Translations under genes and position numbers: made by a program | Part shown: positions 1 through 64,000 of the stretch, piece after piece | Position numbering within the stretch: position 1 is the stretch's first letter | Layout: every line of letters begins with the position of its first letter | Assembly (NCBI RefSeq): GCF_004698125.1 | Contig: NZ_SRHV01000005.1 | Location: 62,001-126,000 of the forward strand | Length of the DNA: 64,000 bases | Reading direction: 5' to 3' | From: Halosimplex halophilum | Lineage (GTDB): Archaea > Halobacteriota > Halobacteria > Halobacteriales > Haloarculaceae | The notes under the pieces: generated by a model | What the model was told of the DNA's origin: nothing | The model's database searches: none | What the model saw: the letters and a program-made list of their open reading frames with translations, nothing else

Positions 1-428
1 CCGTTCTCCAGGGCGTCCTCGCCGAGGTAGGCGCCCCACGGCCAGGCGCCGATGGCGACCCGCGTCGGGCAGTCGCCGGGGCTCACGCCCAGCGAGTTGT
101 AGCCGTAGAAGGCGATCGGCCGGATGTAACACGATTCGAGGTCCTCGCGGCGGATCAGTTCGAGGGTGGCCTCGGTGAGCTCCTCGCGGTCGAAGGGGAT
201 CTCCAGGTCGTAGGGCTTGCCCGAGTCGTAGAACCGCTCCAGGTGTTCCTCCCAGCGGAAGATGGCGGGGCCGTCGACCGTGTCGTAACAGCGGACGCCC
301 TCGAAGACCCCCGAGCCGTAGTGCAGCCCGTGGGTGAGGACGTGGATCTGTGCGTCGTCGAAGTCGACGAACTCGCCGTCCATCCAGAGTTCGTCGACGC
401 CCTGGAACATCTCGGGGCGTTCGCTCAT
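1..428 (-). CDS. ilvE: Branched-chain amino acid aminotransferase (partial, N-terminal part)
   Basis: PLP-dependent (class IV) transamination of leucine, isoleucine and valine with 2-oxoglutarate, in the cytoplasm. The 142 N-terminal residues are visible and the 3-prime end lies outside the window. Family hallmarks are the fold-type IV stretch THGLHYGSGVFEGVR (about residues 32-46) and YIRPIAFYGYNSLGV (about residues 98-112). The PLP-binding lysine is beyond the window edge. The start is the first ATG after a purine-rich GGGAGGT (437-443 on the minus strand) and about 35 nt after a TATA-like CGTATAAA. D-amino-acid aminotransferase or aminodeoxychorismate lyase share the fold, but the motifs fit IlvE best. 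Confidence 0.93.
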   Translation of the reverse strand, partial: MSERPEMFQGVDELWMDGEFVDFDDAQIHVLTHGLHYGSGVFEGVRCYDTVDGPAIFRWEEHLERFYDSGKPYDLEIPFDREELTEATLELIRREDLESCYIRPIAFYGYNSLGVSPGDCPTRVAIGAWPWGAYLGEDALEN

Positions 429-776
429 GGGTCGTACCTCCCGGTGAGGGTCCCCGTCGGTTTATACGTTGTCGGTCCGCCGGCGCCGTCGCCGTCCGCC
501 GACCGTTGGGCGTCCATGATCTCCGGTTCCCGCCCCGCTGTAAAGAGTGTTGACGGTCGCGTGCCACCGGGTAACACAAACAGCCGCCGGAGTTACGGGA
601 GGGCTTTTCCCTGAGTGCGTCGAGTCTCCGCGGACGATGACCCTCCAACGGTCCCCGAACGCCGCGAGCGGAACGGGACGAACCCGCGTCCCGTGCCCGT
701 CGCCCGCACGTACGCCTGCTGTGCCGACGCCCCCGACGACGCCCTCCGCCACGGCACCGCCCCGGGAGGCCCCGGC
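429..776. other. Intergenic region between divergent genes
   Basis: 348 bases between ilvE (minus) and the small membrane protein gene (plus). Apart from the ilvE TATA box near 465 I see no gene, tRNA or strong repeat. An open frame beginning with GTG at 615 runs into the downstream gene, but its extra residues are low-complexity and lack family character, so they are treated as untranslated. Confidence 0.5.
460..470 (-). promoter_or_regulatory. TATA box for ilvE
   Basis: Minus-strand reading AACGTATAAA lies about 35 nt before the ilvE ATG at 428. Transcription would start near 439, giving a leader of about 10 nt that contains GGGAGGT. This is a visual match only. Confidence 0.45.
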
Positions 777-1262
777 ATGAGCGACGACTCGGGGCTGTCG
801 ATCAACGGGCCGGAGTCGCTGCGCGGGGCGCTGCTCATGGTGCTTGTCGGCCTCGCGATCGCCGGCTACGGCGGCTACGACTACGTCCAGCAGTCCGACG
901 CGGTGCGCGACGCCGTCGAAGTGAACGCCACGGTCGAGGCGGTCGGCGTCGAGACCGTCTCGGCGAGGCGCGGCGTCGACCACAAGCCGACGGTCCGGTT
1001 CAGCTACGAGTACGACGGGCGGACCTACGAGAGTACCAGCGTCTTCCCCGCGACGATCTCGCCGAACTACGACACGGAGTCGGCCGCCAGGTCCGTCGTC
1101 GCCGAGTACGAGGTCGGCGAGACGGTCACCGCCTACGTCGTGCCCGACCGGCCGGGCGACGCGTTCCTGAAGAACAAGACGACGAACACGCCGCTGCTGG
1201 CCGCCGGGTTCGGGGTCGTCTTCGTCCTCGCCGGCGGGTGGTTCGCGCTGAAACGGCTGTGA
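777..1262 (+). CDS. DUF3592-like membrane protein
   Basis: 161 residues of unknown function with the layout of DUF3592 proteins. One membrane segment lies near residues 20-38 (LLMVLVGLAIAGYGGYDYV). A beta-rich extracytoplasmic domain follows, containing VRFSYEYDGRTYESTSVF and EYEVGETVTAYVVPDRPG. A second membrane segment lies near residues 138-156. The VRFSYEYDG...G...V.A.V.P.P pattern is what identifies the family. The ATG at 777 is chosen because upstream codons have no homologous character. It faces away from ilvE and is followed by a separately promoted oxidoreductase. The role is unknown; the domain is found in many bacteria and haloarchaea. Confidence 0.7.
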   Translation: MSDDSGLSINGPESLRGALLMVLVGLAIAGYGGYDYVQQSDAVRDAVEVNATVEAVGVETVSARRGVDHKPTVRFSYEYDGRTYESTSVFPATISPNYDTESAARSVVAEYEVGETVTAYVVPDRPGDAFLKNKTTNTPLLAAGFGVVFVLAGGWFALKRL

Positions 1263-1445
1263 CCGCAGTGACGGTCGGACCGCCGGAGCGCTGGACCGAC
1301 CCCGGCGTGGGCGGGTGTCCGCCGCGGGCCGGCGGCGCCGGTCGTGCGAACGGACCGCGCCGGGTGTGGTGGCGGCTTCGACGGCGAAGCCGCGGGAGAG
1401 CCGGCCGCCGGGGGCGTTAACTCGGTCCGGGCCGAACGCCACGCC

Positions 1446-2453
1446 ATGACAGGCGGAGCCGACGACGACTCGGTGCTCGGCGAGGGGCACGTCGCGCTCG
1501 TGACGGGGTCGACGAGCGGCATCGGCGCGGAGACGGCGCGCAACCTCGCCGCGACCGGGGCGACGGTCCTCGTCCACGGCCGCGACCGCGCGGCGGGCGA
1601 GGCGCTGGTCGCCGACCTCCCCGGCGGGGGCCACGCCGTCTACGCGGCGGACTACACCGACTTCGACGAGGTACGCGAACTCGCCGACGCCGTGCTGACC
1701 GACTTCGACCGGCTGGACTGTCTGGTCAACAACGCCGGCACCTGGCAGGGCGAGCGCCGCCTCGTCGACGTGCCGGGGAGCGACGAGGGGGTCGAGATGA
1801 CCGTCGCCGTCAACCACCTCGCCACCTTCCTGCTGACGAACCTGCTGGCGGACCGCCTCGCTGCGACGGGCGAGCGGCGGGCGGCGGAGCGAGGCGGTCG
1901 CGGAGAGCGAGACGCGGGAGCGGCCGACTCGGCCGTCGATCCGGCCCGCGTCGTGACGGTGTCCTCGGACCTGCACCGGCGGGCGGAGCCGGACCTCGAC
2001 GCTGCGACCGGCGACGGGGGACCGAGCGGCGTCGCGGCCTACGGGTTCTCGAAGCTCGCGAACGTCCTGTTCACCTACGAACTCGCCCGGCGGCTCCCGG
2101 CGGGCGTGACGGCGAACTGCTGTCACCCGGGCGTGTCGCCGTCGACCGACCTGTCGCGCGACGGGTCGTCGCTCGCCGGGCTCGGCTGGAAGCTCTTCGG
2201 CGTCGTCGGGCGGCTGACCGGAACCGTCGACACCGCCGCCGAGTCCGCCGAGACGCAGACGTACCTCGCCACCGCCCCGGACGTGACCGGCGTCTCCGGC
2301 GAGTACTTCGACGACTGCGAGGCCGTCCGGTCTGCCGAGGCGACCTACGACCGCGACGCCCAGCGGACCCTCTGGCGGGCGAGCGTCGAGTGGCTCGACC
2401 TGGACGACGGCGAGGTCGTCGGCGCCGACGGCGAGCGGGCGCCGGAGGCGTAG
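1446..2453 (+). CDS. Short-chain dehydrogenase/reductase (SDR family)
   Basis: 335-residue NAD(P)-dependent oxidoreductase with the classical SDR fold. The cofactor motif TGSTSGIG is at residues 20-27, NNAG at 95-98, the catalytic serine at 173-174 and the YGFSK pair Tyr199/Lys203. It resembles retinol-dehydrogenase/WW-domain-oxidoreductase-like SDRs, which are longer than the usual 250 residues. A low-complexity Arg/Gly-rich stretch near residues 140-165 is an insertion. The substrate cannot be read from sequence. It is convergent with the PhzF gene 27 bases downstream. An open frame continues upstream to 1344, but the ATG at 1446 gives the correct SDR N-terminus. Confidence 0.88.
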   Translation: MTGGADDDSVLGEGHVALVTGSTSGIGAETARNLAATGATVLVHGRDRAAGEALVADLPGGGHAVYAADYTDFDEVRELADAVLTDFDRLDCLVNNAGTWQGERRLVDVPGSDEGVEMTVAVNHLATFLLTNLLADRLAATGERRAAERGGRGERDAGAADSAVDPARVVTVSSDLHRRAEPDLDAATGDGGPSGVAAYGFSKLANVLFTYELARRLPAGVTANCCHPGVSPSTDLSRDGSSLAGLGWKLFGVVGRLTGTVDTAAESAETQTYLATAPDVTGVSGEYFDDCEAVRSAEATYDRDAQRTLWRASVEWLDLDDGEVVGADGERAPEA

Positions 2454-2480
2454 GTTCGCGGCGGGAGCGGAGCCAGGGGG

Positions 2481-3392
2481 TCAGACCAGGTTGCCCCGGG
2501 CGACCGGCCGGACCGCGCCGCCGACCTCGACGACGATGTCGCCGCCGTCGGCGCTCTCGCGGGCGCGGAGGTCGAGCAGCGACGGCCGCCCCATCTCGTA
2601 GCCCTGTTCGACGCGCACGTCGACGGGGTCGGTGCCGAGGTAGGCGTGCCGGTGGAGATACGCTGCGAGGCAGCCGTTCGACGAGCCCGTCGCGGGGTCC
2701 TCGGGGACGCCGTAGTAGGGCGCGAACACCCGGACGGCGAGGTCGGTGTCGTCGCGCCGCGAGTCGGGGCAGACGGCGAGGACGTTCTTCGCCTCGCGGT
2801 CGCCGGTGACGGCGTCGTAGGCGGCCCGGTCCACGTCGATCGACTCCAGCGCGGCCCGGTCGACGAGGGGGACGACGACCGTGGGCAGCCCCGTCGAGAC
2901 GACCTGGGCCGGGTACTCGCGGTCGAGGTCGGCCGCGTCCAGTCCGAGGACGGCCGCGACCTCCTCGTGAGCGAGTCGGTCGCCGAACTCGGGCGGCTGC
3001 TGGGTCATCCACAGCGTCTCGCGGCCGTCGCGCTCGCGGACCTCGACGGGCACTCTGCCCACGTCCAGGTCGAGGACCACCTCGTCGGGCCGGCCGTCGG
3101 CGAGGTGCTCGCGGATGGCGTGGGCGGTCCCGAGCGTGGGGTGGCCGGCGAAGGGGATCTCCGCCTCCGGCGTGAAGATGCGGACCGGCCACGTGTCGGG
3201 GTCGCCGTCGCCGGACGACGGGCCGGCCGCGGCGTCCGTCTCGACGTAGGTCGTCTCGGAGAAGTCGATCTCGGCGGCGAATCGCTGCATCTCGTCGTCG
3301 CTCAGGTCGGCGGCGTCGGTGACGACCGCGAGCTGGTTGCCGGCGTAGCGCTCGCGGGCGAACACGTCGACGAGGTGGAGGGGCTGGCGCAT
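2481..3392 (-). CDS. PhzF family isomerase/epimerase-like protein
   Basis: 303 residues, the usual PhzF length. These cytoplasmic enzymes have two diaminopimelate-epimerase-like halves and often catalyse isomerisation; most family members have no known substrate. Seen here: the N-terminal motif YAGNQLAVV (family PF.GNPLAVV), SETTYVE with the conserved catalytic glutamate at about residue 46, GHPTLGTAH, and DPATGSSNGCLAAYL in the C-terminal half. The start at 3392 (MRQPLHLVDVFA) matches the family N-terminus. It lies downstream of a methyltransferase gene on the same strand with a 77-base gap. No phenazine genes are nearby, so no phenazine role is implied. Confidence 0.88.
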   Translation of the reverse strand: MRQPLHLVDVFARERYAGNQLAVVTDAADLSDDEMQRFAAEIDFSETTYVETDAAAGPSSGDGDPDTWPVRIFTPEAEIPFAGHPTLGTAHAIREHLADGRPDEVVLDLDVGRVPVEVRERDGRETLWMTQQPPEFGDRLAHEEVAAVLGLDAADLDREYPAQVVSTGLPTVVVPLVDRAALESIDVDRAAYDAVTGDREAKNVLAVCPDSRRDDTDLAVRVFAPYYGVPEDPATGSSNGCLAAYLHRHAYLGTDPVDVRVEQGYEMGRPSLLDLRARESADGGDIVVEVGGAVRPVARGNLV

Positions 3393-3469
3393 GGCTCGCC
3401 CGACGTTCTCGTCGGCGACCGAAAGCCGTTTTCCCGGTGTGCGAGTGGTCCCCACGGTCCAGCACCGCC

Positions 3470-4330
3470 TCAGCCGCCGTCGGTGGGTTTCAGGAACCGC
3501 AGACAGAGGAAGTTGGGCGGTCCGTCGACGAACGGCTCGATGCGGTCGGGCTCTCGCTCCGCGAAGGCGTCGGTGACGCCCGGTTCGCGGACCCGCTCGA
3601 CGAGCAGGCCGGCGTCGGTGGCAGGTTCGAACACCGCCTGCAGCGGGCGGCGGTAGAACGGGACGACGAACGGCTCCTCGTCGCCCCAGTCGCGGTCGGC
3701 GCGTTCGACCTGTCCGTAGGTCGCGCCGTCGGCGAGGACGTGCTCGCGCGCGCCGTACTCGGCGTCGACGTAGTCGCGGACGGGGTGGCTCGTCGAGACC
3801 ACGACGCGCCCGCCGGGGCGGAGGACGCGGGCGAACGCCCCGAAGACCGACGGCCAGTCCTCGACGTGCTCCAGCGCGAGCTGACACAGGACCAGGTCGA
3901 AGCTCCCGTCGTCGAGGAAGGGCAGCCCCGCGGTGAGGTCGGCCTCGTGGACCGGTATTTCGGTGTCGGGGTCGCCGAACCGTTCGCGCGCCCGGGCGAC
4001 CATCTCGGGGCTGGCGTCGACGCCGACGGCGTCGGCGCCCGCCGCGACCAGCCGCTCGGTGTAGAACCCGTCGCCGCAGGCAGCGTCGAGGACGCGCCGC
4101 CCGTCGAGCGACGGCAGCAGCTCCCGGACTACCGGCCACTCGTAGTGCTCGCGGATCGCCGCGCCCGTGATGTCCTCGTACCCCGGCGCGAGGTCGTCGT
4201 AGGTGTCCCGCGCCGGCGGGCCGTCGGGCGGCCGGTCGGCGTTCCCGTTCCGTTCGTCCCCGCGGTTCCGGTCGTCTACCCGCTCCTCGCCGGCCGGTTC
4301 CTCCCCGGAGCTCGCGTCGTCGTCCGCCAT
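3470..4330 (-). CDS. Class I SAM-dependent methyltransferase
   Basis: 286 residues. Residues 1-40 are a disordered acidic extension, followed by DTYDDLAPGYEDITG and the SAM-binding motif I VLDAACGDGFYTE (about residues 80-92). VGVDASPEMV is motif II; DLVLCQLALEHVEDW and LRPGGRVVVSTSHP are the later motifs of UbiE/Methyltransf_11 proteins. The C-terminal part (YRRPLQAVFEP) resembles small-molecule methyltransferases of unknown substrate. A minus-strand TATA-like AAAGTATATC at 4357-4366 sits about 30 nt before the ATG. It may be co-transcribed with the PhzF gene. Confidence 0.87.
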   Translation of the reverse strand: MADDDASSGEEPAGEERVDDRNRGDERNGNADRPPDGPPARDTYDDLAPGYEDITGAAIREHYEWPVVRELLPSLDGRRVLDAACGDGFYTERLVAAGADAVGVDASPEMVARARERFGDPDTEIPVHEADLTAGLPFLDDGSFDLVLCQLALEHVEDWPSVFGAFARVLRPGGRVVVSTSHPVRDYVDAEYGAREHVLADGATYGQVERADRDWGDEEPFVVPFYRRPLQAVFEPATDAGLLVERVREPGVTDAFAEREPDRIEPFVDGPPNFLCLRFLKPTDGG

Positions 4331-4356
4331 CGTGTCAGCGAATCGTCTCTCGGACT

Positions 4357-4366
4357 GATATACTTT
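4357..4366 (-). promoter_or_regulatory. TATA box for the methyltransferase gene
   Basis: AAAGTATATC on the minus strand, centred about 31 nt upstream of the ATG at 4330. The predicted leader is short. It was identified by eye from the haloarchaeal TTTAWA-like consensus and spacing. Confidence 0.45.
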
Positions 4367-4402
4367 CTCGGGGGATCGGGGCCGTCCCGGGGAGTCGGCG
4401 GG

Positions 4403-6253
4403 CTACTCCGCCAGTTCGTCGCCGCGGGTGACGCCGGTGAACTCGAAGCGGGCGCCGCCGGCCTCGCTCTCGGTCGCCCGCACGTCCCAGCCGTGGGCGT
4501 CGGCGATCTCGGCGACGATCGGGAGGCCGAAGCCGGTGCCGCCCTCCTCGCCCGTCACGCCGCGCTCGAACAGCCGGTCGCGCACGTCCTCGGGGATTCC
4601 GGCCCCGTCGTCTTCGACGTAGAACCCGGGATCGCTCTCCGGGAGCGTCCCGACGCGGACGGTCACGTCGTCGCCGCCGTGTTCCACGGCGTTGCGGAAG
4701 CAGTTCTCGAACAGGCGCCCCAGCCGGTCGGCGTCGCCCCGGACCGAGTACGCCCAGTCGGTCGCCAGCGTCGCCCCGGCGGTGTCGACGGCCTCCCAGG
4801 CGGCCTCGGCCTGGTCGCGGCCGGTGATCCACTCCAGTTCGTCGATGTGGCTGCCCTCGCGGGCGTAGGTGAGCACCTCGTCGACGATGGCCTCGATGCG
4901 GTCGTGCATCGCCGCGACCTCCTCCAGTTCGGACTCGTCGCCCGTCCGCCAGTACAGATCCAGCCGGCTCTTGGCGACGTTCAGCGGGTTGCGCAGGTCG
5001 TGGCTGAGGATGCCGGCGAACTCCTCCAGCCGCTCGTTCTGGCGGTCGAGCTCGCGCTCGCGGCGCTTCTGTTCGGTCACGTCGACGGTGACGCCGACGA
5101 TCCCCCGGGCGCGGCCCTCGTCGTCGTACCACGGCGCCTTGGTCGTCTGGAAGAAGAGATCCTGGCCGTTGGGCGGCTGGGCGTGCTCGATCCGGTCGCG
5201 GATCGGCTCGCCGCTCTCGATCACCTCGCGGTCGTCGGCGACCGCCTCGGCGGCGTTGTCCGCCTCGTAGAGGTCGAAGTCGGTCTTGCCCACCACGTCC
5301 TCCGGGGAGTGGAGGATCTTCCCCTCCGGCGACTCGATGAACGGCTCGACCACGTCCTCGCTGACGAGGACGTGGCGGCTCTCGGTGTCCTTGAAGTACA
5401 CCGACATCGGGACGTGTTCGACCAGCGAGCGCAGCATCGCGGCCTCGTCGCCGCCGAGCGGGTCGGCCCGCCGCCCGGACGGCTCGGACCCGGGCACGTC
5501 CGCGACGAGGTAGCCCGTCCCGGCCCGGTCGTCGACGAACAGGTCGACCTCGGTCTTGAACGCGGTCCCGTCGGCGCCGGTGCAGTGCCACTCGCGGCTC
5601 TCGTAGTTGCCGCCGCGGGCGCGCTCGACCATCGTCTCGACCGGGTCGGCGTCGGGGTCGATCCACTCCAGGTGTTCCTCGCCGTCGGCGCCCCGGCCCT
5701 GCCCGCGCAGCTCCCCGGTGATGTCCGTCACGAGCAGGTCCCGGACGGTCGCGTCGGCGAGATCCGCCGGCTCCCACTCCCACCGGTCGTAGAACCGCTC
5801 GTTGGCGTCCCGGAGCGCGAGCGTCTCCGGGTCGAAGGCGACGACCGCCTCGTCGGCGAAGTCGGCCAGCCGCCACGCGGTCGTCGCCGATGGGTCGTCG
5901 GCGAGCCGCTCGACCTCGACCGGCAGCACCGTCCCGAGGTCCGCGTCCGGGTGGACCCGGGCGGCGCGGGCGTCGCCGGCCACCCGCTCGACGGCCGCCC
6001 GCGCCAGCCCCCCGGCGACCACGACGACCCCCACCGTGCGGTCGATCTCTCTGATCCGCTCGTAGTCCGCCGCGCTCGCGCAGACGAGACAGTCGGGTTC
6101 GATGTCCCCCCGGTCGCCGCCGAGGCCGTCGATACCCCCCTGTTCGACGACCGCGACGGCACCGTCCCCCGACAGCGCCGCCGCGAGCCGCTCGCGGTCG
6201 CCGCGGTCGCCGACGACCGCGACGCCGACTGGGTCGTCCCGTGTCCCCTGCAT
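4403..6253 (-). CDS. PAS-domain sensor histidine kinase
   Basis: 616-residue soluble sensor kinase with no membrane segment. Residues 1-120 look like a degenerate receiver-like domain (VGVAVVGDRGDRERLAAAL). A PAS domain follows (DEAVVAFDPETLALRDANERF), then a second PAS (HVPMSVYFKDTESRHVLVS) ending in the PAC-type VGVTVDVTEQKRRE. The HisKA H-box is EFAGILSHDLRNPLNVAKS. The HATPase has an N-box ENCFRNAVEHGG, a G1 box DDGAGIPEDVRDRLF and a G2 box GTGFGLPIV. It autophosphorylates the H-box histidine and should pass phosphate to a separate receiver. No regulator is adjacent; the nearest lone receiver is at 10993-11415. The start at 6253 is preceded by a minus-strand TATA-like GGAAGTATTTC at 6279-6289. 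Confidence 0.92.
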   Translation of the reverse strand: MQGTRDDPVGVAVVGDRGDRERLAAALSGDGAVAVVEQGGIDGLGGDRGDIEPDCLVCASAADYERIREIDRTVGVVVVAGGLARAAVERVAGDARAARVHPDADLGTVLPVEVERLADDPSATTAWRLADFADEAVVAFDPETLALRDANERFYDRWEWEPADLADATVRDLLVTDITGELRGQGRGADGEEHLEWIDPDADPVETMVERARGGNYESREWHCTGADGTAFKTEVDLFVDDRAGTGYLVADVPGSEPSGRRADPLGGDEAAMLRSLVEHVPMSVYFKDTESRHVLVSEDVVEPFIESPEGKILHSPEDVVGKTDFDLYEADNAAEAVADDREVIESGEPIRDRIEHAQPPNGQDLFFQTTKAPWYDDEGRARGIVGVTVDVTEQKRRERELDRQNERLEEFAGILSHDLRNPLNVAKSRLDLYWRTGDESELEEVAAMHDRIEAIVDEVLTYAREGSHIDELEWITGRDQAEAAWEAVDTAGATLATDWAYSVRGDADRLGRLFENCFRNAVEHGGDDVTVRVGTLPESDPGFYVEDDGAGIPEDVRDRLFERGVTGEEGGTGFGLPIVAEIADAHGWDVRATESEAGGARFEFTGVTRGDELAE

Positions 6254-6439
6254 CGGCCCCGTCTTCGCTCGGCCCTGTGAAATACTTCCCGACAGTACAT
6301 TCCCCGGTGAAATGTGGATATTCCCACAGACGTACCGGAGATCCCACCGACGCCACCGGACCGCAACGGCGTCCGCCGGCCGCACAGAGGGACCGTACCC
6401 CGGAGACCAGCCGGGTCCGCCGTCGCCCGGATCGAACCG

Positions 6440-6449
6440 CCTATATTCC
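6440..6449 (+). promoter_or_regulatory. TATA box for the RHH-transporter operon
   Basis: CCTATATTCC is centred about 28 nt before the ATG at 6473, the spacing expected for an almost leaderless haloarchaeal transcript. Confidence 0.45.
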
Positions 6450-6472
6450 TCGGCGAGCGCCTGAGTAATATC

Positions 6473-6649
6473 ATGCCGAAGATCAGCGTGGAGGTGCCCC
6501 AGGAGTTGCTGGACGACCTCGACGAACACGTGGGGGAGGACGGGAAGTTCGTCAACCGCAGCGAGGCGATCCGCGCGTCGATGCGCAAGACGCTCGATGT
6601 GCTCGACGACATCGACGCCCGGCAGGGCCGCATGGAGGAGGAGCGATGA
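6473..6649 (+). CDS. Ribbon-helix-helix (CopG-type) DNA-binding protein
   Basis: 58 residues, the size of a minimal RHH repressor. The beta strand MPKISVEVPQELLDDLDEHV and the following helices with FVNRSEAIRASMR are diagnostic: such proteins dimerise and insert the paired strand into the DNA major groove. The ATGA overlap with the next gene (6646) shows translational coupling to a YhhQ-type transporter, so it probably regulates that operon. A TATA-like CCTATATTCC about 28 nt upstream suggests a leaderless start. No toxin gene is adjacent, which argues against an antitoxin role. Confidence 0.88.
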   Translation: MPKISVEVPQELLDDLDEHVGEDGKFVNRSEAIRASMRKTLDVLDDIDARQGRMEEER

Positions 6650-7356
6650 GCGAGTCCCGCCCCGCGCTCTCGCCGGTGCAGGTCGGGCTCGTCGGCCTGT
6701 TCGTCACCGCCATCGTCACCGCGCAGCTGACCGCCTCGAAGCTGCTGATGTTTCAGCTGCCCGTCGAGCTGCCGCTGGCCGGCGGCGCGCTCGTGTTGCC
6801 GGGCGCGGCGCTGGCCTACGCGCTGACCTTCTTCGCGTCGGACTGCTACTCGGAGCTGTACGGCCGCGAGGCCGCCACCGTCGTCGTCAACGTCGGCTTC
6901 CTGATGAACCTCGTCATGCTCGTGCTCGTCTGGAGCACCATCGAGGCGCCGGCCCTGCCCCAGACCGAGCCCGGCCAGATCGACCTGACGGCGTTCCGGA
7001 ACGTGCTCGGCTCCGGCACCGCCATCGTCGTCGGCAGCCTCTCGGCGTACGTCGTCAGCCAGAACTGGGACGTGTTCGCCTTCCACTGGATCCGCGAGGC
7101 CACCGACGGCGACCACCTCTGGCTCCGCAACATCGGCTCGACCGCCACCAGCCAGCTCGTCGATACGGTCATCTTCATCCTGGTCGGCTTCGTCCTCCTC
7201 GGCTCGACCTCCCTGTCCGGCGCCGTCGCCCTCATCGCCGGCCAGTACCTCTTCAAACTGTTCGTCGCCGTCGCCGACACCCCCTTCGTCTACGCCGTCG
7301 TCGGCGCCGTCCGCTCCCGCGAATCGGCCTCCGCGACCGCCTACTCCCCCGAGTGA
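6646..7356 (+). CDS. Queuosine/archaeosine precursor transporter, YhhQ (VUT) family
   Basis: 236-residue integral membrane protein with about six hydrophobic segments. Family features are QLTASKLLMFQL in the first helix, FASDCYSELYGREAA after the second, and DTVIFILVGF plus QYLFKLFVAVADTPFVY near the end. YhhQ-type proteins import 7-cyano-7-deazaguanine (preQ0) or related bases. In archaea that base feeds archaeosine at tRNA position 15, so this gene probably salvages preQ0; the assignment is by family, not shown here. It overlaps the upstream RHH regulator by four bases. A large structured repeat begins 76 bases after the stop. Confidence 0.9.
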   Translation: MSESRPALSPVQVGLVGLFVTAIVTAQLTASKLLMFQLPVELPLAGGALVLPGAALAYALTFFASDCYSELYGREAATVVVNVGFLMNLVMLVLVWSTIEAPALPQTEPGQIDLTAFRNVLGSGTAIVVGSLSAYVVSQNWDVFAFHWIREATDGDHLWLRNIGSTATSQLVDTVIFILVGFVLLGSTSLSGAVALIAGQYLFKLFVAVADTPFVYAVVGAVRSRESASATAYSPE

Positions 7357-7431
7357 GGGCGCGTGTTCGATCCTGTTCTGTCCGCTTCTGGTTCTGTGGC
7401 GTGAGTGGCGTGACCGTTGGACCCAGCAGGC

Positions 7432-7890
7432 GCTGAACGCCCTCGGCGCGCTCGCGGTCGCTGTCTCCGAAAATCGAAGATTTTCGGGATGACGAGAGCG
7501 CTCCGCTCTCTCGAACCAAGCGACATATCCGCGCTCTCCGCACGGCCCGCTCACGGTACAGCCGTTCGCTTCGAGGCGCTGCGCGCCTCGCACCGCGCGG
7601 ATAGGGGTCGCTCAGACGACTCCCGGCGCGAGCGCACCTCGCCCGTTCAGTCCACCAGGGACCGCCCCGCACAGCACCGCAGGGGGCCTCACACCTCCCC
7701 AGCCTCTTGCGCTGTCTGCGGGCGACCCGAGCGTCGCCCGCATGGCCCGAGGGACCGCCGGTCCCTCGCTGCTCGCAGGCTGCGGTGCTCATCCACCGTC
7801 AGAGCAAGCGCTGACGAGCCTTCGCTCGCAGGCTCGCGAAGCCCTCGCGCGATGCTGTCGCGAGTCTCGTCTCGCGACAGCGCGCGCCGG
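7432..7890 (+). repeat. Nested-hairpin intergenic element, family 1, copy A
   Basis: Non-coding structured repeat between the convergent transporter and dephospho-CoA kinase genes. The outer arms are CTGAACG (7433-7439) and CGTTCAG (7644-7650), next to GCGCGCTCGCG and a partly matching partner. The inner arms AGCGAC (7519-7524) and GTCGCT (7607-7612) enclose ATCCGCGC/GCGCGGAT. Extra palindromic modules with 3-nt loops are inserted: CCGAAAATC-GAA-GATTTTCGG at 7467-7487, GAGAGCG-CTC-CGCTCTC, CGAGGCGC-TGC-GCGCCTCG and GAGGGACC-GCC-GGTCCCTC. The tail ends in CAGCGCGCGCC like the other copies. The outer stem carries an A:T to C:G change relative to copies B and D with pairing retained. Confidence 0.8.
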
Positions 7891-7944
7891 TTCGGTTGTC
7901 GCATCGCTACGAGCGGGAGAGAGGATGCCGAGAGAGACGGACGG

Positions 7945-8496
7945 TCACTCGGGGTCGACGTCGAGCGCGTCGAACGCGCGGGCGGCGTCGCCGTCCATCC
8001 GGTCGAGGAGGTCGACGACGCGGGCGCGGGTGTCGCCGTCGACGGTGACGTGGACGACGCCCTCGCCGGGCTGGCCGTAGAGGACGCTGGCGCCCGCCGG
8101 CGCGGCGGCGATGGCGGGCAGGGCGGCCAGGTCCTCCTCGCCGTCGACGCGGACGAGCGTCTTCTCGCCGGCCGCGAGCGCGTCGACCAGCGCGTCCAGC
8201 AGCGCGGCGGTGAGCGTGGCGGGCGGGTTCTCGATGGACCGGACGCGGTCGAAGCGGTCGTCCGCGATCCCCTCGCTGACCTCGTCGTCGACGGCGGCGC
8301 GCTCGGTGCGCTCGTCGACGAACGCGAGGTCGGGGACGCGGCCCGCTTCTAGGGTGTGGTAGGTGACGATGTCGCCGACGGTCACGAGGGGGTCGCCGGC
8401 GGCGTCGAGAACGGCGGCCGTGTCGGTCGAGACGGGGCCGAACGGGTCTTTGAGCTCCGGGCGGAGCGCGGGCTGGAGTTCGAGGACGACGGTCAC
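7945..8496 (-). CDS. GTP-dependent dephospho-CoA kinase (DUF359 family)
   Basis: 183 residues, the length of archaeal DUF359 proteins, which carry out the last step of coenzyme A synthesis by phosphorylating dephospho-CoA with GTP and are unrelated to bacterial CoaE. Visible features are LKDPFGPV, VTVGDIVTYHTLEAGRVPD with the family VGD.v...l...g..P pattern, FVDERTERA, and VDGEEDLAALPAI, where the acidic motif is expected to bind metal/GTP, followed by GASVLYGQPGEGVV. It is the last gene of the aIF2-gamma/RNA polymerase operon, one base after spt4. This neighbourhood is conserved in Euryarchaeota and supports the call. Confidence 0.9.
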   Translation of the reverse strand: MTVVLELQPALRPELKDPFGPVSTDTAAVLDAAGDPLVTVGDIVTYHTLEAGRVPDLAFVDERTERAAVDDEVSEGIADDRFDRVRSIENPPATLTAALLDALVDALAAGEKTLVRVDGEEDLAALPAIAAAPAGASVLYGQPGEGVVHVTVDGDTRARVVDLLDRMDGDAARAFDALDVDPE

Positions 8497-8497
8497 G

Positions 8498-8695
8498 CTA
8501 GCGGACCTTCAGCGCGTAGCGGCCGGGCTCGGTGACGCCCATCTCCTCGGCGATCTCCGAGCGGTCGGGGTGGCTGATGACGACGAACCCCGCCCAGTCC
8601 TCCGTCAGCGACGACGACCCGCAGGCGACGCAGGTCTCGGCCTCCTCGGAGTCCTGTACGCGGTGGCACTCGCGACAGACTAACCTGTCGGCCAT
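8498..8695 (-). CDS. spt4: Transcription elongation factor Spt4 (RpoE2)
   Basis: 65-residue zinc protein. CRECH (residues 7-11) and CVACGSSS (about 22-29) supply the four zinc-binding cysteines. The C-terminal part, with GFVVISHPDRSEIAEEMG and PGRYALKVR, is typical of archaeal Spt4. Spt4 pairs with Spt5 (NusG-like) to clamp RNA polymerase and raise processivity. Its ATG overlaps the stop of rpoE1 (TGATG), so the two are translationally coupled. No spt5 gene is in the window. Confidence 0.95.
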   Translation of the reverse strand: MADRLVCRECHRVQDSEEAETCVACGSSSLTEDWAGFVVISHPDRSEIAEEMGVTEPGRYALKVR

Positions 8696-9273
8696 CAGTC
8701 CTCACCCGCTTCCGCGGCGGCCTCGCGTTTCTGGCGCTCCTCCTCGAGCCAGCCGTGCTTGCCGAGCCCGACCTGCTTGGCCGTCAGGCCGATCTTCGAG
8801 TCCCGAGGGTTGCGCTCGTCGATGCTCTTGGTGACGATGCGCGCCCGGACGGCGTCGCCGACACCGAGGGTGCGGTTGGAGTCCCGCGAGGAGAGCATCT
8901 GGCCCTCCTCGTCGTAGGCGAGGTACTCGTCGGAGATCTGGGAGACGTGCAGCAGGCCGTCGACGGGGCCGATCCCGACGAAGGCGCCGAAGTTGACGAC
9001 CTCGACGATCTCGCCGTCGACGACCTCCTGCATCTGCGGGTCGAAGGTCAGCGCGTCGAACTCGGCGGTGAAGTAGACGCCCTCCTGACCGGGGACGACC
9101 GCCCCCTCGCCGATGTCGTGGACGTCGATCACCGAGACGACCGAGCCGACGTCTTCGTCCATCCGTCCCTCGAGCTTGTCCTGCAGGAGCCGTTTGACCA
9201 GCCCCGGCGTCACGTCCGCCAGGTGTTCCGGCGGCACTTCGACCGTATCGCGGAGTGTAACCCGTTTGTACAT
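8695..9273 (-). CDS. rpoE1: DNA-directed RNA polymerase subunit E-prime (Rpo7)
   Basis: 192 residues. The N-terminal RNP-like half starts MYKRVTLRDTVEVPPEHL, and the S1 domain contains GEIVEVVNFGAFVGIGPVDG. A charged tail follows SKIGLTAKQVGLGKHGW. Rpo7 forms the polymerase stalk with Rpo4, helps open the promoter and binds nascent RNA. It sits between the PIN gene (one-base gap) and spt4 (one-base overlap), the standard archaeal arrangement. The start Met matches the conserved MYK N-terminus. Confidence 0.96.
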   Translation of the reverse strand: MYKRVTLRDTVEVPPEHLADVTPGLVKRLLQDKLEGRMDEDVGSVVSVIDVHDIGEGAVVPGQEGVYFTAEFDALTFDPQMQEVVDGEIVEVVNFGAFVGIGPVDGLLHVSQISDEYLAYDEEGQMLSSRDSNRTLGVGDAVRARIVTKSIDERNPRDSKIGLTAKQVGLGKHGWLEEERQKREAAAEAGED

Positions 9274-9274
9274 G

Positions 9275-9655
9275 TTATGGTTGAGTGACTGCGAGTTTGT
9301 TCCCGGCCCGTAAACTAACTACCGGAATACCGGCGTCGAGCAGCCGGCCCTTGAGCGGACCGTCGTTCGTGACAGCGTGCGAAACGTCCTCCCGTCCGGC
9401 GACCTCGACCACCGCGTCGTCGGCGTAGGCCGCCTCGTGGCCGACCGGCTCGCAGCGGTCGGCCGCCAGGTCCAGCCCGACGCTGGCCGCGGCCGCCTCC
9501 TTGCCCCGCCCGTCGGCGAGCTTCGCGAGCTCGTCGCGGACCGCCTCGGGGACCAGCAGCTCGTCGTCCCCCAGCAGCCGCTCGAGCTCCTCGAACACGC
9601 GAACGTCGCATTCGACGGGCATCATCAGTGCGTTCGTGTCCATGACGACGCTCAT
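9275..9655 (-). CDS. PIN-domain ribonuclease-like protein (Fcf1/Utp24-like)
   Basis: 126 residues forming a single PIN domain. Acidic residues expected at the nuclease centre are visible: Asp in [11 protein letters not shown] (strand 1), Glu in [15 protein letters not shown], Asp in [11 protein letters not shown] and Asp in [16 protein letters not shown] proteins in this operon are conserved in Euryarchaeota and resemble the eukaryotic Fcf1/Utp24 processing nuclease more than VapC toxins; no antitoxin is adjacent. Its start overlaps the aIF2-gamma stop by four bases. A role in rRNA or mRNA maturation is inferred. Confidence 0.85.
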
Positions 9656-10884
9656 TCCCGAAGCGTGCCGATGCCGATGAGCCGCCAGCGGCCGCCCAGC
9701 CGTCGGTTGATGGCGATCTTCGCGCCCTCGCGGGCACAGACCGGGCGCTGGAGCGCGACCTCGGCCTCGCCGCCCCGGGCGCTGGTGACCGAGCCGACCG
9801 TCGTGGCCGTGCCGATGGTCATCATCAGCGGCTCGCCCGTCGATATCTCCTCGACGTCGCCGGCGTTCTCGCCGACGATCCGGTCAAGTAGATCGACGTC
9901 CATCGTGAACTGCTCGTGGGTCGGCGGCAGCGTCCCGGGCGGGCCCGCGACCTGCCCGGCGAGCGCGTCGCCCTTCGTGATCGAGGGGTCGAGCCCGGTC
10001 CCGACGCCGAGCAGCCCGCCCGGGGTCGCCGTCTCGACGGTCTCGCCGCCGGCCTGGAGCGACCGGACGGTCGTCTCGACGGGCTGCCACTCCGACTGGC
10101 CGCCCTCCTCGACCTCGCGGCCGGGCCGCAGCTCGATCTCGTCGTCGGCCTCCAGCTCGCCCTGGACGAGCGAGCCGCCGAGCACGCCACCGAGTAGCGA
10201 GTCCCAGGTGGTGCCCGGGCGGTTGATGTCGAAGCTGCGCGCGACGAGCATCTCCGCGTCGGCCTCGGGGTCCCGCTCGGGCGTCGGGATCTCCCGCTCG
10301 ATGGCGTCGATGAGCAGCTCCATGTTGACGCCCTGACCGGCGCTGATGGGGACGATGGGCGCGTCCTCGGCGACGGTGCCCTCGACGAACTCCTGGATCT
10401 GTTCGTAGTTCTCGCGGGCCTGCTCGGCGTCGACCAGGTCGATCTTGTTCTGGGCGACGACGATGTTGTCGATGCCGATGATGTCCAGCGCCATCAGGTG
10501 CTCCTCGGTCTGTGCCTGCGGGACGTCCTCGTTGGCGCTGACCACCAGCACCGCCCCGTCCATGATCGCCGCACCGGAGAGCATCGTCGCCATCAGGGTC
10601 TCGTGACCCGGCGCGTCCACGAACGAGACCGTGCGCAGCACGTCCGTCTCGGCGTCGTGCTCGCCACAGGTCTCGTCGACGGTGTAGGCGTCGGGGACTT
10701 CCCCCTCCGGACACTGCCGGAAGGTCGCGTCGGCGTAGCCGAGGCGGATGGAGATGCCGCGTTTCATCTCCTCGGAGTGCTGGTCCGTCCATTCGCCAGA
10801 GAGGGCTTGCACCAGCGTCGTCTTGCCGTGGTCGACGTGACCGACGAGTCCGATGTTCACCTCCGGTTGTGTGTTCGTCGTCAT
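9652..10884 (-). CDS. eif2g: Translation initiation factor aIF2, gamma subunit
   Basis: 410-residue translational GTPase that carries initiator Met-tRNA to the small ribosomal subunit. G1 is GHVDHGKTT (residues 15-23), G3 DAPGHE, G4 NKID and G5 near ISAGQGVN. The switch 1 stretch is [14 protein letters not shown] knuckle-like region CPEGEVPD...CGEH keeps only two of the four cysteines usual in aIF2-gamma, which is common in halophiles. Two beta-barrel domains follow, ending [13 protein letters not shown]. It is the first gene of the five-gene operon, with a TATA-like AGGTTTATC at 10924-10932. Confidence 0.97.
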
Positions 10885-10923
10885 CTCGAGAGTAATCTTG
10901 GGGAATCTTCGCCCTCTGCGACT

Positions 10924-10932
10924 GATAAACCT
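10924..10932 (-). promoter_or_regulatory. TATA box of the aIF2-gamma/rpoE1 operon
   Basis: AGGTTTATC on the minus strand, centred 44 nt upstream of the ATG at 10884. The predicted leader is about 20 nt. No other strong TATA-like site is seen before any downstream gene of this compact operon. Confidence 0.45.
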
Positions 10933-10992
10933 ACTGTTCCGTGTCCGGCCGCTCCGGGGGACCGGCCGCCGTCCGCCGGCGGCGTCCCCGCC

Positions 10993-11415
10993 TCAGTCGT
11001 CGAGCGCGTCCTCGACGGCGTCGACCAGGTCGTCGAACCCCCCGTTCGACGCCCCCTTCCGGACGTACCGGGCGCCCCGCTCGCGCGCCCGTTCGGCCAG
11101 CCCCTCGTCCTCGGAGCCCGAAAAGAGGATCAGGGCGGCGTCCGGGTGGGTCGCCGCGACGGCGTCGAGCAGCGCCAGCCCGTCCGTCCCGGGCATCTCG
11201 TAGTCGCTGACCACGCAGTCGACCGCGTCGTCGACCCGGGCCAGGGCGTCGTCCGCGTCGGTCGCCGTCCGGACGGACACGTCGTCGATCCGCCCGAGGT
11301 ACGCGCCCGCGAGCGCCGTCAGGTCCGGGTCGTCGTCGACGACAAGCACCGTGTGCGTCTCACAGCACCCGGTCGACCGGTGGAGGGGGTTCGACTCGCG
11401 CGATGCACACATCAC
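10993..11415 (-). CDS. Single-domain response regulator (receiver only)
   Basis: 140 residues consisting of one CheY-like receiver. The acidic pocket is VVDDDPD (about residues 26-31), the phospho-acceptor is Asp71 in VVSDYEMPG, the conserved Ser follows in LILFSGSEDE, and the Lys is in YVRKGAS. No output domain follows, so it should act by protein contact or as a phosphorelay link. The N-terminal 20 residues are unusual and contain a Cys pair (GCCET). ATGs at 11415 and 11412 are equivalent alternatives. It is divergent from an HTH gene 139 bases away. The partner kinase is unknown; the PAS kinase at 4403-6253 is a possibility only. Confidence 0.88.
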   Translation of the reverse strand: MMCASRESNPLHRSTGCCETHTVLVVDDDPDLTALAGAYLGRIDDVSVRTATDADDALARVDDAVDCVVSDYEMPGTDGLALLDAVAATHPDAALILFSGSEDEGLAERARERGARYVRKGASNGGFDDLVDAVEDALDD

Positions 11416-11516
11416 TCGCCCCGTTGACTCCGATCCGTGTTAATGATCCACGAGCGTTTTCGCGCGCTGAAAGCGCCGTCGGACAAGTGATAGTGAAAGT
11501 ACAAAAACCCGCTTCA

Positions 11517-11538
11517 GGGAACCCTTTTGGGAGTTCCC
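11517..11538. promoter_or_regulatory. Dyad-symmetric sequence before the HTH gene
   Basis: GGGAAC (11517-11522) and GTTCCC (11533-11538) flank CCTTTTGGGA and lie 16-37 nt upstream of the ATG at 11554. This covers the expected core promoter or start-site region. It could be an operator for the adjacent HTH protein, or a short hairpin in the leader. It was found by eye. Confidence 0.4.
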
Positions 11539-11553
11539 GTCGATCGATCGGGT

Positions 11554-12453
11554 ATGAGCGGAGCCAGCGAGGGGCCCGGCGAGGAGGCCGACGGGGAGGT
11601 CGACCCCGCGGAGGCGTTCGGCGTCGTCGCCAACGGGACCCGATTGGAGATCCTGGAGGCGCTGTGGCGCGCCGACGACCGCCCGGTGAGCTTCTCCGCG
11701 CTGCACGACGAGGTGGCGATGCGCGACAGCGCGCAGTTCAACTACCACCTCCAGCAGCTGACCGACCAGTTCGTCGCCAAACGCGAGGCGGGCTACGACC
11801 TGCGCCACGCCGGCGCCCAGGTCGTCCGCGCGGTCCGCGCGGGCACGTTCACCCGCCGGCCCGACGTGGAGCCGTTCGAGGTGGAGGGCGCCTGCACCCG
11901 CTGTGGCGGCGCCCTCGAAGCCCGCTACGCCGACGAGCAGTTCCGCATCGACTGCGTCGACTGCGGCAAGTCCCACGGCGAGTACGAGTTCCCGCCCGGC
12001 GGCCTGGTCGACCGGTCGAACGCGGAGGTCGCCACCGCCTTCGACGAGCGGGTCCGCCACCTCCACTGTCTGGCCGCCGACGGCGTCTGCCCCTCCTGCG
12101 CCGGCCGCATCCACACCGAGATCGTCCGCAACGACGGGGAGTGTTGTCTCGACGTGTCGCTGCGCGCCGAGCACGTCTGCGAGCGCTGCCGCAACGAGCT
12201 CTGTTCGCCCGTCGGCCTCGTCCTGCTCGACGAGTCGGTCGTCTCGGCGTTCTACGAGGACCACGGCATCGACCTGTCCTCGCGCCCGTACTGGACGCTC
12301 CCGTGGTGCGTCGACGACGAGTACACCGCCGTCGAGTCGGTCGACCCCTGGCGGGTCACCGTGGAGATCCCCCTGGCCGACGACCGGTTGACGGTCACGC
12401 TCGACGGCGACCTCGACGTGGTCGACAGCGAGTGTCGGTCCTGCGAGGGGTGA
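11554..12453 (+). CDS. ArsR-like winged HTH protein with zinc-ribbon C-terminal domain
   Basis: 299 residues. Residues 20-95 form a winged helix: AFGVVANGTRLEILEAL, then a recognition region with SAQFNYHLQQLTDQFV. The C-terminal two thirds carry cysteine pairs: CTRCGG and CVDCG (first ribbon), then CPSC, and CERCRNELC (second ribbon). The remainder is a compact domain of unknown role. This architecture is common in haloarchaea as putative one-component transcriptional regulators; ligand and targets are unknown. The start at 11554 follows a dyad that may be its own operator. It is divergent from the lone response regulator. Confidence 0.85.
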   Translation: MSGASEGPGEEADGEVDPAEAFGVVANGTRLEILEALWRADDRPVSFSALHDEVAMRDSAQFNYHLQQLTDQFVAKREAGYDLRHAGAQVVRAVRAGTFTRRPDVEPFEVEGACTRCGGALEARYADEQFRIDCVDCGKSHGEYEFPPGGLVDRSNAEVATAFDERVRHLHCLAADGVCPSCAGRIHTEIVRNDGECCLDVSLRAEHVCERCRNELCSPVGLVLLDESVVSAFYEDHGIDLSSRPYWTLPWCVDDEYTAVESVDPWRVTVEIPLADDRLTVTLDGDLDVVDSECRSCEG

Positions 12454-12640
12454 CGGGAGGCGGGGCCGTCACCGCCGCCCGTTCGTCTGCCGTCACCGGG
12501 GCCGGTCTGGAGGCCGTCGCCCCGTCGGCATCCGGTAGCCGGCCGGTAACTGCCAGTCGGCTACCGCTCGTTCGTCCGTCGCTCCTGAAGTGTCGAAAGG
12601 ATTATTTCGGCGTGGATGCACGTTACGCAGGACTGAACAC

Positions 12641-14806
12641 ATGCGCAGGGGCATCCGTCGGGAGGCAGGGTGGTCGCCGACCAGGGGGCAATCGAACGTC
12701 ATCGCGGTGGTGTTGCTGGCGGGGCTCGTCCTCGCCGGGGCGACGGTGGTCGTGGTCGCCGGCTCGACGGCGATCAACCAGGCCCAGAGCGACTCGTCGT
12801 TCGCGAGCGCCGAGCAGTCGATGCGGTCGCTCGGCGCCGAGATCGACAGCGTCTCGCGGGACGGGCAGTCGGCGGACGTACAACTCGACGCGTTGAAATC
12901 CGGCGACGCGGCGGTCGAAGAGTCCGCCGGATCGATGACCGTCACCGTCGTCCACAAAGGGTCGGGGGCGACGGATTCCCACACCGTCGAACTCGGGCGT
13001 ATCCAGTACGAACAGGGCCAGCGGACACTGGTGTACCAGGGAGGCGGGCTGTTCGAACGAACCGGGAACGGGTCGGCCGTCGTCTCCGCGCCCGAGGTGA
13101 GCTACCGCCAGGCGTCCGAGGGCGGGACACTGACGGTCCCCGTCGTCGCGGTCACGGGCGAAGCAGTCGACGACGAGGTGACCGTGGAACGGACGGCTAT
13201 CCGCGAGATCCTCCCCAAACTCGACGGCAACCCGGACACCGGCTCCGACGAATCGGTCAACCCGCTCAAACGCGGCACCGCGCTCCGGGTCACCGTCGAG
13301 AGCGAGGTCTACCGGGCGTGGGGGAGCGTGTTCGAACAGCGGATCGGGACCGGCGTCGAGTACGACCCCGACAAGGAACAGGTCTCGTTCACGCTCGATG
13401 GGCCGCCGGAACGCGGACCGCCGGTCACGCGGGCCGCGTTCTCCTCCCGGGGGGTCGACACGCACGTCGGGAAGTTCGCGGGGACGAGCTGCTACCACCC
13501 GACCAGAAGCAGTAGCTGTACGGCCGGTGACGTGTATCTGAAGTCGGCGGACGGCGGGCTCGCGAACTGTTTCACGGTCGAAGGGGACCTGGTCATCGAG
13601 CGGCTCCCGGCCAGCGGGAGCCTGTACGGGTCGTCGGGGTGCGGCGGTGCGACCATCGAGGGGAAGTCCTTTTTCGGCGAACGACGCTCGGCGAGTTCGC
13701 CGTACGAGATCAAAGGCGACGTGACCTTCGAGGGCTACACCAGCATCCACGACACGGTCACGTTCACCGCCGGCGGTGTCAATTTCGAGGACGACGTGCG
13801 GATCGACGGCAAGGTGAAGAAGATGCGCGGCGTCACCGTCGAGGAGTCGCTGTACGTCGAGCCGAACCCGAGCAGCAACGAACTGAAGATCAACGACGGC
13901 ACCGTCGTCAAGGGCGACCTCGTCGTCAACGGCCGCATCAAGGTGAACGGGAACGTGAGAGTCCACGGGGAAGTGTACGCCGAGGACGAGGTGAAAAGTA
14001 CCGGCTGGGGCGGCCTCAAGGACGAGAACGGGGACCCGAAACCGTCGTCGGAGATCCACGAGAACCTCCCGTCGTCGCAGGTGCTAGGGAAGATGCCGCG
14101 CGACCTCCAGCACATGACCACGTCCGACCGACCGAGCAGCGTCGACATGAGCAAGAAGGAACCGACGACCGGCGACAGCGCCTCCGACATCTCCTCCGGC
14201 ACGCTCGACTGTGACCCCGACGGAACGGCCGAGACGTGTCATCTCGACGCCGGGACGTACAAGCTCGACCACCTGGAACTGGGCCACGGCGACGAACTCG
14301 AACTCGACACCAGCGGCGGGAGCATCAAGATCTACGTCGAGGGCGGCGTCGAAGTCCCCAAGAACGCGGAGATCCAGGTGCTCGGGGACAACTCGAACCG
14401 GGTGGCGGTGTTCGTCGAGGGAGCGGGCGCCAGCAGTAACACGTTCCACATGTACGGCGGGTCCGGAACGGCCGGGGAAGTGACGACGCCGGACGACAAG
14501 GCGTCGAAGTTCTGGGTCTACATGGACCCGAGCGACGAGGTACGCATCAAGGAGCACTCGGACTTCACCGGCGTCATCTACGGGCCCGGTAACGGTCCCG
14601 ACGGCGACGGCGTCGACGTGTATCTCGACAAACACGCGACCGTCCGGGGCGCGGTCGTCGGCAACCTGGAGAAGTTCACGAACTCGGCGAGCATCAAGTA
14701 CGACGTCACGCTCCAGGGGCGGTCGGCGCTCATGGTGGGTACCTCCGACACGGACCGGGTGGCGTACTTCCGAACGTCCGCCCGCGTCGTCGGGGTGGAC
14801 GGCTGA
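12641..14806 (+). CDS. Large pilin-like surface protein with polymer-forming beta domain
   Basis: 721 residues. The N-terminus carries a class III (prepilin) signal: TRGQSNVIAVVLLAGLV, with a hydrophobic stretch to about residue 40 and expected cleavage before Gln. Residues 40-280 are a polar domain. Residues from about 355 hold short repeating beta turns (DVTFEGYTSIHDTVTFTAG, VTVEESLYVEPN, VVKGDLVVNGRIKVNGNVR) resembling bactofilin/polymer-forming repeats. The C-terminal domain, with SGTLDCDPDG and SDFTGVIYGPGN, resembles domains in other haloarchaeal pilin-like proteins. It is probably anchored in the membrane and extends into the S-layer space. It is convergent with an operon of five further pilin-like genes. 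A TATA-like GATTATTTC lies about 40 nt upstream. Confidence 0.8.
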   Translation: MRRGIRREAGWSPTRGQSNVIAVVLLAGLVLAGATVVVVAGSTAINQAQSDSSFASAEQSMRSLGAEIDSVSRDGQSADVQLDALKSGDAAVEESAGSMTVTVVHKGSGATDSHTVELGRIQYEQGQRTLVYQGGGLFERTGNGSAVVSAPEVSYRQASEGGTLTVPVVAVTGEAVDDEVTVERTAIREILPKLDGNPDTGSDESVNPLKRGTALRVTVESEVYRAWGSVFEQRIGTGVEYDPDKEQVSFTLDGPPERGPPVTRAAFSSRGVDTHVGKFAGTSCYHPTRSSSCTAGDVYLKSADGGLANCFTVEGDLVIERLPASGSLYGSSGCGGATIEGKSFFGERRSASSPYEIKGDVTFEGYTSIHDTVTFTAGGVNFEDDVRIDGKVKKMRGVTVEESLYVEPNPSSNELKINDGTVVKGDLVVNGRIKVNGNVRVHGEVYAEDEVKSTGWGGLKDENGDPKPSSEIHENLPSSQVLGKMPRDLQHMTTSDRPSSVDMSKKEPTTGDSASDISSGTLDCDPDGTAETCHLDAGTYKLDHLELGHGDELELDTSGGSIKIYVEGGVEVPKNAEIQVLGDNSNRVAVFVEGAGASSNTFHMYGGSGTAGEVTTPDDKASKFWVYMDPSDEVRIKEHSDFTGVIYGPGNGPDGDGVDVYLDKHATVRGAVVGNLEKFTNSASIKYDVTLQGRSALMVGTSDTDRVAYFRTSARVVGVDG

Positions 14807-14869
14807 AAGCCCGCGCCGTTCGGCAGTCCGCCCTCGGTCGCCACGTCCCGCCCTCCGGTCGCCCGTGAG

Positions 14870-15652
14870 CTACCGCAACTCGTAGTCGATCTCCGCGTGG
14901 GAGACGACGACCCGGTCGGTCGGGACGATACAGGTCACGTGGTCCGGCTCCGGTCGCCTGCAGGCCGGGCGGCCGCTCAGCGGCGCGCCCGGCGGGCGCG
15001 TGATGGTCCCGACGCTCTCGTTGAGCTGTCGCTCCCACACGTCGACCCGATCCGGCAGACTCTGGACGGTCACGTTGAGCCGGACGGGATCACTGTCCCG
15101 TGTCAGCGACACGCCGGTACTGTTGCCCGCCACCGCGTGGACCTCGCTGGTCCCGCCGCCGACGCTCTGCGTCGTCGCGTTCGTCTCGACGACGGGCACG
15201 ACGGAGCGGCTCCGCGAGAGGGCGAGTCGCGGGCCGGTGACTGCGACCGACCCCCTGGCCTGGTCGCGGACGACGAGCGTGTTCTCGTAGGCGATCGCCA
15301 CGTCGTCGGTCCTGTAGACGATCGGCCGGACCACGCGGTTGACCTCGACCCGTTCCGATCCGCGGATCGCGGTGACGTTGACCGTCGCCGGTGCGCCGGT
15401 CTCCAGCGTCGCGGAGTCGAGCGTGAGTTCGGTCGTCCGGCTCGTCGCCGTCCCGTAGTACAGCGCCTCCATGTCGGCCGCGACCGCCTGCATCGCGAAC
15501 TCCCCGTTGTCGGCGACCGTCGACGACTGCACCTGGTCGAGCGCCGTCACCCCGAAGGTCACGACCCCGCCGATCGCCAGCACGACCGCCGAGAAGACCA
15601 GCACGTAGCCGATGAGTTCGCTCTGTCCCCTGCGGGTGCGCCGCTCACGCAT
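14870..15652 (-). CDS. Type IV pilin-like protein (last gene of pilin operon)
   Basis: 260 residues. A class III signal RRGQSELIGYVLVFSAV is followed by a hydrophobic helix to about residue 37 and a helix with TALDQVQSS. The rest is a beta-rich extracytoplasmic domain with several N-glycosylation sequons (NVT, NAT, NST). It ends with a disulfide-capable Cys-rich region (GRPACRRPEPDHVTCIV). Assembly into a pilus or pseudopilus, or anchoring at the cell surface, is inferred from the signal. It overlaps the upstream gene by eight bases, so the operon is translationally coupled. It is convergent with the large pilin-like gene. Confidence 0.8.
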   Translation of the reverse strand: MRERRTRRGQSELIGYVLVFSAVVLAIGGVVTFGVTALDQVQSSTVADNGEFAMQAVAADMEALYYGTATSRTTELTLDSATLETGAPATVNVTAIRGSERVEVNRVVRPIVYRTDDVAIAYENTLVVRDQARGSVAVTGPRLALSRSRSVVPVVETNATTQSVGGGTSEVHAVAGNSTGVSLTRDSDPVRLNVTVQSLPDRVDVWERQLNESVGTITRPPGAPLSGRPACRRPEPDHVTCIVPTDRVVVSHAEIDYELR

Positions 15653-16106
15653 GTCTGATCACCACTTCCTGCCCGGTGTGGACGTACTCGACCCGGACCG
15701 TTCCGCCGTTGATCCGCGTCGAACGCAGTCCGGTGTCGACCTGTCGGACGGGGACGGTCACGTTCACGTTCAGGTCGGCTGCGGCGAGATAGAGCGTGTA
15801 TCGGCCGTCGTCCGGGTCGTCGGCGATCACGCCGATCCGGTACTGCGAGCCGGCGACGCGGTCGGGGAACTGTCGCGTCACGGCCGCCGTCTCCGGGACC
15901 GCCTCGGTCTCGTTGAACCGGTCGACGGTCATGACCGTCCCCGCCAGCTGCTGGCCCACGACCTCGAGTTGCTGGCGGGCGGTGTCCTCCCGTTCGTTCT
16001 GGATGAGCGACTCCGTCCCCAGCACCAGCCCGGTCGTCAACACCAGCGCCAGCGAGACGATGAGGACGTACGAGATCGCCGTCGAGACCGCGCGGTCGTC
16101 CATCAT
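15645..16106 (-). CDS. Type IV pilin-like protein
   Basis: 153 residues. The N-terminus MMDDRAVSTAISYVLIVSL has the form of an archaeal pilin signal (basic residue, Ala/Val at the cleavage site, then an uninterrupted hydrophobic helix to about residue 33). A helix with REDTARQQLEVVGQQLAG and a C-terminal beta domain with YTLYLAAADLNVNVTVPV follow. The starts at 16106 and 16103 are consecutive ATGs and the upstream stop lies within them (ATGATGA). It is the fourth gene of a five-gene operon. No flagellin-type signature was seen, and the function is unknown beyond surface location. Confidence 0.8.
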   Translation of the reverse strand: MMDDRAVSTAISYVLIVSLALVLTTGLVLGTESLIQNEREDTARQQLEVVGQQLAGTVMTVDRFNETEAVPETAAVTRQFPDRVAGSQYRIGVIADDPDDGRYTLYLAAADLNVNVTVPVRQVDTGLRSTRINGGTVRVEYVHTGQEVVIRHA

Positions 16107-17098
16107 GACAGTTCCCTGTGCGCGATGTCGATGTTCGTCTCGTAGGACACCGTCGCCGAGTGATAGCGGTACCTGACGCGGGCGCCGAACAGCACCGGCT
16201 CCGCCGACGAACGGGACCCGGCGTCGAACTTGTCGCTGAGCGACGGCGACCCGCTGGACGGTGGCTCGTCGACGATCATCCAGTACTTCCCGAATATCTT
16301 GTGGCTCCGGGTGAAGTTGACCGTGTACTCGTGGCGACCGGGATCGATCGGGTCGAGCGCGTCGCAGTCGTCCCCGTCGACTGTGCCGTTGTGGACGTGG
16401 ATCGTCGCCGAGTTCGTGGCGGCGACCGACCCCGTCTGGCACTTCCTGATGACCCCCTCCGGACTCCGCGTCCTGATCACCAGCGGGTCACTCAGGCTGA
16501 AGTCCTGGTAGATCGTAACGCTCCAGTTCCCGCCGGCGGCTGCCGGCGTCTCGAAACTCATGTTGAACGCGTTCTCCGGCTGGACGGTCGCGGCGGCGAT
16601 GTCGGTGACGACCAGCGTGAGGTTTCGCACCTCGACGCGTTTCGCCGGATACCAGTAGTCCGCCCCGCCGGTCGCGCCTCCGGCCGGCTGTTCGAACGTG
16701 AACCCGGTCTGTTCCTGTTTGATCCGCGTCCCCTCGATGAACTCCGCGCCGCTCGCCTCCATCGTCGCGTTGACCATCCGCCCGCGCCGGGCGTAGTGGC
16801 TCGTCGTCTCGTTGCCCACCTGCGTGACGACCGCCTCGAACGGCGCCTCGCGGTTGCCGGCGGAGTAGTTCTCGAAGACGAACCGGAACTGCCTGGTCAG
16901 GGCGGTGTCGAGCGACTCCCGGATCGCGACCGCGTCGTTGCCCCGGACGATGTCGTCCTCCTGGCTCGCGAGCGTCGTGGTGTAGCTGCTCGACGTGAGG
17001 ACGAGCGTCAGTCCGATGAGCGCGACCGCCAGCACGAACGCGCCGGCCAGCAGGAGCTGTGCGCGCCTGTCCCGGTCGGCGGCGCTCAGGTCTGCCAC
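16103..17098 (-). CDS. Pilin-like membrane-anchored extracellular protein
   Basis: 331 residues. RDRRAQLLLAGAFVLAVAL is a class III-type signal with Ala at the cleavage site, and the hydrophobic helix reaches about residue 35. The long extracytoplasmic domain has many sequons (ENYSAGN, GNETTSH, NATMEAS, NLTLV, NMSFE, NWSVT, NGTV, NFTRS). Two cysteines (CQTGSV, DDCDALD) could form a disulfide. The N-terminal pattern matches haloarchaeal DUF7261-type proteins, which always sit in pilin-like clusters. It overlaps both neighbours (13 and 4 bases). Confidence 0.78.
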   Translation of the reverse strand: MADLSAADRDRRAQLLLAGAFVLAVALIGLTLVLTSSSYTTTLASQEDDIVRGNDAVAIRESLDTALTRQFRFVFENYSAGNREAPFEAVVTQVGNETTSHYARRGRMVNATMEASGAEFIEGTRIKQEQTGFTFEQPAGGATGGADYWYPAKRVEVRNLTLVVTDIAAATVQPENAFNMSFETPAAAGGNWSVTIYQDFSLSDPLVIRTRSPEGVIRKCQTGSVAATNSATIHVHNGTVDGDDCDALDPIDPGRHEYTVNFTRSHKIFGKYWMIVDEPPSSGSPSLSDKFDAGSRSSAEPVLFGARVRYRYHSATVSYETNIDIAHRELS

Positions 17099-17682
17099 GC
17101 GACCACCTCCACTTCGAGGACGTTGTAGAGGTGGCCGTCGGCGCTCGTGTCGAGGTCCGCGGCGAAGAAGTCCGAACGCTCCGTCGACGTGCAGAGGTAG
17201 TCCGAGGGGGACGACGGCGACGACGGCGGCGAACAGACGTCGCGGTCGTACAGCGTCACCACCGTCGACGCGCGCACTGCGCCGTCACCGGGCACCCCGT
17301 TGTAGATGAGCCGCGTCCGCTGGCGCCCGTCCGTCGGCGTCCGGTGGTAGATGACGACGTTGACGGTGACCGTCGGCCCGACGCTCTGTTTCAGCGCGGT
17401 CCCGAACGGGTTCGACGGGTACGCTCCGGTGTACCACTGCCCGTCGGCGTCCTCGAAGCCGCTGGTACCCCAGTCGTCGACGAGCGCCGACTGGAGTTCG
17501 CCGGTCTCGGCGGTCTTCGCGAGGGTGCTCTCGATCGTCGAGGCGTCCACGGGCGCCGCCGTCGCGCCGCTGGTCGTCGGCGTGAGAACCGTCGCCTGGA
17601 GCGCGAACGCGATCCCCGCGAGGACGACCAGCGCGGCGAGGATGCCTTCGAGCGCGAACAGCTGTCCGCGTTCGCCCCGCAC
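17086..17682 (-). CDS. Pilin-like protein (DUF7288-type)
   Basis: 198 residues. ERGQLFALEGILAALVVLAG is the signal and hydrophobic helix; the sequence EGILA inside the helix is typical of DUF7288-type pilin-like proteins. Residues 45-90 include TIESTLAKTAETGELQSALVDDW and NPFGTALKQSVG. The C-terminal beta domain has VNVVIYHRTP and TVVTLYDRDVCSPPSSPSSP with a Pro/Ser spacer, ending VLEVEVVAWQT. The second and third genes of the operon overlap by 13 bases, so the products are probably made in fixed ratio. Confidence 0.8.
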   Translation of the reverse strand: MRGERGQLFALEGILAALVVLAGIAFALQATVLTPTTSGATAAPVDASTIESTLAKTAETGELQSALVDDWGTSGFEDADGQWYTGAYPSNPFGTALKQSVGPTVTVNVVIYHRTPTDGRQRTRLIYNGVPGDGAVRASTVVTLYDRDVCSPPSSPSSPSDYLCTSTERSDFFAADLDTSADGHLYNVLEVEVVAWQT

Positions 17683-17683
17683 G

Positions 17684-18250
17684 CTACCACGCCCTCACGA
17701 CGACGAACACGTTCTCTCCCTCGAACTGCGCGAAGCGTTTGACGGTCACGTAGTTCCGGTTTCTGTTCGCGTTCGGTCCCCTCGCCAGTACCGTCCCGCT
17801 CCCGGCCGGGCAGGCCGAGACGCGCACGATGTCCTCGGCGCCCTCGTCCCAGCAGGCGACGTCCATGTGGCCGTTGCCGCCGATGTCCTTCTCGATCGTG
17901 ACGTTGAACGGCTGGTTCACCGCCCCGGCGGTGTCGGCCGCGATCGAATTGCCGGTCCCGAACCCACAACTCACGCCGCCGTCGAAGAAGGCGAGCACGC
18001 AGTGGCGGGCGAGTCCCGGCTGGCCCTCCGAACCCGACAGCGCCGTGTCGGCCAGGTGATCGGCGACCCGCTCGGCGGCCAGGCGGTCCTCGTCGTCGAT
18101 CCCGGAGTCGTCGCTCAGCGAGCCGAACGCCGTCGGCACGAACACGACCACTCCCAGCACGACGACCAGAAAGAGGGTCACGCCGATCGAGAAGTCGAAG
18201 ACTGACTGGCCGCGATCGTCGGCTCCGAGACGGTGCGTGTCCCGATTCAT
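17684..18250 (-). CDS. Pilin-like protein (DUF7287-type), first gene of operon
   Basis: 188 residues from the ATG at 18250. DDRGQSVFDFSIGVTLFLVV is the class III signal plus helix; FDFSIGV is typical of DUF7287-type proteins. Domain residues include FFDGGVSCGFG and VACWDEGAED, suggesting disulfides, and the end FAQFEGENVFVVVRAW. An in-frame ATG at 18349 would add 33 residues; a TATA-like GCTTTATC at 18367-18374 lies 25 nt before that ATG and fits a leaderless start there. Homology favours 18250 and promoter spacing favours 18349. One base separates it from the next gene. Confidence 0.78.
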   Translation of the reverse strand: MNRDTHRLGADDRGQSVFDFSIGVTLFLVVVLGVVVFVPTAFGSLSDDSGIDDEDRLAAERVADHLADTALSGSEGQPGLARHCVLAFFDGGVSCGFGTGNSIAADTAGAVNQPFNVTIEKDIGGNGHMDVACWDEGAEDIVRVSACPAGSGTVLARGPNANRNRNYVTVKRFAQFEGENVFVVVRAW

Positions 18251-18492
18251 CGGTCCCGTGTCCCGAGCGACGACCCCCCTGTGGACCGCGGCCGCGAACG
18301 CCCTCCGCTCGCGGGCGGCCCGAGCCGTCACCCCTGTCGTACCTGACATAGTTTAACACGTTTAGATAAAGCTTGCGCCATCCGTGGGTATGGATGCGTG
18401 TTACTCACGTCGGCCGCCTGGTCGTCCCACCGAGGGCTCGCCGGTCGGACCGCCGTCAGCGCGCTTATGTCCGCCCGCGACAACGGGCGACC

Positions 18493-19503
18493 GTGCAGGA
18501 GTTCGCGTTCGAGCTCGCGCTGTGTGCGCACCTCGAACGGCCGGACCGGGTCGTCGGCCGCCAGCTCGGCGCCGCGGTCCACGGCCGCCGGGTCGCCGAC
18601 GTGTGCCTGGTCGAGCCAGGTCCCGAGTTCGACCGCCGCGCGGCGGTCACGCCCCACACGATCCCGCCGCTGGCGATCGAGAGCGACGCCGGCCCGGGCA
18701 CCGCCCGGCCGGTCGCCGAGGCGTTCGACTGCCACCCAGACCGCGCCCGCGCGGTCGCCGAGCGGGCGGTCGAACTCGGCTTCTTCGAGCGCGAACGCGA
18801 GGGGGCGAGCACGGCGGTCCGGCAGACGGTCCGCTACCCCGAGCAGTGGTTCGACTCGCTGGTCGGGATCGAGAACAAGCCCGACCTCGACCGGCCGGGC
18901 GACCTGCGGGACCAGCTGCGCATCGACGCCTCGCTGGGGCTGTTCGACGAGGTGGTCCTGGCGACGGAGACGTACGTCACCGGCGCGCACCTCAACCGCC
19001 TGCCCGACGCCGTCGGCGTCTGGCGGTTCGACCCCGAGACCGGCGAGCGCGAGGTCGTCCGCGAGCCGGAGCCGCTGGCGACCGACGGACCGGGCATCGA
19101 ACTCCTCGACCGCGAGCCGGGCCGCGCCGAGGTGCGGCCGGTCACCGCCGCCGAGAAGCGCCGCCAGCGCCGTCGCATCGCAGAGCGCGCCTACGGCAAG
19201 GGCTGGCGGACCTACGAGCTGCCCGACTGCGAGCGGTGCGCCCCGAGCGACGCCGAGCCCGCCGACCTCGCCGACGCGCGGCTGCCGTGGTGTGCGTGGA
19301 CTGACGGGCTCGTCCGTCCGGTCGCCGACTGCGGGCCGACGTGTCCGGGGTACGAACCCGTCGACGGCGGCGATAGTGACGGAGACGCGGAGGGGGTCCC
19401 GCCGTCGGAGGGCCCGGAGGCCGTCCGCGCCCGGCGGAGCGCCTGGGAGCCGGACCCCGCGGGCGTCGACCGCCGGCAGGCCGGACTCGACAGGTTTCTG
19501 TGA
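18493..19503 (+). CDS. DUF5787-like haloarchaeal protein
   Basis: 336 residues from a GTG start giving the N-terminus MQEFAFELALCAHLE, the beginning of a conserved haloarchaeal family (DUF5787) of unknown role. Notable parts are ARQL-like GRQLGAAVHG, VCLVEPGPEFDRR, a DE-rich central region with LVGIENKPDL and DASLGLFDEVVLAT (resembling the core of PD-(D/E)XK nuclease folds: E..K and D residues), and a cysteine-rich C-terminal part (DCERCAP, LPWCAWTD, DCGPTCPGYE) that could bind a metal or Fe-S cluster. Nuclease activity is inference only. Its upstream region is shared with the divergent pilin operon. Confidence 0.72.
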   Translation: MQEFAFELALCAHLERPDRVVGRQLGAAVHGRRVADVCLVEPGPEFDRRAAVTPHTIPPLAIESDAGPGTARPVAEAFDCHPDRARAVAERAVELGFFEREREGASTAVRQTVRYPEQWFDSLVGIENKPDLDRPGDLRDQLRIDASLGLFDEVVLATETYVTGAHLNRLPDAVGVWRFDPETGEREVVREPEPLATDGPGIELLDREPGRAEVRPVTAAEKRRQRRRIAERAYGKGWRTYELPDCERCAPSDAEPADLADARLPWCAWTDGLVRPVADCGPTCPGYEPVDGGDSDGDAEGVPPSEGPEAVRARRSAWEPDPAGVDRRQAGLDRFL

Positions 19504-19504
19504 G

Positions 19505-19801
19505 TCACTCGGCGCCGTCGTCGGCCGCGCCGGCGGTCGGGTCGTCGCCGGTCGTGCCGCCGTCGGTCGTGTCGCCGTCGGTCGGGCTGGCGTCGCTCTC
19601 GGCCGACCGCTCGCGCAGGTAGCGGGCCCCGGCGACGTAGACGAGCGTGAATATCAGGACGAACGACGCGGTCTCGGCGGGCGCGACGGCCCCGTCGAGG
19701 ACGAGCTGGACCCCGACGTAGGCGACCGCCGCGACCGCCGCGACGACGACCGTCGCGAGGACCGGCCGCTCGACCGCGATGTCGTCCGACGCCATATTCA
19801 T
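19505..19801 (-). CDS. Small two-helix membrane protein
   Basis: 98 residues, no family recognised. Two hydrophobic segments are visible: LATVVVAAVAAVAYVGVQLV and FVLIFTLVYVAGARYL. A charged RERSAES and a low-complexity Thr/Gly/Asp tail follow. The start is MNMASDD at 19801 or the ATG at 19795; longer in-frame starts add only low-complexity residues. It is convergent with the DUF5787-like gene (one-base gap) and divergent from the carbonic anhydrase-like gene. Confidence 0.65.
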   Translation of the reverse strand: MNMASDDIAVERPVLATVVVAAVAAVAYVGVQLVLDGAVAPAETASFVLIFTLVYVAGARYLRERSAESDASPTDGDTTDGGTTGDDPTAGAADDGAE

Positions 19802-19961
19802 AGCACGTCCCACGGTTTCGATCAGCATAGGTGTGTGGGAGCGCGGCGGAGCGACGGCGTACGCCCGGTCCACACGAAACGGTGGCGGTCGCCGTGTCGC
19901 GGCGGGCCGACTCGCACGGGACGGGCCAAGGGTTTAGACGTGTGAACACGACACACACCAC

Positions 19962-20519
19962 ATGGACAGCCGCGAGTACGCGTTCGAGGGGCAACGGCCG
20001 GAGGTCCACGGGTACGCCCACGTCAGCCGGGAGGCGACGCTGGTCGGCGACGTGACCGTCGGGGCGAACGCGAACGTCTGGCCGGGGGTGGTACTGCGCG
20101 GGGACGTGGGACCGGTCCGCGTCGGTCGCGAGTCGGCGGTCGGCGACAACGCAACCGTCCACGCCTCGGAAGTCGGCGAGAAGGTGATGGTCGGCCACAG
20201 CGCGGTGCTGAACGACACGACCGTCGAGGACGGCGCCCTGGTCGGGTTCAACTCGACGGTCAGCGACGCCGTCATCGGCGCGGGTAGCATCGTCGCGATG
20301 GGCACCGTCGTCCCGCCGGGCTACGAGGTGCCGCCCGAGTCGTTCGTCCGCGGGATGCCCGCCACCGTCACGCCGCTCTCGGAGACGAGCATCGACCCCG
20401 AGGCCGTCTTCGAGGCGTTCAGCTCCGGCGACTACGCCAACCTCGCGGACCGCCACGAGGACCTGTTCGGCGGTCCCGAGGCGGACGGAGGCAGCGACGA
20501 GGGCGGGGACTCGGGGTAG
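19962..20519 (+). CDS. Gamma-class carbonic anhydrase-like hexapeptide protein
   Basis: 185 residues with the left-handed beta-helix hexapeptide repeats of the gamma-CA/YrdA/PaaY family, usually a trimer. Repeats such as VGDVTVGANANVWPGVVLRGD are visible. Zinc-ligand candidates are His in NATVHASEV and His in MVGHSAVLND; the third usual His position, near the start of the HAS motif, should be checked. A C-terminal helix and an acidic Gly/Asp tail follow. It may interconvert CO2 and bicarbonate or act as an acyl-carrier-like scaffold. It starts at an ATG shortly after the plus-strand sequence GTTTAGACG. Confidence 0.85.
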   Translation: MDSREYAFEGQRPEVHGYAHVSREATLVGDVTVGANANVWPGVVLRGDVGPVRVGRESAVGDNATVHASEVGEKVMVGHSAVLNDTTVEDGALVGFNSTVSDAVIGAGSIVAMGTVVPPGYEVPPESFVRGMPATVTPLSETSIDPEAVFEAFSSGDYANLADRHEDLFGGPEADGGSDEGGDSG

Positions 20520-20936
20520 TCACTCCCGTCCGACCGACCGCTCCCGGTCGTCGGCCGGGTCCGCGTCGCGGTCGTCCACGTCGGGACCGGCCGCGTCGAG
20601 GTCGCCAGCCGTCCCGCCCGCGTCCAGTTCCTCGGCGCCGACCAGCCGCTCGACGCGCCGTTCGAACTCGGCGTCGTCGATCTCGCCGCGCGCGTACCGG
20701 GCCTTGAGTTCCGCCAGCGGATCGTCGGAGGCGTCGGACTCGTCGTCCCCGTAGCTGGGCAGCAGCCCGCCGACCTCCTCGGCGAACACGACGAGCAGCG
20801 GCGTCAGCAGGAACCAGCCGACGATGAATATCACGGCCGCGGGAACGATCCCGACGAACAGCGCGGTGAGCAACCCGATCGGGAGCGTGAGGATCGAGAC
20901 GAGGATGCCCACGCCCGCGACGGGATGGTGGACCAT
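20520..20936 (-). CDS. SHOCT-domain membrane protein
   Basis: 138 residues. Two membrane segments (about residues 8-45) contain ILVSILTLPIGLLTALFVG and AAVIFIVGWFLLTPLLVVF. A SHOCT motif follows near residues 70-98 (DPLAELKARYARGEIDDAEF), a short C-terminal oligomerisation-type helix pair. The tail is acidic and low in complexity. The stop abuts the stop of the carbonic anhydrase-like gene. Such proteins are common in halophiles; the role is unknown. Confidence 0.82.
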   Translation of the reverse strand: MVHHPVAGVGILVSILTLPIGLLTALFVGIVPAAVIFIVGWFLLTPLLVVFAEEVGGLLPSYGDDESDASDDPLAELKARYARGEIDDAEFERRVERLVGAEELDAGGTAGDLDAAGPDVDDRDADPADDRERSVGRE

Positions 20937-20999
20937 ACGCCTCGTTGACAGTCAATCGGAAAAAACAGTTCGGTCGTGCGGGCGTCGATCCGCCGGAGA

Positions 21000-21449
21000 T
21001 TAGAGGCCGCTCGTGTTCACCGCGGTCGTCACGTCGCGCCAGTTGCGGACGGTCCAGTAGCCGACGCCGGAGGCGATCATCGCCGCCGACAGCAGGTACA
21101 CCGACAGGTGCGAGGCGACCACGGCGTCGGGGTGGGTCGCCCCGTAGACGACGCCCTCCGTGCCCAGCCCGATCATCACGAAGCCGACGACGCCGACGCC
21201 CGCCGCGGTGACCAGCGCCGGCCGCCCGTAGTACTCGGAGTGTTCGGCCGCCAACAGCGCGGCGACGAACGCGACCGACCCGGCGAGCACGTAGAGGGGC
21301 AGTCGCCCGACCAGCCCCGACGCGTCGCCGGACGCGATCCCGACGATGCCCATGAAGGCCGCTGTCAGCGCGAGCGTCGTCGCGCAGATCAGCGGCCCCG
21401 CCCGTACCAGTACGTCCCGTTCGAGGTGCCCGTTCGCCGACGTAGCCAT
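21000..21449 (-). CDS. Four-helix membrane protein, unknown function
   Basis: 149 residues, family not recognised. Four hydrophobic segments can be seen: GPLICATTLALTAAFMGIVG, YVLAGSVAFVAALLAAEH, VTAAGVGVVGFVMIGLG and HLSVYLLSAAMIASGVGYW, with short charged loops. The ATG at 21449 (MATSANGHLERDV) is preferred over an in-frame ATG six codons earlier. It lies between the SHOCT protein and trpS, divergent from the latter. Confidence 0.65.
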   Translation of the reverse strand: MATSANGHLERDVLVRAGPLICATTLALTAAFMGIVGIASGDASGLVGRLPLYVLAGSVAFVAALLAAEHSEYYGRPALVTAAGVGVVGFVMIGLGTEGVVYGATHPDAVVASHLSVYLLSAAMIASGVGYWTVRNWRDVTTAVNTSGL

Positions 21450-21788
21450 CACTACAACGACGCCCATCTCCCTACAAAAACACCCGTCAGCCGGGCGTCA
21501 GACCCCTGTGAACGCAGTGAAGGGTCCGATCCCGCTTCCCGACCGCCCCGCTCGCCACCCGGCCCGCGTGTCACCTTCGCCCGACGGCTCCGAAACCTAT
21601 TTGCCCGCCAGCCGGCTACTGGCTGGTGATGACGCGGTCCGCTCTCGCGTGGCGCTGGCGCGCGCACCGTTCGAGAGCGGACAGTATCGCGGGCGCGGTC
21701 GGTCGGGCCTAACCCGGCCGGGGCGGTCGCGGTGCTCACTCGTTCTCCCGCACGCTCGCCCGCCAGCCACCGCACACCCACGACACTC
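21450..21788 (+). promoter_or_regulatory. Upstream region of trpS with possible structured leader
   Basis: 339 bases without a gene. A TATA-like CCTATTT near 21596-21602 would start transcription near 21623, giving an unusually long leader of about 165 nt. The leader can form TCCGCTCTC (21638-21646) with GAGAGCGGA (21673-21681), and an imperfect CCAGCC/GGCTGG hairpin lies just upstream. GTGATGA near 21626 resembles a box C, but no box D (CTGA) is in range. The region may regulate trpS or hold a small RNA. Confidence 0.35.
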
Positions 21789-23030
21789 ATGCACGACGAC
21801 AGCGCCACCGACGCACAGTCCGCCGACCACTCCCCCGAAGCCGACCCCGGTCCGACTGCCCCACAGCCAGCCGACCAGTCCGCCGACGAAGACGAGTTCA
21901 CCGTCACGCCCTACGACGTGGCGGGGACGGTCGACTACGACCGCCTGCTGGAGCGGTTCGGCGCCGACCGGCTCACCGACGAGCAGGTCGCCCGGTTCCC
22001 CGACCACCCGATGCTCCGCCGGCGGGTCTTCTACGCCGGCCGCGACGTCGACCGCTACCTCGCCGCCGCCGAGGCCGGCGACACCCACTCGATCGTCACC
22101 GGCGTCGGCCCCTCCGGGCCGATGCACCTGGGCCACGTTCTCGTCTTCTACCTCGCGAAGCGCCTGCAGGCGGAGACGGGAGCGCACGTCTACATCCCGC
22201 TCTCGGACGACGAGAAGTTCTACGCGAAGGACCTCTCGTTCGGCGAGATCGGGGCGGCAACCCGCTCGAACCTGCGTGACCTGCTCGCCGTCGGCTTCGA
22301 CCCCGAGCGCACCCGGGTCGTCGTCGACCGCCTCGACGCCGACGTGCTCTACCCGCAGGCCGCCCGCGTGGCCGCCGACATCACCCAGTCGACCGTCGAC
22401 GCGACCTACGGCGACCCCGACAACGTCGGGCTCTCGTTCTACCCGGCGATGCAGGCCGTCCATCTGCTCCTGCCCCAGCTCGTCCACGGCCGCCACCCGA
22501 CGCTGGTCCCCGTCGCCGTCGACCAGGACCCCCACGTCCGGGTCTGTCGCGACGTGGCCGCCAAGGAGCGGTTCGACGTGGCCAAGCCGGGCGCCCTGCT
22601 CGGGAAGTTCCTCCCCGCGCTCGACGGTCCCGGGAAGATGTCCTCCTCGTCGGACGCGCCGGCCATCGAGTTGACCGACGACCGCGAGACGGTCCGGTCG
22701 AAGATCATGGAGCACGCCCACTCCGGCGGTCGCGTCGATATCGACGAACATCGCGAGCACGGCGGCGACCCGAGCGTCGACGTGGCCTACCAGTACCTCC
22801 ACACGTTCTTCGAACCCGACGACGAGCGAGTCGAGGAACTCGCGGCCGACTACCGCTCGGGCGAGTTGCTCACGGGCGAACTGAAGGGGATCGCCGCCGA
22901 GCGGATCGGCGACTTCCTCGCCGACCACCGGGCGCGCCGCGAGGCGCTCGGCGACCTGGCGACGGCGCTCGAACCGTACCGGCTGACCGACGAGGAGCGG
23001 GCGCGGCTGCGGCCGTCGGTGTTCGCGTAG
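21789..23030 (+). CDS. trpS: Tryptophanyl-tRNA synthetase
   Basis: 413-residue class Ic synthetase of the archaeal/eukaryotic type that charges tRNA-Trp. The HIGH-equivalent is PMHLGHVL and the KMSKS-equivalent KMSSSS, with the family motifs VGPSGPMHLGH, DDEKFYAK, AMQAVH and VAVDQDPHVR. The N-terminal 35 residues are an acidic, Pro/Ala-rich extension typical of halophiles. The ATG at 21789 is used; a GTG at 21732 would add 19 low-complexity residues. Haloarchaea often have two trpS genes; which paralogue this is cannot be told here. Confidence 0.95.
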   Translation: MHDDSATDAQSADHSPEADPGPTAPQPADQSADEDEFTVTPYDVAGTVDYDRLLERFGADRLTDEQVARFPDHPMLRRRVFYAGRDVDRYLAAAEAGDTHSIVTGVGPSGPMHLGHVLVFYLAKRLQAETGAHVYIPLSDDEKFYAKDLSFGEIGAATRSNLRDLLAVGFDPERTRVVVDRLDADVLYPQAARVAADITQSTVDATYGDPDNVGLSFYPAMQAVHLLLPQLVHGRHPTLVPVAVDQDPHVRVCRDVAAKERFDVAKPGALLGKFLPALDGPGKMSSSSDAPAIELTDDRETVRSKIMEHAHSGGRVDIDEHREHGGDPSVDVAYQYLHTFFEPDDERVEELAADYRSGELLTGELKGIAAERIGDFLADHRARREALGDLATALEPYRLTDEERARLRPSVFA

Positions 23031-23040
23031 CCGCGTCGCG

Positions 23041-24261
23041 CTACGTCGCGGCCCGACCGGCCAGATCGACCAGATCCGCCCGCGGCAGGTCGCCGACCAC
23101 CGCGCGCGTCACGCCCTCGTCCTCCCAGACCACGGCCGCGCCGTCGCCGCGCTCGACGTAGGTCGCGTTCGTCCCGGCGACGGTGACGGGCTCACCCTCT
23201 GTCGCGTTCTCCCCCGCGGCGCCCAGCATCGGCAGGTCGTCGGCCGTCGAGACGACGGTCACGTTCGTCTCGCCGGCGTAGGTCTGGGCGGCGACCGTTC
23301 GGCCCGCCCGGGTCACGACGACCGCCTCGTCGAACGCGTAGCCGTCGGCGCCGAGTCGCTGCAGCGTCACGGCTGTCCCGTCCTGTGCGGCGCCGAAGCT
23401 GTCGTACCGTTCCTGTCCGACCGCGTTCACCGACGCGGCGTCGGGCGGCCGGAACGTGCTCCCGTGGACGCTCGCGTTGAACTGCACGCCGTCGAAGGCG
23501 ACGGTCGTCCGGTTGTCGTCGTAGCTGGCGCGCAGCCGGTGGACGCGGTAGTCGTCGGTGTCGACCCACAGCGTCGCTTCCCCTCGGTAGGACTCGTTGG
23601 TCGGCTCGACCCCGACGACGTAGACCTCCGCGCCGTCGAGCGTCGTCGTCTCGCGCACCTCGGCGGTCACGTTCTCGGCGAGCCACGCCGTGACGTTCGC
23701 CGAGCGGTTCCAGTCGTGATTCGCGTTCGCGTAGCTGCCGTTCCAGGCGTGGCTCCCGTTCCAGCTGTGGGTCCCGGTTGCGGTCCAGTTACCGGGCGGG
23801 GCGGTGCCGTCGATGGCGGCGCCGTCGGCGGCCGTCGCCGAGCGGTCCCACGTCGAGCCGTTCCACGCCGAGGCGTTCTCGGGCAACTCCCAGACGCGGG
23901 CGGTGTCGTTCGCGCCGTCGTAGACCCACGCGACCGAGCCGTTCGTGCCGAGGGCGTACTCGCTCCCGTCGTGCGCGGTGCTCAGTTTCGTCCGGTTCGG
24001 CCGGTCGAGGACGAACGAGACGGTCCCCGAGCGCTCGGCGGTGGCGTTGGCGACGGTGACGGTCGCCTCGCCGGTCAGCGTCTCGGCGTTCTCGTAGCGC
24101 TGTTCCACCCGGTCGAGGACCGTCTCGCCGTCGGGCTGGGCGTCGCCGTCGAGGGCGCCGGGAAGCGCGCCCGCCGCGGCCGCGCCGGCGACGGCGACGA
24201 GGGCCACGCCGACCGCCAGCGGCACGGCCCGCGTCGCGAGGGACCCGCGGTCGTCTGTCAT
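23041..24261 (-). CDS. LolA-like secreted lipoprotein-sorting domain protein
   Basis: 406 residues. The N-terminal hydrophobic segment AVPLAVGVALVAVAGAAAAG is a Sec signal or anchor. The domain that follows has the LolA/DUF2092 pattern: VLDRVEQRYENAETLTGEATVTV, GTVSFVLDRPNRTKLS, GSVAWVYDGANDTARVW and, after an Asn/Trp/Ser-rich insert (about residues 130-185), ATLWVDTDDYRVHRLRASY and FRPPDAASV. Many sequons (NAT, NRT, NGS, NWS) suggest surface N-glycosylation. It is divergent from an ABC exporter of the LolCDE/MacB type; a shared role in handling surface lipids or lipoproteins is inferred. Confidence 0.82.
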   Translation of the reverse strand: MTDDRGSLATRAVPLAVGVALVAVAGAAAAGALPGALDGDAQPDGETVLDRVEQRYENAETLTGEATVTVANATAERSGTVSFVLDRPNRTKLSTAHDGSEYALGTNGSVAWVYDGANDTARVWELPENASAWNGSTWDRSATAADGAAIDGTAPPGNWTATGTHSWNGSHAWNGSYANANHDWNRSANVTAWLAENVTAEVRETTTLDGAEVYVVGVEPTNESYRGEATLWVDTDDYRVHRLRASYDDNRTTVAFDGVQFNASVHGSTFRPPDAASVNAVGQERYDSFGAAQDGTAVTLQRLGADGYAFDEAVVVTRAGRTVAAQTYAGETNVTVVSTADDLPMLGAAGENATEGEPVTVAGTNATYVERGDGAAVVWEDEGVTRAVVGDLPRADLVDLAGRAAT

Positions 24262-24364
24262 CGCCGGCGGTTAGGACCGGAGCGGCTTAACGACACGGAC
24301 GGCCCGCGGGGTCGCGGCCGACGACCGGCGAGGGGTTCATTTCCCACCGCCCCCTGGCACGGGT

Positions 24365-25182
<818 letters not shown>

Positions 25183-25183
<1 letters not shown>

Positions 25184-26424
25184 TGGACCTCGCCGAGACG
25201 CTGCGGATCAGCGTCCGCTCGCTGCGCTCCCATCGCCTGCGGGCGGCGCTGACGGTGGTGGGGATCGTCATCGGCATCGCCGCGGTCGTCACGTTCGCCA
25301 CCTTCGGCGCGAGCCTGAAGGCCGATGTCGTCTCGGAGATCGAGGGCTCCAGCGCCAACGAGGTGTACCTCGTCGCCACGGAGGCCGACGAGGGCGGCGG
25401 GTTCGGCGGCGCCGGCCAGCCCGTCTTCACCGAGTACGACCTCTCGCAGTTGCGGGCCATCGAGGGCGTCCAGCGGGTCGTCCCGCGGGGGATCGTCCCC
25501 GTCAGCGCCGTCGGCCACGACGGCGAGACGGTCGCCCAGCGGCAGGTCACGGCCACCAACGCGACCGCCTTCGACACAGCGACGTTCGAGTCGGGCCGAC
25601 CCTTCCGCAACGGCGCCGCCGAGGCGGTCGTCAACCGCCCCGCCGCGCAGCTGTTCCCCGGGAACCTCTCGACGGGCGACGAACTGACGGTCACGCGCTC
25701 GTCCGGGGACCGATTCAACGTCACCGTCGTCGGCATCGTCAACGGCACCGGCGGCCAGCTCCCGTTCAGTTCCTTCACCGACCAGCCGCGGGTGTTCGTC
25801 CCCGCCGACCCCTACTACCAGTCGGTCGTCGAGAGCCCCAGCGCCGTCGCCAGCCAGCGGGTCTACTCGCAGGTGACCGTCGTCACCGACCCCGCCGACA
25901 CCACCGCCACTCAACAGCGCGTCCGCGAGTACTTCGCCAGTCCCCGTTCGGACGCCGCGCGACTGGTCCCCGACGGCTACGAGGTCTCGGCCCGGACGAA
26001 CGCCGACCTCGTCGACAGCATCGAGCGCATCGTCACCCGGCTCACCCGCTTCGTCACCGGCATCGCCGTCATCGCCCTGGTCGTCGGCGCCGTCGGCATC
26101 GCGAACATCATGCTCGTCAGCGTCACCGAGCGGACCCGCGAGATCGGGATCATGAAGGCCGTCGGCGCGCGCAGCCGCGACGTGATGGAACTGTTCCTCG
26201 CTGAAGCGGTGCTGCTGGGGGCGCTCGGTGCCCTCCTGGGCGTCCCACTCGGGATCGCCGGCGGCTGGGTCGCCACCCGCTACGCCGAGATCCCCCTCGA
26301 ACTCGCGCCGGGGTGGTTCGCCGCCGCCGTGGCCGTCGGCGTCCTCACCGGCGTCGTCGCCGGGCTCTACCCCGCCTGGCGGGCCGCCCGCGTCGACCCC
26401 ATCGACGCGCTGCGGTACGAGTGA
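25183..26424 (+). CDS. ABC transporter permease, MacB/FtsX (LolC/E) type
   Basis: 413 residues. Topology: one membrane helix near residues 20-42 (ALTVVGIVIGIAAVVTFATF), a large extracytoplasmic MacB periplasmic-core-like domain (about 45-275), and three C-terminal helices forming the FtsX domain (GIAVIALVVGAVGIANIMLV, LGALLGVPLGIAGG, AVAVGVLTGVVAGLYPA). The conserved VTERTREIGIMKAVGARSRDV lies between the helices. The end, WRAARVDPIDALRYE, is the family C-terminus. It works as a dimer with the overlapping ATPase gene as a mechanotransmission exporter, not an importer. The substrate is unknown; the divergent LolA-like gene is the clue. Confidence 0.93.
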
Positions 26425-26460
26425 CGGCGACAGCGGCGGCCGTCACTCGGTCCGGCGCGG

Positions 26461-27150
26461 CTACCTGCCGGCGGTCACCCGGCGGCGCTGGCCCCGGAGG
26501 ACGAGTAACCCGCCGCCGATGCCCGCGACCCACTGGAGGGCGATCACGATGTCGCGGCGTTCGCCCGTCGTCGTCCGGTAGCTCGTCGCCGTGACGACGT
26601 AGTAGTCCCCGTCGTGTTCGACGAGTTCGTCAGCGTCGTCGAGCGGGTCGCTCGTCCGGTACTGTCCGGTTTCGACCGCTCTGCGGACGCCCCGCGAAGC
26701 GTCCTCGATCGGAGTCGCAACGCTCTCCAGCGCCGACGACTGCGGGACCGGTTCGAGCCCGTACTCGTAGGTTCCGTTCCCCAGCTCCTCGGCGACGGGC
26801 TCGAAAAAGCCCTCGTTCCAGACGTAGACGTACCGGTAATCGGTGGCGAGGAGCCGCTGCGGGAGCGCGTCGTACGTGATCCCCCCGTTCACGTGAACGG
26901 CCCCTTCGAGCGTACACGACCGGCTCGGGAGATGCCCGTCCAGACACGCAACCATCGGCTCCGCCACACTCGTAGCGTCAGGCGTGTCGTACGTCCCGTT
27001 GTCGTGGAAGGTGACCTCCTTCGGCTCGTACGTGTAACTGTCCGGGTCGCCGATGTCGAACGCGCCGACGACGAACGGGTTCAGCAACAGGGCGAACCCC
27101 GCGACGACCACGAGTGTCCCCCACTGCCGTCCCGTGAGCGGCTGCGTCAC
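26461..27150 (-). CDS. Membrane-anchored extracytoplasmic protein, unknown function
   Basis: 229 residues from a GTG at 27150, no family recognised. A first hydrophobic segment (WGTLVVVAGFALLLNPFVVG) and a last one (IVIALQWVAGIGGGLLVLRG) flank a polar domain with a Cys pair (VACLDGHLPSRSCTLEG) and aromatic-rich stretches (ATDYRYVYVWNEGFF, DGDYYVVTATSYR). It is probably a surface domain held by two helices. An in-frame extension to 27237 lacks domain character. It is convergent with the ABC permease. Confidence 0.65.
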   Translation of the reverse strand: MTQPLTGRQWGTLVVVAGFALLLNPFVVGAFDIGDPDSYTYEPKEVTFHDNGTYDTPDATSVAEPMVACLDGHLPSRSCTLEGAVHVNGGITYDALPQRLLATDYRYVYVWNEGFFEPVAEELGNGTYEYGLEPVPQSSALESVATPIEDASRGVRRAVETGQYRTSDPLDDADELVEHDGDYYVVTATSYRTTTGERRDIVIALQWVAGIGGGLLVLRGQRRRVTAGR

Positions 27151-27288
27151 GGCCGATAGTTCTCTCCGGCCGACAAGATTGTGTCGGTTCCGCGGACGAC
27201 CGGCCTGCCACTCCGCCGGCCTGGGTCCCCGTGACACGGTCGCCCGTCCAGCAAAGCCTTAAAACGGCGGAGTCACGTACGGTCAGGC

Positions 27289-27837
27289 ATGCAACACGTG
27301 AAGATTCCGCAGGACCGTATCGGCGTGCTCATCGGCGAGGGGGGTGCGACGCTGCGGGAGATCGAGGACGCGGCGGAGGTGCGACTCGACGTCGACAGCG
27401 AGACGGGGCAGGTGAAGATCGAGCAGACCGGCGACCCGCTCACCGCGCTGAAGGGGCCGGACATCGTCAAGGCCATCGGCCGCGGGTTCGCCCCCGAGGA
27501 GGCCATGCGCCTGCTCGACGACGAGATGATGATGTTCGACATCATCGACATCGACGCCGCCGCGCGCAACCGCAACGACCTCCAGCGCCACAAGGGCCGA
27601 CTCATCGGCGAGGACGGCCGCACCCGCGAGCTCATGGAGGAACTGTCCGGTGCCTCGGTCGTCATCTACGGCTCCACGATGGGCATCATCGGCGGCCCCG
27701 AACAGGTCGACACCGTCCGCGAAGCCGCCGAGATGATCATCGAAGGCGCCCCCCACGGCACCGTCTACTCCTTCCTCGAGGAGAAGCACAACGAGATGAA
27801 ACACAAGGGCCTCGACTACCACCAGTTCACGGGCTAG
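27289..27837 (+). CDS. KH-domain RNA-binding protein, Pno1/Dim2-like
   Basis: 182 residues with two KH domains. KH1 begins VKIPQDRIGVLIGEGGATLR with GxxG as GEGG; KH2 contains RLIGEDGRTRELMEEL with GEDG. This length and pairing match archaeal homologues of eukaryotic Pno1/Dim2 (KRR1-like), which bind the 3-prime end of small-subunit rRNA during ribosome assembly. In archaea the gene often lies near rio1 and aIF1A; neither is in this window. A plus-strand CCTTAAAACGG (about 27258-27268) is a plausible TATA box, 25-30 nt before the ATG. Confidence 0.92.
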   Translation: MQHVKIPQDRIGVLIGEGGATLREIEDAAEVRLDVDSETGQVKIEQTGDPLTALKGPDIVKAIGRGFAPEEAMRLLDDEMMMFDIIDIDAAARNRNDLQRHKGRLIGEDGRTRELMEELSGASVVIYGSTMGIIGGPEQVDTVREAAEMIIEGAPHGTVYSFLEEKHNEMKHKGLDYHQFTG

Positions 27838-27927
27838 GTAGCGTCGGGACTGCTGTCCGACCTGCGCCCTCCCGCTCTCGTTTTCCCGCTCCCGCCGCTA
27901 CCGATTTCGCGACTGCCGCTACCGCGA

Positions 27928-28193
27928 ACAGCGTGAAAGCCCCGGCCTGGTTCGGTCGCGCGGCTTGCTGCGCGCTTCGCTCACTGCGTTCGCTGCAGTG
28001 CTTACGGCGCCGGGCTTCCCGAACCAGGCCGCCCCTTTCATTCCCACCCGCACAGACTGGTCGGTAAGCCGATACGGGTGGGAATGAAAGGGGCGACTCG
28101 CTCGACGACGGCGGCTGACGCAAGCACCGCAGGGCGGAGCCCGAGGAGCGCAGCGACGCCCCCGAGTCGAGCGAGTCGGGGCTTTCACGCTGT
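27928..28193. repeat. Paired inverted hairpin units forming a four-way junction (family 2)
   Basis: Four perfect stems abut with no unpaired junction base: outer ACAGCGTGAAAGCCCC (27928-27943) with 28178-28193 (16 bp); left arm GGCCTGGTTCGG (27944-27955) with 28019-28030 (12 bp); apical arm 28031-28050 with CGGGTGGGAATGAAAGGGGC at 28075-28094 (20 bp); right arm GACTCGCTCGAC (28095-28106) with 28166-28177 (12 bp). The two halves are inverted copies of one unit of about 120 bp that share their ends, but the 12-bp stems differ fully in sequence and each stays self-complementary. It lies between the KH gene and an ADH gene; the rest of the gap (27838-28370) shows nothing else clear. Confidence 0.85.
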
Positions 28194-28370
28194 CTCGCAG
28201 TACGATCAGATCAGCGATGCTGTCGGCGATCGCGGGAGCTCTCGGGCTGTTCGCAGTCCAGCGATCAGTGACGTAGTCGTCGCAGTCACCACTCCACTGG
28301 GCACCAAAACTCGAACGCGAACCGGCTACAGGTACGAGGGTATTTCACGGGCGCTGCCGATACCCCGGGT

Positions 28371-29432
28371 ATGCGCGCAGCAGTGTTCACGGACTACGGC
28401 GAACCGCTGGACGTGCGGGAGGTCGACGACCCCGAGCCCGAGCCCCACGGCGCGGTCGTCGCCGTCGAGGCCTGCGGGGTCTGCCGGAGCGACTGGCACG
28501 CCTGGCAGGGCGACTGGGAGTGGCGCGGCCTCGACCCGGTGCCGGGCCACATCCTCGGCCACGAGCCCGCCGGCCACGTCGTCGCCGTCGGCGAGGAGGT
28601 CGACGGCGTCTCCGAGGGCGACCACGTCGCCGTCCCGTTCAACCTGGGCGACGGCTCCTGTCACCTCTGCCGGACCGGCCACTCGAACATCTGCGAGAAT
28701 CGCCAGGCGCTGGGCCTCCAGCCGAGCGCACCCGGCGCGTTCGCCGAGCAGGTACCGGTCCCCCACGCCGACCACAACCTCGTCACGCTCCCCGAGGGGG
28801 TCTCCTCGGTGGACATGGCGGGGCTGGGCTGTCGGTTCATGACCGCCTTCCACGGGCTGGCCCACCGCGCGGACGTGGGCGCCGGCGACTGGTTCGTCGT
28901 CCACGGCTGCGGCGGCGTCGGCCTCTCCGCGGTCCAGATCGCCGACGCGCTCGGCGCCAACGTCGTCGGCGTCGACCTGATGGACGAGAAGCTCGACTTC
29001 GCGGAGGAGCAGGGCGCCGTCGAGACCGTCAACGCCGCGGAAGTCGAGGACCCCGCCGCCGAGGTGCGGGCGATCACCGACGGCGGCGCGGACGTGTCGA
29101 TGGACGCGCTCGGTATCGAGACGACCTGCCGCAACGCGGTCAAGAGCCTCGGCAAGACCGGCCAGCACGTCCAGGTCGGGCTGACGACGAAGGAGGCCGG
29201 CGGGAACCTCCCGCTGCCGACCGACGAGATGGTCACCGCCGAGATCGACTTCCTCGGCGCGCTGGGGATGCCGCCCGAGCGCTACGACGAGATCTTCCGG
29301 ATGGTCGCCACCGGGAAACTCGACCCCGCCGCCATCATCACCGAGCGCATCTCCCTCGACGAGGTGTCGGGGGTCCTCGGCGACATGACCGACTTCGAGA
29401 CGGTCGGCATCCCCGTCATCGACGAGTTCTGA
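28371..29432 (+). CDS. Zinc-dependent alcohol dehydrogenase family protein
   Basis: 353 residues of the medium-chain dehydrogenase superfamily. Catalytic zinc ligands: Cys in EACGVCRSDWHAW and the GHILGHEPAGHV histidine/glutamate region. The structural zinc site has Cys in GSCHLCRTGHSNICENR. The nucleotide-binding motif GCGGVGLSAVQIA is near residue 178, and VVGVDLMDEK holds the acidic residue favouring NAD. The domain order (GroES-like, then Rossmann) and length are normal. The substrate is unknown. It begins downstream of the family 2 structured element and is probably singly transcribed. Confidence 0.92.
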   Translation: MRAAVFTDYGEPLDVREVDDPEPEPHGAVVAVEACGVCRSDWHAWQGDWEWRGLDPVPGHILGHEPAGHVVAVGEEVDGVSEGDHVAVPFNLGDGSCHLCRTGHSNICENRQALGLQPSAPGAFAEQVPVPHADHNLVTLPEGVSSVDMAGLGCRFMTAFHGLAHRADVGAGDWFVVHGCGGVGLSAVQIADALGANVVGVDLMDEKLDFAEEQGAVETVNAAEVEDPAAEVRAITDGGADVSMDALGIETTCRNAVKSLGKTGQHVQVGLTTKEAGGNLPLPTDEMVTAEIDFLGALGMPPERYDEIFRMVATGKLDPAAIITERISLDEVSGVLGDMTDFETVGIPVIDEF

Positions 29433-29493
29433 CGGGCGGCCGGCCGCGCCGGAGAAAGAAATGTTCTTTGACACGACGGCCGCAGAGGGGCGT

Positions 29494-29943
29494 ATGACCG
29501 ATAGCCCTGAACGGTGTGGTCCCGGCATCCGCGGCGTGGCGATGGCCATCGACGCCGTCGTCTGGTTCCTCCTCCTGTTCGTCGCGATCTATCCGATCGC
29601 GGCGATCACGGGCGATATCACGACTACCAGCGAGGGCGTCGACGCGTCGCTCAGCGGCGCCCCGGGGTTCGTCGCGCTCGTCCTCTGGTTCGCGCTGGCG
29701 CTGGGCTACCACACTGTCCTGGAATGGCGCCACGGGAAGACGATCGGCAAGTACCTCGTCAAGATCCGCGTGACCGGCGGCGACGGCTCGCCGCCCTCCC
29801 TGCGCGCCGCCGCGGTACGGAACGCCCTCCGGCTCGTCGACTGGCTGCCGGCGTTCTACGTGGTCGGGATCGTCGCCGTGTTCGCCTCCGACGAGTCCCG
29901 GCGGATCGGCGACCGCGTCGCCGACACCGCCGTCGTCAGGTGA
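29494..29943 (+). CDS. RDD family membrane protein
   Basis: 149 residues. The RDD pattern is present: an N-terminal Arg/Asp helix GIRGVAMAIDAVVWFLLLF, a second helix FVALVLWFALALGYHTVLEW, the amphipathic loop GKTIGKYLVKIRVTGGDG, and the last helix with NALRLVDWLPAFYVVGIVAV followed by SDESRRIGDRVADTAVV. RDD proteins are small integral membrane proteins; some are linked to Na+/H+ antiport in halophiles, which is not shown here. The ATG at 29494 is chosen over the in-frame 29461. Confidence 0.88.
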   Translation: MTDSPERCGPGIRGVAMAIDAVVWFLLLFVAIYPIAAITGDITTTSEGVDASLSGAPGFVALVLWFALALGYHTVLEWRHGKTIGKYLVKIRVTGGDGSPPSLRAAAVRNALRLVDWLPAFYVVGIVAVFASDESRRIGDRVADTAVVR

Positions 29944-30051
29944 CCGACGGGTTCGGGTCGTGGCCGACACCGCAACGGGTCGCCGCAACGAACCTTCGAG
30001 AAGAGTACGTGCCGACCCCCGCGACCGGCTGCCGGACCGCTCTACCGCCGA

Positions 30052-30969
30052 CTATCGCCCGCCGCTGGCTCCGTTCGCACCGCCGCCGTTACCGGCGTGG
30101 TCCGGCGGCCCGCCGGACTCGTCGTCTTCGTCCTCGTCGTCTTCGTCCGCGTCGTCAGCGTCTTCGGCCTCGTCGGCTTCGTCTTCTTCTTCGGCCTCGT
30201 CGTCCGCTTCGTCGTCCTCCTCTTCGGCTTCGTCTCCGTCGTCGTCCGCTTCGTCTTCCTCGTCCTCGCCGTTGCCGGCGTGGTCGGGCGGACCCTGGGT
30301 TCCGTTGCCGTCGTTGCCGGCGTGGTCGGGCGGACCCTGGGTTCCGTTGCCGTCGTTGCCGGCGTGGTCGGGCGGACCCTGGGTTCCGTTGCCGTCGTTA
30401 CCGGCGTGGTCGGGCGGACCCTGCGTATCGTTCCCCGTCTCGTTGCCGGGGCCGGCGTGGGCGGGCGGTCCGCCGCCGTTACCGGGGTTGTTGGCCGTCA
30501 CCCACGACGCGATGGCCAGGCCGCGGGGCCCGTCGGTGTCGTTCATCCCCGACATGAAGCCGACGAGCTGTCGCCCGAACGGCGCCCCCGTCTCGTTCGT
30601 GTCGTCCGTCTCGTTCTCCTCGACGGCCGTCAGGTCGGCCGTCGTCGTCGCCGAGTGGTTGTCGACCGTCGCCGTCACCGACACCGTCAGCGACTGGTTC
30701 GGCGCCGGCAGGTCGGCCGTTCCGTTCGGCCCGGTAGTGTGCGTCCCCGCGCCGTCGTACGTGACGTTCTCGGTGACCGTCGTCACGTTCACCGACGCGT
30801 TCGCGACCGTGCTGTCCGCCGTTTCGTTCGTGACCGTCACGGTGACGCCCTCCTCCTCCTGGTCCACGTCGACGCTCGGCGACTCCGACGACTGCGCCGC
30901 CATCGCCGGCGCCGCGACCGAGACGACCATCAGTGCCGCCAGTATCAACGCTCGTGTGCCCTGACTCAT
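30052..30969 (-). CDS. Secreted acidic repeat protein
   Basis: 305 residues. A Sec signal (ALILAALMVVSVAAPAMA) is cleaved near residue 25. Residues 26-125 form a Thr/Asn-rich, sequon-dense beta domain resembling a carboxypeptidase-regulatory-like fold. Then come repeats of GNDGNGTQGPPDHA (14 residues each) and a stretch of about 60 almost purely Asp/Glu/Ala residues, before GGPPDHAGNGGG. The repeats carry NGT sequons. No enzyme motif was seen. It is likely an extracellular glycoprotein with an extremely acidic disordered tail. Function unknown. Confidence 0.75.
   Translation of the reverse strand: MSQGTRALILAALMVVSVAAPAMAAQSSESPSVDVDQEEEGVTVTVTNETADSTVANASVNVTTVTENVTYDGAGTHTTGPNGTADLPAPNQSLTVSVTATVDNHSATTTADLTAVEENETDDTNETGAPFGRQLVGFMSGMNDTDGPRGLAIASWVTANNPGNGGGPPAHAGPGNETGNDTQGPPDHAGNDGNGTQGPPDHAGNDGNGTQGPPDHAGNDGNGTQGPPDHAGNGEDEEDEADDDGDEAEEEDDEADDEAEEEDEADEAEDADDADEDDEDEDDESGGPPDHAGNGGGANGASGGR
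30271..30423. repeat. 42-bp tandem repeat inside the acidic repeat protein gene
   Basis: Three identical 42-base units start at 30271, 30313 and 30355; a fourth at 30397 diverges after about 27 bases. Each unit codes for 14 residues, and unit length is a multiple of three, so copy-number changes keep the frame. Identity at the DNA level points to recent expansion. Confidence 0.88.
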
Positions 30970-31197
30970 ACGTCACTACTCCACGGTCGGTTCCCACTTA
31001 GTGGTGGGTTACTCCTTGCCCGGATTTCGCCGGATTAACGCGGATTTAGCGTCGATAAACAGTCTCCGGGTCGATTATCCGACCTGAAAACGACGCGTCG
31101 CGGGGGCATCAGCCGGCTGAACGCGGGGTCGCGAAACGGACGCGGACCGCTCCGGCGGATACGAAGCGTTTTCGCCCCCGGTCGGCGACACACTGGT

Positions 31198-31362
31198 ATG
31201 AACCTCCGCGAGGTCCCGACGGACTCGTACGCGCTGTGGCTGGCCGCCGTCCTCGTCCCGGCGCTCGTCGTCGGCGCGCTGACCGACGCCGTCATCGAGG
31301 CGTCGGTCGCGGCGGTCGTCCTGGCCGGCGTCGGATACCTCTACTTCGAGTACCCGTTCTGA
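31198..31362 (+). CDS. Small hydrophobic protein (54 residues)
   Basis: A short frame that starts ATGAACCTCCGCGAG and encodes MNLREVPTDSYALWLAAVLV, then a second hydrophobic helix ending VLAGVGYLYFEYPF. Two membrane segments make up most of the protein. The gene fits the gap before the convergent amidohydrolase gene, and its third-position GC bias matches its neighbours, which supports coding. Small membrane proteins of this type are common in haloarchaea. Function unknown. Confidence 0.62.
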   Translation: MNLREVPTDSYALWLAAVLVPALVVGALTDAVIEASVAAVVLAGVGYLYFEYPF

Positions 31363-31381
31363 ACCGGGGTCGCTGCGGTCG

Positions 31382-32686
31382 TCAGTCGTCGCGCTCGGCC
31401 CGCGCGATCAGGTCGCGGGCGTGCTCGCTCGCCCGCTCGCGCACTGCGGCCTCGTCGAGCGTCAGCACCTCCCGGTCGCGCATGAGGACATCGCCGTCGC
31501 AGACGGTGTGGCGCACGTCGCTACCGCGGACGGCGTAGGCGAGGTGGCTGACGGGGTCGTGGGCGGGCGTCAGATGGGGCGCCGACAGGTCGACGACGGC
31601 CAGATCGGCGTTCGCGCCCGCCTCGACCCGGCCGCTGTCGAAGCCGAGCAGGTCCGCGCTCCCCCGCGTGACCATCTCGACGGCCGCCTCGGCGGGGACG
31701 GCGCCCGCGTCGTCGGCCGCGAGCTTGCCGATCATCGCCGCGTCGCGCACCTCGTCGAAGGCGTCCAGGTCGTTGTTCGACGCCGCGCCGTCGGTGCCGA
31801 TCCCGACCGTGACCCCCGCCTCGCGCAGGCGCTGGACCGGCGCCATCCCGCTGGCGAGTTTCATGTTCGACGCCGGGCAGTGGGCGACGCCCGTCCCCGT
31901 GTCGGCCAGCAACTCGATCTCGGTCTCGTCGACGTGGACGCCGTGGGCGACGTAGGTGTCCTCCCCGAGCAGTCCGAGGTCGTCCGCGTATTCGAGGGGG
32001 CGGACGCCGTGCTCGTCGACGATGGGGTCGACCTCGTTCTCGGTCTCGTTGGCGTGGAAGTGGATGGCCAGTCCCGCGTCGCGAGCCTCTGGGACGAACT
32101 CCCGGAGGTACTCCTCGCCGACGGTCGTCAGGGAGTGGGGCTGGAAGGTCGTCGTGATCCGACCGTCGGCCGCGCCGTCGAACTCCCGCGCCACGTCGAG
32201 GCTCCGCCGCAGGTCCGCCCGGGCGTCCTCGTCGTCCTTGCCGACGGTGACGGCGGTGTGGCCCAGGACGGCCCGCACACCGGCGCGTTCGACCGCGTCG
32301 GCGATCCGGTCGACGTGGAAGTACATGTCCGAGAAGGCGGTCGTCCCCGACTTGATCATCTCGACGACGCCCAGCTCGGCGCCGGCCTCGATGTCGTCGG
32401 CGGTGAGTTCGGCCTCGACCGGCCAGATGTCCTCCTGCAGCCAGGCGTCGAGCGGCTTGTCGTCGGCGTAGCCGCGCAGCAGCGTCATCGCGACGTGGGT
32501 GTGGGCGTTGACCAGCCCCGGGACGACGAGTCCGTCGCTCGCGTCGAGCGTCTCGGCGGCGTCGACGGTGCCCGGCTCGGCCACCTCGGCGATGTCGCCC
32601 GTCTCCCGGTCGACCAGCACGTCCGCCCGCTCGACGGTGGAGTCGGGTCGCAGTACCTGTCCGCCCGCGACGAGGAGGTCGCTCAT
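31382..32686 (-). CDS. Amidohydrolase, MTA/SAH (5-prime-deoxyadenosine) deaminase type
   Basis: 434-residue metal-dependent deaminase of the ATZ/TRZ-MtaD family. Metal-binding HxH in VNAHTHVAMTLLRG, followed by the family stretch LDAWLQEDIWPVEAELT. Later ligands are AIHFHANETENEV (His, Glu), YVAHGVHVDETE (His) and GIGTDGAASNNDLD (Asp). The whole motif set fits MTA/SAH/5-prime-deoxyadenosine deaminases, which take products of SAM metabolism to inosine derivatives. The ATG at 32686 (MSDLLVAGGQVL) is the family start. Substrate preference cannot be fixed from sequence. Confidence 0.92.
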   Translation of the reverse strand: MSDLLVAGGQVLRPDSTVERADVLVDRETGDIAEVAEPGTVDAAETLDASDGLVVPGLVNAHTHVAMTLLRGYADDKPLDAWLQEDIWPVEAELTADDIEAGAELGVVEMIKSGTTAFSDMYFHVDRIADAVERAGVRAVLGHTAVTVGKDDEDARADLRRSLDVAREFDGAADGRITTTFQPHSLTTVGEEYLREFVPEARDAGLAIHFHANETENEVDPIVDEHGVRPLEYADDLGLLGEDTYVAHGVHVDETEIELLADTGTGVAHCPASNMKLASGMAPVQRLREAGVTVGIGTDGAASNNDLDAFDEVRDAAMIGKLAADDAGAVPAEAAVEMVTRGSADLLGFDSGRVEAGANADLAVVDLSAPHLTPAHDPVSHLAYAVRGSDVRHTVCDGDVLMRDREVLTLDEAAVRERASEHARDLIARAERDD

Positions 32687-32803
32687 GCACCGGGATTTTC
32701 GCGGCGGGTGCGTGAATCTGTCCCTTCCGCGGCGCGCAGAGCGGGCCCACGCCCGGGCGGCGTGGCCCGGGGAACGCACTCCCGAACGGCGTGGCCCGGG
32801 GAG

Positions 32804-33973
32804 TCACTCCCGGGCGGCACGGTCCCGGAGCCGGTCGATCCGGCGGCGGAGCGGCGGCTCCATCCGCCGCAGCGAGGTGAGCCGGCCCCACTCCATCCGG
32901 GCGTCGTTGAGGTCGGCGTACCGCTCGATGGCCGTCTCGACGGCCGCGCGGCTCGTCCGCTCGGCGGCCGCGGCGTCGGCCCGGTAGACCAGCCGCTGCC
33001 CGGCCCACAGCCCGAGGAGGCCGGCCGCGAGCGCGACCAGCGCGACCGTCCCGTCGCTCGCGCCCGGCACCGAGAAGACGCCCAGCAACGGGCCGAGCGC
33101 GAGTACCGCCGTTCCGACGGCGAGCGCGAGCCGGACCTCGAGGTGTTTCCTGTCCACGCGCTCGGCCCGCAGCGCCAGGTACGCCCGGAGCGTGCCGTCG
33201 TCGAGCTCGTCGAGCAGGTAGTCGGTGACGAAGAGGTGCTGTCGGCGGGGCGGACCGCGCGCGAACGCGAACGCCTGTTTCGCGTCGGCCCCTTCGAGGA
33301 CGCGGACGCTGTGGGGGGCCAGTCCCGCCTCGTCGCACAGTCGACCGAGCCGGTCGCGCTCGGCGTCGGTCGGCGGCCGCGTCGAGCGGGTCAGCCGGAC
33401 CAGCCACGGGGAGGTGGCCCAGACCGCGACGAGCCCCAGCGCGAGGACGGCGACGAACGGCAGCGCCGCCGTCGGGGCGGTCTCCAGTGTGTCCATCGCG
33501 ACCACGAGCACGGTGAAGTACAGCGCCGTCCCGAGGCCGAACCGGGCGAGGCGGAGCGCGGCCGACGCCGGCGACACGTCCGTCCCCCGGAGCGACTGGG
33601 CCGCGGGGAACGCGCCGAAGTACGCGCCGATCACGGCCACGAGTGGCGTCGTGACGCCGAGATACAGCGTCACGGCGCTCGCGACCGGCGTGTCGGTGCC
33701 GACCAGCGGCGCGGCGACGGCGTCGACGACGAGGAACCAGCCCGCGTCCAGCAGCGCGACGACCGTCCCCGCGTAGACGACTACCAGCACCGCGCGGACG
33801 GCCCGCCGGAGTCGCGCGAGCGCGGCCACGCGGTCCTCGGCGCCGCGCGCCCGCAGTCCGTACAGGTAGAGGACGAGTCCGCCGACGGCCGCTCCCGCGG
33901 CGAGCGCGCCCAGCGAGTCGACGACGGCACCGGTGTCGACACTCGACTGGAGGGCGGGGTATCGGGCGAGCAC
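32804..33973 (-). CDS. M48 (HtpX-like) peptidase homologue lacking zinc ligands
   Basis: 389 residues. The N-terminal half has four or five membrane helices, then a soluble part with HtpX/Ste24-like features: DAERDRLGRLCDEAGLAPHS, VRVLEGADAKQAFAFARGP, HLFVTDYLLDELDDGTLRAY. Where active homologues have LAHELGHVKNRH this protein has LALRAERVDRKH: both histidines and the glutamate are replaced. The third ligand (Glu in EYRAD) is also lost (LVYRADAAAAE). It is therefore probably a pseudo-protease, perhaps a regulatory membrane protein. The frame is intact, so it is not simply decayed. Confidence 0.78.
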   Translation of the reverse strand: MLARYPALQSSVDTGAVVDSLGALAAGAAVGGLVLYLYGLRARGAEDRVAALARLRRAVRAVLVVVYAGTVVALLDAGWFLVVDAVAAPLVGTDTPVASAVTLYLGVTTPLVAVIGAYFGAFPAAQSLRGTDVSPASAALRLARFGLGTALYFTVLVVAMDTLETAPTAALPFVAVLALGLVAVWATSPWLVRLTRSTRPPTDAERDRLGRLCDEAGLAPHSVRVLEGADAKQAFAFARGPPRRQHLFVTDYLLDELDDGTLRAYLALRAERVDRKHLEVRLALAVGTAVLALGPLLGVFSVPGASDGTVALVALAAGLLGLWAGQRLVYRADAAAAERTSRAAVETAIERYADLNDARMEWGRLTSLRRMEPPLRRRIDRLRDRAARE

Positions 33974-34025
33974 GACCGGCGATCCGGCCGGGTCGCCGAA
34001 AACGTTTGTGCGTCGTCACGTTCGC

Positions 34026-34310
34026 TCAGACCGCGCGGCTGTTCCCCCGGCGGACGCCGTCGGCGACCACCTTGTACAGCAGTCCCATCGATCCGGCGTA
34101 CAGCGTCAGTCCGCCCGCGAGCGACAGGGCCCCACCGAGGAGAAACCGACCCCAGTCCGTGCTCGCCCCGTAGATACCGTAGGTCCGCGCCGTCGTCGCC
34201 ATGTTCACTCCGACGGCGGTCAACACGGCCGCTACGACCAGGAGGACGCCGAACACTGCGACCGTTCGAAGCCCGTACGCGAGTCCGTCGGTCACGCTGA
34301 CTGCGACCAT
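34026..34310 (-). CDS. Small membrane protein, unknown family
   Basis: 94 residues. Two clear helices (VAVFGVLLVVAAVLTAVGVN and FLLGGALSLAGGLTLYAG) and a third weaker one (SMGLLYKVVADGV), with short basic ends. No conserved motif is recognised. The ATG at 34310 comes just after the divergent hisG promoter region. It precedes the degenerate M48 gene on the same strand with a 52-base gap and might be co-transcribed with it. Confidence 0.65.
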   Translation of the reverse strand: MVAVSVTDGLAYGLRTVAVFGVLLVVAAVLTAVGVNMATTARTYGIYGASTDWGRFLLGGALSLAGGLTLYAGSMGLLYKVVADGVRRGNSRAV

Positions 34311-34418
34311 GGAGACGGGTGGTCCGCCTCTCGGGGATAAACCTTCGCGTCGGGTTCCGGACGGCGTGTCCCGCCCGGAGAGGGAAAGACAGTTGCCCGC
34401 GGCCCGCCCAGTGGCGGT

Positions 34419-35267
34419 ATGCGCATCGCCGTCCCCAACAAGGGTCGCCTGCACGACCCGGCGATCGATCTGCTGGACCGGGCCGGCCTCCACGTCGTCG
34501 ACGGGGCCGACCGGAAGCTCTACGCCCAGACTGTGGACCCGGACGTGACCGTCCTCTACGCCCGCGCCGCCGACATCCCGGAGTACGTCGCCGACGGCGC
34601 CGCCGACGTGGGGATCACGGGACTGGACCAGGCCGAGGAGTCGGACACCGACGACCTCGTCGACCTGCTCGACCTGGAGTTCGGCTCCTGCCGGCTCGTC
34701 CTCGCGGCGCCGGAGGACGGCGACATCGAGGCCGTCGCCGACCTCGACGGCGGCACCGTCGCCACGGAGTTCCCCAACATCACTCGCGACTTCTTCGCCG
34801 AGCGCGACGTCGAGGTGGACATCGCGGAGGTGTCCGGCGCCACGGAACTCACGCCGCACGTCGACATCGCCGACGCCATCGTCGACATCACCTCGACGGG
34901 CACCACGCTGCGGATGAACCGCCTCGCGGAGATCGCCGACGTGCTGGAGTCGTCGGTCCGCCTGTTCGCCCGCGAGGACGTGGTCGACGACGAGAAGGTC
35001 CAGCAGACCCGGATGGCCCTGGAGTCCGTCCTCTCGGCGGAGGACAAGCGGTACCTGATGATGAACGTCCCCGAGGACCGGCTGGCGGACGTGAAAGACG
35101 TGCTGCCGGGGATGGGCGGACCCACGGTGATGGACATCGCCGGCAGCGACGACGTGGCCGTCCACGCCGTCGTCGACGAGCGCGAGGTCTTCGAGACCAT
35201 CAACGCGCTCAAGGAGGTCGGCGCCAGCGACGTGCTCGTCACCGAGATCGAGCGACTGGTGGAGTGA
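34419..35267 (+). CDS. hisG: ATP phosphoribosyltransferase (long form)
   Basis: 282 residues, the HisG-L form with a C-terminal ACT-like regulatory domain, so HisZ is not needed. It catalyses the first step of histidine synthesis (ATP + PRPP). Seen: the N-terminus [58 protein letters not shown] (PRPP-binding region), and the C-terminal domain with [11 protein letters not shown] and [19 protein letters not shown]. Histidine is expected to inhibit through the C-terminal domain. The other his genes are not in the window, as usual for haloarchaea, where they are scattered. Confidence 0.96.
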
Positions 35268-35288
35268 GCGACCGCCCAACCCAGACCG

Positions 35289-36743
35289 TCACGCCGAGAC
35301 CGATCCCAGCCGGTCGCGCACCCGCGGCCACGAGTCCGCCTCGGCGCGGGCGTCGGCCGCCGGCGTCCCACCCATCGCGAGTCGGATGTCGCTGACGGCG
35401 GTCACCGTCGGAGTGTACGGGACGCCGATGCTGTGCCCGGCGCCGTCGTACGCGCGCAGGCCGTACTCGAAGCCGACGCCCTCGGCGTCGAGCCGGTCGA
35501 CGACGCGGCGCCCGAACGCCGCCGAGGGCCAGAGCTGGTCGTCCTCGCCCGCGACCACGAGCAGCGGCGCGTCCGTCTCCTCGACGGGGACGAACGCGGC
35601 GTCCCGCCGCTCCGCGCTCGCGTGTTCGACCCCGCCCCGATAGGCGGGCCGGGTGGCGTACTTGCCGTCGGCGGTTCGACGCGACCGTCCCTGCACCTGG
35701 AGGTACGGGACCGGATCGCCGCCGCGGGCCCACGACGACGACTCCGCCTGGCGGAACCGGATCCCTCCGGCGCCTCGCTCGACTTCGATCCCGGCCCAGG
35801 CGTAGCAACTCGGCGCGTACGCCACGACCGCGCCCGGCCAGTCGAACTCGGCGCCGACGAGCAGCGACGCCTCGCCGCCCTTCGACGCGCCCACGACCCC
35901 GACGGAGCCGTCCGCGACCGCCGACCGTTCGACCAGCCACGCGCGAGCGTCGTCGAAGTACGACAGCGGCACCTCGACGAGCGCGTCCGGGATCGGGTCC
36001 GCCTCCCCCGTCGGATCGAAGTACTGGACCGCGAAGGCGGCGTACCCGCGGGACGCGAGCGCTCGCGCCATCGACAGCCAGGGGCTGCCGCCCGACCCGT
36101 GGAGGACGAGTACGCCCGGGTGGGGCCCCTCGCCCGGCGGCAGGAACAGTTCGCCGACCGCCCGGTCGGTCGCGACCGACTCGTGCCGGACGCCCTCGGC
36201 CACGTACCGTCGCGTGGTCGTCGCCGCCGCGGCCGTCTCCCCGTCTACGACTGCACGGAGCGCCACGTCGTACCCCTCCGGGAGCCCTTCCCCGTCATCC
36301 GTCCCGGTCGGCGCCCGGGTCGTCCGGACGGGCGTCCCGGTCGGAGACGGCGTCCCCGCCGCGGTCGGCCCGGTCTCGCCGTCGGCGGTGACCGGCGTCA
36401 TCGACCAGAACAGCCCCATCGCGTCGGCCCCCTCGTAGGTCCCGTCGGTCGGTGACTGCTCCGACAGGGCGACCTCGCCGTTCTCGTCGGCCTCGAAGGT
36501 CGCCCACGAGGTCCACCGCGGTCCGTCGGGATCGTAGTCCGCGGATGTCGCCCGGACCGTCACCTCGGTCCCGCTCTCGAAGCCCGTCAGCCCGACGTCG
36601 ACCGTCTCGTCCCGCAGCGCCGACTCGGTGACCTCGATGGCCGCGCCGCCCCCGCCAGCGATCGGGCACCCCGCCAGCGCCGACAGTCCGACCCCGCCCG
36701 CGGCGGCCAGCACCTCGCGCCGGGTCCGCTCTCGACCGTTCAT
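35289..36743 (-). CDS. Tat lipoprotein with BAAT/acyl-CoA thioesterase-type hydrolase
   Basis: 484 residues. The N-terminus RTRREVLAAAGGVGLSALAGC is a twin-arginine signal with a lipobox, so the protein should be lipid-anchored outside the cell. Residues 35-160 are an Ig-like domain as in bile acid-CoA:amino acid N-acyltransferases (VTVRATSADYD, WTSWATFEADENGEV). Residues 200-470 are an alpha/beta hydrolase: PGVLVLHGSGGSP, nucleophile serine in GVVGASKGGEASLL, Asp in VVAGEDDQLWPS and His in DGAGHSIGVP. GASKGGE is the BAAT/dienelactone hydrolase-like motif. The substrate is unknown. An external location is odd for a CoA-thioester enzyme. Confidence 0.85.
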   Translation of the reverse strand: MNGRERTRREVLAAAGGVGLSALAGCPIAGGGGAAIEVTESALRDETVDVGLTGFESGTEVTVRATSADYDPDGPRWTSWATFEADENGEVALSEQSPTDGTYEGADAMGLFWSMTPVTADGETGPTAAGTPSPTGTPVRTTRAPTGTDDGEGLPEGYDVALRAVVDGETAAAATTTRRYVAEGVRHESVATDRAVGELFLPPGEGPHPGVLVLHGSGGSPWLSMARALASRGYAAFAVQYFDPTGEADPIPDALVEVPLSYFDDARAWLVERSAVADGSVGVVGASKGGEASLLVGAEFDWPGAVVAYAPSCYAWAGIEVERGAGGIRFRQAESSSWARGGDPVPYLQVQGRSRRTADGKYATRPAYRGGVEHASAERRDAAFVPVEETDAPLLVVAGEDDQLWPSAAFGRRVVDRLDAEGVGFEYGLRAYDGAGHSIGVPYTPTVTAVSDIRLAMGGTPAADARAEADSWPRVRDRLGSVSA

Positions 36744-36824
36744 GGATCCGCCGAGACGTGCAGTTCTGAAAATACTTTTCGACTGACTACGGCGAGTCGG
36801 TTCCGCGGGGTGTCCGCCGCGACC

Positions 36825-37328
36825 CTAGAAGAACCCGAAGATGTTGTTCAGCGCGAAGCCGAGGACGGCCGCGAACGCGAGGTGCAGCGCGGTGAGGACG
36901 GCGGCCGGTTTCCAGGTGATCCGGTAGGAGACGCTGATCGCGATGGCGTCGGCGACCAGCGTCGCGAGCAGGACGACGACGATGCCGAGGCCGGGGGAGA
37001 CGAAGCCGACGCTCTCGACGCCGTAGCGGCCCAGCAGGATGGAGACGGCGGCGGGGACGGGGCCGACGTAGGCGGCCCGCTGGCTGGGCACGTCGCCGAT
37101 GAAGAAGGTCGCGGCGAGGTGGAGCGTCACGGCGTAGAAGAGCGCGGTGAGCAGGAAGGTGACGACCAGCGCGAAGACCCCGCCGCCCGTCGGGTCGGTC
37201 TGGAGCGGTCCGGCGGCGTCGACCGGGAGCGCTCGGACGGTGTCGGCCGGGAGCGGATCGAGCGCGTCGAGGCCGGAGTCGGCGACCGTGGCGACGGGTT
37301 CGGCCGGGGGCTGCGCTACGAAGTCCAT
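36825..37328 (-). CDS. Membrane protein downstream of tbp
   Basis: 167 residues. A polar N-terminal stretch of about 45 residues precedes four hydrophobic helices: VFALVVTFLLTALFYAVTLH, AAYVGPVPAAVSILLG, GLGIVVVLLATLVADAIAIS and AVLTALHLAFAAVLGFALN. The sequence FFIGDVPSQRAAYVGPVPAA between helices is the kind found in a conserved haloarchaeal family of unknown function located next to tbp. The ATG at 37328 is the first with family-like sequence. It lies 148 bases after tbp on the same strand, so co-transcription is possible. Confidence 0.68.
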   Translation of the reverse strand: MDFVAQPPAEPVATVADSGLDALDPLPADTVRALPVDAAGPLQTDPTGGGVFALVVTFLLTALFYAVTLHLAATFFIGDVPSQRAAYVGPVPAAVSILLGRYGVESVGFVSPGLGIVVVLLATLVADAIAISVSYRITWKPAAVLTALHLAFAAVLGFALNNIFGFF

Positions 37329-37476
37329 GGCGGCGATAGGGAGGGGCGCCGTTTGTAGCCTGCTATCGCAGGCCGGCGCGGCCCGGGTCGGGCGCGGTCC
37401 GGTGCGGCGTCGCGGTGTCGCGTCGGGCAGTCGAGTGTCGCGTCGGGCGGTCCGGCGCGGTGGTGGAATCGGGTCG

Positions 37477-38037
37477 CTACTCCAGCAGGCCCAGGTCTTC
37501 CAGCCGGGAGACGATCTTGTCGACCGCTTCCTCGGCGTCCTCGGGCTGTTTGCCGCCGGTAATGACGAGCTTCCCGGAGCCAAAGAGCAGGGCGACCACG
37601 TCGGGGTCGTCCAGCCGGTAGACCAGCCCGGGGAACTGTTCGGGCTCGTACTCGATGTTCTCCAGGCCCAGCCCGATGGCGATGGCGTTGAGGTTGAGGT
37701 TGCGACCCAGGTCCGCGGAGGTGACGATGTTCTGGACGACGATCTCGGGGTCCTCGTCGACCTGGATGTTCAGGTCGCGCAGCTTGTCGAAGACGATCCG
37801 GAGGCTCTCGTGGACGTCGTCGGTGCTCTTGGCGCCGGTGCAGACGATCTTGCCGGAACGGAAGATCAGCGCGGCCGACTTGGGCTCCTGGGTGCGGTAG
37901 ACGAGGCCGGGGAACTGCTCGGGGTCGTAGTCCGCCCCCTCCAGGTCCATCGCCACGCTCTGCAGGTCGAGCTCCTGCCCGATTCCAGTCGAGGCGACGA
38001 CGTTTTCGATATTGATTGTCTCCTTGGGGTCAACCAT
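37477..38037 (-). CDS. tbp: TATA-box-binding protein
   Basis: 186 residues with two imperfect repeats of about 90 residues, the saddle-shaped fold that bends promoter DNA and recruits TFB and RNA polymerase. Repeat 1 has NIENVVASTGIGQELDL, FPGLVYRTQEPKSAALIF and GKIVCTGAKS; repeat 2 has VQNIVTSADLGRNLNL, FPGLVYRLDDPDVVALLF and GKLVITGGK. The acidic C-terminal tail found in haloarchaea is short here. Haloarchaea have several tbp genes; this full-length, well-conserved copy may be the general one. Two overlapping TATA-like sites precede it. Confidence 0.97.
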   Translation of the reverse strand: MVDPKETINIENVVASTGIGQELDLQSVAMDLEGADYDPEQFPGLVYRTQEPKSAALIFRSGKIVCTGAKSTDDVHESLRIVFDKLRDLNIQVDEDPEIVVQNIVTSADLGRNLNLNAIAIGLGLENIEYEPEQFPGLVYRLDDPDVVALLFGSGKLVITGGKQPEDAEEAVDKIVSRLEDLGLLE

Positions 38038-38056
38038 GTCTCGACTTAAACGTTGT

Positions 38057-38075
38057 ATTTAAGGCTTATAAACTT
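38057..38075 (-). promoter_or_regulatory. Tandem TATA-like sites of tbp
   Basis: On the minus strand, TTTATAAG (38068-38075) and TTAAATAC (38057-38064) precede the tbp ATG at 38037 by about 34 and 24 nt. The first would give a short leader and the second a leaderless mRNA. An AT-rich block in such GC-rich DNA makes the call fairly safe; which site is used is open. Confidence 0.6.
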
Positions 38076-38298
38076 TCATACGGAGAGCTGATACGTCACG
38101 AACGCGAACGGGTCATCTCGCTTAGGTTCTCCGCCCGGCCGAGGCCCGAAAACGCCTTTTAATGGGCGTGAGGGGCGGTTTTATGAGGGGTCGTGGGTCC
38201 GGCGACGGGTCGGGGTTCGACGGGCAGACCGCTCGGGCGCGGGACGGTCGCCGGCGGGCACCGGTGGGTTCTTGGCCGGCGGGGGGCGACAGTCTGGC

Positions 38299-39360
38299 GT
38301 GTACGTCCTCGAACTCGGGGGTCGGGACGACGAGTTCGCGGCCTGCGAGGCCGCGAGCGCCGCCGCGGGGGTCGAGGTGGTCGGCGCGGGGCTGGCGACC
38401 GCGCGCGCGGTGACCGACCGCGTTCGCGACCTCGCGTACGTCCACCGCGCGAGCGAGGCGGTCGGCCGCTGCGACCCCGACGTGGCGAGCGCCCGCGCGC
38501 TGCTCGACGCGGCGACCGTCGACCGCGAGGGGACCGTCGCCGTCCGCGCCGTCGACGTGCGCGCGACGACCGGCGTCGACACCCAGCGCGCCGAGCGCGA
38601 GCTCGGCCAGGTCCTCGTCGACCGCGGCCTGTCCGTCGACCTGGAGGACCCGGACCACGAACTGCGCGCGCTGTTCGCCGGCGCGCCCGGCGCCGACAGC
38701 ACGGCGGCAGAGAGCGAGTCGGCCGACGAAGCGACCGATGGACCGACCGGCGGAGCGGCCGACGGGACGGGCGTCTGCGTGCTCGGCTGGCTCGGTGTCG
38801 AGAGCGACCGCGGCTTCGGCGAGCGCCGGCCCACGGACCGCCCGTTCTTCCAGCCCGGGAGCATGGACCCGATGCTCGCCCGCGCGCTGGTGAACATCGC
38901 CGGCGCGCGCGAGGGCGCGACGGTCGTCGACCCGATGTGCGGGACCGGCGGCCTGCTGCTGGAGGCGGGGCTGGTCGGCGCGCGCGTCGTCGGTTCGGAC
39001 GCCCAGCGGAAGATGGCCCGCGGGACGCGCGCGAACCTGCGCGACGCGCTCGGGACGGACGGCGACTTCGCGGTCTGCCGCGGCGACGTGACGCGGCTCC
39101 CCTTCTCCGACGGCTTCGCCGACGCCGCCGTCTTCGACGTGCCCTACGGTCGCCAGTCGAAGATCGAGGGCGACTCGCTGGCCGACCTCGTCGCCGGCGC
39201 GCTCGCCGAGGCACGACGGGTCGCGCCCCGCGCCGTCGTCGTCGCCGACCGGTCGTGGGAGCGGGCGGCGGTCGACGCCGGGTGGACCGTCGCGGAGCAC
39301 TTCGAGCGGCGCGTCCACAGGTCGCTCGTTCGGCACGTGCTGGTGCTCGACGCGGACTGA
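38299..39360 (+). CDS. TRM11-like tRNA (guanine-10-N2) methyltransferase
   Basis: 353 residues. The N-terminal THUMP-like part starts VYVLELGGRDDEFAACEA. The C-terminal Rossmann methyltransferase has RPFFQPGSMDPMLARALVN, VVDPMCGTGGLLLEAGL (SAM motif I), GSDAQRKMARGTRANL and the catalytic FDVPYGRQS, a variant of the DPPY motif used for exocyclic amine methylation. Archaeal relatives form m2G/m22G at position 10 of tRNA. The GTG at 38299 gives the usual start. A low-complexity insert (about residues 135-160) joins the domains. A thyA gene follows after 75 bases. Confidence 0.9.
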   Translation: MYVLELGGRDDEFAACEAASAAAGVEVVGAGLATARAVTDRVRDLAYVHRASEAVGRCDPDVASARALLDAATVDREGTVAVRAVDVRATTGVDTQRAERELGQVLVDRGLSVDLEDPDHELRALFAGAPGADSTAAESESADEATDGPTGGAADGTGVCVLGWLGVESDRGFGERRPTDRPFFQPGSMDPMLARALVNIAGAREGATVVDPMCGTGGLLLEAGLVGARVVGSDAQRKMARGTRANLRDALGTDGDFAVCRGDVTRLPFSDGFADAAVFDVPYGRQSKIEGDSLADLVAGALAEARRVAPRAVVVADRSWERAAVDAGWTVAEHFERRVHRSLVRHVLVLDAD

Positions 39361-39435
39361 GGAGGGTCGGGGTCCCGCTGTCGGACCGCCGGAACCGTAG
39401 CTGATAAGCGCCCGCGGACGGAGGTACGCCCAACG

Positions 39436-40434
39436 ATGCAGCAGTACCTCGATCTCGCCCGGGAGGCCATCGCCGAGGGCACCTACAAGCCCAACCGGAC
39501 GGGCGTGGACACCCTCTCGACGTTCGGCGCGCACTACGAGGTCGACCTTCAGGAGGGGTTCCCCCTGCTCACGACGAAGGACCTGTCGGGCTACCGCTGG
39601 AACTCGCTGATCCACGAGCTCCTGTGGTACTTCTCCGGCGAGGAGCACATCCGAAATCTACGGGAGGAGACGAAGATCTGGGACGCCTGGGCCGACGAGG
39701 AGGGGCGTCTCGACACCGCCTACGGCCGCTTCTGGCGCCGCTACCCAGTCCCCGAGGACGGACTTGAGGGGGAGTCCTGGCCCGACGACGCCCATCGCTG
39801 GGTGAACGACGACGAGCGCACGTTCGACCAGTTCCAGTACGTGCTGGACACCCTCCGGGAGAACCCCCAGTCGCGGCGCATCGTCGTCAACGCCTGGCAC
39901 CCCGCCAACGCGACGGTGAGCACGCTCCCGCCGTGTCACTACACCTTCGTCTTCAACGTCCAGGGCGACCGGCTGAATCTCCACCTCACCCAGCGCTCGG
40001 GCGACATCGCCCTGGGCATCCCCTTCAACATCGCCGCCTACTCGCTGGTGACCCACATCGTCGCACAGCGGACGGACTTCGAGGTCGGGAGCTTCTCGCA
40101 CTCGGTCGTCGACGCCCACGCCTACTGCGGCGAGGGAGCGCGCGGCGAGTGGTACGAGCAAAACCGCGAGGAACTGCGCGAGCGGATGGCCGCCGTGGCG
40201 GACCGGTCGGAGTACGCCGGCGTCCGGGACTGGATCCTGACGGAGGCGCCCGCCGAGCCCGGGAAAGAGAACGCCGACCACGTGCCGAACCTGCTGGAGC
40301 AGCTGACGCGCGAGCCGCGCGAGCGGCCGACCGTCGAGGTTGCGGACAAACCTATCGACGACCTCGAGTTCGATGACATCGCGGTGCGCGACTACGACCC
40401 CGCGCCGGGGCTGGACTTCGCGGTCGCCGAGTGA
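39436..40434 (+). CDS. thyA: Thymidylate synthase
   Basis: 332 residues, folate-dependent ThyA-type enzyme making dTMP from dUMP. The catalytic cysteine is in STLPPCHYTFVF. Other motifs are NRTGVDTLSTFGAHYEV, DLSGYRWNSLIHELLWY, QSRRIVVNAWHPANA, LTQRSGDIALGIPFNIAAYS and VDAHAYCGEG. The C-terminal region (about 235-332) is longer than in E. coli and lacks the usual YPAP ending in an obvious form. The folA gene starts 13 bases after the stop, coupling dTMP synthesis to regeneration of tetrahydrofolate, a common haloarchaeal pair. Confidence 0.96.
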   Translation: MQQYLDLAREAIAEGTYKPNRTGVDTLSTFGAHYEVDLQEGFPLLTTKDLSGYRWNSLIHELLWYFSGEEHIRNLREETKIWDAWADEEGRLDTAYGRFWRRYPVPEDGLEGESWPDDAHRWVNDDERTFDQFQYVLDTLRENPQSRRIVVNAWHPANATVSTLPPCHYTFVFNVQGDRLNLHLTQRSGDIALGIPFNIAAYSLVTHIVAQRTDFEVGSFSHSVVDAHAYCGEGARGEWYEQNREELRERMAAVADRSEYAGVRDWILTEAPAEPGKENADHVPNLLEQLTREPRERPTVEVADKPIDDLEFDDIAVRDYDPAPGLDFAVAE

Positions 40435-40447
40435 TGGGGGGCGAGTG

Positions 40448-41014
40448 ATGGCCGACGCCGAGCGGGACGAGACGGATGTCGAGCGGGACGAGACGGGCGG
40501 CGAGCGGGACGAGACGCCGGTCGAGATCGCCCTCATCGTCGCTGTCGCGGAGAACGGCGTCATCGGGAACGAGGGGGAGATGCCGTGGCACTACCCCGCG
40601 GACCTGGCGCACTTCAAAGAGACGACCATGGGCCACCCCGTGGTCATGGGCCGGGTCACCTACGAGTCGATTTCGGGGCAGCTGGGCGGGCCGCTCCCCG
40701 GCCGGACCAACGTCGTGCTGACGCGCTCGGGCGTCGAAGCACCCGAGGAGGTCGTGCAGGTCGAGGGCGTCGACGCGGCCGTCGAGGCCGCCGCGGCGGC
40801 CGCCGCGGATGCCGGCGTGGAGACGGCGTTCGTCGCCGGCGGCGCGACCGTCTACGAGGCGTTCCTGGACCGTGCCGACCGGCTGGTGCTGACGGAGGTC
40901 CCGGGCGAACCGGACGGGGACACCCGGTTCCCGGCGTGGGACCGCTCGGCGTGGGTCGAGGTCGACCGCGAGTCCGAGGGCGAGCTGTCGTTCGTGACCT
41001 ACGAGCGTCTGTGA
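40448..41014 (+). CDS. folA: Dihydrofolate reductase
   Basis: 188 residues. An acidic N-terminal extension of about 25 residues with near-repeats of ERDETxxE precedes the enzyme core: IALIVAVAENGVIGNEGEMP with the conserved Trp (PWHYPADLAHFKE), the substrate-binding acidic residue, VMGRVTYESI, PLPGRTNVVLTRS and VAGGATVYEAFLDRADRLVL. It reduces dihydrofolate left by ThyA with NADPH. The ATG at 40448 lies 13 bases after thyA; GTG at 40445 is an alternative. The N-terminal repeats are encoded by near-identical DNA (GAGCGGGACGAGACG). Confidence 0.94.
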   Translation: MADAERDETDVERDETGGERDETPVEIALIVAVAENGVIGNEGEMPWHYPADLAHFKETTMGHPVVMGRVTYESISGQLGGPLPGRTNVVLTRSGVEAPEEVVQVEGVDAAVEAAAAAAADAGVETAFVAGGATVYEAFLDRADRLVLTEVPGEPDGDTRFPAWDRSAWVEVDRESEGELSFVTYERL

Positions 41015-41086
41015 GCGTCTCTGGCCCCAGATCTGCGCTTTCCAGGCGCTCGCTAGCTGTCGTATCTACCGCTGGGAACAGCTAGA

Positions 41087-41357
41087 GCTGAAAGCCCTCG
41101 GCGCGCTCGCGGTCGCTGAGCGACATATCCGCGCTCTCCGCACCGCCCGCGCGGATAGGGGTCGCTCAGGCGACTAAAATGGACGCGAGCGCGCCTCGCC
41201 CTTTCAGTCCGCCAGGACTGCACGGCACCGCGACCACCCCGAACAGCAACCGCAAACGGCCACGAGCCTCCCCAGCCGATTGCGCTTCTCGCAGGCTGCG
41301 ATGCTCATCCCTCGCGCGGTTCCGTCGCGCGCATGAAAGCGCGCGACAGCGCGCGCC
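41087..41357 (+). repeat. Nested-hairpin intergenic element, family 1, copy B
   Basis: The simplest copy, showing the basic plan. Stem 1 CTGAAAG (41088-41094) with CTTTCAG (41201-41207); stem 2 GCGCGCTCGCG (41101-41111) with CGCGAGCGCGC (41184-41194); stem 3 CTGAGCGAC (41116-41124) with GTCGCTCAG (41161-41169); stem 4 ATCCGCGC (41127-41134) with GCGCGGAT (41149-41156); the loop is about 14 nt. A tail with CCTCCCCAGCCGATTGCGC and CGCGCGACAGCGCGCGCC follows. It starts 73 bases after the folA stop. The remaining gap before the next convergent gene is filled by a tandem repeat. Confidence 0.83.
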
Positions 41358-41539
41358 ACCACACAGCAAACCGCCCCGCCACCGCACAGCAAACCGCCCC
41401 GCCACCGCACAGCAAACCGCCCGCCACTGCACAGCAAACCGCCCGCCACTGCACAGCAAACCGCCCCACCACCGGACAGCAAACCGCCCCACCACCGGAC
41501 AGCAAACCGCCCCGCCACCGCACAGCAAACGGCCTCGCC
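41358..41539. repeat. 22-23 bp tandem repeat, eight units
   Basis: Eight head-to-tail units of ACCGCACAGCAAACCGCCCC-GCC type, of 23, 23, 22, 22, 23, 23, 23 and 23 bases, with single-base variants (ACCACA, ACTGCA, ACCGGA). The period is not a multiple of three, so no frame could be conserved. There are no spacers, so it is not a CRISPR array. The array is a direct extension of the GC-rich tail of the family 1 element, ending 32 bases before the next gene's stop. Confidence 0.9.
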
Positions 41540-41571
41540 GCCACGGACGGCCAGCCGACATCCGTCGGGGC

Positions 41572-42798
41572 CTATCCGGCGCCGTCGAAGTGCACGTCGG
41601 CGAAGTCGAGGACGGCGTCGAGATACCCCTCGTTCAGGGTGTGGGCGGTCTCGCGGCGGTAGTGACAGATCGAACCGACGGTCTCGTCGGCGATCTCGTC
41701 GTCGCCGTACAGCGGGAGGTCGTCGGCGATCCCCTCGGCGCCGAGCAGGTCCCAGACGGGTTCGGCGGCGCGGACGGCGTCGAGCGCGCGGCCGGGGTTG
41801 GTCCAGTGGTCGCGGGCGCCGGCGGTGTCGATCAGGGGCCGGGGCGCGACCAGCGCGGCGAGGCAGTGGCTGTCGACGGGCAGCCGGTCGACCTGCCCCT
41901 CGAAGGCGGCGTAGGTGTCGGCGAACCACCCCGGGAAGGTTCCGGTGATGTCGCCGACCCCCTCCTGGTCGTTGTCGCGGTCGAGCGCCGTCCCGCCGGT
42001 GCCGGACTGGTGGGGCGCGACGAGGCCGATCCGCTCGTCGGTCGCGCCCGCCAGCAGTGCGGCTTTGCCGCACCGGGAGTGGCCGAGGACGATGATCTCC
42101 TCGGCGCGGACCGCCTCCATGGGCCGGAGCGCGTCGACGCAGCGCTGGAGGCCCCAGGCCCACGCGGCGAGGACGCCCCACTCGGTGCCGGGCGGGCCCG
42201 GCAGTTCGTCGTCGTAGTAGGGGCGGATGCCGTCCGCGGGGTCGCCGCTGTCGGGGTCGATATCGGCGAACTGGTGGGTCGCGAAGCCGTAGCCCCGCGA
42301 GAGGACGTGCTCGACGCACCAGTAGTCGGCGGCGGCGCCGCGGTCGGCGGCCTCCTCCTCGAACCCTCCGTGTTCCCGGGCCGTGTCGGTGATCGTGACC
42401 GCCGGATCGGCGACGGCGGCGTGGTTACCCCGCCAGTTCAGCCCGAGCAGGACCGGCACGGACCGCCCCGCGTCGACGGCGTCGGCCGGCAGAAAGAGGG
42501 CGAGCGTGATCGCGGGCGCGTCGGGCGGCAGGTCCGCGAACGCGATCTCGGTCTCGACGAGCGTCGCCGCGCCGCCGCAGACGCCCGGGGTGCGTTCGGT
42601 CGCCGTCTCGATCTCGGGCGCGCCGGGGGCGTAGCCGTAGACGTACTGGCGGAGGAGCTGCCGGATCTCCGCGCGGCGGTCGCGCCAGTCGGCGGTGCTC
42701 TCGACGGGCGAACCGTCGCGGAACTCGAGCGGGTCCGGCAGCTCCGGGCGGGACGGGAGCCTGGAGGGGGCTGGCAGGTCCGTTGGGTCCGTGTGCAT
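41572..42798 (-). CDS. CE15-like (glucuronoyl esterase family) alpha/beta hydrolase
   Basis: 408 residues without a signal peptide, hence likely cytoplasmic. Features of carbohydrate esterase family 15: ITLALFLPADA, PVLLGLNWRGNHAAV, GTEWGVLAAWAWGLQRCVDAL, the nucleophile serine in VLGHSRCGKAALLAGATD (family G.SR.GKAAL), APHQSGTGG, and a possible His in DSHCLAALVAPRP or in the C-terminal region. CE15 enzymes cleave esters of glucuronic acid in plant cell walls. An intracellular archaeal member would act on another ester or on imported oligosaccharides; this is inference. The ATG at 42798 is used. Confidence 0.82.
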   Translation of the reverse strand: MHTDPTDLPAPSRLPSRPELPDPLEFRDGSPVESTADWRDRRAEIRQLLRQYVYGYAPGAPEIETATERTPGVCGGAATLVETEIAFADLPPDAPAITLALFLPADAVDAGRSVPVLLGLNWRGNHAAVADPAVTITDTAREHGGFEEEAADRGAAADYWCVEHVLSRGYGFATHQFADIDPDSGDPADGIRPYYDDELPGPPGTEWGVLAAWAWGLQRCVDALRPMEAVRAEEIIVLGHSRCGKAALLAGATDERIGLVAPHQSGTGGTALDRDNDQEGVGDITGTFPGWFADTYAAFEGQVDRLPVDSHCLAALVAPRPLIDTAGARDHWTNPGRALDAVRAAEPVWDLLGAEGIADDLPLYGDDEIADETVGSICHYRRETAHTLNEGYLDAVLDFADVHFDGAG

Positions 42799-42940
42799 CG
42801 ATACCGTCCGCGTGGGCGGGGCGGACCGAAAAGCCACCGGCGGCGGCGACCCGTAGCACCGAGTGCGGAGCGGTCCCGATAACCGGAGCGGCCGACCGCG
42901 AGCCCAACGGCTTTCGGCCCGCGGGGCCTGGTCCGGACCG

Positions 42941-43669
42941 ATGACCCGCTCGGCAATCCAGCTGTACACGCTCCGCAACGTCGACCGCCCGTTCACCGAG
43001 ATACTGGAACTCGTCGCCGACGCCGGCTTCGACGGGGTGGAGTTCGCCTACCGCGTCACCGAGGCCGACACCGACGAGGTGCTCGCGACGCTCGAATCGA
43101 CCGGGCTCGACGCCGCCGGCGCCCACGTCGGCATCGACGAACTGGAGGACGATTTCGACGAGACAGTCGCCTACTACGACGAACTCGGCGTCGAACACGT
43201 CGTCGTCCCGTGGCTCGACGCCGAGCACTTCGCGTCCGTCGAGGCCGTCGAGGCCGCGGCCGCCCGCCTCGCGAAGCTGGCCGACGATCTGGCCGAGCGC
43301 GGGATGACCCTGCACTACCACAACCACGACCACGAGTACACCGACCTCGACGACCGGACGGGCTTCGACGCCTTCCTCGACGAGACCGAGATCCCCGTCG
43401 AACTCGACCTGGGGCTCGCGCTCGCGGCGGGCGACGACCCCGTCGAGCGCCTGCGCGCGCTGGGCGACCGCTCGCGACTGGTCCACCTCAAGGACTACGA
43501 CGTGGACGCGGGCGAGTCGGTTCCGGTCGGCGAGGGCGACCTCGACCTGGAAGGCATCGCCGACGCAGTCGCCGACAACGGTAGCGAGTGGCTGATCTAC
43601 GAGTACGAGGGCGCGGACCCGCTGGCGTCGCTGGAGCGAGCGGCCGACCGGACGGACGACCTCGTCTGA
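42941..43669 (+). CDS. Sugar phosphate isomerase/epimerase (AP endonuclease 2 superfamily)
   Basis: 242 residues forming a TIM barrel of the xylose-isomerase-like/AP endonuclease 2 superfamily. Seen: AIQLYTLRNVDRPFTEILEL, GFDGVEFAY, TLHYHNHDHEYTDLD (metal-binding histidines/aspartate), VELDLGLALAAGDDPV and RLVHLKDYDVD (metal-binding Asp/His), then EYEGADPLASL. Relatives act on inosose, hydroxypyruvate or keto sugars; the substrate is not predictable. It is divergent from the CE15-like esterase with about 140 bases between starts, so the pair may share a sugar-related role. Confidence 0.87.
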   Translation: MTRSAIQLYTLRNVDRPFTEILELVADAGFDGVEFAYRVTEADTDEVLATLESTGLDAAGAHVGIDELEDDFDETVAYYDELGVEHVVVPWLDAEHFASVEAVEAAAARLAKLADDLAERGMTLHYHNHDHEYTDLDDRTGFDAFLDETEIPVELDLGLALAAGDDPVERLRALGDRSRLVHLKDYDVDAGESVPVGEGDLDLEGIADAVADNGSEWLIYEYEGADPLASLERAADRTDDLV

Positions 43670-43909
43670 GCCCCCAGCGCCGACGACGGCGCCCGGGACC
43701 TCGCGGTTCGACCGGAACGGCGACGGAACGCCGTGAAGGGGCGCCTCGCGACCGCCGTGTGGACCGGTTCGGCCTGCTCGTGCAGGGTGGAGACTGATTG
43801 ACCGGTGCCACGAGGATCGGATCCGAGTGTCGCCGCCCCGGCGCACACTGGCGAGCGCGGGCGGCGCGCCAGCGCACGGCCGTCGCGCGAGCCGTGCGGG
43901 AGAGTTTCC

Positions 43910-44698
43910 ATGGCCAGTCAACACACCGACCGAGGCGAACGCGAGCAGCCGGCGGACGACCGGACCGGCCGCTCGACGAGTGGCACCGACACGAAACGAC
44001 GGGGGCGCGCGGTCCGGGGGGTCGCCGGCGCCGGGCTCGTCCTCTACGGGCTCGGCAAGCGGTCGCTGCGCGGCGTGGCCGCCGCCGTCGCCGGCGGGTG
44101 GCTCCTGTTGCGAGCGCTCCGCGGACGCAGCGAGGGGGGTGGGACGGGCGGGTCGGGTAACTGGACCGCCCCGCGGGAGCGCGAGCGCGAACCGGAGGGC
44201 GCGCCGCCCGAGGCGCTCGACGTGCAGCGCTCGGTCACCGTCGAGCGCCCCGCCGAGGAGCTGTACGAGCGCTGGCGCGACCCGGAGACCCACGAGCGGG
44301 TCTGGGCGCACTTCGCCGAGGTCCGGGCGGTCGGCGAGGACCGCCAGCACTGGACCGTCGCCGGCCCGCGCGGCGTCGCCCTCGAGTGGGACGCCGAGGT
44401 GGTCGCGGCCGACCCGGGGAAGTTCCTGCGCTGGAAGTCGCTGCCCGGCGCCCGCGTCCCCAACGAGGGGTCGGTGCGGTTCCGCTCGCGGGGCGACGCG
44501 GAGACCGAGGTGACGCTGCACGTCCGCTTCGACCCGCCGGGCGGCCGCGTCGGGTCGGCGCTGGCCGAGCGGTTCGACCTCGTCCCGGACGCCGCCGCCG
44601 GGACGGCGCTCCGGCGGTTCAAGAGCCTCGTCGAGACGGGCGAGGTGCCGACGCTCGAAGCCAACCCCTCGGCCCGCGGCGCCGGTGATCTGGTGTGA
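43910..44698 (+). CDS. SRPBCC (START-like) family membrane-associated protein
   Basis: 262 residues. A disordered charged N-terminus (1-30) is followed by a hydrophobic segment (GVAGAGLVLYGLGKRSLRG, AAAVAGGWLLLRALRG). The polyketide-cyclase-like SRPBCC domain spans about residues 95-250 (VQRSVTVERPAEELYERWRD, FLRWKSLPGARVPNEGSVRF, TEVTLHVRFDPPGG). This architecture of DUF2892-like membrane segment plus cyclase/dehydrase domain is widespread in bacteria and haloarchaea. The ligand is unknown. Its stop overlaps the next gene start (GTGA), so it is translationally coupled to a zinc alcohol dehydrogenase. Confidence 0.82.
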   Translation: MASQHTDRGEREQPADDRTGRSTSGTDTKRRGRAVRGVAGAGLVLYGLGKRSLRGVAAAVAGGWLLLRALRGRSEGGGTGGSGNWTAPREREREPEGAPPEALDVQRSVTVERPAEELYERWRDPETHERVWAHFAEVRAVGEDRQHWTVAGPRGVALEWDAEVVAADPGKFLRWKSLPGARVPNEGSVRFRSRGDAETEVTLHVRFDPPGGRVGSALAERFDLVPDAAAGTALRRFKSLVETGEVPTLEANPSARGAGDLV

Positions 44699-45909
44699 GC
44701 GACGCCACCAGCGGCGCGGCCGCCGCGGGCACCGGGACGATGCGGGCGGTCTGCTGGCACGGCGAGAACGACCTCCGCGTCGACACCGTCCCGCGGCCCG
44801 CGCTCGTCAACCCGAAGGACGCCGTCCTGCGGGTGCGCGCCTCGACGGCCTGCGGCTCCGACCTGCACGTGATCGACGGCCTGATCCCGACGATGCGCGA
44901 GGGGGACGTGCTCGGCCACGAGTTCGTCGGCGAGGTCGTCGAGACCGGCGAGGCCGTCGAGGAGACGGAGACGGGTCAGCGAGTCGTCGTCCCCTCGTTT
45001 ATCGGCTGTGGCGCCTGCTCGTACTGTCACGACGACCTGTGGTCGCTCTGCGACAACACCAACCCCAACGCCGCGATGCAGGAACCCGTCCTCGGCGACT
45101 CGACCGCCGGGGTCTACGGCTACACCCACGCCTTCGGCGGCTACGCCGGCTCCCACGCCGAGTACATCCGCGTCCCCCACGCCGACGTGAACTGCTTCGA
45201 GGTGCCCGACGAGCTTGACGACGAGCAGGCCCTGTTCGCCTCGGACGCCTGGCCGACCGGCTACATGGGCGCGGACTTCTGCGACATCGAGGACGGCGAC
45301 ACCGTCGCGGTGTGGGGCTGTGGCGGTGTCGGCCTCATGGCCCAGGAGAGCGCCGCGCTGATGGGCGCCGAGCAGGTGATCGGCATCGACCGGTTCCCCG
45401 AGCGGCTGGAGGCGGCCCGCGAGCACGCCGGCGCGGAGACGATCGACTACACCGCGGTCGACAGCGTCGTCGACCGCCTGGACGCGCTGACCGGCGGGCG
45501 CGGCCCCGACGCCTGCATCGACGCCGTCGGCATGGAGGCCCACGGCACCGGCCTCGCTCACCGCTACGACCGGGCGAAACAGGAGTTCGGCCTCCACACC
45601 GACCGCGGCGAGGCGCTCCGGCAGGCCATCCGCGCCGTCCGGAAGGGCGGCACGCTCTCGGTGCTGGGCGTCTACGGCCTGATGGACAAGTTCCCGGTCG
45701 GCGTCCTGATGAACAAGGGGATCACCGTCGAGACCGCCCAGCAGCACGGCCAGCGCTACGTCCCGCAGTTGCTGGACCACGTCGTCGAGGGGGAGATGGA
45801 CCCCTCGTATCTCGCCACCCACGAGTTCTCGCTGGAGGACGGGCCGACCGCCTACCGGATGTTCAAGGAGAAAGAGGACGGGATGATCCGGCCGGTGTTC
45901 AAGCCCTGA
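44695..45909 (+). CDS. Zinc-dependent alcohol dehydrogenase, formaldehyde-dehydrogenase-like
   Basis: 404 residues starting with GTG. The catalytic zinc site has Cys in RASTACGSDLHV and GHEFVGEVVETG. The structural zinc site is CGACSYCHDDLWSLCDNTN. The long insertion after it and the CGGVGLMAQESAALMGAEQV nucleotide-binding motif place it among the glutathione-independent formaldehyde dehydrogenase-like MDR enzymes. It overlaps the SRPBCC gene by four bases; the same gene pair is common in bacteria, suggesting a shared stress or detoxification role. The substrate is not established. Confidence 0.91.
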   Translation: MSDATSGAAAAGTGTMRAVCWHGENDLRVDTVPRPALVNPKDAVLRVRASTACGSDLHVIDGLIPTMREGDVLGHEFVGEVVETGEAVEETETGQRVVVPSFIGCGACSYCHDDLWSLCDNTNPNAAMQEPVLGDSTAGVYGYTHAFGGYAGSHAEYIRVPHADVNCFEVPDELDDEQALFASDAWPTGYMGADFCDIEDGDTVAVWGCGGVGLMAQESAALMGAEQVIGIDRFPERLEAAREHAGAETIDYTAVDSVVDRLDALTGGRGPDACIDAVGMEAHGTGLAHRYDRAKQEFGLHTDRGEALRQAIRAVRKGGTLSVLGVYGLMDKFPVGVLMNKGITVETAQQHGQRYVPQLLDHVVEGEMDPSYLATHEFSLEDGPTAYRMFKEKEDGMIRPVFKP

Positions 45910-45985
45910 GCGGTCGCCGAGGGGTCGACCCTCCGGGTCGAGGTCAACGAGTGGATTCAAGTCCGCGGCGGGGGAACCGACGCCC

Positions 45986-47239
45986 ATGAACGCCGGAGAC
46001 CGCGTCCGCGTCGACCGCGCGGACCAGACCTACGAGGGCGTGCTCCTGCCCTCGACGACCCGGGACCACCTGGTCGTCAAGCTCGACGGGGGGTACAACG
46101 TCGGCGTCGACCGCACCGAGGCCGACGTGGAGGTGCTCGAATCGGACGCCTACGACGTGGAATCGGCCCAGGCCGACAGCGAACAGTCGACCATCGAGTT
46201 CGACGACGACCTGCCCACGGTGTCGCTCATCTCGACGGGCGGCACCATCGCCTCGACGGTCGACTACCGCACCGGCGCCGTCACCGCGCAGTTCGACGCC
46301 GAGGACGTGCTCCGCGCCGTCCCGGACCTCGCCGGACGGGCCAACTACCGCGGCCGCGTCGTCGCGAACATCCTCTCGGAGAACATGACGCCCGACGTGT
46401 GGCAGGACCTGGCCGAGGCCGTCCACGAGGAGATCGAGGCCGGCGCCGACGGCGTCGTCGTCATGCACGGCACCGACACGATGCAGTTCACCGCCGCCGC
46501 GATGGCCTTCATGCTCGACACGCCCGTCCCCATCGTCTTCACCGGCAGCCAGCGCTCGGCGGACCGCCCCTCCTCGGACAACGTGATGAACGCCGTCTCC
46601 GCCGTCGAGGCGGCCAAGTCCGACTGCGCCGAGGTGCTCATCTGCATGCACGAGGACGAGTCCGACGACCGCTGTGCGCTCCACCGCGGCGTCCGCGCCC
46701 GGAAGAACCACACCTCCCGCCGGGACGCCTTCGAGACCGTCGGTGCGAAGCCGCTCGGGGTCGTCGACTACGACACCGACGGCGAGACGGAGGTCTCCTT
46801 CCGCCGCGAGCACCGCGAGCGCGGCGAGACGGAACTGGACATCGACCCCGACCTCGATACGGACGTGGAGTTGCTGAAGTTCACCCCCAGCACCGACACG
46901 GCGTTCCTCGATGCCCTCGAAGGTAAGTCCGGCGTGGTGCTGGAGGGCACCGGACTGGGCCACGTCCACACCGACTGGATCCCGCGGATCGAGGAGCTGG
47001 TCGAGGAGGGGACGACGGTCGTGATGACGAGCCAGTGTCTCGAGGGGCGGGTCTGCGACCGGGTGTACGACACCGGCCGCGACCTGCTGGAGGCCGGCAT
47101 CGTCGAGGGCGAGGACACCCTCCCCGGGACGGCGAAGGTGAAACTCATGTGGGCGCTGGCGAACGTCGAGAGCGTCGAGGAGGCCATGTCCACGTCGCTG
47201 GCCGGCGAGATCAACGAGCGGTCGGTCCCGTGGACCTGA
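45986..47239 (+). CDS. gatD: Glutamyl-tRNA(Gln) amidotransferase subunit D
   Basis: 417 residues. The N-terminal beta domain (1-70, MNAGDRVRVDRADQTYEGVL) precedes an L-asparaginase-like domain. Catalytic threonines are in SLISTGGTIASTVDY and VVMHGTDTMQFTAAA; a Lys is in RGVRARKNHTSRRD. GatD releases ammonia from an amide donor and passes it to GatE, which amidates Glu on tRNA-Gln. The N-terminal extension and length separate it from plain asparaginase. gatE is not in the window; in haloarchaea the two are often unlinked. A GNAT gene follows after 13 bases. Confidence 0.96.
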   Translation: MNAGDRVRVDRADQTYEGVLLPSTTRDHLVVKLDGGYNVGVDRTEADVEVLESDAYDVESAQADSEQSTIEFDDDLPTVSLISTGGTIASTVDYRTGAVTAQFDAEDVLRAVPDLAGRANYRGRVVANILSENMTPDVWQDLAEAVHEEIEAGADGVVVMHGTDTMQFTAAAMAFMLDTPVPIVFTGSQRSADRPSSDNVMNAVSAVEAAKSDCAEVLICMHEDESDDRCALHRGVRARKNHTSRRDAFETVGAKPLGVVDYDTDGETEVSFRREHRERGETELDIDPDLDTDVELLKFTPSTDTAFLDALEGKSGVVLEGTGLGHVHTDWIPRIEELVEEGTTVVMTSQCLEGRVCDRVYDTGRDLLEAGIVEGEDTLPGTAKVKLMWALANVESVEEAMSTSLAGEINERSVPWT

Positions 47240-47252
47240 TCTGAGCGGGACG

Positions 47253-48179
47253 ATGGAGGTCCGCCAGGCCCGCGCCGACGACCACGAGGACGTCGTCGCG
47301 TTCACGAGCGACACGTGGGGCGACCGCTTCGACCGCGGGGACTACATCCCCGAGGTGTTCCCCGAGTGGGTCGAGAGCGACGGGCCCGACCAGCGGACCG
47401 TCGTCGCCGAGGAGGCGGGCCGCGCCGTCGGGGTCTGCCAGGTCGTCGCGCTCTCCGACCACGAGGCGTGGGCTCAGGGGATGCGCGTGGCCGACGACGC
47501 CCGGGCGAAGGGGGTCGCCGAGGCGATGAACGACGCCTGCTTCGACTGGGCGCGCGACCGCGGGGCGACGGTCTGTCGCAACATGGTGTTCTCGTGGAAC
47601 GCGGCCGGCCTCGGCGCGGCCCGCGGGGTGGGGTACGACCCGGCCACGGAGTTCCGGTGGGCCCACCCGGACCCGGACGTCGACGCCCGCGCCGACGCGA
47701 ACGGCGCGAGCGGGCTGGCGGCGACCGGCGACCCCGACGCCGCCTGGAGCTACTGGCAGCGTAGCGACGCCGCCCGCGAACTCGCCGGGCTGACGCTCGA
47801 TCCCGAGGAGTCCTGGGCGCTCTCGGAGGCGACCCGGGAGCGGTTCCGCGCCGCCGCCGACGAGCAGCAAGTGTTCGCGGTGCAGGGGCCGGACGGGACC
47901 CGCGGCGCCGCCCTCCGGACCCGGGAGTACGAGCGCGACACCGAAGCCGGCGGCTCGGAGCGGTGGGTCGAGTACGGCGTCGGCGCCTGGGACGACGTGC
48001 CGGCGGCGCAGACGCTGTTCGCCGCTATCGCCCGCGACGCCGCCGACCTGGACGCCGACCGGACGCGCGTCCTGATCCCGGAGACGCCGCGGCACGTCTC
48101 CGACGCCGCCTACGCCGGCATCGCCGTCTCGGAGAACCCCGACTTCGTCATGGCCGCCGACCTGACGGGGCGGCGGTGA
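47253..48179 (+). CDS. GNAT family N-acetyltransferase
   Basis: 308 residues with two GNAT-like halves. The first half has VRQARADDHEDVVAF and the acetyl-CoA motif MRVADDARAKGVAEAMNDAC, then VCRNMVFSWNAAGL and ARGVGYDPATEFRW. The second half (about 165-308) is related in layout but lacks a clear acetyl-CoA loop, as in other two-domain GNAT proteins. The substrate is unknown. It starts 13 bases after gatD, so the two are probably co-transcribed. A hotdog gene follows after 62 bases. Confidence 0.83.
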   Translation: MEVRQARADDHEDVVAFTSDTWGDRFDRGDYIPEVFPEWVESDGPDQRTVVAEEAGRAVGVCQVVALSDHEAWAQGMRVADDARAKGVAEAMNDACFDWARDRGATVCRNMVFSWNAAGLGAARGVGYDPATEFRWAHPDPDVDARADANGASGLAATGDPDAAWSYWQRSDAARELAGLTLDPEESWALSEATRERFRAAADEQQVFAVQGPDGTRGAALRTREYERDTEAGGSERWVEYGVGAWDDVPAAQTLFAAIARDAADLDADRTRVLIPETPRHVSDAAYAGIAVSENPDFVMAADLTGRR

Positions 48180-48241
48180 ACTGCCGTCCTCGCGCGCTCC
48201 CGCCCCCGACACTTACCCTCGCGCGACCCGAACCCGGACGC

Positions 48242-48649
48242 ATGGACGCCGAATCGTTCTTCGAGGAGATGCCCTTCGCCGACCTGCTGGGCATCGAACT
48301 CACCGAGATCGACGAGGGTCACGCCGAGGGCCGCCTGCCGATGCGCGAGGAGCTGTCGTGGCACAGCGAGCGCGTGCTGGCCCACGGCGGGGTGACCTAC
48401 ACCCTCGCCGACACCGTCGGGGGCGCGGCGCTCGTGTCGCTGGTGGACCGGCCCGTCCCGACCGTCGACATGCGGATGGACTACCTGGAGGCCGGGACCG
48501 GGGATCTGACCGCCGAGGCCGACGTGGTCCGGAACGGTGGGGATGTCGGCGTCGTCGATGTCGACGTGTACGCGGAAGGGGGCGACGGTGACGGCGACGC
48601 CCACCTCGCCAGCGCCCGCGGCGTCTACAAGACCGGCGAACCCGAGTGA
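48242..48649 (+). CDS. PaaI-type hotdog thioesterase
   Basis: 135 residues with a single hotdog fold. The catalytic region AHGGVTYTLADTVGGAAL matches the PaaI motif HGG....LAD, where the Asp is expected to act. FEEMPFADLLGIELTEIDEG is the usual beginning and VDMRMDYLEAG the beta strand that follows. Such proteins form tetramers and hydrolyse acyl-CoA thioesters, often aryl-CoA; the substrate is unknown. The ATG at 48242 fits the family. A family 1 structured repeat starts 72 bases after the stop. Confidence 0.88.
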   Translation: MDAESFFEEMPFADLLGIELTEIDEGHAEGRLPMREELSWHSERVLAHGGVTYTLADTVGGAALVSLVDRPVPTVDMRMDYLEAGTGDLTAEADVVRNGGDVGVVDVDVYAEGGDGDGDAHLASARGVYKTGEPE

Positions 48650-48720
48650 GATGGTGAGCGGGTCGAGGATGCGTCCGTCGCGCTCGTTTCGAATCGACTT
48701 GACCGCACGTGACAGCAAGG

Positions 48721-49047
48721 GATGAAAGCCCTCGGCGCGCTCGCGGTCGCTGAGCGACATATCCGCGCTCTCGGCACCACCCGCGCGGATAGGGGTCGCT
48801 CAGGCGACTGAACTGCACGCGAGCGCGCCTCGCCCGTTCAGTCCACCAGGGACCGCGACCGCACGGTACGGCACCGCGACCGCCCGCACAGCACCGCAAA
48901 GGGCCATGACCCTCCCCAGCCGATTCGCGACCCGCGAGTCGCGAATCCACCGTCGGAGCAAGCTCCGACGAGCCTTCGTTCACACAGTTCACGAAGACCT
49001 CGCGCGGCTACGGTCGCGCGCATGAACGCGCGCTCCAGCGCGCGCCG
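48721..49047 (+). repeat. Nested-hairpin intergenic element, family 1, copy C
   Basis: Same plan and orientation as copy B. The 5-prime arm begins ATGAAAGCCCTCGGCGCGCT and the 3-prime arm ends CGCCTCGCCCGTTCAGTCC, so the outer stem has one mismatch here. The inner stem GCTGAGCGAC/GTCGCTCAGGC and ATCCGCGC/GCGCGGAT are intact. Tail modules include GTCGGAGC-AA-GCTCCGAC, GATTCGCGA/TCGCGAATC and CGCGCGCTCCAGCGCGCG. It starts 72 bases after the hotdog gene stop and ends 46 bases before the convergent LLM oxidoreductase gene. Confidence 0.82.
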
Positions 49048-49092
49048 ACCGCACTTGCCCGGTCGCTGTCCGACGCCGACGGTTCCCCCGGA

Positions 49093-50094
49093 TCAGACCC
49101 GCGGTGCGACTTCCTCGCCCAGGCGCTCGATACAGTCGACCATCGCGTCGGTACCGATGCCGGGGTAGTAGGTCCGCAGGATCACGTGTACGTCGTCGCC
49201 GAGCGCCTCGCGGTAGCGTTCCAGTTCCGCGACCACGTCGTCGGGCGTCCCGAAGACCGCATCGTCTCTCAGCTCCGCGCGGCGCTCGGCGGGGAGTTCG
49301 TCGATCGCTTCGCCCTCGTACCACTCGGCGTACCGGCGCTGGAGGTAGTAGTAGCCGTCGCGCATCGCCTCCCAGGCGGCCTCGCGGGAGTCGCCGACGA
49401 AGCCGTGGGCGAGGACGTACACCTGGAAGTCGCCGTCGAGGCCCTCCTCGTCGCGGACGCGGCGGATGTCCTCGACGCGCTTCTCGACGCCCTCCAGCGA
49501 CAGCGAGGAGGGGGCACACCAGCCGTCGCCGATGCGGGCGGCGCGGCGGACCGCGGGTTTGGCGGCGCCGCCGAGGAATATCGGCGGGTCGCCGGCGGGG
49601 TCGGGGGTCACGGTCGTCTCCGGGTCGATGTCGTGGAACTCCGGGTCGACGCCGACCGGGCCCTCGGACCACGCGCCGCGCAGGAGGGCGACGGCCTCCT
49701 CGGTGCGGGGGACCCGTTCGTCCGTCGGGACGCCGAAGTTCTCGAACTCGGTGTCGCGGTAGCCGATGGAGAGCCCGAGGGCGAGCCGGCCGTTCGAGAG
49801 CAGGTCGACGGTGGCTGCGTCCTCGGCGAGCCGGACCGCGTCGTAGAGGGGAGCGAGGGCGATGCAGGTGCCGACGGTCGCGTCGTCGGTCGCGGCGGCG
49901 AGCGCGCCCAGCGCGGGCATCGTGCCCGACAGGTAGCCGTCGTCGGCGAAGTGGTGTTCGGAGACCCACGCCGAGGCGAGGCCGGCGTCGTCGATGGCGG
50001 CGCCGAGTTCGAGCAACTCGTCGTAGATCGCCTCGTACGACCGGTCGTCGTCCGGGCGGCGCTGGCAGGTGAACAGACCGGTGCCCAGATCCAT
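49093..50094 (-). CDS. LLM-class flavin/F420-dependent oxidoreductase
   Basis: 333 residues, a luciferase-like TIM barrel. Seen: MDLGTGLFTCQRRPDDDRSY, ASAWVSEHHFADDGY (family W..EHH), VGTCIALAPLYDAVRLAEDA, LSNGRLALGLSIGYRDTEFENFGV split by short loops, and PPIFLGGAAKPAVRRAARIGDGW, where the cofactor phosphate is bound. Haloarchaea use F420, so an F420-dependent reaction is plausible but not certain over FMN. No partner flavin reductase gene is adjacent. It is divergent from no gene; the M24 homologue lies upstream on the same strand. Confidence 0.9.
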   Translation of the reverse strand: MDLGTGLFTCQRRPDDDRSYEAIYDELLELGAAIDDAGLASAWVSEHHFADDGYLSGTMPALGALAAATDDATVGTCIALAPLYDAVRLAEDAATVDLLSNGRLALGLSIGYRDTEFENFGVPTDERVPRTEEAVALLRGAWSEGPVGVDPEFHDIDPETTVTPDPAGDPPIFLGGAAKPAVRRAARIGDGWCAPSSLSLEGVEKRVEDIRRVRDEEGLDGDFQVYVLAHGFVGDSREAAWEAMRDGYYYLQRRYAEWYEGEAIDELPAERRAELRDDAVFGTPDDVVAELERYREALGDDVHVILRTYYPGIGTDAMVDCIERLGEEVAPRV

Positions 50095-50217
50095 ACCCCC
50101 GAGTAGGGGCCGGCATGGGAAATAGTCACACGACGGGTGATGCTGCCGTCGGACGACTCGGCGACCGGACGGCGGTGGGGGGTCGACCGCGCGGTCGCCA
50201 CGCGATCGTCGGTCCGG

Positions 50218-51486
50218 TCAGCAGTCGACGCGGGAGATCTCGGCGACGGGCCACTGACTCAGCACCTCGACGCCGTCGTCGCGGACGACGACCATCTCCT
50301 CGACGCGGACGCCCTGGCGGTCGGCCGGCGCCTGCGTCTCGACGGCCATCGTCATCCCGGCCTCGATCTCGATGGGGTGGTCCGGCGAGACGCCGCGCCA
50401 GACCAGCGGGACCTCGTAGAGCTGCAGCCCCAGCCCGTGGGCCCAGTGGTTGGTCGTCAGCTCCCAGTGTTCGTCGGCGCCGTACCAGTCGGCGTGTTCG
50501 CCTTCCATGTCGGGAAACGCCGCGGCGATCTCGTCGGTCGTGACGCCCGGCTCGATCCGGTCGAGGACGCGATAGAGGGTGTCGACCGCCGTCTCGTAGG
50601 CGTCCCGCTGGGCCTCGGTCGGCTCGCCGAGCGAGAACGTCCGGTAGTAACAGGAGCGATAGCCCAGATAGCCGACGTTGTAGAAGTCGGCGTAGACGAG
50701 GTCGCCGGGGCGCAGCGCCCGGTCGGTCGTGTTGGCCTGGTGTTTCGGCCAGGTGTTCGGCCCAGAGGTGAGGTAGCCGCCCCCCACCGTGGCGCCGTGG
50801 CGGTGCAGTTCCCGCACCGCCTCGCCCCACACCTCCGACTCGCGGGCGCCCGGGCGAGCGGCCTCTGTGATCCGCTGGAAGCCCGCCTCGCAGATCGCGG
50901 CGACCTGCCGGAGACACTCGATTTCGTCGCGGGTCTTGGTCTTCCGGGCGTCGTGCATGATATCGACCGCCCGGTCGACGCGAGTTTCGACCCCTCGATC
51001 GTCGAGCGCGTCGTGCAGCCGCCGGGCGCCCACATCGACTCCCAGCGGCAGGTCGTCCACGCCGTACTCGGCCATCGCCGCGGCGACGAGGTCGGCCATC
51101 TTTCCCGCCAGAAATGCGCGGGCGGAGTCGCTGCCCGAGGCGCGCGGGACGTTCCCCAGCCCCGGCGCGGCGTGGCGGACGTCGTCGAGCCACGGGCAGT
51201 TGTACCGCTGGTTGGCGGCGTGGTCGGCGGTGTCCCAGTGGACCACGTCGCCGTCCTCGGTCAGCAGCGTGTAGTGGTCGGCGCCGCTCCCGCCGGTCAT
51301 CGCCAGCCCGGTCACGTACCTGATGTTCGGGTCCGAGACGAGCAACAGGGCACCCAGCGGCGAGTCCCCCAGGCGCTCCAGCGCCCGCTCGTAGCGTTCC
51401 CGGCGCATGCGCTGCACGTCGATGCGCTCCTCCCAGTCGACCGCCATCGTCCCCCGCGTTCCCGCCATGTACTCGCGGTCGTGCAT
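50218..51486 (-). CDS. M24 family (Xaa-Pro peptidase/creatinase-like) protein with altered metal site
   Basis: 422 residues: a creatinase N-terminal-like domain (about 20-170) then a pita-bread domain. In the first metal motif, the second aspartate of the usual D...GY.SDITRT is replaced by Cys (DFYNVGYLGYRSCYYRTF). The His (AHGLGLQLYEVP), Glu (EAGMTMAVETQ) and last Glu (RVEEMVVVRDD) are kept, while the usual His before E.P is Tyr. It may be a non-peptidase M24 enzyme (as creatinase, ectoine hydrolase or DddP are) rather than prolidase. In-frame ATGs at 51468 and 51447 are alternatives. Confidence 0.82.
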   Translation of the reverse strand: MHDREYMAGTRGTMAVDWEERIDVQRMRRERYERALERLGDSPLGALLLVSDPNIRYVTGLAMTGGSGADHYTLLTEDGDVVHWDTADHAANQRYNCPWLDDVRHAAPGLGNVPRASGSDSARAFLAGKMADLVAAAMAEYGVDDLPLGVDVGARRLHDALDDRGVETRVDRAVDIMHDARKTKTRDEIECLRQVAAICEAGFQRITEAARPGARESEVWGEAVRELHRHGATVGGGYLTSGPNTWPKHQANTTDRALRPGDLVYADFYNVGYLGYRSCYYRTFSLGEPTEAQRDAYETAVDTLYRVLDRIEPGVTTDEIAAAFPDMEGEHADWYGADEHWELTTNHWAHGLGLQLYEVPLVWRGVSPDHPIEIEAGMTMAVETQAPADRQGVRVEEMVVVRDDGVEVLSQWPVAEISRVDC

Positions 51487-51547
51487 ACGCGAGCTTCGGC
51501 CGCCGAACCCATCAAGTTACGGCAAAAATTGCGAGCGTCCCCGGGCG

Positions 51548-52570
51548 TCACTCCGGCGATGGCGTCGGCGTGATCGGGCGCGTCTCGGTCGCGGTCGGCG
51601 TCTCCGAGGGCGTCGATCGGTCGGTTTCCCCGGCGGCGGTCGGCGGGTCGCCTCGCTCGGTCGTCGCGGGATCCCCTTCGGTCGTAGCGGTCGCTCCGAC
51701 GCGGACGGTGCGGTCCATCGACCCGTCGCGCCAGTAGAGCCCGAACCGGAGGGTGTGGGGTTGTGACGGGCCTCGTTCGCTCACGGTGTGTTCGTGTTCC
51801 CACGTCGCGGTCTCGCCGGCGGGGACCGGCAGGCGAGCCGTGGCCTCGGGCGCGTACAGCGGCGCCGAGCGGTTGAGCGCCGCCACGAACGTCCCGTCGA
51901 CGCTCGCGGTGTTCTCGACGGTCACCGACAGCTCGATCGGCTCGCCGGGGTCGGCCGTCTCGGGCGCCGCGAACGACCGCACCGCGAACGACGCGGGCGG
52001 CCGGGCGAGCGCGGCGACGGCTTCCCCGGTCAGCGCGCGCTCGCCGCCCGGCCAGGTTATCGTCGCGGCGTCGGCGTCGAGCGGGTTCGGGACCCGGAAG
52101 ACGACCCACCCCTCGGGCTCGTCGACCGGCGAGTACGGCTCGCCGTAGTCGAACAGCGCCCACCACTGCCGCCCCACGTCGACCCGCGCGGCGTAGGAGT
52201 CGCCGCCGGCGACCAGTTCGATCTCCTCGACGGGTGGGTCCGTCCCGCCACGCGCGTCGAGCAGCGCGACCACGTACTGCTCGTCGCGCTCGCCGTAGAC
52301 GCCGAACGAGTCCGGCGAATCCGGCGCGGCGAGTTCGGGGACGACGAACGCCTCGTCGACGAAGCCGCCTGCGGTGGTCGTTTCCGTTCCGGATCCGCTA
52401 TCCGCGGGGGACGGCCTCGCGCCGCCGGTCGCAGTCGGTTCGGTCACGGTCGGCGTCTCGGTGGGCGTCGCCGACAGGGAGCCCTCGCCCGCCCCGTCCG
52501 AGTCGCCCAGACAGCCCGGGACGGCGACGGCGCCGGCCGCGAGCGCGGCGAGGAGGTCGCGTCGGTCCAT
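51548..52570 (-). CDS. Secreted lipoprotein, unknown function
   Basis: 340 residues. The N-terminus MDRRDLLAALAAGAVAVPGC is a Tat-like lipoprotein signal with a lipobox cysteine near residue 20. A Thr/Pro/Glu linker (about 25-70) follows, then a first beta domain with YVVALLDARGG and RQWWALFDYGEPYSP. A CARDB/Ig-like domain with FAAPETADPGEPIELSVTVE and PVPAGETATWEHEHTV comes next, and a second Thr/Pro-rich tail ends the protein. The domain pair is typical of halophile surface lipoproteins. No catalytic residues were recognised. Confidence 0.75.
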   Translation of the reverse strand: MDRRDLLAALAAGAVAVPGCLGDSDGAGEGSLSATPTETPTVTEPTATGGARPSPADSGSGTETTTAGGFVDEAFVVPELAAPDSPDSFGVYGERDEQYVVALLDARGGTDPPVEEIELVAGGDSYAARVDVGRQWWALFDYGEPYSPVDEPEGWVVFRVPNPLDADAATITWPGGERALTGEAVAALARPPASFAVRSFAAPETADPGEPIELSVTVENTASVDGTFVAALNRSAPLYAPEATARLPVPAGETATWEHEHTVSERGPSQPHTLRFGLYWRDGSMDRTVRVGATATTEGDPATTERGDPPTAAGETDRSTPSETPTATETRPITPTPSPE

Positions 52571-52685
52571 ACCCGGACGGTCGGGCGTCCCGGATAAGGG
52601 CCTTCAGGAGGGTACAGCGTGCGTTTGAACGACCGCGCCGGTTCGGGGCGATTCCGACCGAGCGGGTCGAGTACGGGCGCCGCGG

Positions 52686-53474
52686 TCAGGCGACTTCGAG
52701 CCCGTCGAGCGCGTCGGCCAGCGCCGCGCTCTCGACGACCCGGTCGGTCACGCGCAGCGGCGAGACGCTCACGTCGCCGTCGGCGAGCGCGCGCCGGTCG
52801 GTGTCGGTCTCGCCGGGCGGGAAATCCACGTCCCGATCCTTCCGCAGCGGGTCGTAACTCCGGTCCTCGATCCGCGCGGTCGTGCCGTCCTCGGAGACGG
52901 TCACGTCGAAGGCCTCGTTCGGCCGGGTGAGCCGGACCTGCGGGTCCGCGGCCCGTTCGGTGGGGACGTGGACGGTGAGGTAGTCGACGGCGTCGAACGC
53001 GCCCGACCCGGGGAGCCGCTCGGCCAGCCCGGCCGTGAACTCGACGGTGCGGGCGAACGACTCCGCGGTGGGGTCGTCGATCTCGCCGCCGACGGGGTCG
53101 TAGGCGGAGACGGCAATTGCGGGCGTCCCGAGGTGAGCGGCCTCGATGGCGGCGCCGACCGTCCCCGAGCGGCCGAGCCGGTGGAGCGCGATGTTCGGCC
53201 CCGGGTTCGGTCCCGACACCACCAGGTCCGGCTCGACCGCCAGCCCGCGCAGGCCGTAGGCGACGCAGTCGGCGGGCGTCCCCTCGACGACGCGCCCCCA
53301 CTCGTGGTCGCGGACCTCGACCGCGTAGGAGTTCTTCCGGCCGAGCCCGCTGTGGTCCTCGGCGGGCGCGACGACCGTCACCGCGACCGATTCGGCCAGC
53401 CGCTCGTAGAGACACGCCAGCCCGAGACTGTCGATGCCGTCGTCGTTCGTCAGGAGGACGTGCGGCTCGTCCAT
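52686..53474 (-). CDS. surE: 5-prime-nucleotidase SurE
   Basis: 262 residues. Metal-binding motif LLTNDDGIDSLGLACLYERL at the N-terminus, DHSGLGRKNSYAVEV, the conserved SGPNPGPNIALH (family SGPN.G.N), and SGTVGAAIEAAHLGTPAIAVS. SurE proteins are metal-dependent phosphatases acting on 5-prime- and 3-prime-nucleoside monophosphates. The ATG at 53474 is chosen because it immediately precedes PHVLLTNDDG. The C-terminal part (about 185-262) has the family variability. It is divergent from the EthD-HD pair. Confidence 0.93.
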   Translation of the reverse strand: MDEPHVLLTNDDGIDSLGLACLYERLAESVAVTVVAPAEDHSGLGRKNSYAVEVRDHEWGRVVEGTPADCVAYGLRGLAVEPDLVVSGPNPGPNIALHRLGRSGTVGAAIEAAHLGTPAIAVSAYDPVGGEIDDPTAESFARTVEFTAGLAERLPGSGAFDAVDYLTVHVPTERAADPQVRLTRPNEAFDVTVSEDGTTARIEDRSYDPLRKDRDVDFPPGETDTDRRALADGDVSVSPLRVTDRVVESAALADALDGLEVA

Positions 53475-53584
53475 CGGCGGGGGTTCGCCCGGTGGGGGCA
53501 CGGAACTATCGGTCCACACGAAGGTTGCGACGGGCGGCAAGTATCGCCGGAAGGTACATCCGCCGGCCGACTCGTATGTGTGGT

Positions 53585-54280
53585 ATGCACAAACACATCG
53601 CGCTGCTGAACCGGCGCGAGGGGGAGCGCCACGACGAGTTCCGCGAGCGGTGGCTGGAGGAACGGGCCCCCCTCGTTCGCGATATCGAGGGCGTCGTCCG
53701 CCACCACACGGTCGTCCCGACCGACCCCGACGCCGCCGAGTTCGACGGGATCGCCGAGCTGTACTTCGAGTCGCTGGCCGACCTGCAGGCCGCGGTGGGC
53801 ACGGGCGAGGACGAGCAGCGGGGGGAGGGCGGCTTGCCCGCCGTCGGCGAGCGGTCGGCGTTCGTCGGCGAGGAGGTCCTCCAGCGGGACGAGACCGGGG
53901 GCGACACCGACGGGCTCTACAAGCACTCGGCGTTTCTGGTGCGGAAGGCGGGGATGAGCCACGGGGCCTTCCGCAACTACTGGGAGACCGAGCACACGCC
54001 GCTGGCCCGCGACATCGAGGGGGTCGTCCGCTACCACACGGTGTACCCCGTCGACCCCGACGGCGCCGCGTTCGACGGCGTCGCCGAGCTGTACTTCGAG
54101 TCGCTGGCGGATCTGTACGACGCGCTCGGCTCGCCCGGCTCGCGGGACTACGACCCGGGCAAGGAGGTGGCCGCGGCCGCCCGCGAGGACGTGGACAACT
54201 TCCTCGCCGTCGAGGAGCGGCCGCGACTCATCGGCCGCGAGACCGTCCGGTTCGACGCGACCGACCGCGAGGGGTACTGA
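53585..54280 (+). CDS. Tandem EthD-domain protein
   Basis: 231 residues made of two copies of a dimeric alpha/beta barrel (EthD) domain. Copy 1 covers about residues 1-105 and copy 2 about 110-231. The copies share HKHIALLNRREGERHDEF and YKHSAFLVRKAGMSHGAF, DIEGVVRHHTVVPTDPDAAE and DIEGVVRYHTVYPVDPDGAA, and AELYFESLADL. A fused pair can form the barrel within one chain instead of a dimer. EthD proteins bind small hydrophobic or peroxide-related ligands; the substrate is unknown. TGATG coupling to the HD gene follows. Confidence 0.85.
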   Translation: MHKHIALLNRREGERHDEFRERWLEERAPLVRDIEGVVRHHTVVPTDPDAAEFDGIAELYFESLADLQAAVGTGEDEQRGEGGLPAVGERSAFVGEEVLQRDETGGDTDGLYKHSAFLVRKAGMSHGAFRNYWETEHTPLARDIEGVVRYHTVYPVDPDGAAFDGVAELYFESLADLYDALGSPGSRDYDPGKEVAAAAREDVDNFLAVEERPRLIGRETVRFDATDREGY

Positions 54281-54930
54281 TGGGCGGCGACGACCGACGA
54301 ACCGACGAGGGGGGCGACGATCCCGGTTCGACCCGAAACGATGGGGGCGAGTACGAGCGACAGGTCCGTGACGCCTTTCCCGAACTCGACGCCATCACCG
54401 ACGAGGACCTGCGCGAGCGGGTGGTCGAGGCCTGGACGCTGGGGCTCCGACGCGGCGGCTGGCGCGACATCCACGAGATCCCCTACGCCTGGAACATCCA
54501 CGAGGTCAGCAACGTCGAACACACCCGGGGGGTGACGGAGATCGCGGTCGAGGCCGCCGCGGTCCAGCGGAACCGCCACGGTGCGGCGGTCGACACCGAC
54601 ACCGTCGTCGCCGCCTGTCTGCTGCACGACGTGGGCAAGTGCTACGAGTACGTCGCGCACGTCGACGACGACCTGGTGGACCCCGACCCGCGCTACGCCG
54701 GCGAGGCGATCCCCCACTCGCTGTCGGGCTACGCGCTCGCCCACGAGGTCGGCTGCCCGCTCGCCGTCCAGCGGGCGATCCCGCACTTCCTCGGCGAGGT
54801 CCCCGAGCGCACGCTGGCGGCCGAACTCGTCAAGAGCGCCAACGCGGCCTCCTCGAACGCGATCACGCAGGCGACGATGGGGCTCTCCCTCGACGAGTGG
54901 GTCGAGCGGTACTCGCGGACGAGCGACTGA
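54280..54930 (+). CDS. HD-domain phosphohydrolase-like protein
   Basis: 216 residues. A disordered acidic N-terminus (1-30), then an HD domain: the first His is likely in SNVEHTRGVTEIA, the HD pair in VVAACLLHDVGKCYEYVAH, and later metal ligands in GEAIPHSLSGYALAHEVG and AIPHFLGEVPE. It ends ITQATMGLSLDEWVERYS. HD proteins hydrolyse phosphomonoesters or nucleotides; the substrate is unknown. The ATG overlaps the EthD gene stop by one base, so both are translated together. This pairing may indicate one small-molecule pathway. Confidence 0.86.
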   Translation: MGGDDRRTDEGGDDPGSTRNDGGEYERQVRDAFPELDAITDEDLRERVVEAWTLGLRRGGWRDIHEIPYAWNIHEVSNVEHTRGVTEIAVEAAAVQRNRHGAAVDTDTVVAACLLHDVGKCYEYVAHVDDDLVDPDPRYAGEAIPHSLSGYALAHEVGCPLAVQRAIPHFLGEVPERTLAAELVKSANAASSNAITQATMGLSLDEWVERYSRTSD

Positions 54931-55080
54931 CCGGACGCCTCGACACGAGCGGCGACGCACTCGACCGCGAACCGGGCGGCGACGTACCCGACTGCGAACC
55001 GGGGACCTACCGCCGGGTTGGCCGAGCGTACCCGGGATAGCGCGCGGATTACTATCCGGGGTCGGCCCGCCGACTCCCGC

Positions 55081-55779
55081 ATGAACCGGAACCTGGCGGC
55101 GGTCGCGCTGACCGGAATCGTCCTGCTGAGCACGGTCGGGCTCGGGAGCGCCGCGCTCCTGGGGGGCGCCCAGGCGGGCAACCAGAGTTCGACCGTCTCC
55201 GTCTCGGCGACGGGGACCGTGACGGCCGAACCCGACAGGGCCGTCGTCGACCTGGCCGCGACGGCGGAGGCCGACAACGCCACGGCGGCGACGGAGCGCC
55301 TGGCTGAGGACACCTCGACGCTCCGCGACGCGCTCGACGACGGAAATCTCTCCGTCGAGTCGGTCGCCACGACGAGCTACTCGGTCTTCCAGCGGGTCGA
55401 CAACGGGACGACGACCTACGTCGCCCGCCAGTCGTTCGCGGTGACGACGACGAACACCAGCGAGGCCGGTGCCGTCGTCGACACCGCCGTCGCCAACGGC
55501 GCCGCCGAGATCGACGGCGTCGCGTTCACGGTCTCCGACGAGCGCCGGCAGGAGGTCCGCGCCGACGCCATCGACGAGGCGGTCGACGACGCCCGCGTCC
55601 AGGCCGAAGCCGTCGCCGACAGCACCGACCTCGCGCTCGGGGAGGTCCGCTCCGTGTCGACGGGCGACGGGAGCGGCTTCCTCGTCGAACGGGCCGCCGA
55701 CGCGGGGACGACCGTCGAACCCAGCCCCGTCAGCGTCTCCGCGACCGTCGAGATCACCTACAACGCGACCGCCGACTGA
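55081..55779 (+). CDS. SIMPL (DUF541) domain secreted protein
   Basis: 232 residues. A Sec-type N-terminal helix VALTGIVLLSTVGLGSAALL reaches about residue 32, followed by QSSTVSVSATGTVTAEPDRA, which begins the SIMPL domain (family V.V.G.G.V...PD.A). AEDTSTLRDALDDGNLSVE, YVARQSFAVTTTN, GVAFTVSDERRQEVRADAID, AVADSTDLALGEVRSVSTG and SPVSVSATVEITY follow the domain to the C-terminus. The protein is exported and probably anchored outside the cell. The family has no agreed function. It is monocistronic by spacing. Confidence 0.87.
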   Translation: MNRNLAAVALTGIVLLSTVGLGSAALLGGAQAGNQSSTVSVSATGTVTAEPDRAVVDLAATAEADNATAATERLAEDTSTLRDALDDGNLSVESVATTSYSVFQRVDNGTTTYVARQSFAVTTTNTSEAGAVVDTAVANGAAEIDGVAFTVSDERRQEVRADAIDEAVDDARVQAEAVADSTDLALGEVRSVSTGDGSGFLVERAADAGTTVEPSPVSVSATVEITYNATAD

Positions 55780-55824
55780 AGCCCGCTCGCCGCGTATTCG
55801 CCGTCAAACAGCGAATACGAACAG

Positions 55825-56844
55825 TCAGACAGGGTCGAGCCCCCGCTCCTCGCGGAGGACGGAGACGTACTCGGAGATACCCGCTTCGAGGCCGTACTCG
55901 GGTTCGTAGCCCAGGTCCTCGCGGGCCGGCGTGATGTCGAGCGTCTGCGTCCACGGGAGGTCGCCCTCGTCGGAGACGGAGATGTCGGCGCCGGGCACCA
56001 CGGACCGGACCGCGTCGGCGGCCTCGCGGATCGTGGCGCACTCGCCGCGGACGTTGTAGATCCGCTGGGAGAGGGCGGACTCGTCGGCGAACGCGGCCTT
56101 GCGGAACGCCTGCGCGATGTCGCGGACGTACTGCCAGTCGATGACCTGGTCGCCGTACTCGACGGCGAACGACTCCCCGACGGCGGGTTTCTCGACCAGG
56201 TCCACGAGGAACGCCGAACCGCCGGTCTCGCGGTAGGGGCCGTACGCGACGGTCGGGCGGAGGCCGACGTGGGAGACGCCGAACTCCTCGGCGTAGACCC
56301 GCGCCTGGTGTTCGTTGTACTCCTTGGTCGCGCCGTAGAGGGTATCGGGGTAGACCAGGTCGTCCTCCGTGACCCAGGCCGTCCCGTCGCCGACCGGTTC
56401 GTCGACAACCGGCTGGCCGTCCGCCTCGCCGTCGCCGCCCCCGGCCGAGTAGTGCTCGGGCGGCGCGTACACCGCCGCCGACGACGCCCACGCGACGCGC
56501 TCGATCTGGTCCGGGAGCGCCCGGGCCGCCTCGAAGACGTTGTTCGTCCCCCCGCAGTTCACGTCGAGCGCCGCCCGCGGGTTCGCCTCGGCCGCGTCCG
56601 TCAGCAGCGCGGCGAGGTGGACCACGCGGGTCGCCCCCGTCTCCCGGACCGTCCGGACGACGGCCGTCGGGTCGGTCACGTCGCCGCGGACCACGTCTAC
56701 GTCGTCGGCGACGCCCAGTTTCGCCAGCCGGGTCTCGTCGGTCGACAGGTCGAACGCGACCACGTCGTGGCCGTGGTCGACGAGGTCCGCGGCGACGTAC
56801 GCCCCGATGAAGCCGGTCCCGCCGGTCACCAGTACCGTTGCCAT
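55825..56844 (-). CDS. NAD-dependent nucleoside-diphosphate-sugar epimerase/dehydratase
   Basis: 339 residues, extended SDR. The cofactor motif TVLVTGGTGFIGAYVAADL is at the N-terminus (G..GF.G). Catalytic Ser/Thr is in VAWASSAAVYAPPE, and the YxxxK pair is YPDTLYGATKEYNEH (Tyr-Gly-Ala-Thr-Lys). RPTVAYGPYRETGG, DWQYVRDIAQAFRKAAF and IYNVRGE are usual for the family. It may act on a UDP- or TDP-sugar for surface glycan synthesis, but no glycosyltransferase is nearby. The ATG at 56844 gives MATVLVTGG. Confidence 0.88.
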   Translation of the reverse strand: MATVLVTGGTGFIGAYVAADLVDHGHDVVAFDLSTDETRLAKLGVADDVDVVRGDVTDPTAVVRTVRETGATRVVHLAALLTDAAEANPRAALDVNCGGTNNVFEAARALPDQIERVAWASSAAVYAPPEHYSAGGGDGEADGQPVVDEPVGDGTAWVTEDDLVYPDTLYGATKEYNEHQARVYAEEFGVSHVGLRPTVAYGPYRETGGSAFLVDLVEKPAVGESFAVEYGDQVIDWQYVRDIAQAFRKAAFADESALSQRIYNVRGECATIREAADAVRSVVPGADISVSDEGDLPWTQTLDITPAREDLGYEPEYGLEAGISEYVSVLREERGLDPV

Positions 56845-57036
56845 ACCGTCCGTTCGCCCACGAACTGGAAAAAGTTGCCGCAAGATTCGAGGCTGACATT
56901 TATCCCGGAGAGCGCGACCATCCCGGCTCGTGCTGTGAGAGCCACCGCGGAGCGGGTCGCGGTCGCGCGGCGCGCCGCTCCGCGGGTCGACTGCGCCGCC
57001 TGTTCGCCCTCACGTCGGGTCACCAGCAGCCGGTGT

Positions 57037-58731
57037 TCACTCGTGTAGCCCGCCGACCTCCTCGTAGAACGGCGACGCCAGCCGGTCGGCCATCGGTTCG
57101 TCGCGGTCGATGCGCACGTCGACGACGGTCGGGCGGTCGTCGGCGTTCGCGTCCACCAGCGTCGGTTCCAGGTCTTCGGGTTCCGTCACGCGGGCGCCGC
57201 GGGCCCCCATCGCCCGCGCCACCGCGACGAAGTCGGTGTCCGGGAACTCCGTCCCCGGCAGCTCGTCGTCCATCTGGCGGACCATCCCGAGCGAGGTGTC
57301 GTTGAGGACGACGAACGTCGGTGCGACGCCTCGCTGGACGGCCGTCTCGACGGCGGTCATCGTCATCGCGAAGCCGCCGTCACCGGCGACGGCGATCGCG
57401 TCGCGGTCGGTCACCAGCGCCGCGGCGACCGCCGCCGGCGCGGCCCACCCCATCGCCCCGACGCCGCCGCTCCCGAAGTACGTCCGACGGGCCGGCGTCT
57501 GGAGGTAGTTGAGCAGCCAGAAGCGGTTGTTGCCCGAGTCCGCAGTCACGACCGTCTCCGCGTCCACGACCGACTCGACCGCGGCGACGGCGCGCTGGGG
57601 CTTGATCGGCACCGCGTCCGAATCGCAGGCCGGCGCCGTGAAGTCCTTCCGCGCCGCGGCCGCGCGGTCCAGTGCCCAGCTGTCCCCGTCCGATTCGTCC
57701 GGTAGCCGGTCGGCCAGCGCCGCCAGCGTCGCTCGCGCGTCGCCGATCAGCCCCACGTCCGCGGGGTAGACCCACCCGGCGTTGCGCGAGTCCACGTCGG
57801 CGTGGAGGATCGTCTGCTCGTCCGGGCGGACGAACGACGCCGCGCCCCAGTTGGTGTCCATCGGGTTGAGCCGGCAGCCGACGACCAGCAGGGTGTCGGC
57901 CTCGCTGACGGCCCGATTGGCGCCCTCGTGGCCGAACGACCCGACGACCCCGACCGCCCGGTCGTGCGTCTCGGCGACGGTCGACTTCCCGAGGTAGGAG
58001 GTCGCGAGGGCGGCGTCGGCCGCCGCGGCGGCCGCCTCGAGTTCGTCGTAGGCGTTCGCCGCATGGACGCCGTTGCCCGCGAGTATCACGGGCCGCTCGG
58101 CCTCGTCGAGCGCTGCTGTCGCCTGTTCGAGGTCGCCGTCGACCGGCCGGGCGTCCCACGTCCGGGCCTGTGCCTCGTCGTCCCACAGCGGCGGCATCGG
58201 ATCGTCGGGTACCTCCTCGGTCACGGCGTCGCCGTCGAGGACGACCGCGCACGGTCCCGGTCGGCCGGCGGTCGCGTGCTTGAACGCCAGCTGGAGGCTG
58301 CGGATCGTCTCGGTCGGCGTCCGGGGCTCCCAGTGCTCGGCGGTCACGCCGTCGAGGATCGACGGGAGGTCGAGGCCCCCGTAGTCGCCGCGGGCCCCCT
58401 GGTACGGCGCGAGCGTCGCGTACTCGCCGCGCTCGCTCGCCTCGGTGATCACGACCATCGGCGACGACCCCAGCCGCGCCTCCATCTGGCCGACGGCGCC
58501 GAGGCTCCCGATCCACGGGCCCTGTCCGGCGAGCACACCGGGCTCGCGTGTGATCCGACCGGCGGCCTCGGCCATGACGCTGGCCTCGCGTTCGTCGCGC
58601 GGCCGGACCACCTCGATGTCCGACTCCCCCAGCGCGTCGAACACCTCGATCACGCGCCCGCCGGGGTAGCCGAAGACGTACGCCACGTCGAGCGCTTCCA
58701 GCGTCGCGGCGATCCGCTCGGCCGTGTTCAT
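57037..58731 (-). CDS. ThDP-dependent acetolactate synthase-like enzyme
   Basis: 564 residues, the length of IlvB-type ThDP enzymes. The N-terminal domain has FGYPGGRVIEVFDALGES and the glutamate that activates ThDP in RDEREASVMAEAAGR. The middle domain (about 195-330) has PVILAGNGVHAANAYDELE. The C-terminal domain has the ThDP motif GDGGFAMTMTAVETAVQRG ending in VVLNDTSLGMV. It could be acetolactate synthase or a relative (benzoylformate decarboxylase-like, sulfoacetaldehyde synthase-like). No regulatory subunit or other ilv gene is adjacent, so a non-biosynthetic role is possible. The ATG at 58731 is used. Confidence 0.85.
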   Translation of the reverse strand: MNTAERIAATLEALDVAYVFGYPGGRVIEVFDALGESDIEVVRPRDEREASVMAEAAGRITREPGVLAGQGPWIGSLGAVGQMEARLGSSPMVVITEASERGEYATLAPYQGARGDYGGLDLPSILDGVTAEHWEPRTPTETIRSLQLAFKHATAGRPGPCAVVLDGDAVTEEVPDDPMPPLWDDEAQARTWDARPVDGDLEQATAALDEAERPVILAGNGVHAANAYDELEAAAAAADAALATSYLGKSTVAETHDRAVGVVGSFGHEGANRAVSEADTLLVVGCRLNPMDTNWGAASFVRPDEQTILHADVDSRNAGWVYPADVGLIGDARATLAALADRLPDESDGDSWALDRAAAARKDFTAPACDSDAVPIKPQRAVAAVESVVDAETVVTADSGNNRFWLLNYLQTPARRTYFGSGGVGAMGWAAPAAVAAALVTDRDAIAVAGDGGFAMTMTAVETAVQRGVAPTFVVLNDTSLGMVRQMDDELPGTEFPDTDFVAVARAMGARGARVTEPEDLEPTLVDANADDRPTVVDVRIDRDEPMADRLASPFYEEVGGLHE

Positions 58732-58831
58732 GCCGTCGAGTACCACGGCGACGGCCTTGGTAGTTCCGCGCGGCGGGGCACTCCGGCTCTCCGGCGGTAG
58801 AGACTTCCCGGACGACGGCGTAGACGGCGCC

Positions 58832-59425
58832 GTGAGGGGCGACCCGAGCGTCGCGGGCGTGCTCCTGGCCGCGGGCGACAGCCACCGCTTCGGCGAGTGC
58901 GACAAACTGCTCGCGACGTTCGACGGCGAACCGCTGGTCCGTCACGCCGCACGGACGCTCGTCGAGGCCGACATCGGCTCGACCGCGGCCGTCGTCGACC
59001 CGGAGTCGCCGGCTGTCGCCGACGCGCTCGCCGGCGTCGACCTCGCGGTCGTCGAGAACCCCGACGCGGCCGCCGGCCAGGCCACGTCGGTCCGGTGCGG
59101 TGTCCGGTGGGCGCGCGACCGGGCCGACGCGGTCGTGTTCGCGCTCGGCGACATGCCGCGGGTCGACCCCGGGACCGTGGACCGGCTCGCCGAAGCCTAC
59201 CGGGCGGGCCGCGGGTCCGCGCTCGCGGCGGGGTACGACGGCCAGCGGGGCAACCCGGTTCTGTTCGACGCCCGGCACTTCGACGCGCTCGCGGCTGTCG
59301 AGGGCGACCGTGGCGGCCGCGGCGTCTTCGAACGGGCCGACGACGCCGCGGTCGTCGAGACGGGCGACCCCGGCGTCCTCGCGGACGTGGACACCACCGC
59401 TGACCTCATCGCGCTCCGCCAGTGA
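58832..59425 (+). CDS. MobA-like nucleotidyltransferase
   Basis: 197 residues from a GTG at 58832. GVLLAAGDSHRFGECDKLLA is a variant of the GT-A NTP-binding motif LAAG.S.R.G..K; the aspartate pair in VVFALGDMPRVDPGT binds metal. The region NPDAAAGQATSVRCGVRW is typical of molybdenum cofactor cytidylyltransferases and related CoxI/MobA-like proteins. DGQRGNPVLFDARHFDALAA continues the pattern. The product may transfer a nucleotide to molybdopterin or an unrelated substrate. It is divergent from the ThDP enzyme and convergent (four bases) with the alanine dehydrogenase-like gene. Confidence 0.84.
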   Translation: MRGDPSVAGVLLAAGDSHRFGECDKLLATFDGEPLVRHAARTLVEADIGSTAAVVDPESPAVADALAGVDLAVVENPDAAAGQATSVRCGVRWARDRADAVVFALGDMPRVDPGTVDRLAEAYRAGRGSALAAGYDGQRGNPVLFDARHFDALAAVEGDRGGRGVFERADDAAVVETGDPGVLADVDTTADLIALRQ

Positions 59426-59429
59426 GCGC

Positions 59430-60419
59430 TCAGAGCACGTCGGTATCGACCAGCGAGACGGTCTCGCCCACGTCGTGCTCGGCGGCGTACTCGTAGACGA
59501 CGTGGCTGGCCGCCACGTCCTGGATGGCCAGACCCGTCGAGTCGAAGACGGTCACGCCGGTCTCTGGCGTGCGACCCGGTTTCTCGCCGACGACGACCTC
59601 GCCGAGTTCGCCGTGGATGTCGTCGTCGGAGAGGACGCCCTCGCTCCAGGGGACGTTGATCTCCCCCGAGTGGGTGCACTGCTCGTAGTCGTCGATGACC
59701 AGGAGGGAGTCGAGCAGGACCTCGTCGGCGATCTCGTGTTTCCCGGCGGCGTCGGCACCGATGGCGTTGACGTGGGTGTGGTCGCCGACACTGTGGACGA
59801 TGGGCTCCTCGACCGGCGTCACCGTCGAGAGCACGTCACAGCGGGCGGCCTCCTCGATAGACCCGCCGCGCACGTCGAACCGGTCCTCGAAGGCCGCGAC
59901 GAACTCCGCGACCTTCTCCTGGTCGCGGTCGGCGACGACGACCTCCTCGATGGGCCGGACGGTGGCGACCGCCTCCAGTTGCGTGTACGACTGGACGCCC
60001 GCGCCGACGATACCCATCGTCCGGGCGTGCTCGACGGCGAGGTGGTTCGTCGCTACGGCCGCGGCCGCGCCGGTGCGCTTGCGCGTGATCGTCGTCCCGT
60101 CGAGCAGCGCGAGCGGGAACGCGGTCTCGGGGTCGGAGTAGACGACGGTGCCCATCACCGTCGGGAGGTCGTGGTCGGCGGGGTTGTCGGGGTGGACGTT
60201 GACCCACTTGACCGCCGCGGCGTCCCACTCGCCGGCGTCCAGGTACGCCGGCATCGACCGGAAGTCGCCGTTGTACGCCGGCAGGTCGATGTAGGACTTG
60301 GCGGGCATCTGGGTGTCGCCGCGCGCGTCGGCGGCGAAGGCGTCCTCGACCGCGGAGACGACCGCCGACATCTCCGCGGCTTCCTCGACGGCATCGGGGT
60401 CCAGAAGCAGCGTCTGCAT
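59430..60419 (-). CDS. Ornithine cyclodeaminase/mu-crystallin family protein (archaeal alanine dehydrogenase type)
   Basis: 329 residues. Features of the OCD/mu-crystallin family: MPAKSYIDLPAYNGDFRSMP with the substrate-binding Lys/Arg region, AVKWVNVHPDNPADHDLP, LLDGTTITRKRTGAAAAVAT, the nucleotide-binding motif GIVGAGVQSYTQLEAVA, VVVADRDQEKV and VHSVGDHTHVNAIGADAAGKHEI. The protein is intact and of usual length. NAD-dependent alanine dehydrogenase, ornithine cyclodeaminase and imino acid reductases share this fold; the archaeal AlaDH-type is the closest general match. The ATG at 60419 gives MQTLLLDPDAVEE. Confidence 0.87.
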   Translation of the reverse strand: MQTLLLDPDAVEEAAEMSAVVSAVEDAFAADARGDTQMPAKSYIDLPAYNGDFRSMPAYLDAGEWDAAAVKWVNVHPDNPADHDLPTVMGTVVYSDPETAFPLALLDGTTITRKRTGAAAAVATNHLAVEHARTMGIVGAGVQSYTQLEAVATVRPIEEVVVADRDQEKVAEFVAAFEDRFDVRGGSIEEAARCDVLSTVTPVEEPIVHSVGDHTHVNAIGADAAGKHEIADEVLLDSLLVIDDYEQCTHSGEINVPWSEGVLSDDDIHGELGEVVVGEKPGRTPETGVTVFDSTGLAIQDVAASHVVYEYAAEHDVGETVSLVDTDVL

Positions 60420-60549
60420 ACCGGATATACCCCCGCCGCGCACTTAGAAGTTCGACCGGTTTCGAGACGATGTGCTCGTTGAGTGGGTGTTTCTGCTGGG
60501 TTTGTCGTGGAAGGAAGTCGTATCGGGGAGAGCGCAGTCAACCACAGGC

Positions 60550-60950
60550 GCTGAAAGCCCTCGGCGCGCTCGCGGTCGCTATCTCCGAAAATCTTCGATT
60601 TTCGGGATCTCGCAGGAGCGGAGCTCCTGCGGACCTCGCGAATCTCCGATTCGCTCAGTGACGAGAGAGCGGAGCTCTCTCGAACCAAGCGGGATATCCG
60701 CACTCTCGGCACCGCCCGCTCACGGCACAGCCGTTCGCTTCGAGGCGCCCAGCGCCTCGCACCGCGCGGATAGTGCCCGCTCAGACGACTACACGAGCGC
60801 GAGCGCGCCTCGCCCTTTCAGTCCGCCAGGCGCCGCACCGCAACCCCACCGCAGACAGCCACGACCCTCCCCAGCCGATTCGCGACACACGAGTCGCGAA
60901 TCCCTCGCGCGGTTTCGTCGCGCGCATGAACGCGCGCTCCAGCACGCGCC
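60550..60950 (+). repeat. Nested-hairpin intergenic element, family 1, copy D
   Basis: The largest set of inserted modules. Outer stem CTGAAAG (60551-60557) with CTTTCAG (60815-60821). Inner stem AGCGGG (60688-60693) with CCCGCT (60776-60781), where copies A-C have AGCGAC/GTCGCT. 3-nt-loop modules: CCGAAAATC-TTC-GATTTTCGG (60585-60605), GCAGGAGC-GGA-GCTCCTGC, GCGAATC-TCC-GATTCGC, GAGAGAGC-GGA-GCTCTCTC and CGAGGCGC-CCA-GCGCCTCG. The tail with GATTCGCGAC/GTCGCGAATC follows. This copy lies upstream of a minus-strand gene rather than between convergent genes. Confidence 0.82.
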
Positions 60951-61000
60951 GACCGCACCGCAACCGCTCACCGCAACCGCTACCGCCTGTAGTTAGCGTC

Positions 61001-61140
61001 CGGCGCCGAAGGCGCCGGTTCACCGGACGCGAGCGAACGCAGTGAGCGAGTCGTCCGGCCTTTTTCACCCATGTTTTTGGACCGGGGGTGCCCGCAGCGC
61101 CCTCTGGGCGCGAGGACACCCCCGGTCGAAAAAGATGGTG
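61001..61140 (+). repeat. Hairpin element flanking usp, family 3, copy 1
   Basis: Three hairpins in series: GGCGCC-GAA-GGCGCC (from 61002); CCGGACG to CGTCCGG followed by a T run; and TTTTTGGACCGGGGGT (61074-61089) pairing with ACCCCCGGTCGAAAAA (61118-61133) with one mismatch, enclosing GCGCCC-TCT-GGGCGC. It sits immediately before the stress-protein gene. Copy 2 has the same order of parts with different stem sequences. Confidence 0.8.
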
Positions 61141-61191
61141 GCGGAACAGTTTTCCCGCTACTTGGTGTACGTTACCGTGGGTGACACACCC

Positions 61192-61740
61192 ATGTACACA
61201 GTCCTGCTGCCGGTCGACATGGCGGAGTCGCGGGCGACGGCGCAGGTAGAGACGGCGATCGGGCTCCCGAACGCGGACGAGGACGTGGCGGTGAAGCTCC
61301 TGCACGTGTTCCGGGAGGCCGACCGGGCCGAGGAGGCGTCGCCGCTCCAGCTCAGGGCGGGCGAGCACGCCCACGAGCGGCTAGAGGAGGCGGGCCTCGA
61401 CGTGGAGCCGATGACCCGGTACGGCGACCCTGCCGAAGGCATCCTGGCGGCCGCGGACGAGGTGGACGCGGACATGATCCTGCTCGGCGGGCGCAAGCGG
61501 TCGCCGCTCGGCTCGGTGCTGTTCGGCAGCGTCAGTCAGGAGGTCACGCTCGACGCCGAGCGGCCGGTGGTCGTCACCGGCGACCGCGAACAGCAGCACA
61601 TCCCGAGCCACCGCTGCCAGAGCTGCGGCGAGGAGTACTACACCGACGACGACATGACGATCCCCTCGTGTCGCAACTGCGGCGGCACGAAGGTCGAGCG
61701 CGTCGGCGAGGAGTCCGAGGAACCGACGCCGACGGCGTAA
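61192..61740 (+). CDS. Universal stress protein with C-terminal zinc ribbon
   Basis: 182 residues. The Usp domain (1-130) begins MYTVLLPVDMAESRATAQVE. The ATP-binding loop is represented by ILLGGRKRSPLGSVLFGSVS (family G.(2)G.(9)G(S/T)), followed by DAERPVVVTGDRE. The extra C-terminal part has CQSCGEEYYTDDDMTIPSCR and CGGTKVE: a four-cysteine zinc ribbon, uncommon for Usp. The ATG at 61192 is chosen; an open frame upstream runs through the hairpin element and is not coding. The gene is flanked by direct copies of a hairpin repeat. Confidence 0.88.
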   Translation: MYTVLLPVDMAESRATAQVETAIGLPNADEDVAVKLLHVFREADRAEEASPLQLRAGEHAHERLEEAGLDVEPMTRYGDPAEGILAAADEVDADMILLGGRKRSPLGSVLFGSVSQEVTLDAERPVVVTGDREQQHIPSHRCQSCGEEYYTDDDMTIPSCRNCGGTKVERVGEESEEPTPTA

Positions 61741-61802
61741 CGCGGCGCGAGAACGAAAGAAGGACAGTCAGCGAGCGGTGCGGCGGTCGGCGGGTAAGCA
61801 TC

Positions 61803-61943
61803 CGCGCGCCGGAGGCGCGCGGTTCACCGGACGCGAGGGAGCGAAGCGACCGACGCGTCCGGCTTTTTTCCCCACGTTTTTCGAGCGGAGGGTTCCCGCA
61901 GCGCGTCCGGCGCGCGAGGAACTCCCCGCTCGAAAAAGTGGGC
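61803..61943 (+). repeat. Hairpin element flanking usp, family 3, copy 2
   Basis: Parts in order: GCGCGCC-GGA-GGCGCGC; CCGGACGCG (61827-61835) with CGCGTCCGG (61854-61862) followed by TTTTTT; and TTTTTCGAGCGGAGGGTTCC (61877-61896) with 61918-61937, nearly fully paired, enclosing GCGCG-CGCGC. It ends at the stop codon of the thermosome gene. Relative to copy 1, a stem pair changes from C:G to G:C with pairing kept. Confidence 0.82.
61827..61869 (+). terminator. Hairpin plus T-run after usp
   Basis: CCGGACGCG/CGCGTCCGG, a 9-bp stem, is followed by TTTTTT at 61864-61869. Archaeal RNA polymerase stops at oligo-T tracts, so this should end the plus-strand usp transcript. The T run of the reverse strand (61933-61937) could do the same for the convergent thermosome gene. 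Confidence 0.55.
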
Positions 61944-63611
61944 TCACATCATGCCGCCCATGCCGCCGCCCATACCGCCCATGCCGCCGGGGCCGCCGGG
62001 GCCGCCCTCGTCCTCGTCGCCCTCGGTGGAGAGATCGCCGGCGGCGATGATGTCGTCGATCTTCATGACGAGGTTGGCGGCCTCGGAGGCCGAGGAGACG
62101 GCCTGTTCCTTGGCGTGGGCCGGCTCGACGACGCCGGCCTCGAAGGTGTCGACCACGTCGCCGGAGTGGACGTTCAGGCCGGCGTGCTCGTCGCCGTCCT
62201 CGTGGGCGGCGCGCAGGTCGACCAGCGTGTCGATGGAGTCGAGCCCGGCGTTCTCGGCGAGCACGCGCGGGACGAGCTCCAGCGAGTCGGCGAACGCCTC
62301 GACGGCCAGCTGCTCGCGGCCGCTGACGGAGTCGGCGTAGTCGCGGACGCGGCCGGCGAGTTCGACCTCGGTGGCGCCGCCGCCCGCGAGGACGCGACCG
62401 TCGGCGACGGTGGAGGCGACCACGTCGAGCGCGTCGTTGATGCCGCGTTCGAGCTCGTCGACGACGTGGTCGGTGGAGCCGCGCAGGAGGAGGGTCGCGC
62501 CGTGACCCTCACCCTCGACGTAGAACAGTTCGTCGTCCTCGTCGCGGGTGACTTTGCCCTCGGTGATGTCGTCGGCGGTGACCGAATCGATGTCGGAGAC
62601 GATGCGCGATTCGAGGACCTCGGAGACGAACTCGATGTCGGACTTCTTGACGCGGCGGACCGCCAGGATGCCCTCCTTGGCGAGGTAGTGCTGGGCCATG
62701 TCGTCGATGCCCTTCTGGCAGAAGACGACGTTGGCGCCCGCGTCCTTGATGGTCTGGACCATCTCCTTGAGCCGCTCCTCCTCCTGCTCGATGAAGTCCT
62801 GGAGCTGGTCGGGGCTGTCGAGGTTGAGCTGGGCGTCCGTCTCGGTCTCCTCGACCTCGATGGGCGTGTCCAGCAGGAGGACGTTGGCGTCCTCGACGGT
62901 CTCGGGCATGTCGCTGTGGACGGCGTCCTTGTCGATGATGCCGCCCTCCAGCAGGTCCGAGTCGGAGACCGCGCGGCCCGTCTGGGTCTGGATGTTGAGG
63001 AACTGCAGGTCCGGGACGTGGTCGCCGTTGTCGGCCTCGACGGTGACCGCCTGGATGGCCTCGACGACCAGGTCGACGAGCACGTCCTTGTTGAGCTCGG
63101 CGCCCTTGCCGGTCATGGAGGTCTCGGCGACCGACTTGAGGATCTCCTCGTCGCTGGGGTCGACCGAGGTGGCGATCTCGCCGATCTCCTCTTTGGCCTT
63201 CGTGGAGGCCATGTTGAACCCGCGGATGATCGAGGTGGGGTGGATGTCCTGCTCCAGCAGGTCCTCGGCGTTTTTCAGGAGCTCGCCCGCGATGGCGACC
63301 GCCGTCGTCGTGCCGTCGCCGGCCTCGTCCTCCTGGGCCTCGGCGACCTCGACGATCATCTCGGCGGTCGGGTTGTCGATGTCCATCTCGGTGAGGATGG
63401 TCACGCCGTCGTTGGTGACGGTCACGTCGCCGAGCGAGTCGACGAGCATCTTGTCCATCCCCTTCGGCCCGAGTGTCGACCGGACCGACTCGGCGACCGC
63501 ACGCGCGGCGGAGATGTTGTGGCTCTGCGCGTCCTTGTCCTTCATCCGCTGGGAGTCCTCGCCCAGAATAATCATGGGCTGACCCTGCATTCGCTGCTGA
63601 CTCATGTTCAT
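61944..63611 (-). CDS. ths: Thermosome (group II chaperonin) subunit
   Basis: 555 residues. ATP-dependent folding chaperonin forming a double ring with a built-in lid. Equatorial motifs: [48 protein letters not shown] and [19 protein letters not shown]; the C-terminal part has [15 protein letters not shown]. The Gly/Met-rich C-terminus ([14 protein letters not shown]) faces the cavity. The start is ATG 63611 or 63605 (MNMSQQRM); a TATA box 25 nt upstream supports a leaderless start at 63611. Haloarchaea have two or three paralogues; which one this is cannot be told. Expect heat-shock control. Confidence 0.96.
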
Positions 63612-63631
63612 CCCGGAGTATGAATGTGCTT

Positions 63632-63646
63632 CTATATAAATTTGGG
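63632..63646 (-). promoter_or_regulatory. TATA box and BRE of the thermosome gene
   Basis: On the minus strand, CCCAAATTTATATAG lies with TTTATATAG (63632-63640) centred about 25 nt before the ATG at 63611, and an adjacent CCCAAA as BRE. The AT-rich block is a strong contrast to flanking DNA and indicates a strong promoter. Confidence 0.65.
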
Positions 63647-63772
63647 TGTTCGAGGGCGTCGACTGTCCGCGCGATAGCCCCGCTGTATCTCCGGATAACC
63701 GGCATATCGCGTCCGCTACCCGCTTCCCGTGTGTGATACTGTACCAACGTCTGCGAGCAGGGAGTGGCGGGG

Positions 63773-63780
63773 TTTATATG
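63773..63780 (+). promoter_or_regulatory. Plus-strand TATA-like site facing the right-hand partial gene
   Basis: TTTATATG on the plus strand, in otherwise GC-rich DNA. It would start transcription near 63802, running antisense into the 3-prime end of the partial minus-strand gene at 63891. It might drive a small or antisense RNA. No matching coding start follows at the right distance. Confidence 0.35.
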
Positions 63781-63829
63781 TCGGCAGCGAAAGACGAGCG
63801 GCCGGCCGGGCGTGGCTGGGTCACAAACG

Positions 63830-63907
63830 GGGTCAGCCGACCGGGGGCGCCGGGCTGCGGGGTCAGTCGACCGGGGGCCGCCGCGGCGGATCAGTCGACC
63901 GGTTCCT
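63830..63907. repeat. Short direct repeats at the 3-prime end of the partial gene
   Basis: GGGGTCAGCCGACCGGGGG, GGGGTCAGTCGACCGGGGG and GGATCAGTCGACCGG occur about 29 bases apart. The third includes the stop codon and last two codons of the minus-strand gene (GTCGACTGA), so the end of that gene appears to have been duplicated downstream. Confidence 0.55.
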
Positions 63908-64000
63908 TCCAGTGGACGACGACGACGCCGACGACGAACGCGTCGGTGGTGTCGGTGTCGCGCTCGACCCTGATGGTGTTCTCGCCCTCCGTGAGGTCGA
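63891..64000 (-). CDS. Unidentified protein, C-terminal fragment (partial)
   Basis: Only the last 36 codons are in the window: ENTIRVERDTDTTDAFVVG, then VVVVHWKEPVD and stop TGA at 63891-63893. The acidic, beta-rich sequence with alternating hydrophobics is unlike any motif I recognise. Reading continues without stop to the window edge. The start is outside. Confidence 0.6.
   Translation of the reverse strand, partial: DLTEGENTIRVERDTDTTDAFVVGVVVVHWKEPVD

Follow-up and report, generated by a model that had tools for sequence, protein, structure and literature searches.

The hairpin modules that interrupt a highly repeated element, family 1, in Halosimplex halophilum are probably small, non-coding mobile cassettes of haloarchaea that insert into the palindromes of other repeats, with a separate process altering their hairpins in place. 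Such a cassette would enter, without target duplication, the palindromes of several hosts, namely families 1 and 2, PATE-like elements and TnpB (IS605) elements at their right end, and its mover would be an HUH-type single-strand transposase, or another transposase, acting in trans. The features of the window, i.e., of the whole stretch of 64,000 nucleotides analyzed, are listed in Table 1.

Table 1. Repeat elements, inserts and hairpins, in window coordinates
Feature	Position	Strand	Remark
Family-1 copy A	7424..7659	+	imperfect palindrome with two inserts
55-bp two-hairpin cassette in A	7464..7518	-	same length as the family-2 insert
Hairpin M1 in A	7467..7487		9-bp arms, loop GAA
Hairpin M4 in A	7493..7509		GAGAGCG-CTC-CGCTCTC
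46-bp apical insert in A	7550..7595		hairpins M5 and M6; absent from B and C
Hairpin M6 in A	7572..7590		CGAGGCGC-TGC-GCGCCTCG
Family-2 element	27925..28200		empty cassette site GAGGAGCG^CAGCGA
Family-1 copy B	41079..41216	+	short form without inserts
Family-1 copy C	48713..48850	+	short form without inserts
Family-1 copy D	60542..60830	+	long form
106-bp four-hairpin cassette in D	60582..60687	-	55 + 51 bp
Hairpin M1 in D	60585..60605		arms as in A, loop TTC (inverted)
51-bp secondary insert in D	60609..60659		hairpins M2 (loop GGA) and M3 (loop TCC)
Hairpin M4 in D	60662..60682		loop GGA
46-bp apical insert in D	60719..60764		hairpins M5 and M6

Family-1 elements and their inserts

Family 1 is highly repeated in the host genome (4,467,366 bases in 7 contigs), with 281 first-look candidates, 40 of which were scored. 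Seven genomes of the same genus each gave at least 10 to 24 scored matches, the scoring having been stopped at 21 candidates per genome. The core was also found in Halosimplex pelagicum R2, H. salinum YPL4, H. aquaticum XZYJT29 and H. carlsbadense 2-9-1 and, beyond the genus, in Halorussus, Haladaptatus and further Halobacteriales.

The short form is a self-folding rod of ∼130 bp (RNA energy -70.6 kcal/mol, z -3.6 versus shuffles). Its core was aligned from 83 sequences, left from 90 short forms once those more than 96.5% alike had been dropped, and the ends pair as TGAAAG/CTTTCA in 91.6% of the helix 1 cells. In this alignment, 15 of 38 pairs have changed on both sides, compared with a mean of 5.3 in shuffled controls and at most 7 with slid partners, which indicates that base pairing in the rod is preserved. 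The strongest covariation falls on the two N positions of the pattern by which 63 core loci were picked; because this pattern prescribes the left part of the core, conservation in that part is partly built in. The elements lie between convergent genes in 28 of 105 cases, divergent genes in 26 and codirectional genes in 40, with 11 unclear, so a terminator of convergent genes was rejected as their main role. Among the 94 elements with clear flanking genes, those in codirectional pairs are antisense in 29 cases and sense in 11 (p 0.006).

These data bear on an unlikely alternative, namely, that the hairpins are interchangeable domains of a functional, omega-RNA-like molecule, kept by selection on the RNA and spread by recombination between repeats, with no movement of their own. 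The covariation agrees with it. In the stems of the 83 cores, A.C mismatches outnumber G.T by 99 to 19, which would agree with tolerance of G.U pairs on the minus strand, and in 29 of the 40 codirectional elements it is this strand that lies in gene sense; the mismatch and gene-strand biases together would fit selection on RNA. However, the A.C excess is carried mainly by four alignment columns, no Rfam family matches family 1, and template switching, which can also yield covariation (PMC8794818), could keep the arms of the rod paired as well.

In the long forms of family 1, clean inserts of 55, 51 and 46 bp are added to the short form. Where the left arm of the short form reads GGTCGCTGAGCGAC, copy A has GGTCGCTG, the 55-bp cassette and AGCGAC. 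The insertion site, TCGCTG^AGCGAC in the short form, falls within the 3-base loop of the hairpin GTCGC-TGA-GCGAC. On the minus strand, the cassette of copy A reads TGGTTCGAG..CTCGTCATC..CGGAGA. The cassette of copy D is longer because a two-hairpin insert nests inside a 55-bp cassette, at the site GGGAT^GACGAG. Of 39 distinct family-1 copies retrieved from the host genome, a subset of all those present, 16 carry the cassette (7 with two hairpins and 9 with four) and 23 have none; the apical insert is found in 19.

The seven palindromes described in an earlier sequence-only reading are all found in the window, including one, GAGGGACC-GCC-GGTCCCTC, which closes by one pair more than had been stated (leaving a strict spacer of 1 base) and which lies in a segment downstream of the element (7748-7768), outside the core. 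That reading also proposed that modules are gained and lost as units, a proposal supported by the clean inserts, by the presence of the same type of cassette in unrelated elements, and by comparison of species. At one pair of orthologous intergenic sites, hairpins M1 to M4 are present in one species and none of them in the other (L009 versus L124); apices differ between species at two more (L011 versus L084 and L024 versus L105); and the whole element is missing from one side in others (copy D versus H. pelagicum and H. salinum; L012 versus L136). The flanks of such sites are 84 to 90% alike between species. Independent insertion or gene conversion may be alternative sources of these differences.

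Several other repeats were noted. Upstream of the cores, one to four tandem units of ∼54-64 bp repeat the left end (GAAAGCCCTCGGCGCGCTCGCTAGC...), for example, at 41035-41085 in the window and at C2:442585-442788 in genome G000. Downstream lies a conserved segment (CCTCCCCAGCCGATT ... CCTCGCGCG ... GCGCGC) with exchangeable hairpins of its own, seen in the window at 7680-7895, 48900-49060 and 60850-60965; in other genomes, it stands alone, carrying the same cassette (L197 and L200). A 23-bp tandem repeat lies 3' of copy B (41327-41558), and 42-bp tandem repeats at 30225-30476 are probably coding. In the collection of family-1 elements for which both end anchors were required, two loci of other Halosimplex species (L070 and L094) have inserts in the right arm of the rod, with hairpins like GGTCGGC-TTC-GCCGACC.

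Known classes of elements were considered for family 1. Its assignment to a known Rfam family was rejected, as none matched it; in particular, the covariance model of omega-RNA (RF02656) gave no match in the window at the gathering score or in 60300-61200 at E up to 1. A comparison with sites empty in other species, aimed at a MITE-like target duplication of family 1, encountered intergenic flanks that had diverged too far between the species for this purpose. This result, together with the paired ends of family 1, sets it apart from PATEs and from IS605 omega-RNA ends (PMC3119063; PMC12558985); its assignment to PATEs was rejected, given that these have no terminal inverted repeats. A phage origin was dismissed, there being no phage match, as was a plasmid origin, with partial matches in 8 of 72,556 plasmid records, none covering 80% of the query.

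The cassette in other elements and across Halobacteriales

The cassette inserts as a unit, is common to unrelated elements, occurs nested, and has clean empty and filled sites. Family 2 has nothing but a similar outer end in common with family 1, and 2 of 21 distinct copies retrieved from the host genome contain a 55-bp cassette of the same type. In both, the flanks join as GAGGAGCG^CAGCGA, just as this site reads in the window copy and in others; nothing is duplicated or lost, and CAGCGA stands on the same side of the insert as in family 1. Two host family-2 copies (L224 and L250) contain other two-hairpin inserts with 3-base loops, unlike the TGGTTCGAG cassette.

In the samples taken, the cassette is restricted to Halobacteriales. 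The motif TGGTTCGAG-hairpin-CTCGTCATC, i.e., M4 with its linkers on the other strand, was detected in 143 of 194 genomes of this order with at least 90% completeness, representing 53 of 64 genera; the reversed control pattern had no matches in the same 194 genomes. In a sample of the phylum, 10 of 11 Halobacteriales genomes had the motif, compared with 1 of 69 outside the order, where the single match had no hairpin. Given one cassette with fixed linkers in different elements of so many genomes, transposition or recombination is needed to account for its distribution. Replication slippage or snap-back synthesis, suggested in the sequence-only reading, can explain inverted loops and perfect arms but not this spread.

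The cassette has been found in elements resembling families 1 and 2, in others whose arms are CTCGGGGTC..GACCCCGAGG, in a distinct element with GAGGGATGAGTAGCG, and at the ends of TnpB genes. In one such case (L172), an omega-RNA (RF02656) match at 14548-14721 ends where the cassette unit starts, at 14720, a contact that speaks for the mobile cassette inside other elements and for the RNA alternative alike; in another (L188), the unit overlaps the 5' part of the RF02656 match. The arms flanking cassette units pair over at least 6 bp in 23 of 54 units, compared with 138 of 1,080 reshuffled pairings. The commonest cassette has the form TGGTTCGAG-hp1-CTCGTCATC-hp2, followed by GAGA or AACGAC in its two subtypes. 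The ends of the AACGAC subtype, GTGGTTCGAGAG and GTCGTTCGAAAG, match by eye as inverted repeats at 10 of 12 positions; the GAGA subtype has no clear inverted-repeat ends.

Several observations count against mobility of the cassette, among them the end repeats, clear in one subtype only, and the mismatch and gene-strand biases. In one element of genome G032, the unit is present in every copy among the matches listed, as though it formed an integral part of that element. Moreover, in the host genome a Y1 transposase was matched once and TnpB four times, with no enzyme tied to the cassettes; a search of the TnpB and Y1 loci for the mover yielded related hairpin-bearing palindromes and no demonstrated mover. 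At two of these host loci (L186 and L187), the IS605-type end palindromes contain two triloop hairpins each, the second having a GAA loop at one locus and TTC at the other; the palindrome at L183 is without these hairpins. Mobility nevertheless remains the preferred reading, with the cassette probably moved by a trans-acting enzyme.

Inversion, size and sequence of the loops

Loops have been inverted in place with nothing else changed. The two M1 hairpins of the window, in copies A and D, have identical arms and are exact reverse complements of each other, as had been noted from the sequence. In 21 distinct family-1 cassettes, the M1 loop is GAA in 11, TTC in 3, GGA in 2, TCC in 2 and GAG in 1, with one 5-base form and one ambiguous case. 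Three 114-bp cassette stretches illustrate the change: C1:2120082 and C1:2185668 share one sequence, from which C3:780793 departs only in the three loop bases, GAA versus TTC. As these three adjacent changes amount to an exact reverse complement, a single inversion inside the palindrome explains them best. Flipping of modules, as proposed in the sequence-only reading, is supported in the form of loop inversion: the unsymmetrical linkers around the hairpin keep their direction, so that nothing larger than the palindrome has turned, and where the arms are perfect, module reversal and loop inversion amount to a single observation. Likewise, in the commonest M4 arm family, 20 of the 56 copies among the matches listed have loops three changes away from GAA, and in 16 of these 20 the loop is exactly TTC.

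In RNA genes, template switching has been documented to invert loops and to repair stems (PMC8794818), and a template switch inside the hairpin during replication would leave the loop inverted and the arms still paired. It is very unlikely that the hairpins arise and vary solely in this way, with nothing mobile involved: the loop inversions and paired arm changes and the documented mechanism (PMC8794818) are all in keeping with such an origin, but the same cassette with its linkers is found in unrelated elements of many genera, and the 55-bp and 51-bp inserts are exact. Template switching is better seen as the probable cause of changes inside cassettes that would move by other means.

The sequence-only reading had described the loops as nearly all of 3 nucleotides. 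This holds for the family-1 core, with 61 of 69 hairpins (arms of at least 7 bp), but not for the downstream segment, where only 44 of 234 hairpins have 3-base loops and are outnumbered by those with loops of 4 and 6; both counts include copies related by descent repeatedly, and their zone borders are loose motif matches, so that some left-arm modules fell under the apex, with the core total unaffected. In the window, there are 11 perfect inverted repeats with arms of at least 8 bp and a 3-base spacer, compared with 9 (∼3 each) in three order-2 Markov sequences of window length taken together. Two more hairpins of this kind, C(GAA)G and C(GGA)G, lie at 61000-61018 and 61802-61822 in a repeated pair of 119-bp stretches.

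The 3-base loops are mostly of the GNA/TNC type. The matches listed, a non-random sample, comprise 150 M4 copies from 47 genomes. Although the search pattern prescribed no more than four outer pairs, the spacing in 144 copies is that of a 3-base loop, and the arms, 7 to 11 bp long, are perfect in 119. Of these 119 listed copies, 118 have a C-G closing pair and 86 have C(GNA)G or its reverse complement, C(TNC)G (52 GNA and 34 TNC), whereas such loops occur in 4 of 72 Markov hairpins. For arms of at least 9 bp in ∼1.06 Mb, 3-base loops were found at 81 places, compared with 23 in Markov sequence, and GNA/TNC loops in 22 of 49 distinct hairpins, compared with none of 23. Random 20-kb blocks of other genomes contained few such hairpins, but one block of G010 had four.

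Chance palindromes in a GC-rich genome can be considered a negligible explanation. Many 8-bp inverted repeats in coding DNA do occur at about the Markov frequency, but the excess of 3-base loops and of the GNA/TNC type at longer arms does not fit chance, and the loop statistics, together with the presence of the motif in most Halobacteriales genomes and its absence in the reversed control, refute chance as the source of the core modules.

The occurrence of loops in both directions (52 GNA and 34 TNC) is unexpected for a strand-specific RNA and favors DNA over RNA as the form probably under selection. The closing pair of stable GNA minihairpins is C-G. DNA minihairpins with GNA loops are exceptionally stable (Yoshizawa 1997, as cited in PMC6479982), and in the cassette such loops may be kept for the stable hairpins that they would form on single-stranded DNA. 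The loop motif is the same in both; the minihairpins are known from synthetic DNA (PMC6479982), whereas the cassette hairpins lie in natural repeats, and enrichment of GNA loops in natural repeats is what this analysis adds.

Related systems and significance

The closest known counterparts are the SMR-A elements of Haloquadratum walsbyi (HqIRS42, 43 and 55), which are ∼110 bp long, are inserted without duplication in the near-terminal palindromes of IS605-type transposons and PATEs, and have a mover described as enigmatic (PMC3119063). Conspicuous inverted repeats at the ends and insertions peculiar to single strains are further marks of SMR-A. The cassette is likewise short, non-coding, present in many copies and free of target duplication, and some of its copies are in IS605-type or PATE palindromes, with other hosts in addition. 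In contrast, it measures 55 bp and reaches 106 bp only with the nested insert, and its GNA loops and order-wide spread are absent from the available description of SMR-A (PMC3119063). The three SMR-A families reportedly have no sequence similarity, and the cassette is compared with them through their published description (PMC3119063). In the SwitchRepeats of the same source, one site is occupied by two different repeats or by one repeat in opposite orientations, similarly to the alternative or reversed sequences at cassette hairpins; those involve whole elements in two strains (PMC3119063), whereas here single hairpins and 3-base loops are concerned. PATEs and the right ends of IS200/IS605 elements with omega-RNA serve as hosts, their palindromes containing the cassette (PMC3119063; RF02656; PMC12558985). 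Template-switch mutation similarly replaces a loop with its own reverse complement while keeping the arms; it has been reported in rRNA and microRNA genes, and here it would act in a mobile DNA cassette (PMC8794818). Within the open-licence part of PubMed Central, no account of the cassette in Halosimplex or other haloarchaea was found beyond PMC3119063, and the covered portion of the REP/RAYT literature (PMC12306157) yielded no haloarchaeal term.

A more far-reaching and tentative possibility is that the order Halobacteriales harbors a common pool of parasitic hairpin cassettes whose habitat is the palindromes of other mobile elements, the omega-RNA end of TnpB elements included. These might insert site-specifically beside CAGCGA, nest in each other and be selected for C(GNA)G minihairpins on single-stranded DNA, and their loops, inverting often enough for near-identical copies to reveal it, might make them natural recorders of hairpins formed in replication.

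If the mobile nature of the cassette is confirmed, a layer of small repeats found in the available literature only for Haloquadratum (PMC3119063) would span Halobacteriales and could be found with one short motif. It would also join repeat elements, TnpB/omega-RNA transposon ends and template-switch mutation, subjects that are usually studied apart. Given that near-identical copies differ by one inverted 3-base loop, it would become directly measurable how fast hairpins drive mutation in archaea, and with the target sequence and both kinds of site, empty and filled, now defined exactly, the mover of these short repeats would become testable as well.

Follow-up and report, generated by a model that had tools for sequence, protein, structure and literature searches.

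The window considered here is a stretch of 64,000 nucleotides from Halosimplex halophilum (contig NZ_SRHV01000005.1, positions 62,001 to 126,000) and at 12641-18250 it carries a cassette of six open reading frames, all of them at the positions given in an earlier, sequence-only reading of this DNA (Table 1). Each of the six proteins matches a Pfam family above cut-off and the six genes are type IV pilin-like. The convergent layout described in the earlier reading is confirmed and is the rule for such cassettes, occurring in 86 of the 111 sets that include a small DUF7289 gene. The five minus-strand genes had also been described as overlapping, which is very nearly right: three of the four junctions overlap (by 8, 4 and 13 nt) and the last two genes are spaced by 1 nt.

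Table 1. Features of the pilin cassette and its surroundings (positions are those of the window).
Feature	Position	Strand	Remarks
P0001, large modular pilin, 721 aa	12641..14806	+	DUF7289 pilin part, solenoid insert, DUF7305
DUF7289 pilin part of P0001, residues 15-255	12683..13405	+	Pfam E 1.2e-23
Bactofilin-like solenoid insert of P0001, residues 355-460	13703..14020	+	AF2 block pLDDT 44-89; Pfam Bactofilin under cut-off
DUF7305 part of P0001, residues 524-692, solenoid-like	14210..14716	+	Pfam E 3.4e-30
P0002, small DUF7289 pilin, 260 aa	14870..15652	-	Pfam E 3.9e-38; signal RRG|QSELI
P0003, DUF7266 pilin, 153 aa	15645..16106	-	Pfam E 2.2e-19; signal DRA|VSTAI
P0004, DUF7261 pilin, 331 aa	16103..17098	-	Pfam E 1.1e-14; signal RRA|QLLLA
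P0005, DUF7288 pilin, 198 aa	17086..17682	-	Pfam E 2.0e-37; signal ERG|QLFALE
P0006, DUF7287 pilin, 188 aa	17684..18250	-	Pfam E 1.1e-26
Left flanking gene, conserved, outside cassette	11554..12453	+	84-92% protein identity in 7 other Halosimplex genomes
Right flanking gene, conserved, outside cassette	18493..19503	+	80-87% protein identity in 7 other Halosimplex genomes
Block replaced between Halosimplex alleles W and X	12454..18446	.	DNA similarity break vs four X genomes

A class III-type signal followed by a hydrophobic stretch, noted previously for these proteins, is found in all six, cleavage being predicted after residue 6 to 16. The test called for a charged residue at -2, Gly or Ala at -1 and then a mostly uncharged hydrophobic stretch, and as background it was positive for 4 of the 59 remaining called genes in the window and for 26 of the 1007 at loci L016-L127; a first version, positive for 12 of the 59 controls, was unsuitable and was replaced. 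Position 5 of mature P0006 is Asp, as it is in all 113 DUF7287 homologues (of 119) for which a signal was found. Per family, signals were located in at least 43 of 117 DUF7266, at least 73 of 116 DUF7261 and at least 113 of 119 DUF7287 proteins, all of them lower bounds, since model matches inside stop-to-stop frames served as anchors of the search.

The 721-residue protein had been credited with bactofilin-like repeats. The match to Pfam Bactofilin is below threshold (19.8 bits, cut-off 27.9), and what stands of the description are the solenoid-like short strands of a weak AlphaFold model. In its pilin part the weak AF2 model places a helix at residues 19-72 and beta strands at 78-253, and a helix and then strands were obtained in both of two weak models (mean pLDDT 56 and 51), suggesting a pilin fold with a long N-terminal helix and a beta-sheet head. 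A sequence search of the PDB with P0001 gave no match up to E 1 and Foldseek gave none at E <= 0.001, while the absence of a solved pilin head from the VIA-align listing for the DUF7289 part is uninformative either way. Among homologues of the large pilin both the added part (solenoid, VWA or CARDB) and the length (about 446 to 2268 aa) vary, and VWA, PKD, LamG and CARDB modules are all present in cassette homologues; for the module counts a large protein up to 9 kb away was assigned to a set, and L062_2607 and L029_9441 therefore share the VWA protein of a tandem neighbor. Of the two roles suggested earlier for P0001, tip or filament core, an adhesive or tip subunit fits better since the added part and the length are variable, and the core is disfavored.

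The absence of an ATPase, platform or prepilin peptidase from the window, also remarked upon earlier, holds as far as the searches reach: our own models found no ATPase or TadC-like match in 3001-33000, and genome-wide T2SSE and Peptidase_A24 searches returned zero matches inside the window. The genome does encode one PilB4-type ATPase/TadC machine, on another contig (locus L009), where an 839-aa T2SSE ATPase and a 698-aa T2SSF protein lie upstream of a six-gene set that has the six families of the window cassette in identical order; the single Peptidase_A24 match of the genome is likewise on a contig other than that of the window. Haloarchaeal type IV pilus loci of the PilB4 type (clade 2, HVO_1160) are described by Makarova et al. 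2016 (PMC4858521) as a pilin set, with one signature pilin prone to duplication, adjoining a TadC-like protein and an ATPase that has additional domains at its termini. We use the name PilB4-type, and draw the likeness, on the basis of that description. The order DUF7287-7288-7261-7266-7289, together with a large DUF7289 protein, is found in the window cassette as in L009; the adjoining ATPase and TadC-like gene are present at the paralogous L009 and missing at the window cassette. The cassette had been called an orphan; it instead duplicates a haloarchaeal pilin set whose usual place is beside a PilB4-type machine. The proposal of a surface complex with machinery encoded elsewhere was sound as to the pilin-like proteins and the placement of the PilB4-type pair and peptidase match on other contigs, and incomplete beyond that.

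Each of the eight Halosimplex genomes sampled has at this site either cassette W (as in the window) or an alternative, X, in opposite orientation. This alternation is what is new here, and such an exchange of versions was not visible to a reading of one window. Past residue 25 the W and X cassette proteins show a mean identity of only 23-33%, whereas identity in the flanking DNA is 81-92%; compared with the four X genomes, DNA similarity ends at 12336-12454 and restarts at 18447-18460, and a repeat search of 11400-19600 gave imperfect repeats only, none of them clearly paired at the borders. Allele W has a beta-solenoid pilin and allele X a VWA pilin plus a PKD/lectin pilin, the latter being the DUF7266 counterpart of P0003, about 830-920 aa in length with PKD and LamG lectin modules. 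A pilin part with an added domain is found in both alleles, as DUF7305 and solenoid in P0001 and as VWA and PKD/LamG in X. A single W|X split is rejected both by the flanking-gene trees and by trees of the machine, so the site has switched at least twice. The cassette tree inside allele W is poorly supported (52 and 58), with the species order disfavored (AU p 0.012), and was not built upon. Within W the first 25 mature residues are 87-96% identical in five of the six families and the remainder 50-72%; within X this contrast is small, absent or reversed in most families (first 25 vs rest, DUF7288 75 vs 82% and small DUF7289 54 vs 72%), DUF7266 being mis-anchored in several rows of the comparison.

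A large pilin with an added domain is reminiscent of GspK, and would be in keeping with a pseudopilus serving secretion. GspK does have an inserted domain (PMC8179133); the modules exchanged here are, however, adhesive in kind (VWA, lectin), and we consider a secretory role very improbable. The cassette might also produce more than a tip, namely a complete second filament with DUF7266 as the major pilin, given that Makarova et al. 2016 predict a major pilin of its own for the PilB4 system (PMC4858521) and that the DUF7266 protein is the shortest of the six in the window (153 aa). We judge this unlikely, as the much larger PKD/lectin version in allele X would be odd as a major pilin and 13 PilA-type Pilin_N matches, 12 over cut-off, are found elsewhere in the genome.

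A genome search for the ATPase and TadC genes and their co-occurrence, proposed with the sequence-only reading, places the pair on the other contig and shows that, across the class sample, the cassette follows PilB4-type ATPases. By our own count an ATPase match at E <= 1e-150 is present in 271 of the 272 genomes that carry DUF7287, while 11 of the 20 genomes lacking DUF7287 also lack such a match, 7 of these 11 retaining a more distant one (5e-122 to 1e-130). Some of the five further T2SSE matches in the H. halophilum genome could serve as motor instead, and in Haloferax a pilB1-C1 deletion is rescued by PilB3-C3 (PMC6491452), so that assembly by, for example, a PilB3-type ATPase deserves mention; one genome (G322) does have the cassette and no PilB4-type match. 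Such a motor is nonetheless quite improbable in light of the class-wide pattern, in which the cassette tracks PilB4-type ATPases even where only more distant PilB types remain. Further exceptions are G174, with a weak DUF7287 match and no PilB4-type match, and genus g34, where all 8 sampled genomes have PilB4-type ATPases but no DUF7287 match; in genus g12 the absence of the cassette is not specific because the closer PilB-type ATPases are wholly missing there. At one g34 locus (L223) a single large DUF7289-like pilin follows the machine, and at another (L224) there is a stop within the ATPase frame.

Within the family, cassettes outnumber PilB4-type ATPases in 62 of 103 genomes. In two genomes (G002 and G199) the 20 kb fetched around the ATPase/TadC pair contain no genes of the six families and the only cassette found lies elsewhere, and because of this supply of pilins in trans is likely. 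The machine-side set of Halosimplex falls in a clade with 29 of 31 other members unlinked (own count, support 1.0), and a reduced test rejects its grouping with the machine-linked sets of relatives (AU p 7.65e-6). Some cassettes labelled unlinked are tandem or convergent with a machine within about 20 kb (L071_1087 is convergent with that of L132 and several others are tandem with a linked set), and the linked status of L021 was assigned by hand in view of a TadC match about 9 kb off. With no machine of its own and with allele W proteins so divergent past residue 25, the cassette could be taken for a decaying duplicate devoid of function. We find this hardly credible: none of the six frames is broken in the window, the full complement of five small families is present in 41 of the 43 family cassettes labelled unlinked, and the start of the mature proteins is conserved in allele W, although the contrast does not extend to all allele X families.

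As read from these sequences, the signals, the families, the paralogous set by the machine, one machine with several sets, the replacement of a block and the differing modules are in place. We consider it probable, if well short of certain, that the locus encodes an exchangeable adhesive minor-pilin complex of the pilus tip assembled by PilB4-PilC4. Six prepilins with class III signals would be produced and cleaved before the hydrophobic helix by a PibD-type peptidase; the helices would pack, and the PilB4-type ATPase/TadC machine from the other locus would build the complex into a type IV pilus. The large DUF7289 pilin, presumably at the tip, would expose the module (here a beta-solenoid) that decides, through adhesion to a ligand, what the pilus binds. 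Species would swap the whole block by homologous recombination via the conserved flanks, with binding changing and the machine staying. The swappable cassette suggests that archaeal pili can have their sticky ends exchanged as a block. More tentatively, and with rather less confidence than in the tip complex itself, we propose that haloarchaea may have interchangeable tips, with allelic modular-pilin cassettes at one site, recombination between species and one distant PilB4-type motor, such that recognition of partners, surfaces or viruses could be altered in one step. This would explain why a single PilB4-type machine is accompanied by several sets of pilins. It would also bring archaea under the concept of interchangeable modular tips known for bacterial pili, and swapping nothing but the cassette offers a direct handle on whether binding changes.

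That machines and pilin sets recombine is already argued by Makarova et al. (PMC4858521). Relative to their PilB4-type locus the window set is a second, unlinked copy, with two versions at one site and with grafted VWA, lectin and solenoid modules; the DUF names of these pilin families were not found in the literature searched. The Kil pilus of Myxococcus xanthus with its four minor-pilin Tips (PMC12075869), compared by design only, is similar in that one Tad-type machine is combined with several paralogous minor-pilin clusters at separate loci and with variable exposed domains; the Kil sets are, however, bacterial and of three proteins, whereas the present sets have six and are exchanged from species to species at one constant site. 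Modular pilins are known from Streptococcus sanguinis as PilB (vWA) and PilC (Ig-like plus ConA-like lectin) (PMC8179133, PMC9934059), and allele X pairs a VWA pilin with a PKD/LamG lectin pilin in one set in the same manner; the families here are archaeal and allele W of the window has solenoids instead. A beta-solenoid module on a minor pilin is known from the bacterial competence pilin ComZ of Thermus (PDB 6qvi; PMC8179133), which matches the DUF7305 part weakly in VIA-align (Z 7.8), an ice-binding protein (Z 12.3) and bactofilin 6rib (Z 10.2) matching better.

The genome that holds the window is haloarchaeal and 4.47 Mb in size, with the window on contig C3. All six pilin-like genes described in the sequence-only reading, between positions 12641 and 18250, are present in the places it gave them. 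Each of the six products passes a defined test for a class III-type signal. Among other genes the test is passed by 26 of 1007 in the fetched loci and by 4 of 59 in the window.

Features of the cassette, of its machine locus and of the two alleles at the cassette site
Feature	Location	Description
P0001		Pfam DUF7289+DUF7305, over curated cut-offs
P0002		Pfam DUF7289, over curated cut-off
P0003		Pfam DUF7266, over curated cut-off
P0004		Pfam DUF7261, over curated cut-off
P0005		Pfam DUF7288, over curated cut-off
P0006		Pfam DUF7287, over curated cut-off
ATPase of L009	2483-5002	T2SSF protein next, then three other called genes, then pilin set
Allele W	window, G324, G275, G326	orientation opposite to X
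Allele X	G325, G161, G323, G337	orientation opposite to W

The assembly machinery had been placed outside the locus, and a genome search located an ATPase and a T2SSF gene on another contig (locus L009); the genome gives six matches to T2SSE and one to prepilin peptidase. The L009 pilin genes run in the order DUF7287, 7288, 7261, 7266, 7289 with a DUF7289+DUF7305 gene convergent to them, and the window proteins are 27-34% identical to these counterparts. In Makarova et al. (2016) the PilB4 type (HVO_1160) has a pilin set of its own and an ATPase extended by additional terminal domains (PMC4858521); the L009 arrangement fits that description. DUF7287 is present in the control, Haloferax volcanii. 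Small proteins with N-terminal hydrophobic stretches adjoin two other secretion ATPases of the genome (L012:3597-8754 and L013:8266-14952) and are possibly further pilin sets.

DUF7287 is found in 272/292 genomes of the class, in 97/103 of the family (each at least 95% complete) and in 8/8 of the genus, where seven have two copies and a 71%-complete genome has one. From the window, L009 and a selection of matched loci we extracted 119 distinct cassettes, 108 of which hold all five small families; among the 111 cassettes that include a small DUF7289 gene the large gene is convergent within 3 kb in 86, on the same strand in 6 and absent from that interval in 19. Within the family 56 cassettes are linked to a machine and 43 unlinked (labels after correction), while all 20 from outside it, a sample drawn from best-scoring matches, are linked. 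Cassettes outnumber PilB4-type ATPases in 62 of the 103 family genomes, equal them in 34 and are fewer in one, with neither in six. In G002 and G199 the only cassette lies away from the ATPase/TadC pair, and the 20 kb fetched around that pair hold no gene of the six families. The association has exceptions, among them G322, where a cassette occurs and a PilB4-type match was not found, and genus g34, whose PilB4-type ATPases lack a DUF7287 match in 8 of 8 sampled genomes. Pairs of cassettes lie in tandem downstream of a single ATPase/TadC machine at L029/L030, L056, L057, L061/L062, L063/L064, L120, L091 and L137. At L224 (G157:C1:1022500-1038500) a TAG stop interrupts the PilB4-type ATPase frame, beside which no DUF7287 set was recognised.

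One pair of genes flanks the unlinked set in 8/8 Halosimplex genomes, and the set is one of two alleles. Aligned with the X genomes, the window DNA is 81-92% similar in the flanks. On the left this similarity breaks off at 12336-12454 (last base of the left gene's stop codon: 12453), and on the right it is back at 18447-18460. The mature W and X proteins share a mean identity of 23-33% beyond residue 25 and 16-53% over the first 25 residues. The W|X split is rejected by the flanking-gene tree (AU p 2.3e-56, eight genomes), and in the machine tree, built for six Halosimplex genomes with G325 and G337 left out, separate grouping of W and of X is rejected as well (p 2.3e-77 and 5.2e-6). Counting by parsimony ourselves, we find that explaining the machine tree takes at least two switches and explaining the flanking-gene tree takes three. 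Exchange may have affected the flanking genes too, but the machine lies at an independent locus. Orthologues of the right flanking gene, 80-86% identical, occur in H. carlsbadense, H. pelagicum, H. aquaticum and H. salinum. In one Halosimplex subgroup (L118, L017, L119) the genes past the right flank are unlike those of the window there and match it at 6.5-7.4 kb, and in L118 at 4.4-6.3 kb as well, which is a local rearrangement.

The sets beside the Halosimplex machine also appear, from trees of the sequences, to have been exchanged. In the tree of 119 cassettes they lie inside a clade (support 1.0) of whose other members 29/31 are unlinked by our own count, and a reduced test of 16 cassettes rejects a tree in which they join the relatives' linked sets (AU p 7.65e-6). 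In the machine tree the Halosimplex pair stands next to the L026 pair (support 0.989); the linked set of L026 falls outside this clade.

In the window, which has allele W, the large pilin carries a bactofilin-like solenoid and DUF7305. An AF2 model of P0001 (mean pLDDT 56) predicts regular short strands besides a beta head and a helix at 19-72, its DUF7305 part aligning to ice-binding proteins (Z 12.3), bactofilin (Z 10.2) and, weakly, the pilin ComZ (Z 7.8); in an alignment of 16 homologues the conserved pilin part is followed by a variable part, and this by a C-terminal stretch common to most. Allele X (L022) carries a VWA domain with a DxSxS motif on its 727-aa large pilin (E 8.4e-11), and PKD and LamG (E 3.2e-22) domains on its DUF7266 pilin, a pairing of a VWA pilin with a lectin pilin as described for Streptococcus sanguinis PilB and PilC (PMC8179133, PMC9934059). 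Searches with small models built from these hits find VWA in 16/125 large proteins (14 distinct, two being counted twice through overlapping loci), 15 of the 16 with DxSxS, which in L093 is probably not the metal site. LamG occurs in 7/119 sets, all seven also with VWA and four of them orthologous copies of allele X.

As described in PMC12075869, genetics ties four minor-pilin complexes of Myxococcus xanthus to one Kil pilus, and structural models make them interchangeable tips. In Haloferax PilB3-C3 is described as rescuing a pilB1-C1 deletion (PMC6491452), so that a haloarchaeal motor can evidently serve another pilin set. Carrying these precedents over to the window locus, we infer that the cassette is most likely a minor-pilin complex whose prepilins would be processed and then loaded by the PilB4-type machine, and which would present its modules at the pilus end. 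Modular evolution of machines and pilin sets is already described by Makarova et al. (PMC4858521). The DUF names of the six families appear in the text of none of the papers in the open literature searched, and our searches of open PubMed Central papers turned up none that deals, by title or abstract, with haloarchaeal VWA/lectin pilins or with tip cassettes exchanged in haloarchaea.

Two giant proteins were put in the large DUF7289 group, Pfam DUF7289 itself being listed for neither. Counted from the model match, the one at L071:1957-8847 (plus strand) has ∼2268 aa and the one at L075:1336-7017 (minus strand) ∼1892 aa; both carry CARDB repeats, and the L075 protein has a VWA domain too.

Follow-up and report, generated by a model that had tools for sequence, protein, structure and literature searches.

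A family of inverted hairpin pairs with a conserved fold and variable stems in Halosimplex halophilum and other haloarchaea

The element, its copies and its distribution

In the window, the whole stretch of 64,000 nucleotides of Halosimplex halophilum DNA that was analysed, an inverted pair of hairpins (27928-28193, Table 1) lies between two + strand genes, after the stop of 27289-27837 and before the start of 28371-29432. From their translations, we take the upstream gene to be KH-domain-like and the downstream gene to be alcohol-dehydrogenase-like. Direct reading of the sequence confirmed base for base the four stems of 16, 12, 20 and 12 bp that had been proposed in the initial annotation. 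Since the arms abut at 27943/27944, 28030/28031, 28094/28095 and 28177/28178, the stems meet in a four-way junction without an unpaired base. The single-strand DNA fold of 27900-28220 had an energy of -123.8 kcal/mol, against a mean of -74.5 kcal/mol for 100 shuffles of the same interval (sd 4.05; z -12.2), none of which was as low. Inverted-repeat comparison also agreed with the annotation that the halves are inverted copies of each other, with the same ends but 12-bp stems that differ. Each hairpin continues beyond this basal 12-bp stem with an internal loop, in which TC stands opposite TTC or GTC on the outer-to-inner strand, and then with a 7-bp second stem that has a fixed mismatch.

Table 1. 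Parts of the hairpin-pair element in the window
Feature	Position	Strand	Remarks
Outer terminal inverted repeat, left (ACAGCGTGAAAGCCCC; core box GAAAGCCCC)	27928..27943	+	16-bp stem with 28178-28193; same ends bound the other own-genome copies
Left hairpin, variable 12-bp stem, 5' arm (GGCCTGGTTCGG)	27944..27955	+	Pairs with 28019-28030; direct reading
Left hairpin interior: internal loop TC/TTC, second 7-bp stem, apical part	27956..28018	+	
Left hairpin, second stem	27958-27964 with 28009-28015	+	Fixed G.G mismatch at third pair
Left hairpin, 12-bp stem, 3' arm	28019..28030	+	
Inner box, left copy (GCCCCTTTCATTCCCACCCG)	28031..28050	+	20-bp stem with 28075-28094
Centre between inner boxes	28051..28074	.	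Weakly palindromic; fully palindromic in copy L061
Inner box, right copy, inverted	28075..28094	-	
Right hairpin, variable 12-bp stem (GACTCGCTCGAC on + strand)	28095..28106	-	Pairs with 28166-28177
Right hairpin interior: + strand GAC / GA internal loop, apical part	28107..28165	-	
Right hairpin, second stem	28110-28116 with 28157-28163	-	
Right hairpin, 12-bp stem, other arm	28166..28177	-	
Outer terminal inverted repeat, right (GGGGCTTTCACGCTGT)	28178..28193	-	

The sequence GTGAAAGCCCC occurs 26 times exactly in the H. halophilum genome, mostly in facing pairs. Fifteen places were fetched, and 14 of them have the plan of the window element (outer box, hairpin, inner box, about 24 nt, then the mirror image), some with deletions; the 15th candidate (L063) was left out, as it has a single box only. 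Element length varies between 121 bp in L058, which has lost its middle, and 368 bp in L059, where a loop contains additional palindromes. The 12-bp stem is perfect in 17 of the 19 halves passing the motif filter, and most of the stems differ. With 14 elements of the same layout in one genome, the four-stem layout is far beyond chance. Extra palindromes (e.g. GAGAGAGC-GCTCTCTC, TCTGAGGGCTACGCCCTCAGA) are nested in the hairpin loops of L057, L059, L060, L102, L116, L119, L242 and L244. They are common to several elements and species and look as if small cassettes enter the loops.

The window also contains two units of another family, called family 1, at 41089-41206 and 48723-48840, with ends of the form TGAAAGCCCT-C-12 bp stem ... 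stem-TCGCCCTTTCAGTCC. The suggested relation between the two families is upheld by the shared boxes and architecture of these units. The family 1 units are single and related to the present ones, TGAAAGCCCTC-GGCGCGCTCGCG ... CGCGAGCGCGCC-TCGCCCTTTCAGTCC, but their inner module is another one (GACATATCC ... GGATAGGGGTCGCT). Unlike in the hairpin-pair family, both copies have the same stem. A G-quadruplex on the G-rich strand was considered as a further possibility; the GGG runs are missing from family 1. The sequence GTGAAAGCCCT is found at about 16 further places in the genome.

Among 145 relatives, the pattern box-N(72-102)-box was present in 38, representing 19 of 51 genera, and the reversed-pattern control gave none in any listed genome. 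The initial annotation had named two findings that would refute its reading, a lack of other copies and single units without the internal stem. Other copies are abundant, both in the own genome and in these relatives, and the stem is also kept in units for which no inverted partner was detected. The exact inner box was found in 101 stretches in about 85,000 species genomes, and 79 of the 80 listed were haloarchaeal records, including Natrialbaceae, Haladaptatus, Halorussus, Halonotius and Haloglomus. The match in a Deltaproteobacterium (L118) has no partner box and was dismissed as a bacterial chance match. Beyond the outer box, the extension is ACACCAC in Natrialbaceae versus ACAGCGT, matched at both element ends; over all clades, both ends are identical over 7 nt in 49 of 84 dimers. 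The 19-base inner pattern had no match in viral contigs, and phage records gave no match either. Twenty-three plasmid records matched, mostly over one half.

The elements are intergenic: 107 of 112 element clusters lie outside called ORFs, with genes called by codon-position GC rather than by annotation. Neighbouring genes were tandem, divergent and convergent in 62, 22 and 10 of the 94 classifiable cases, compared with 85, 42 and 30 of the background gaps. A terminator role was rejected, since there was no enrichment between convergent genes. No neighbour gene family recurred near elements in more than 7 of 80 loci, which is a weak test as the clusters are unnamed. In L153, L155, L159, L169 and L177, the units are followed by a long spacer rich in CCTCCCCAACCGATTCGCTCGCT ... 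GCGCGCGCC, and some of these spacers precede an inverted partner box, giving dimers with a second conserved central module.

Pairing, mismatches and the folded strand

We collected 297 distinct units, of which 266 had exact boxes (the 31 inexact ones were dropped) and 235 remained after removal of near-duplicates. In these 235 units, 95.2% of the first 10 stem pairs were Watson-Crick pairs, and when arms were shuffled between units pairing fell to 50.5% (largest 53.2%). The stems contained 148 distinct 10-mers, and at 11 of the 12 stem positions three or all four of the Watson-Crick pair types occur (at least 5 units each), while one position has two. When box pairs were taken with no filter on pairing, 187 of the 207 non-redundant ones had 9 or 10 of 10 pairs and only 4 had fewer than 6, and thus we rejected the explanation that the pairing is a filter artefact.

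After the 12-bp stem, TC is found on the left in 107 of the 197 well-paired units. Opposite this TC, the other strand reads GAA in 96 of the 107 units, GAC in 10 and GCA in 1. The statistics of the second stem cover these 107 units; the other 90 have another dinucleotide at this place. Of the seven second-stem positions, 1, 2, 4 and 5 are paired in 103-106 of the 107 units, position 6 in 83 and position 7 in 98, while position 3 is unpaired in all 107. When position 3 is set aside, pairing is 93.5%, versus 57.2% after shuffling. It is difficult to account for a fixed mismatch amid covarying neighbours unless the folded form is recognised. The structural constraint that the annotation had seen in a single copy is far better supported across the family.

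To determine which strand folds, we tabulated stem mismatches in units with at most 2 mismatches (10 of the 235 were dropped). Read on the inner-to-outer strand, the 82 mismatches were G.T (35), G.A (21), G.G (13), A.C (9), A.A (2), C.C (1) and C.T (1). Thus, 69 of the 82 contain G on this strand (binomial 2e-11 on 80 informative mismatches, optimistic as our p-values are in general because the unit counts include related sequences), and seen on the mirror strand these mismatches would contain C. Mutational bias from replication or transcription should cancel because the halves of a dimer are inverted. We read the bias as selection for the stability of one folded strand per unit. Two observations temper this reading. 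The fixed second-stem mismatch is C.C on the inner-to-outer strand, the strand taken as folded, which counts against it, and the whole-unit energy difference between strands is small, with the bottom strand more stable in 118 of 195 units under RNA parameters and in 113 of 195 under DNA parameters.

An alternative is that the constrained molecule is RNA. The hairpins would then belong to read-through transcripts from either side, and the inner-to-outer hairpin would be a functional RNA such as a protein-binding 3' UTR element or an sRNA. This would fit the strand-specific tolerance of mismatches that include G.T (35/82), the GAA/GA internal loop, which is an RNA-like motif, and the position of most elements between tandem genes (62/94). 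However, wobbles occur seldom and without a clear preference (G.T 35 against G.A 21 plus G.G 13), both inverted halves keep the structure, and the placement resembles that of background gaps. Moreover, Rfam 15 gave no match in the window at the gathering score; a permissive search gave only sub-threshold hits, and those to microRNAs were taken as chance matches to a long hairpin. The structured RNA named in the initial annotation thus stays a rival, albeit an unlikely one. Because wobbles are infrequent and have no clear advantage over G.A and G.G, the constrained molecule is probably DNA.

It might also be argued that the family is a decaying neutral repeat in which template switching (quasi-palindrome correction), and not selection, maintains the complementarity of the arms. 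In many cases both arms have changed together, and loops and stems mix between copies. On the other hand, the CCCC/GCCC bases beside the stem stay unpaired within the hairpin, position 3 of the second stem has never been corrected to pair, the boxes are fixed and the mismatches are strand-biased. We consider this explanation very improbable.

The two units of a dimer usually carry different stems. From 138 dimers, 58 intact non-redundant ones remained after those with inexact boxes and repeated loci were dropped. By their last three bases, the stems can be sorted into two classes, and 28 of the 37 dimers with both halves classed were heterodimers (permutation p 0.0006; 21 of the 58 were unclassed and dropped), with classes that were drawn up after the stems had been seen. 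No dimer has more than 10 of 12 stem positions identical. A direct test of stem dissimilarity was not significant (5.17 versus 5.58 of 12 identical, p 0.07). The stems are perfect for at least 10 bp from the junction in both units in 29 of the 58 dimers, in one unit in 22 and in neither in 7, and thus the exact four-way junction of the window element is common, not universal.

Orthologous sites, element ends and candidate enzymes

Comparison of flanks gave 27 rows of orthologous sites, which are not independent since one pair appears twice and several share a site. Two rows had the same element, one had an element inverted in place and 24 were classed as other, mostly with different stems. In alignments at shared sites, the boxes are kept nearly invariant, the hairpins differ and the flanks diverge. 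The inversion in place is between L022 and L196, whose halves are 99% identical crosswise with flanks of 92%, at the same site as L067. Among the 24 other rows, the pair L082 and L083 shows an exact exchange of the two stems, with one half 96% identical crosswise, and in L064 the top of the hairpin is inverted within a unit. The site of the window element is occupied in three relatives (L242, L244 and L245), all with different hairpins, and no terminal repeat pair was found there in L243, L246 and L247.

Such inversions and exchanges recall the attC sites of integrons, which have conserved boxes, a variable self-complementary stem and conserved unpaired bases, with one strand being recognised. 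A tyrosine recombinase might fold the units and exchange or flip the hairpins at their boxes, which would account for the conserved boxes, the stems that are free in sequence and kept in shape, the fixed unpaired position, the in-place inversion, the exact stem swap and the inverted hairpin top. However, no cassettes or arrays were seen among the neighbours, the elements are single between genes, and no neighbour family recurs widely. We hold a site of the attC type to be quite unlikely.

At the apparently empty sites L236 and L255 a piece of the right end remains, with weaker remains in L238 and L243. This retention suggests that they are deletions rather than pre-insertion sites; an exact pre-insertion site was not found in Halosimplex. 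In Haloglomus-type genomes, a tract of about 470 bp in two species (G060 and G071) is 98.5% identical at unrelated places. Sites that hold copies in one species lack the whole tract in relatives, with edges that are placed only approximately. Five Haloglomus-type loci (L336, L337, L338, L339 and L341) have sequence in common beyond the outer boxes, GTAGCTGTAGGG...GTAGTTGGAGGGAG on one side and CTACGCACGACCAGCCTACCG on the other, and thus the mobile tract in these genomes may exceed the hairpin pair.

The site of L061 is kept across species (L140, L145, L089 and L115), and sites common to several species also fit an old resident sequence with a host function. The element could be an architectural site of the host, a duplex whose extruded cruciform is the target of a nucleoid or junction protein. 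The exact four-way geometry, the intergenic sites kept across species and the near invariance of the boxes beside diverging flanks all agree with such a role. A duplex cruciform, however, is strand-blind, yet the mismatches are strand-biased; moreover, only half of the intact dimers have both stems perfect for at least 10 bp, and copies are lost. We give this role a low probability. The geometry of the cruciform or Holliday-like structure in the initial annotation is real, but the strand bias argues for a folded single strand and not only a duplex cruciform.

The annotation had also proposed a MITE dimer and a check of the flanks for target-site duplications. None of the 14 own-genome copies has a direct repeat at its edges. 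Instead, the flanks of these elements are often mutually inverted, ACCGCRA ... TYGCGGT, with an ACCGC-rich left and a GCGGT-rich right side, possibly marking a palindromic target as reported for SMR-A insertion. The search for an autonomous transposon with the same ends covered loci of at least 2500 bases and, among whole genomes, the own one only; it gave no two outer boxes at a distance of 420-5000 bp that had matching flanks and lacked a further outer box between them. A conventional MITE would be mobilised in duplex form by a DDE transposase recognising the 16-bp ends. The copies are indeed dispersed, multi-copy and non-coding, and their terminal inverted repeats are perfect and matched within the element, although variable between clades. 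However, neither target duplications nor an autonomous element were found within the scope given above, and such a transposase gives no reason for the constrained hairpin interior. Thus, the description as an inverted dimer of one unit holds, while a MITE in the strict sense is improbable.

We also considered known single-strand transposases. The own genome has one partial match to Y1_Tnp, and matches were found in 83 of the 145 relatives. Five genomes (G001, G005, G009, G040 and G041) have units and no Y1_Tnp match, and thus RAYT/IS200 was rejected as the mobiliser on its distribution. In Archaea, only the IS200-like subclass is reported in the relevant part of PMC6006769. An origin from tnpB or omega-RNA was rejected, since the own tnpB loci lack the box pair. 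The own Y1 locus lacks it as well. At one of the four own-genome tnpB loci (L203, position 1840; G000:C2 ~917506), GAAAGCCCC lies just 3' of tnpB and is followed by a CCCCACCCT ... AGGGTGGGG hairpin. This box is a possible link between the hairpin-pair family and IS605-type right ends.

Proposed mechanism and comparison with known systems

Our preferred reading, to which we give an even chance, is that the element is a REPIN-like pair of inverted hairpins of haloarchaea, and that a putative trans-acting enzyme mobilises or recombines it in the form of folded single-stranded DNA. We infer a recombinase of folded single strands because of the strand bias, the fixed mismatch, the inversion and the replacement at orthologous sites. 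Two hairpin units would lie in inverted orientation between short conserved boxes, and each unit would be recognised as a folded single strand reading from inner to outer, GGGAATGAAAGGGGC-hairpin-GGGGCTTTC. Recognition would depend on the boxes and on the shape of the hairpin, a 12-bp stem, a GAA/GA internal loop and a 7-bp stem with one fixed mismatch. As the stem letters would not be recognised, we propose that the stems could drift freely while paired. The inverted second unit would place one correctly oriented hairpin on each DNA strand, and the perfect four-way junction would be a by-product of this layout. Usually different stems in the two units might keep the element from becoming one long perfect palindrome. 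The putative trans-acting single-strand-DNA recombinase or transposase would spread copies and replace or flip resident ones in place. More tentatively, the family might represent a haloarchaeal single-strand-DNA class without Y1/RAYT, in which a putative recombinase reads boxes and hairpin shape, the stems are freely changing spacers, and residents are flipped or replaced in place.

Well over two hundred units across haloarchaea keep a precise fold although their sequence is replaced at a rate that can be seen between species of a single genus. This turnover is a natural experiment on structure-only recognition of nucleic acids, and the family points to a putative archaeal DNA-processing enzyme. 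We found no description of the family in open full-text literature on haloarchaeal repeats, REPINs and cruciforms, a body of text that mostly excludes subscription journals, and a full-text search with the box letters gave no haloarchaeal paper by title among the matches listed.

The nearest haloarchaeal class, compared by description only, is SMR of Haloquadratum. In the sections of PMC3119063 that describe them, SMR-A and SMR-B are short, have terminal inverted repeats and lack target duplications, features also found in the hairpin-pair family. Their mobilisation is described there as unknown, and SMR-A, about 110 bp long, inserts within palindromes (PMC3119063), to which the often inverted flanks of our elements may be compared. 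However, SMR copies are homogeneous, commonly with more than 95% identity, whereas the hairpin-pair family is sequence-diverse and mostly dimeric. PATEs and IS200-IS605 elements, as treated in the same sections, are similar in their near-end palindromes and single-strand-DNA logic. PATEs lack terminal inverted repeats and have palindromes near their ends (PMC3119063), whereas the hairpin-pair family has terminal inverted repeats and no tnpA or tnpB inside.

The likeness to integron attC sites (see PMC3053210) lies in the boxes and the variable paired stem, and the fixed unpaired position and the strand bias may also fit the recognition of one folded strand. The family differs from attC in its inverted pairs, and no cassettes were seen.

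REPINs and BIMEs (REP doublets) are closest in architecture. According to parts of PMC3116915 and PMC3733652, they share with the hairpin-pair family an inverted hairpin pair, conserved ends, compensatory changes, an intergenic location and singlets that resemble remnants, and heterodimers are reported there for some REP families. The same parts give REPIN ends as GTAG or CGTC and a unit size of 20-40 bp, whereas the haloarchaeal boxes are GAAAGCCCC and GCCCCTTTCATTCCC and the units are about 100-125 bp. The conserved terminal tags of the haloarchaeal units, GAAAGCCCC and GCCCCTTTC, thus differ from the GTAG/CGTC tetranucleotides. In addition, the family is archaeal, its stems are almost wholly changed between copies in one genome, and no RAYT was found. 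Since tag, size, stem freedom and the missing RAYT differ, we class the family as working like a REPIN and not as a REPIN. A REPIN-like architecture where no RAYT was found suggests that this layout may have arisen more than once.
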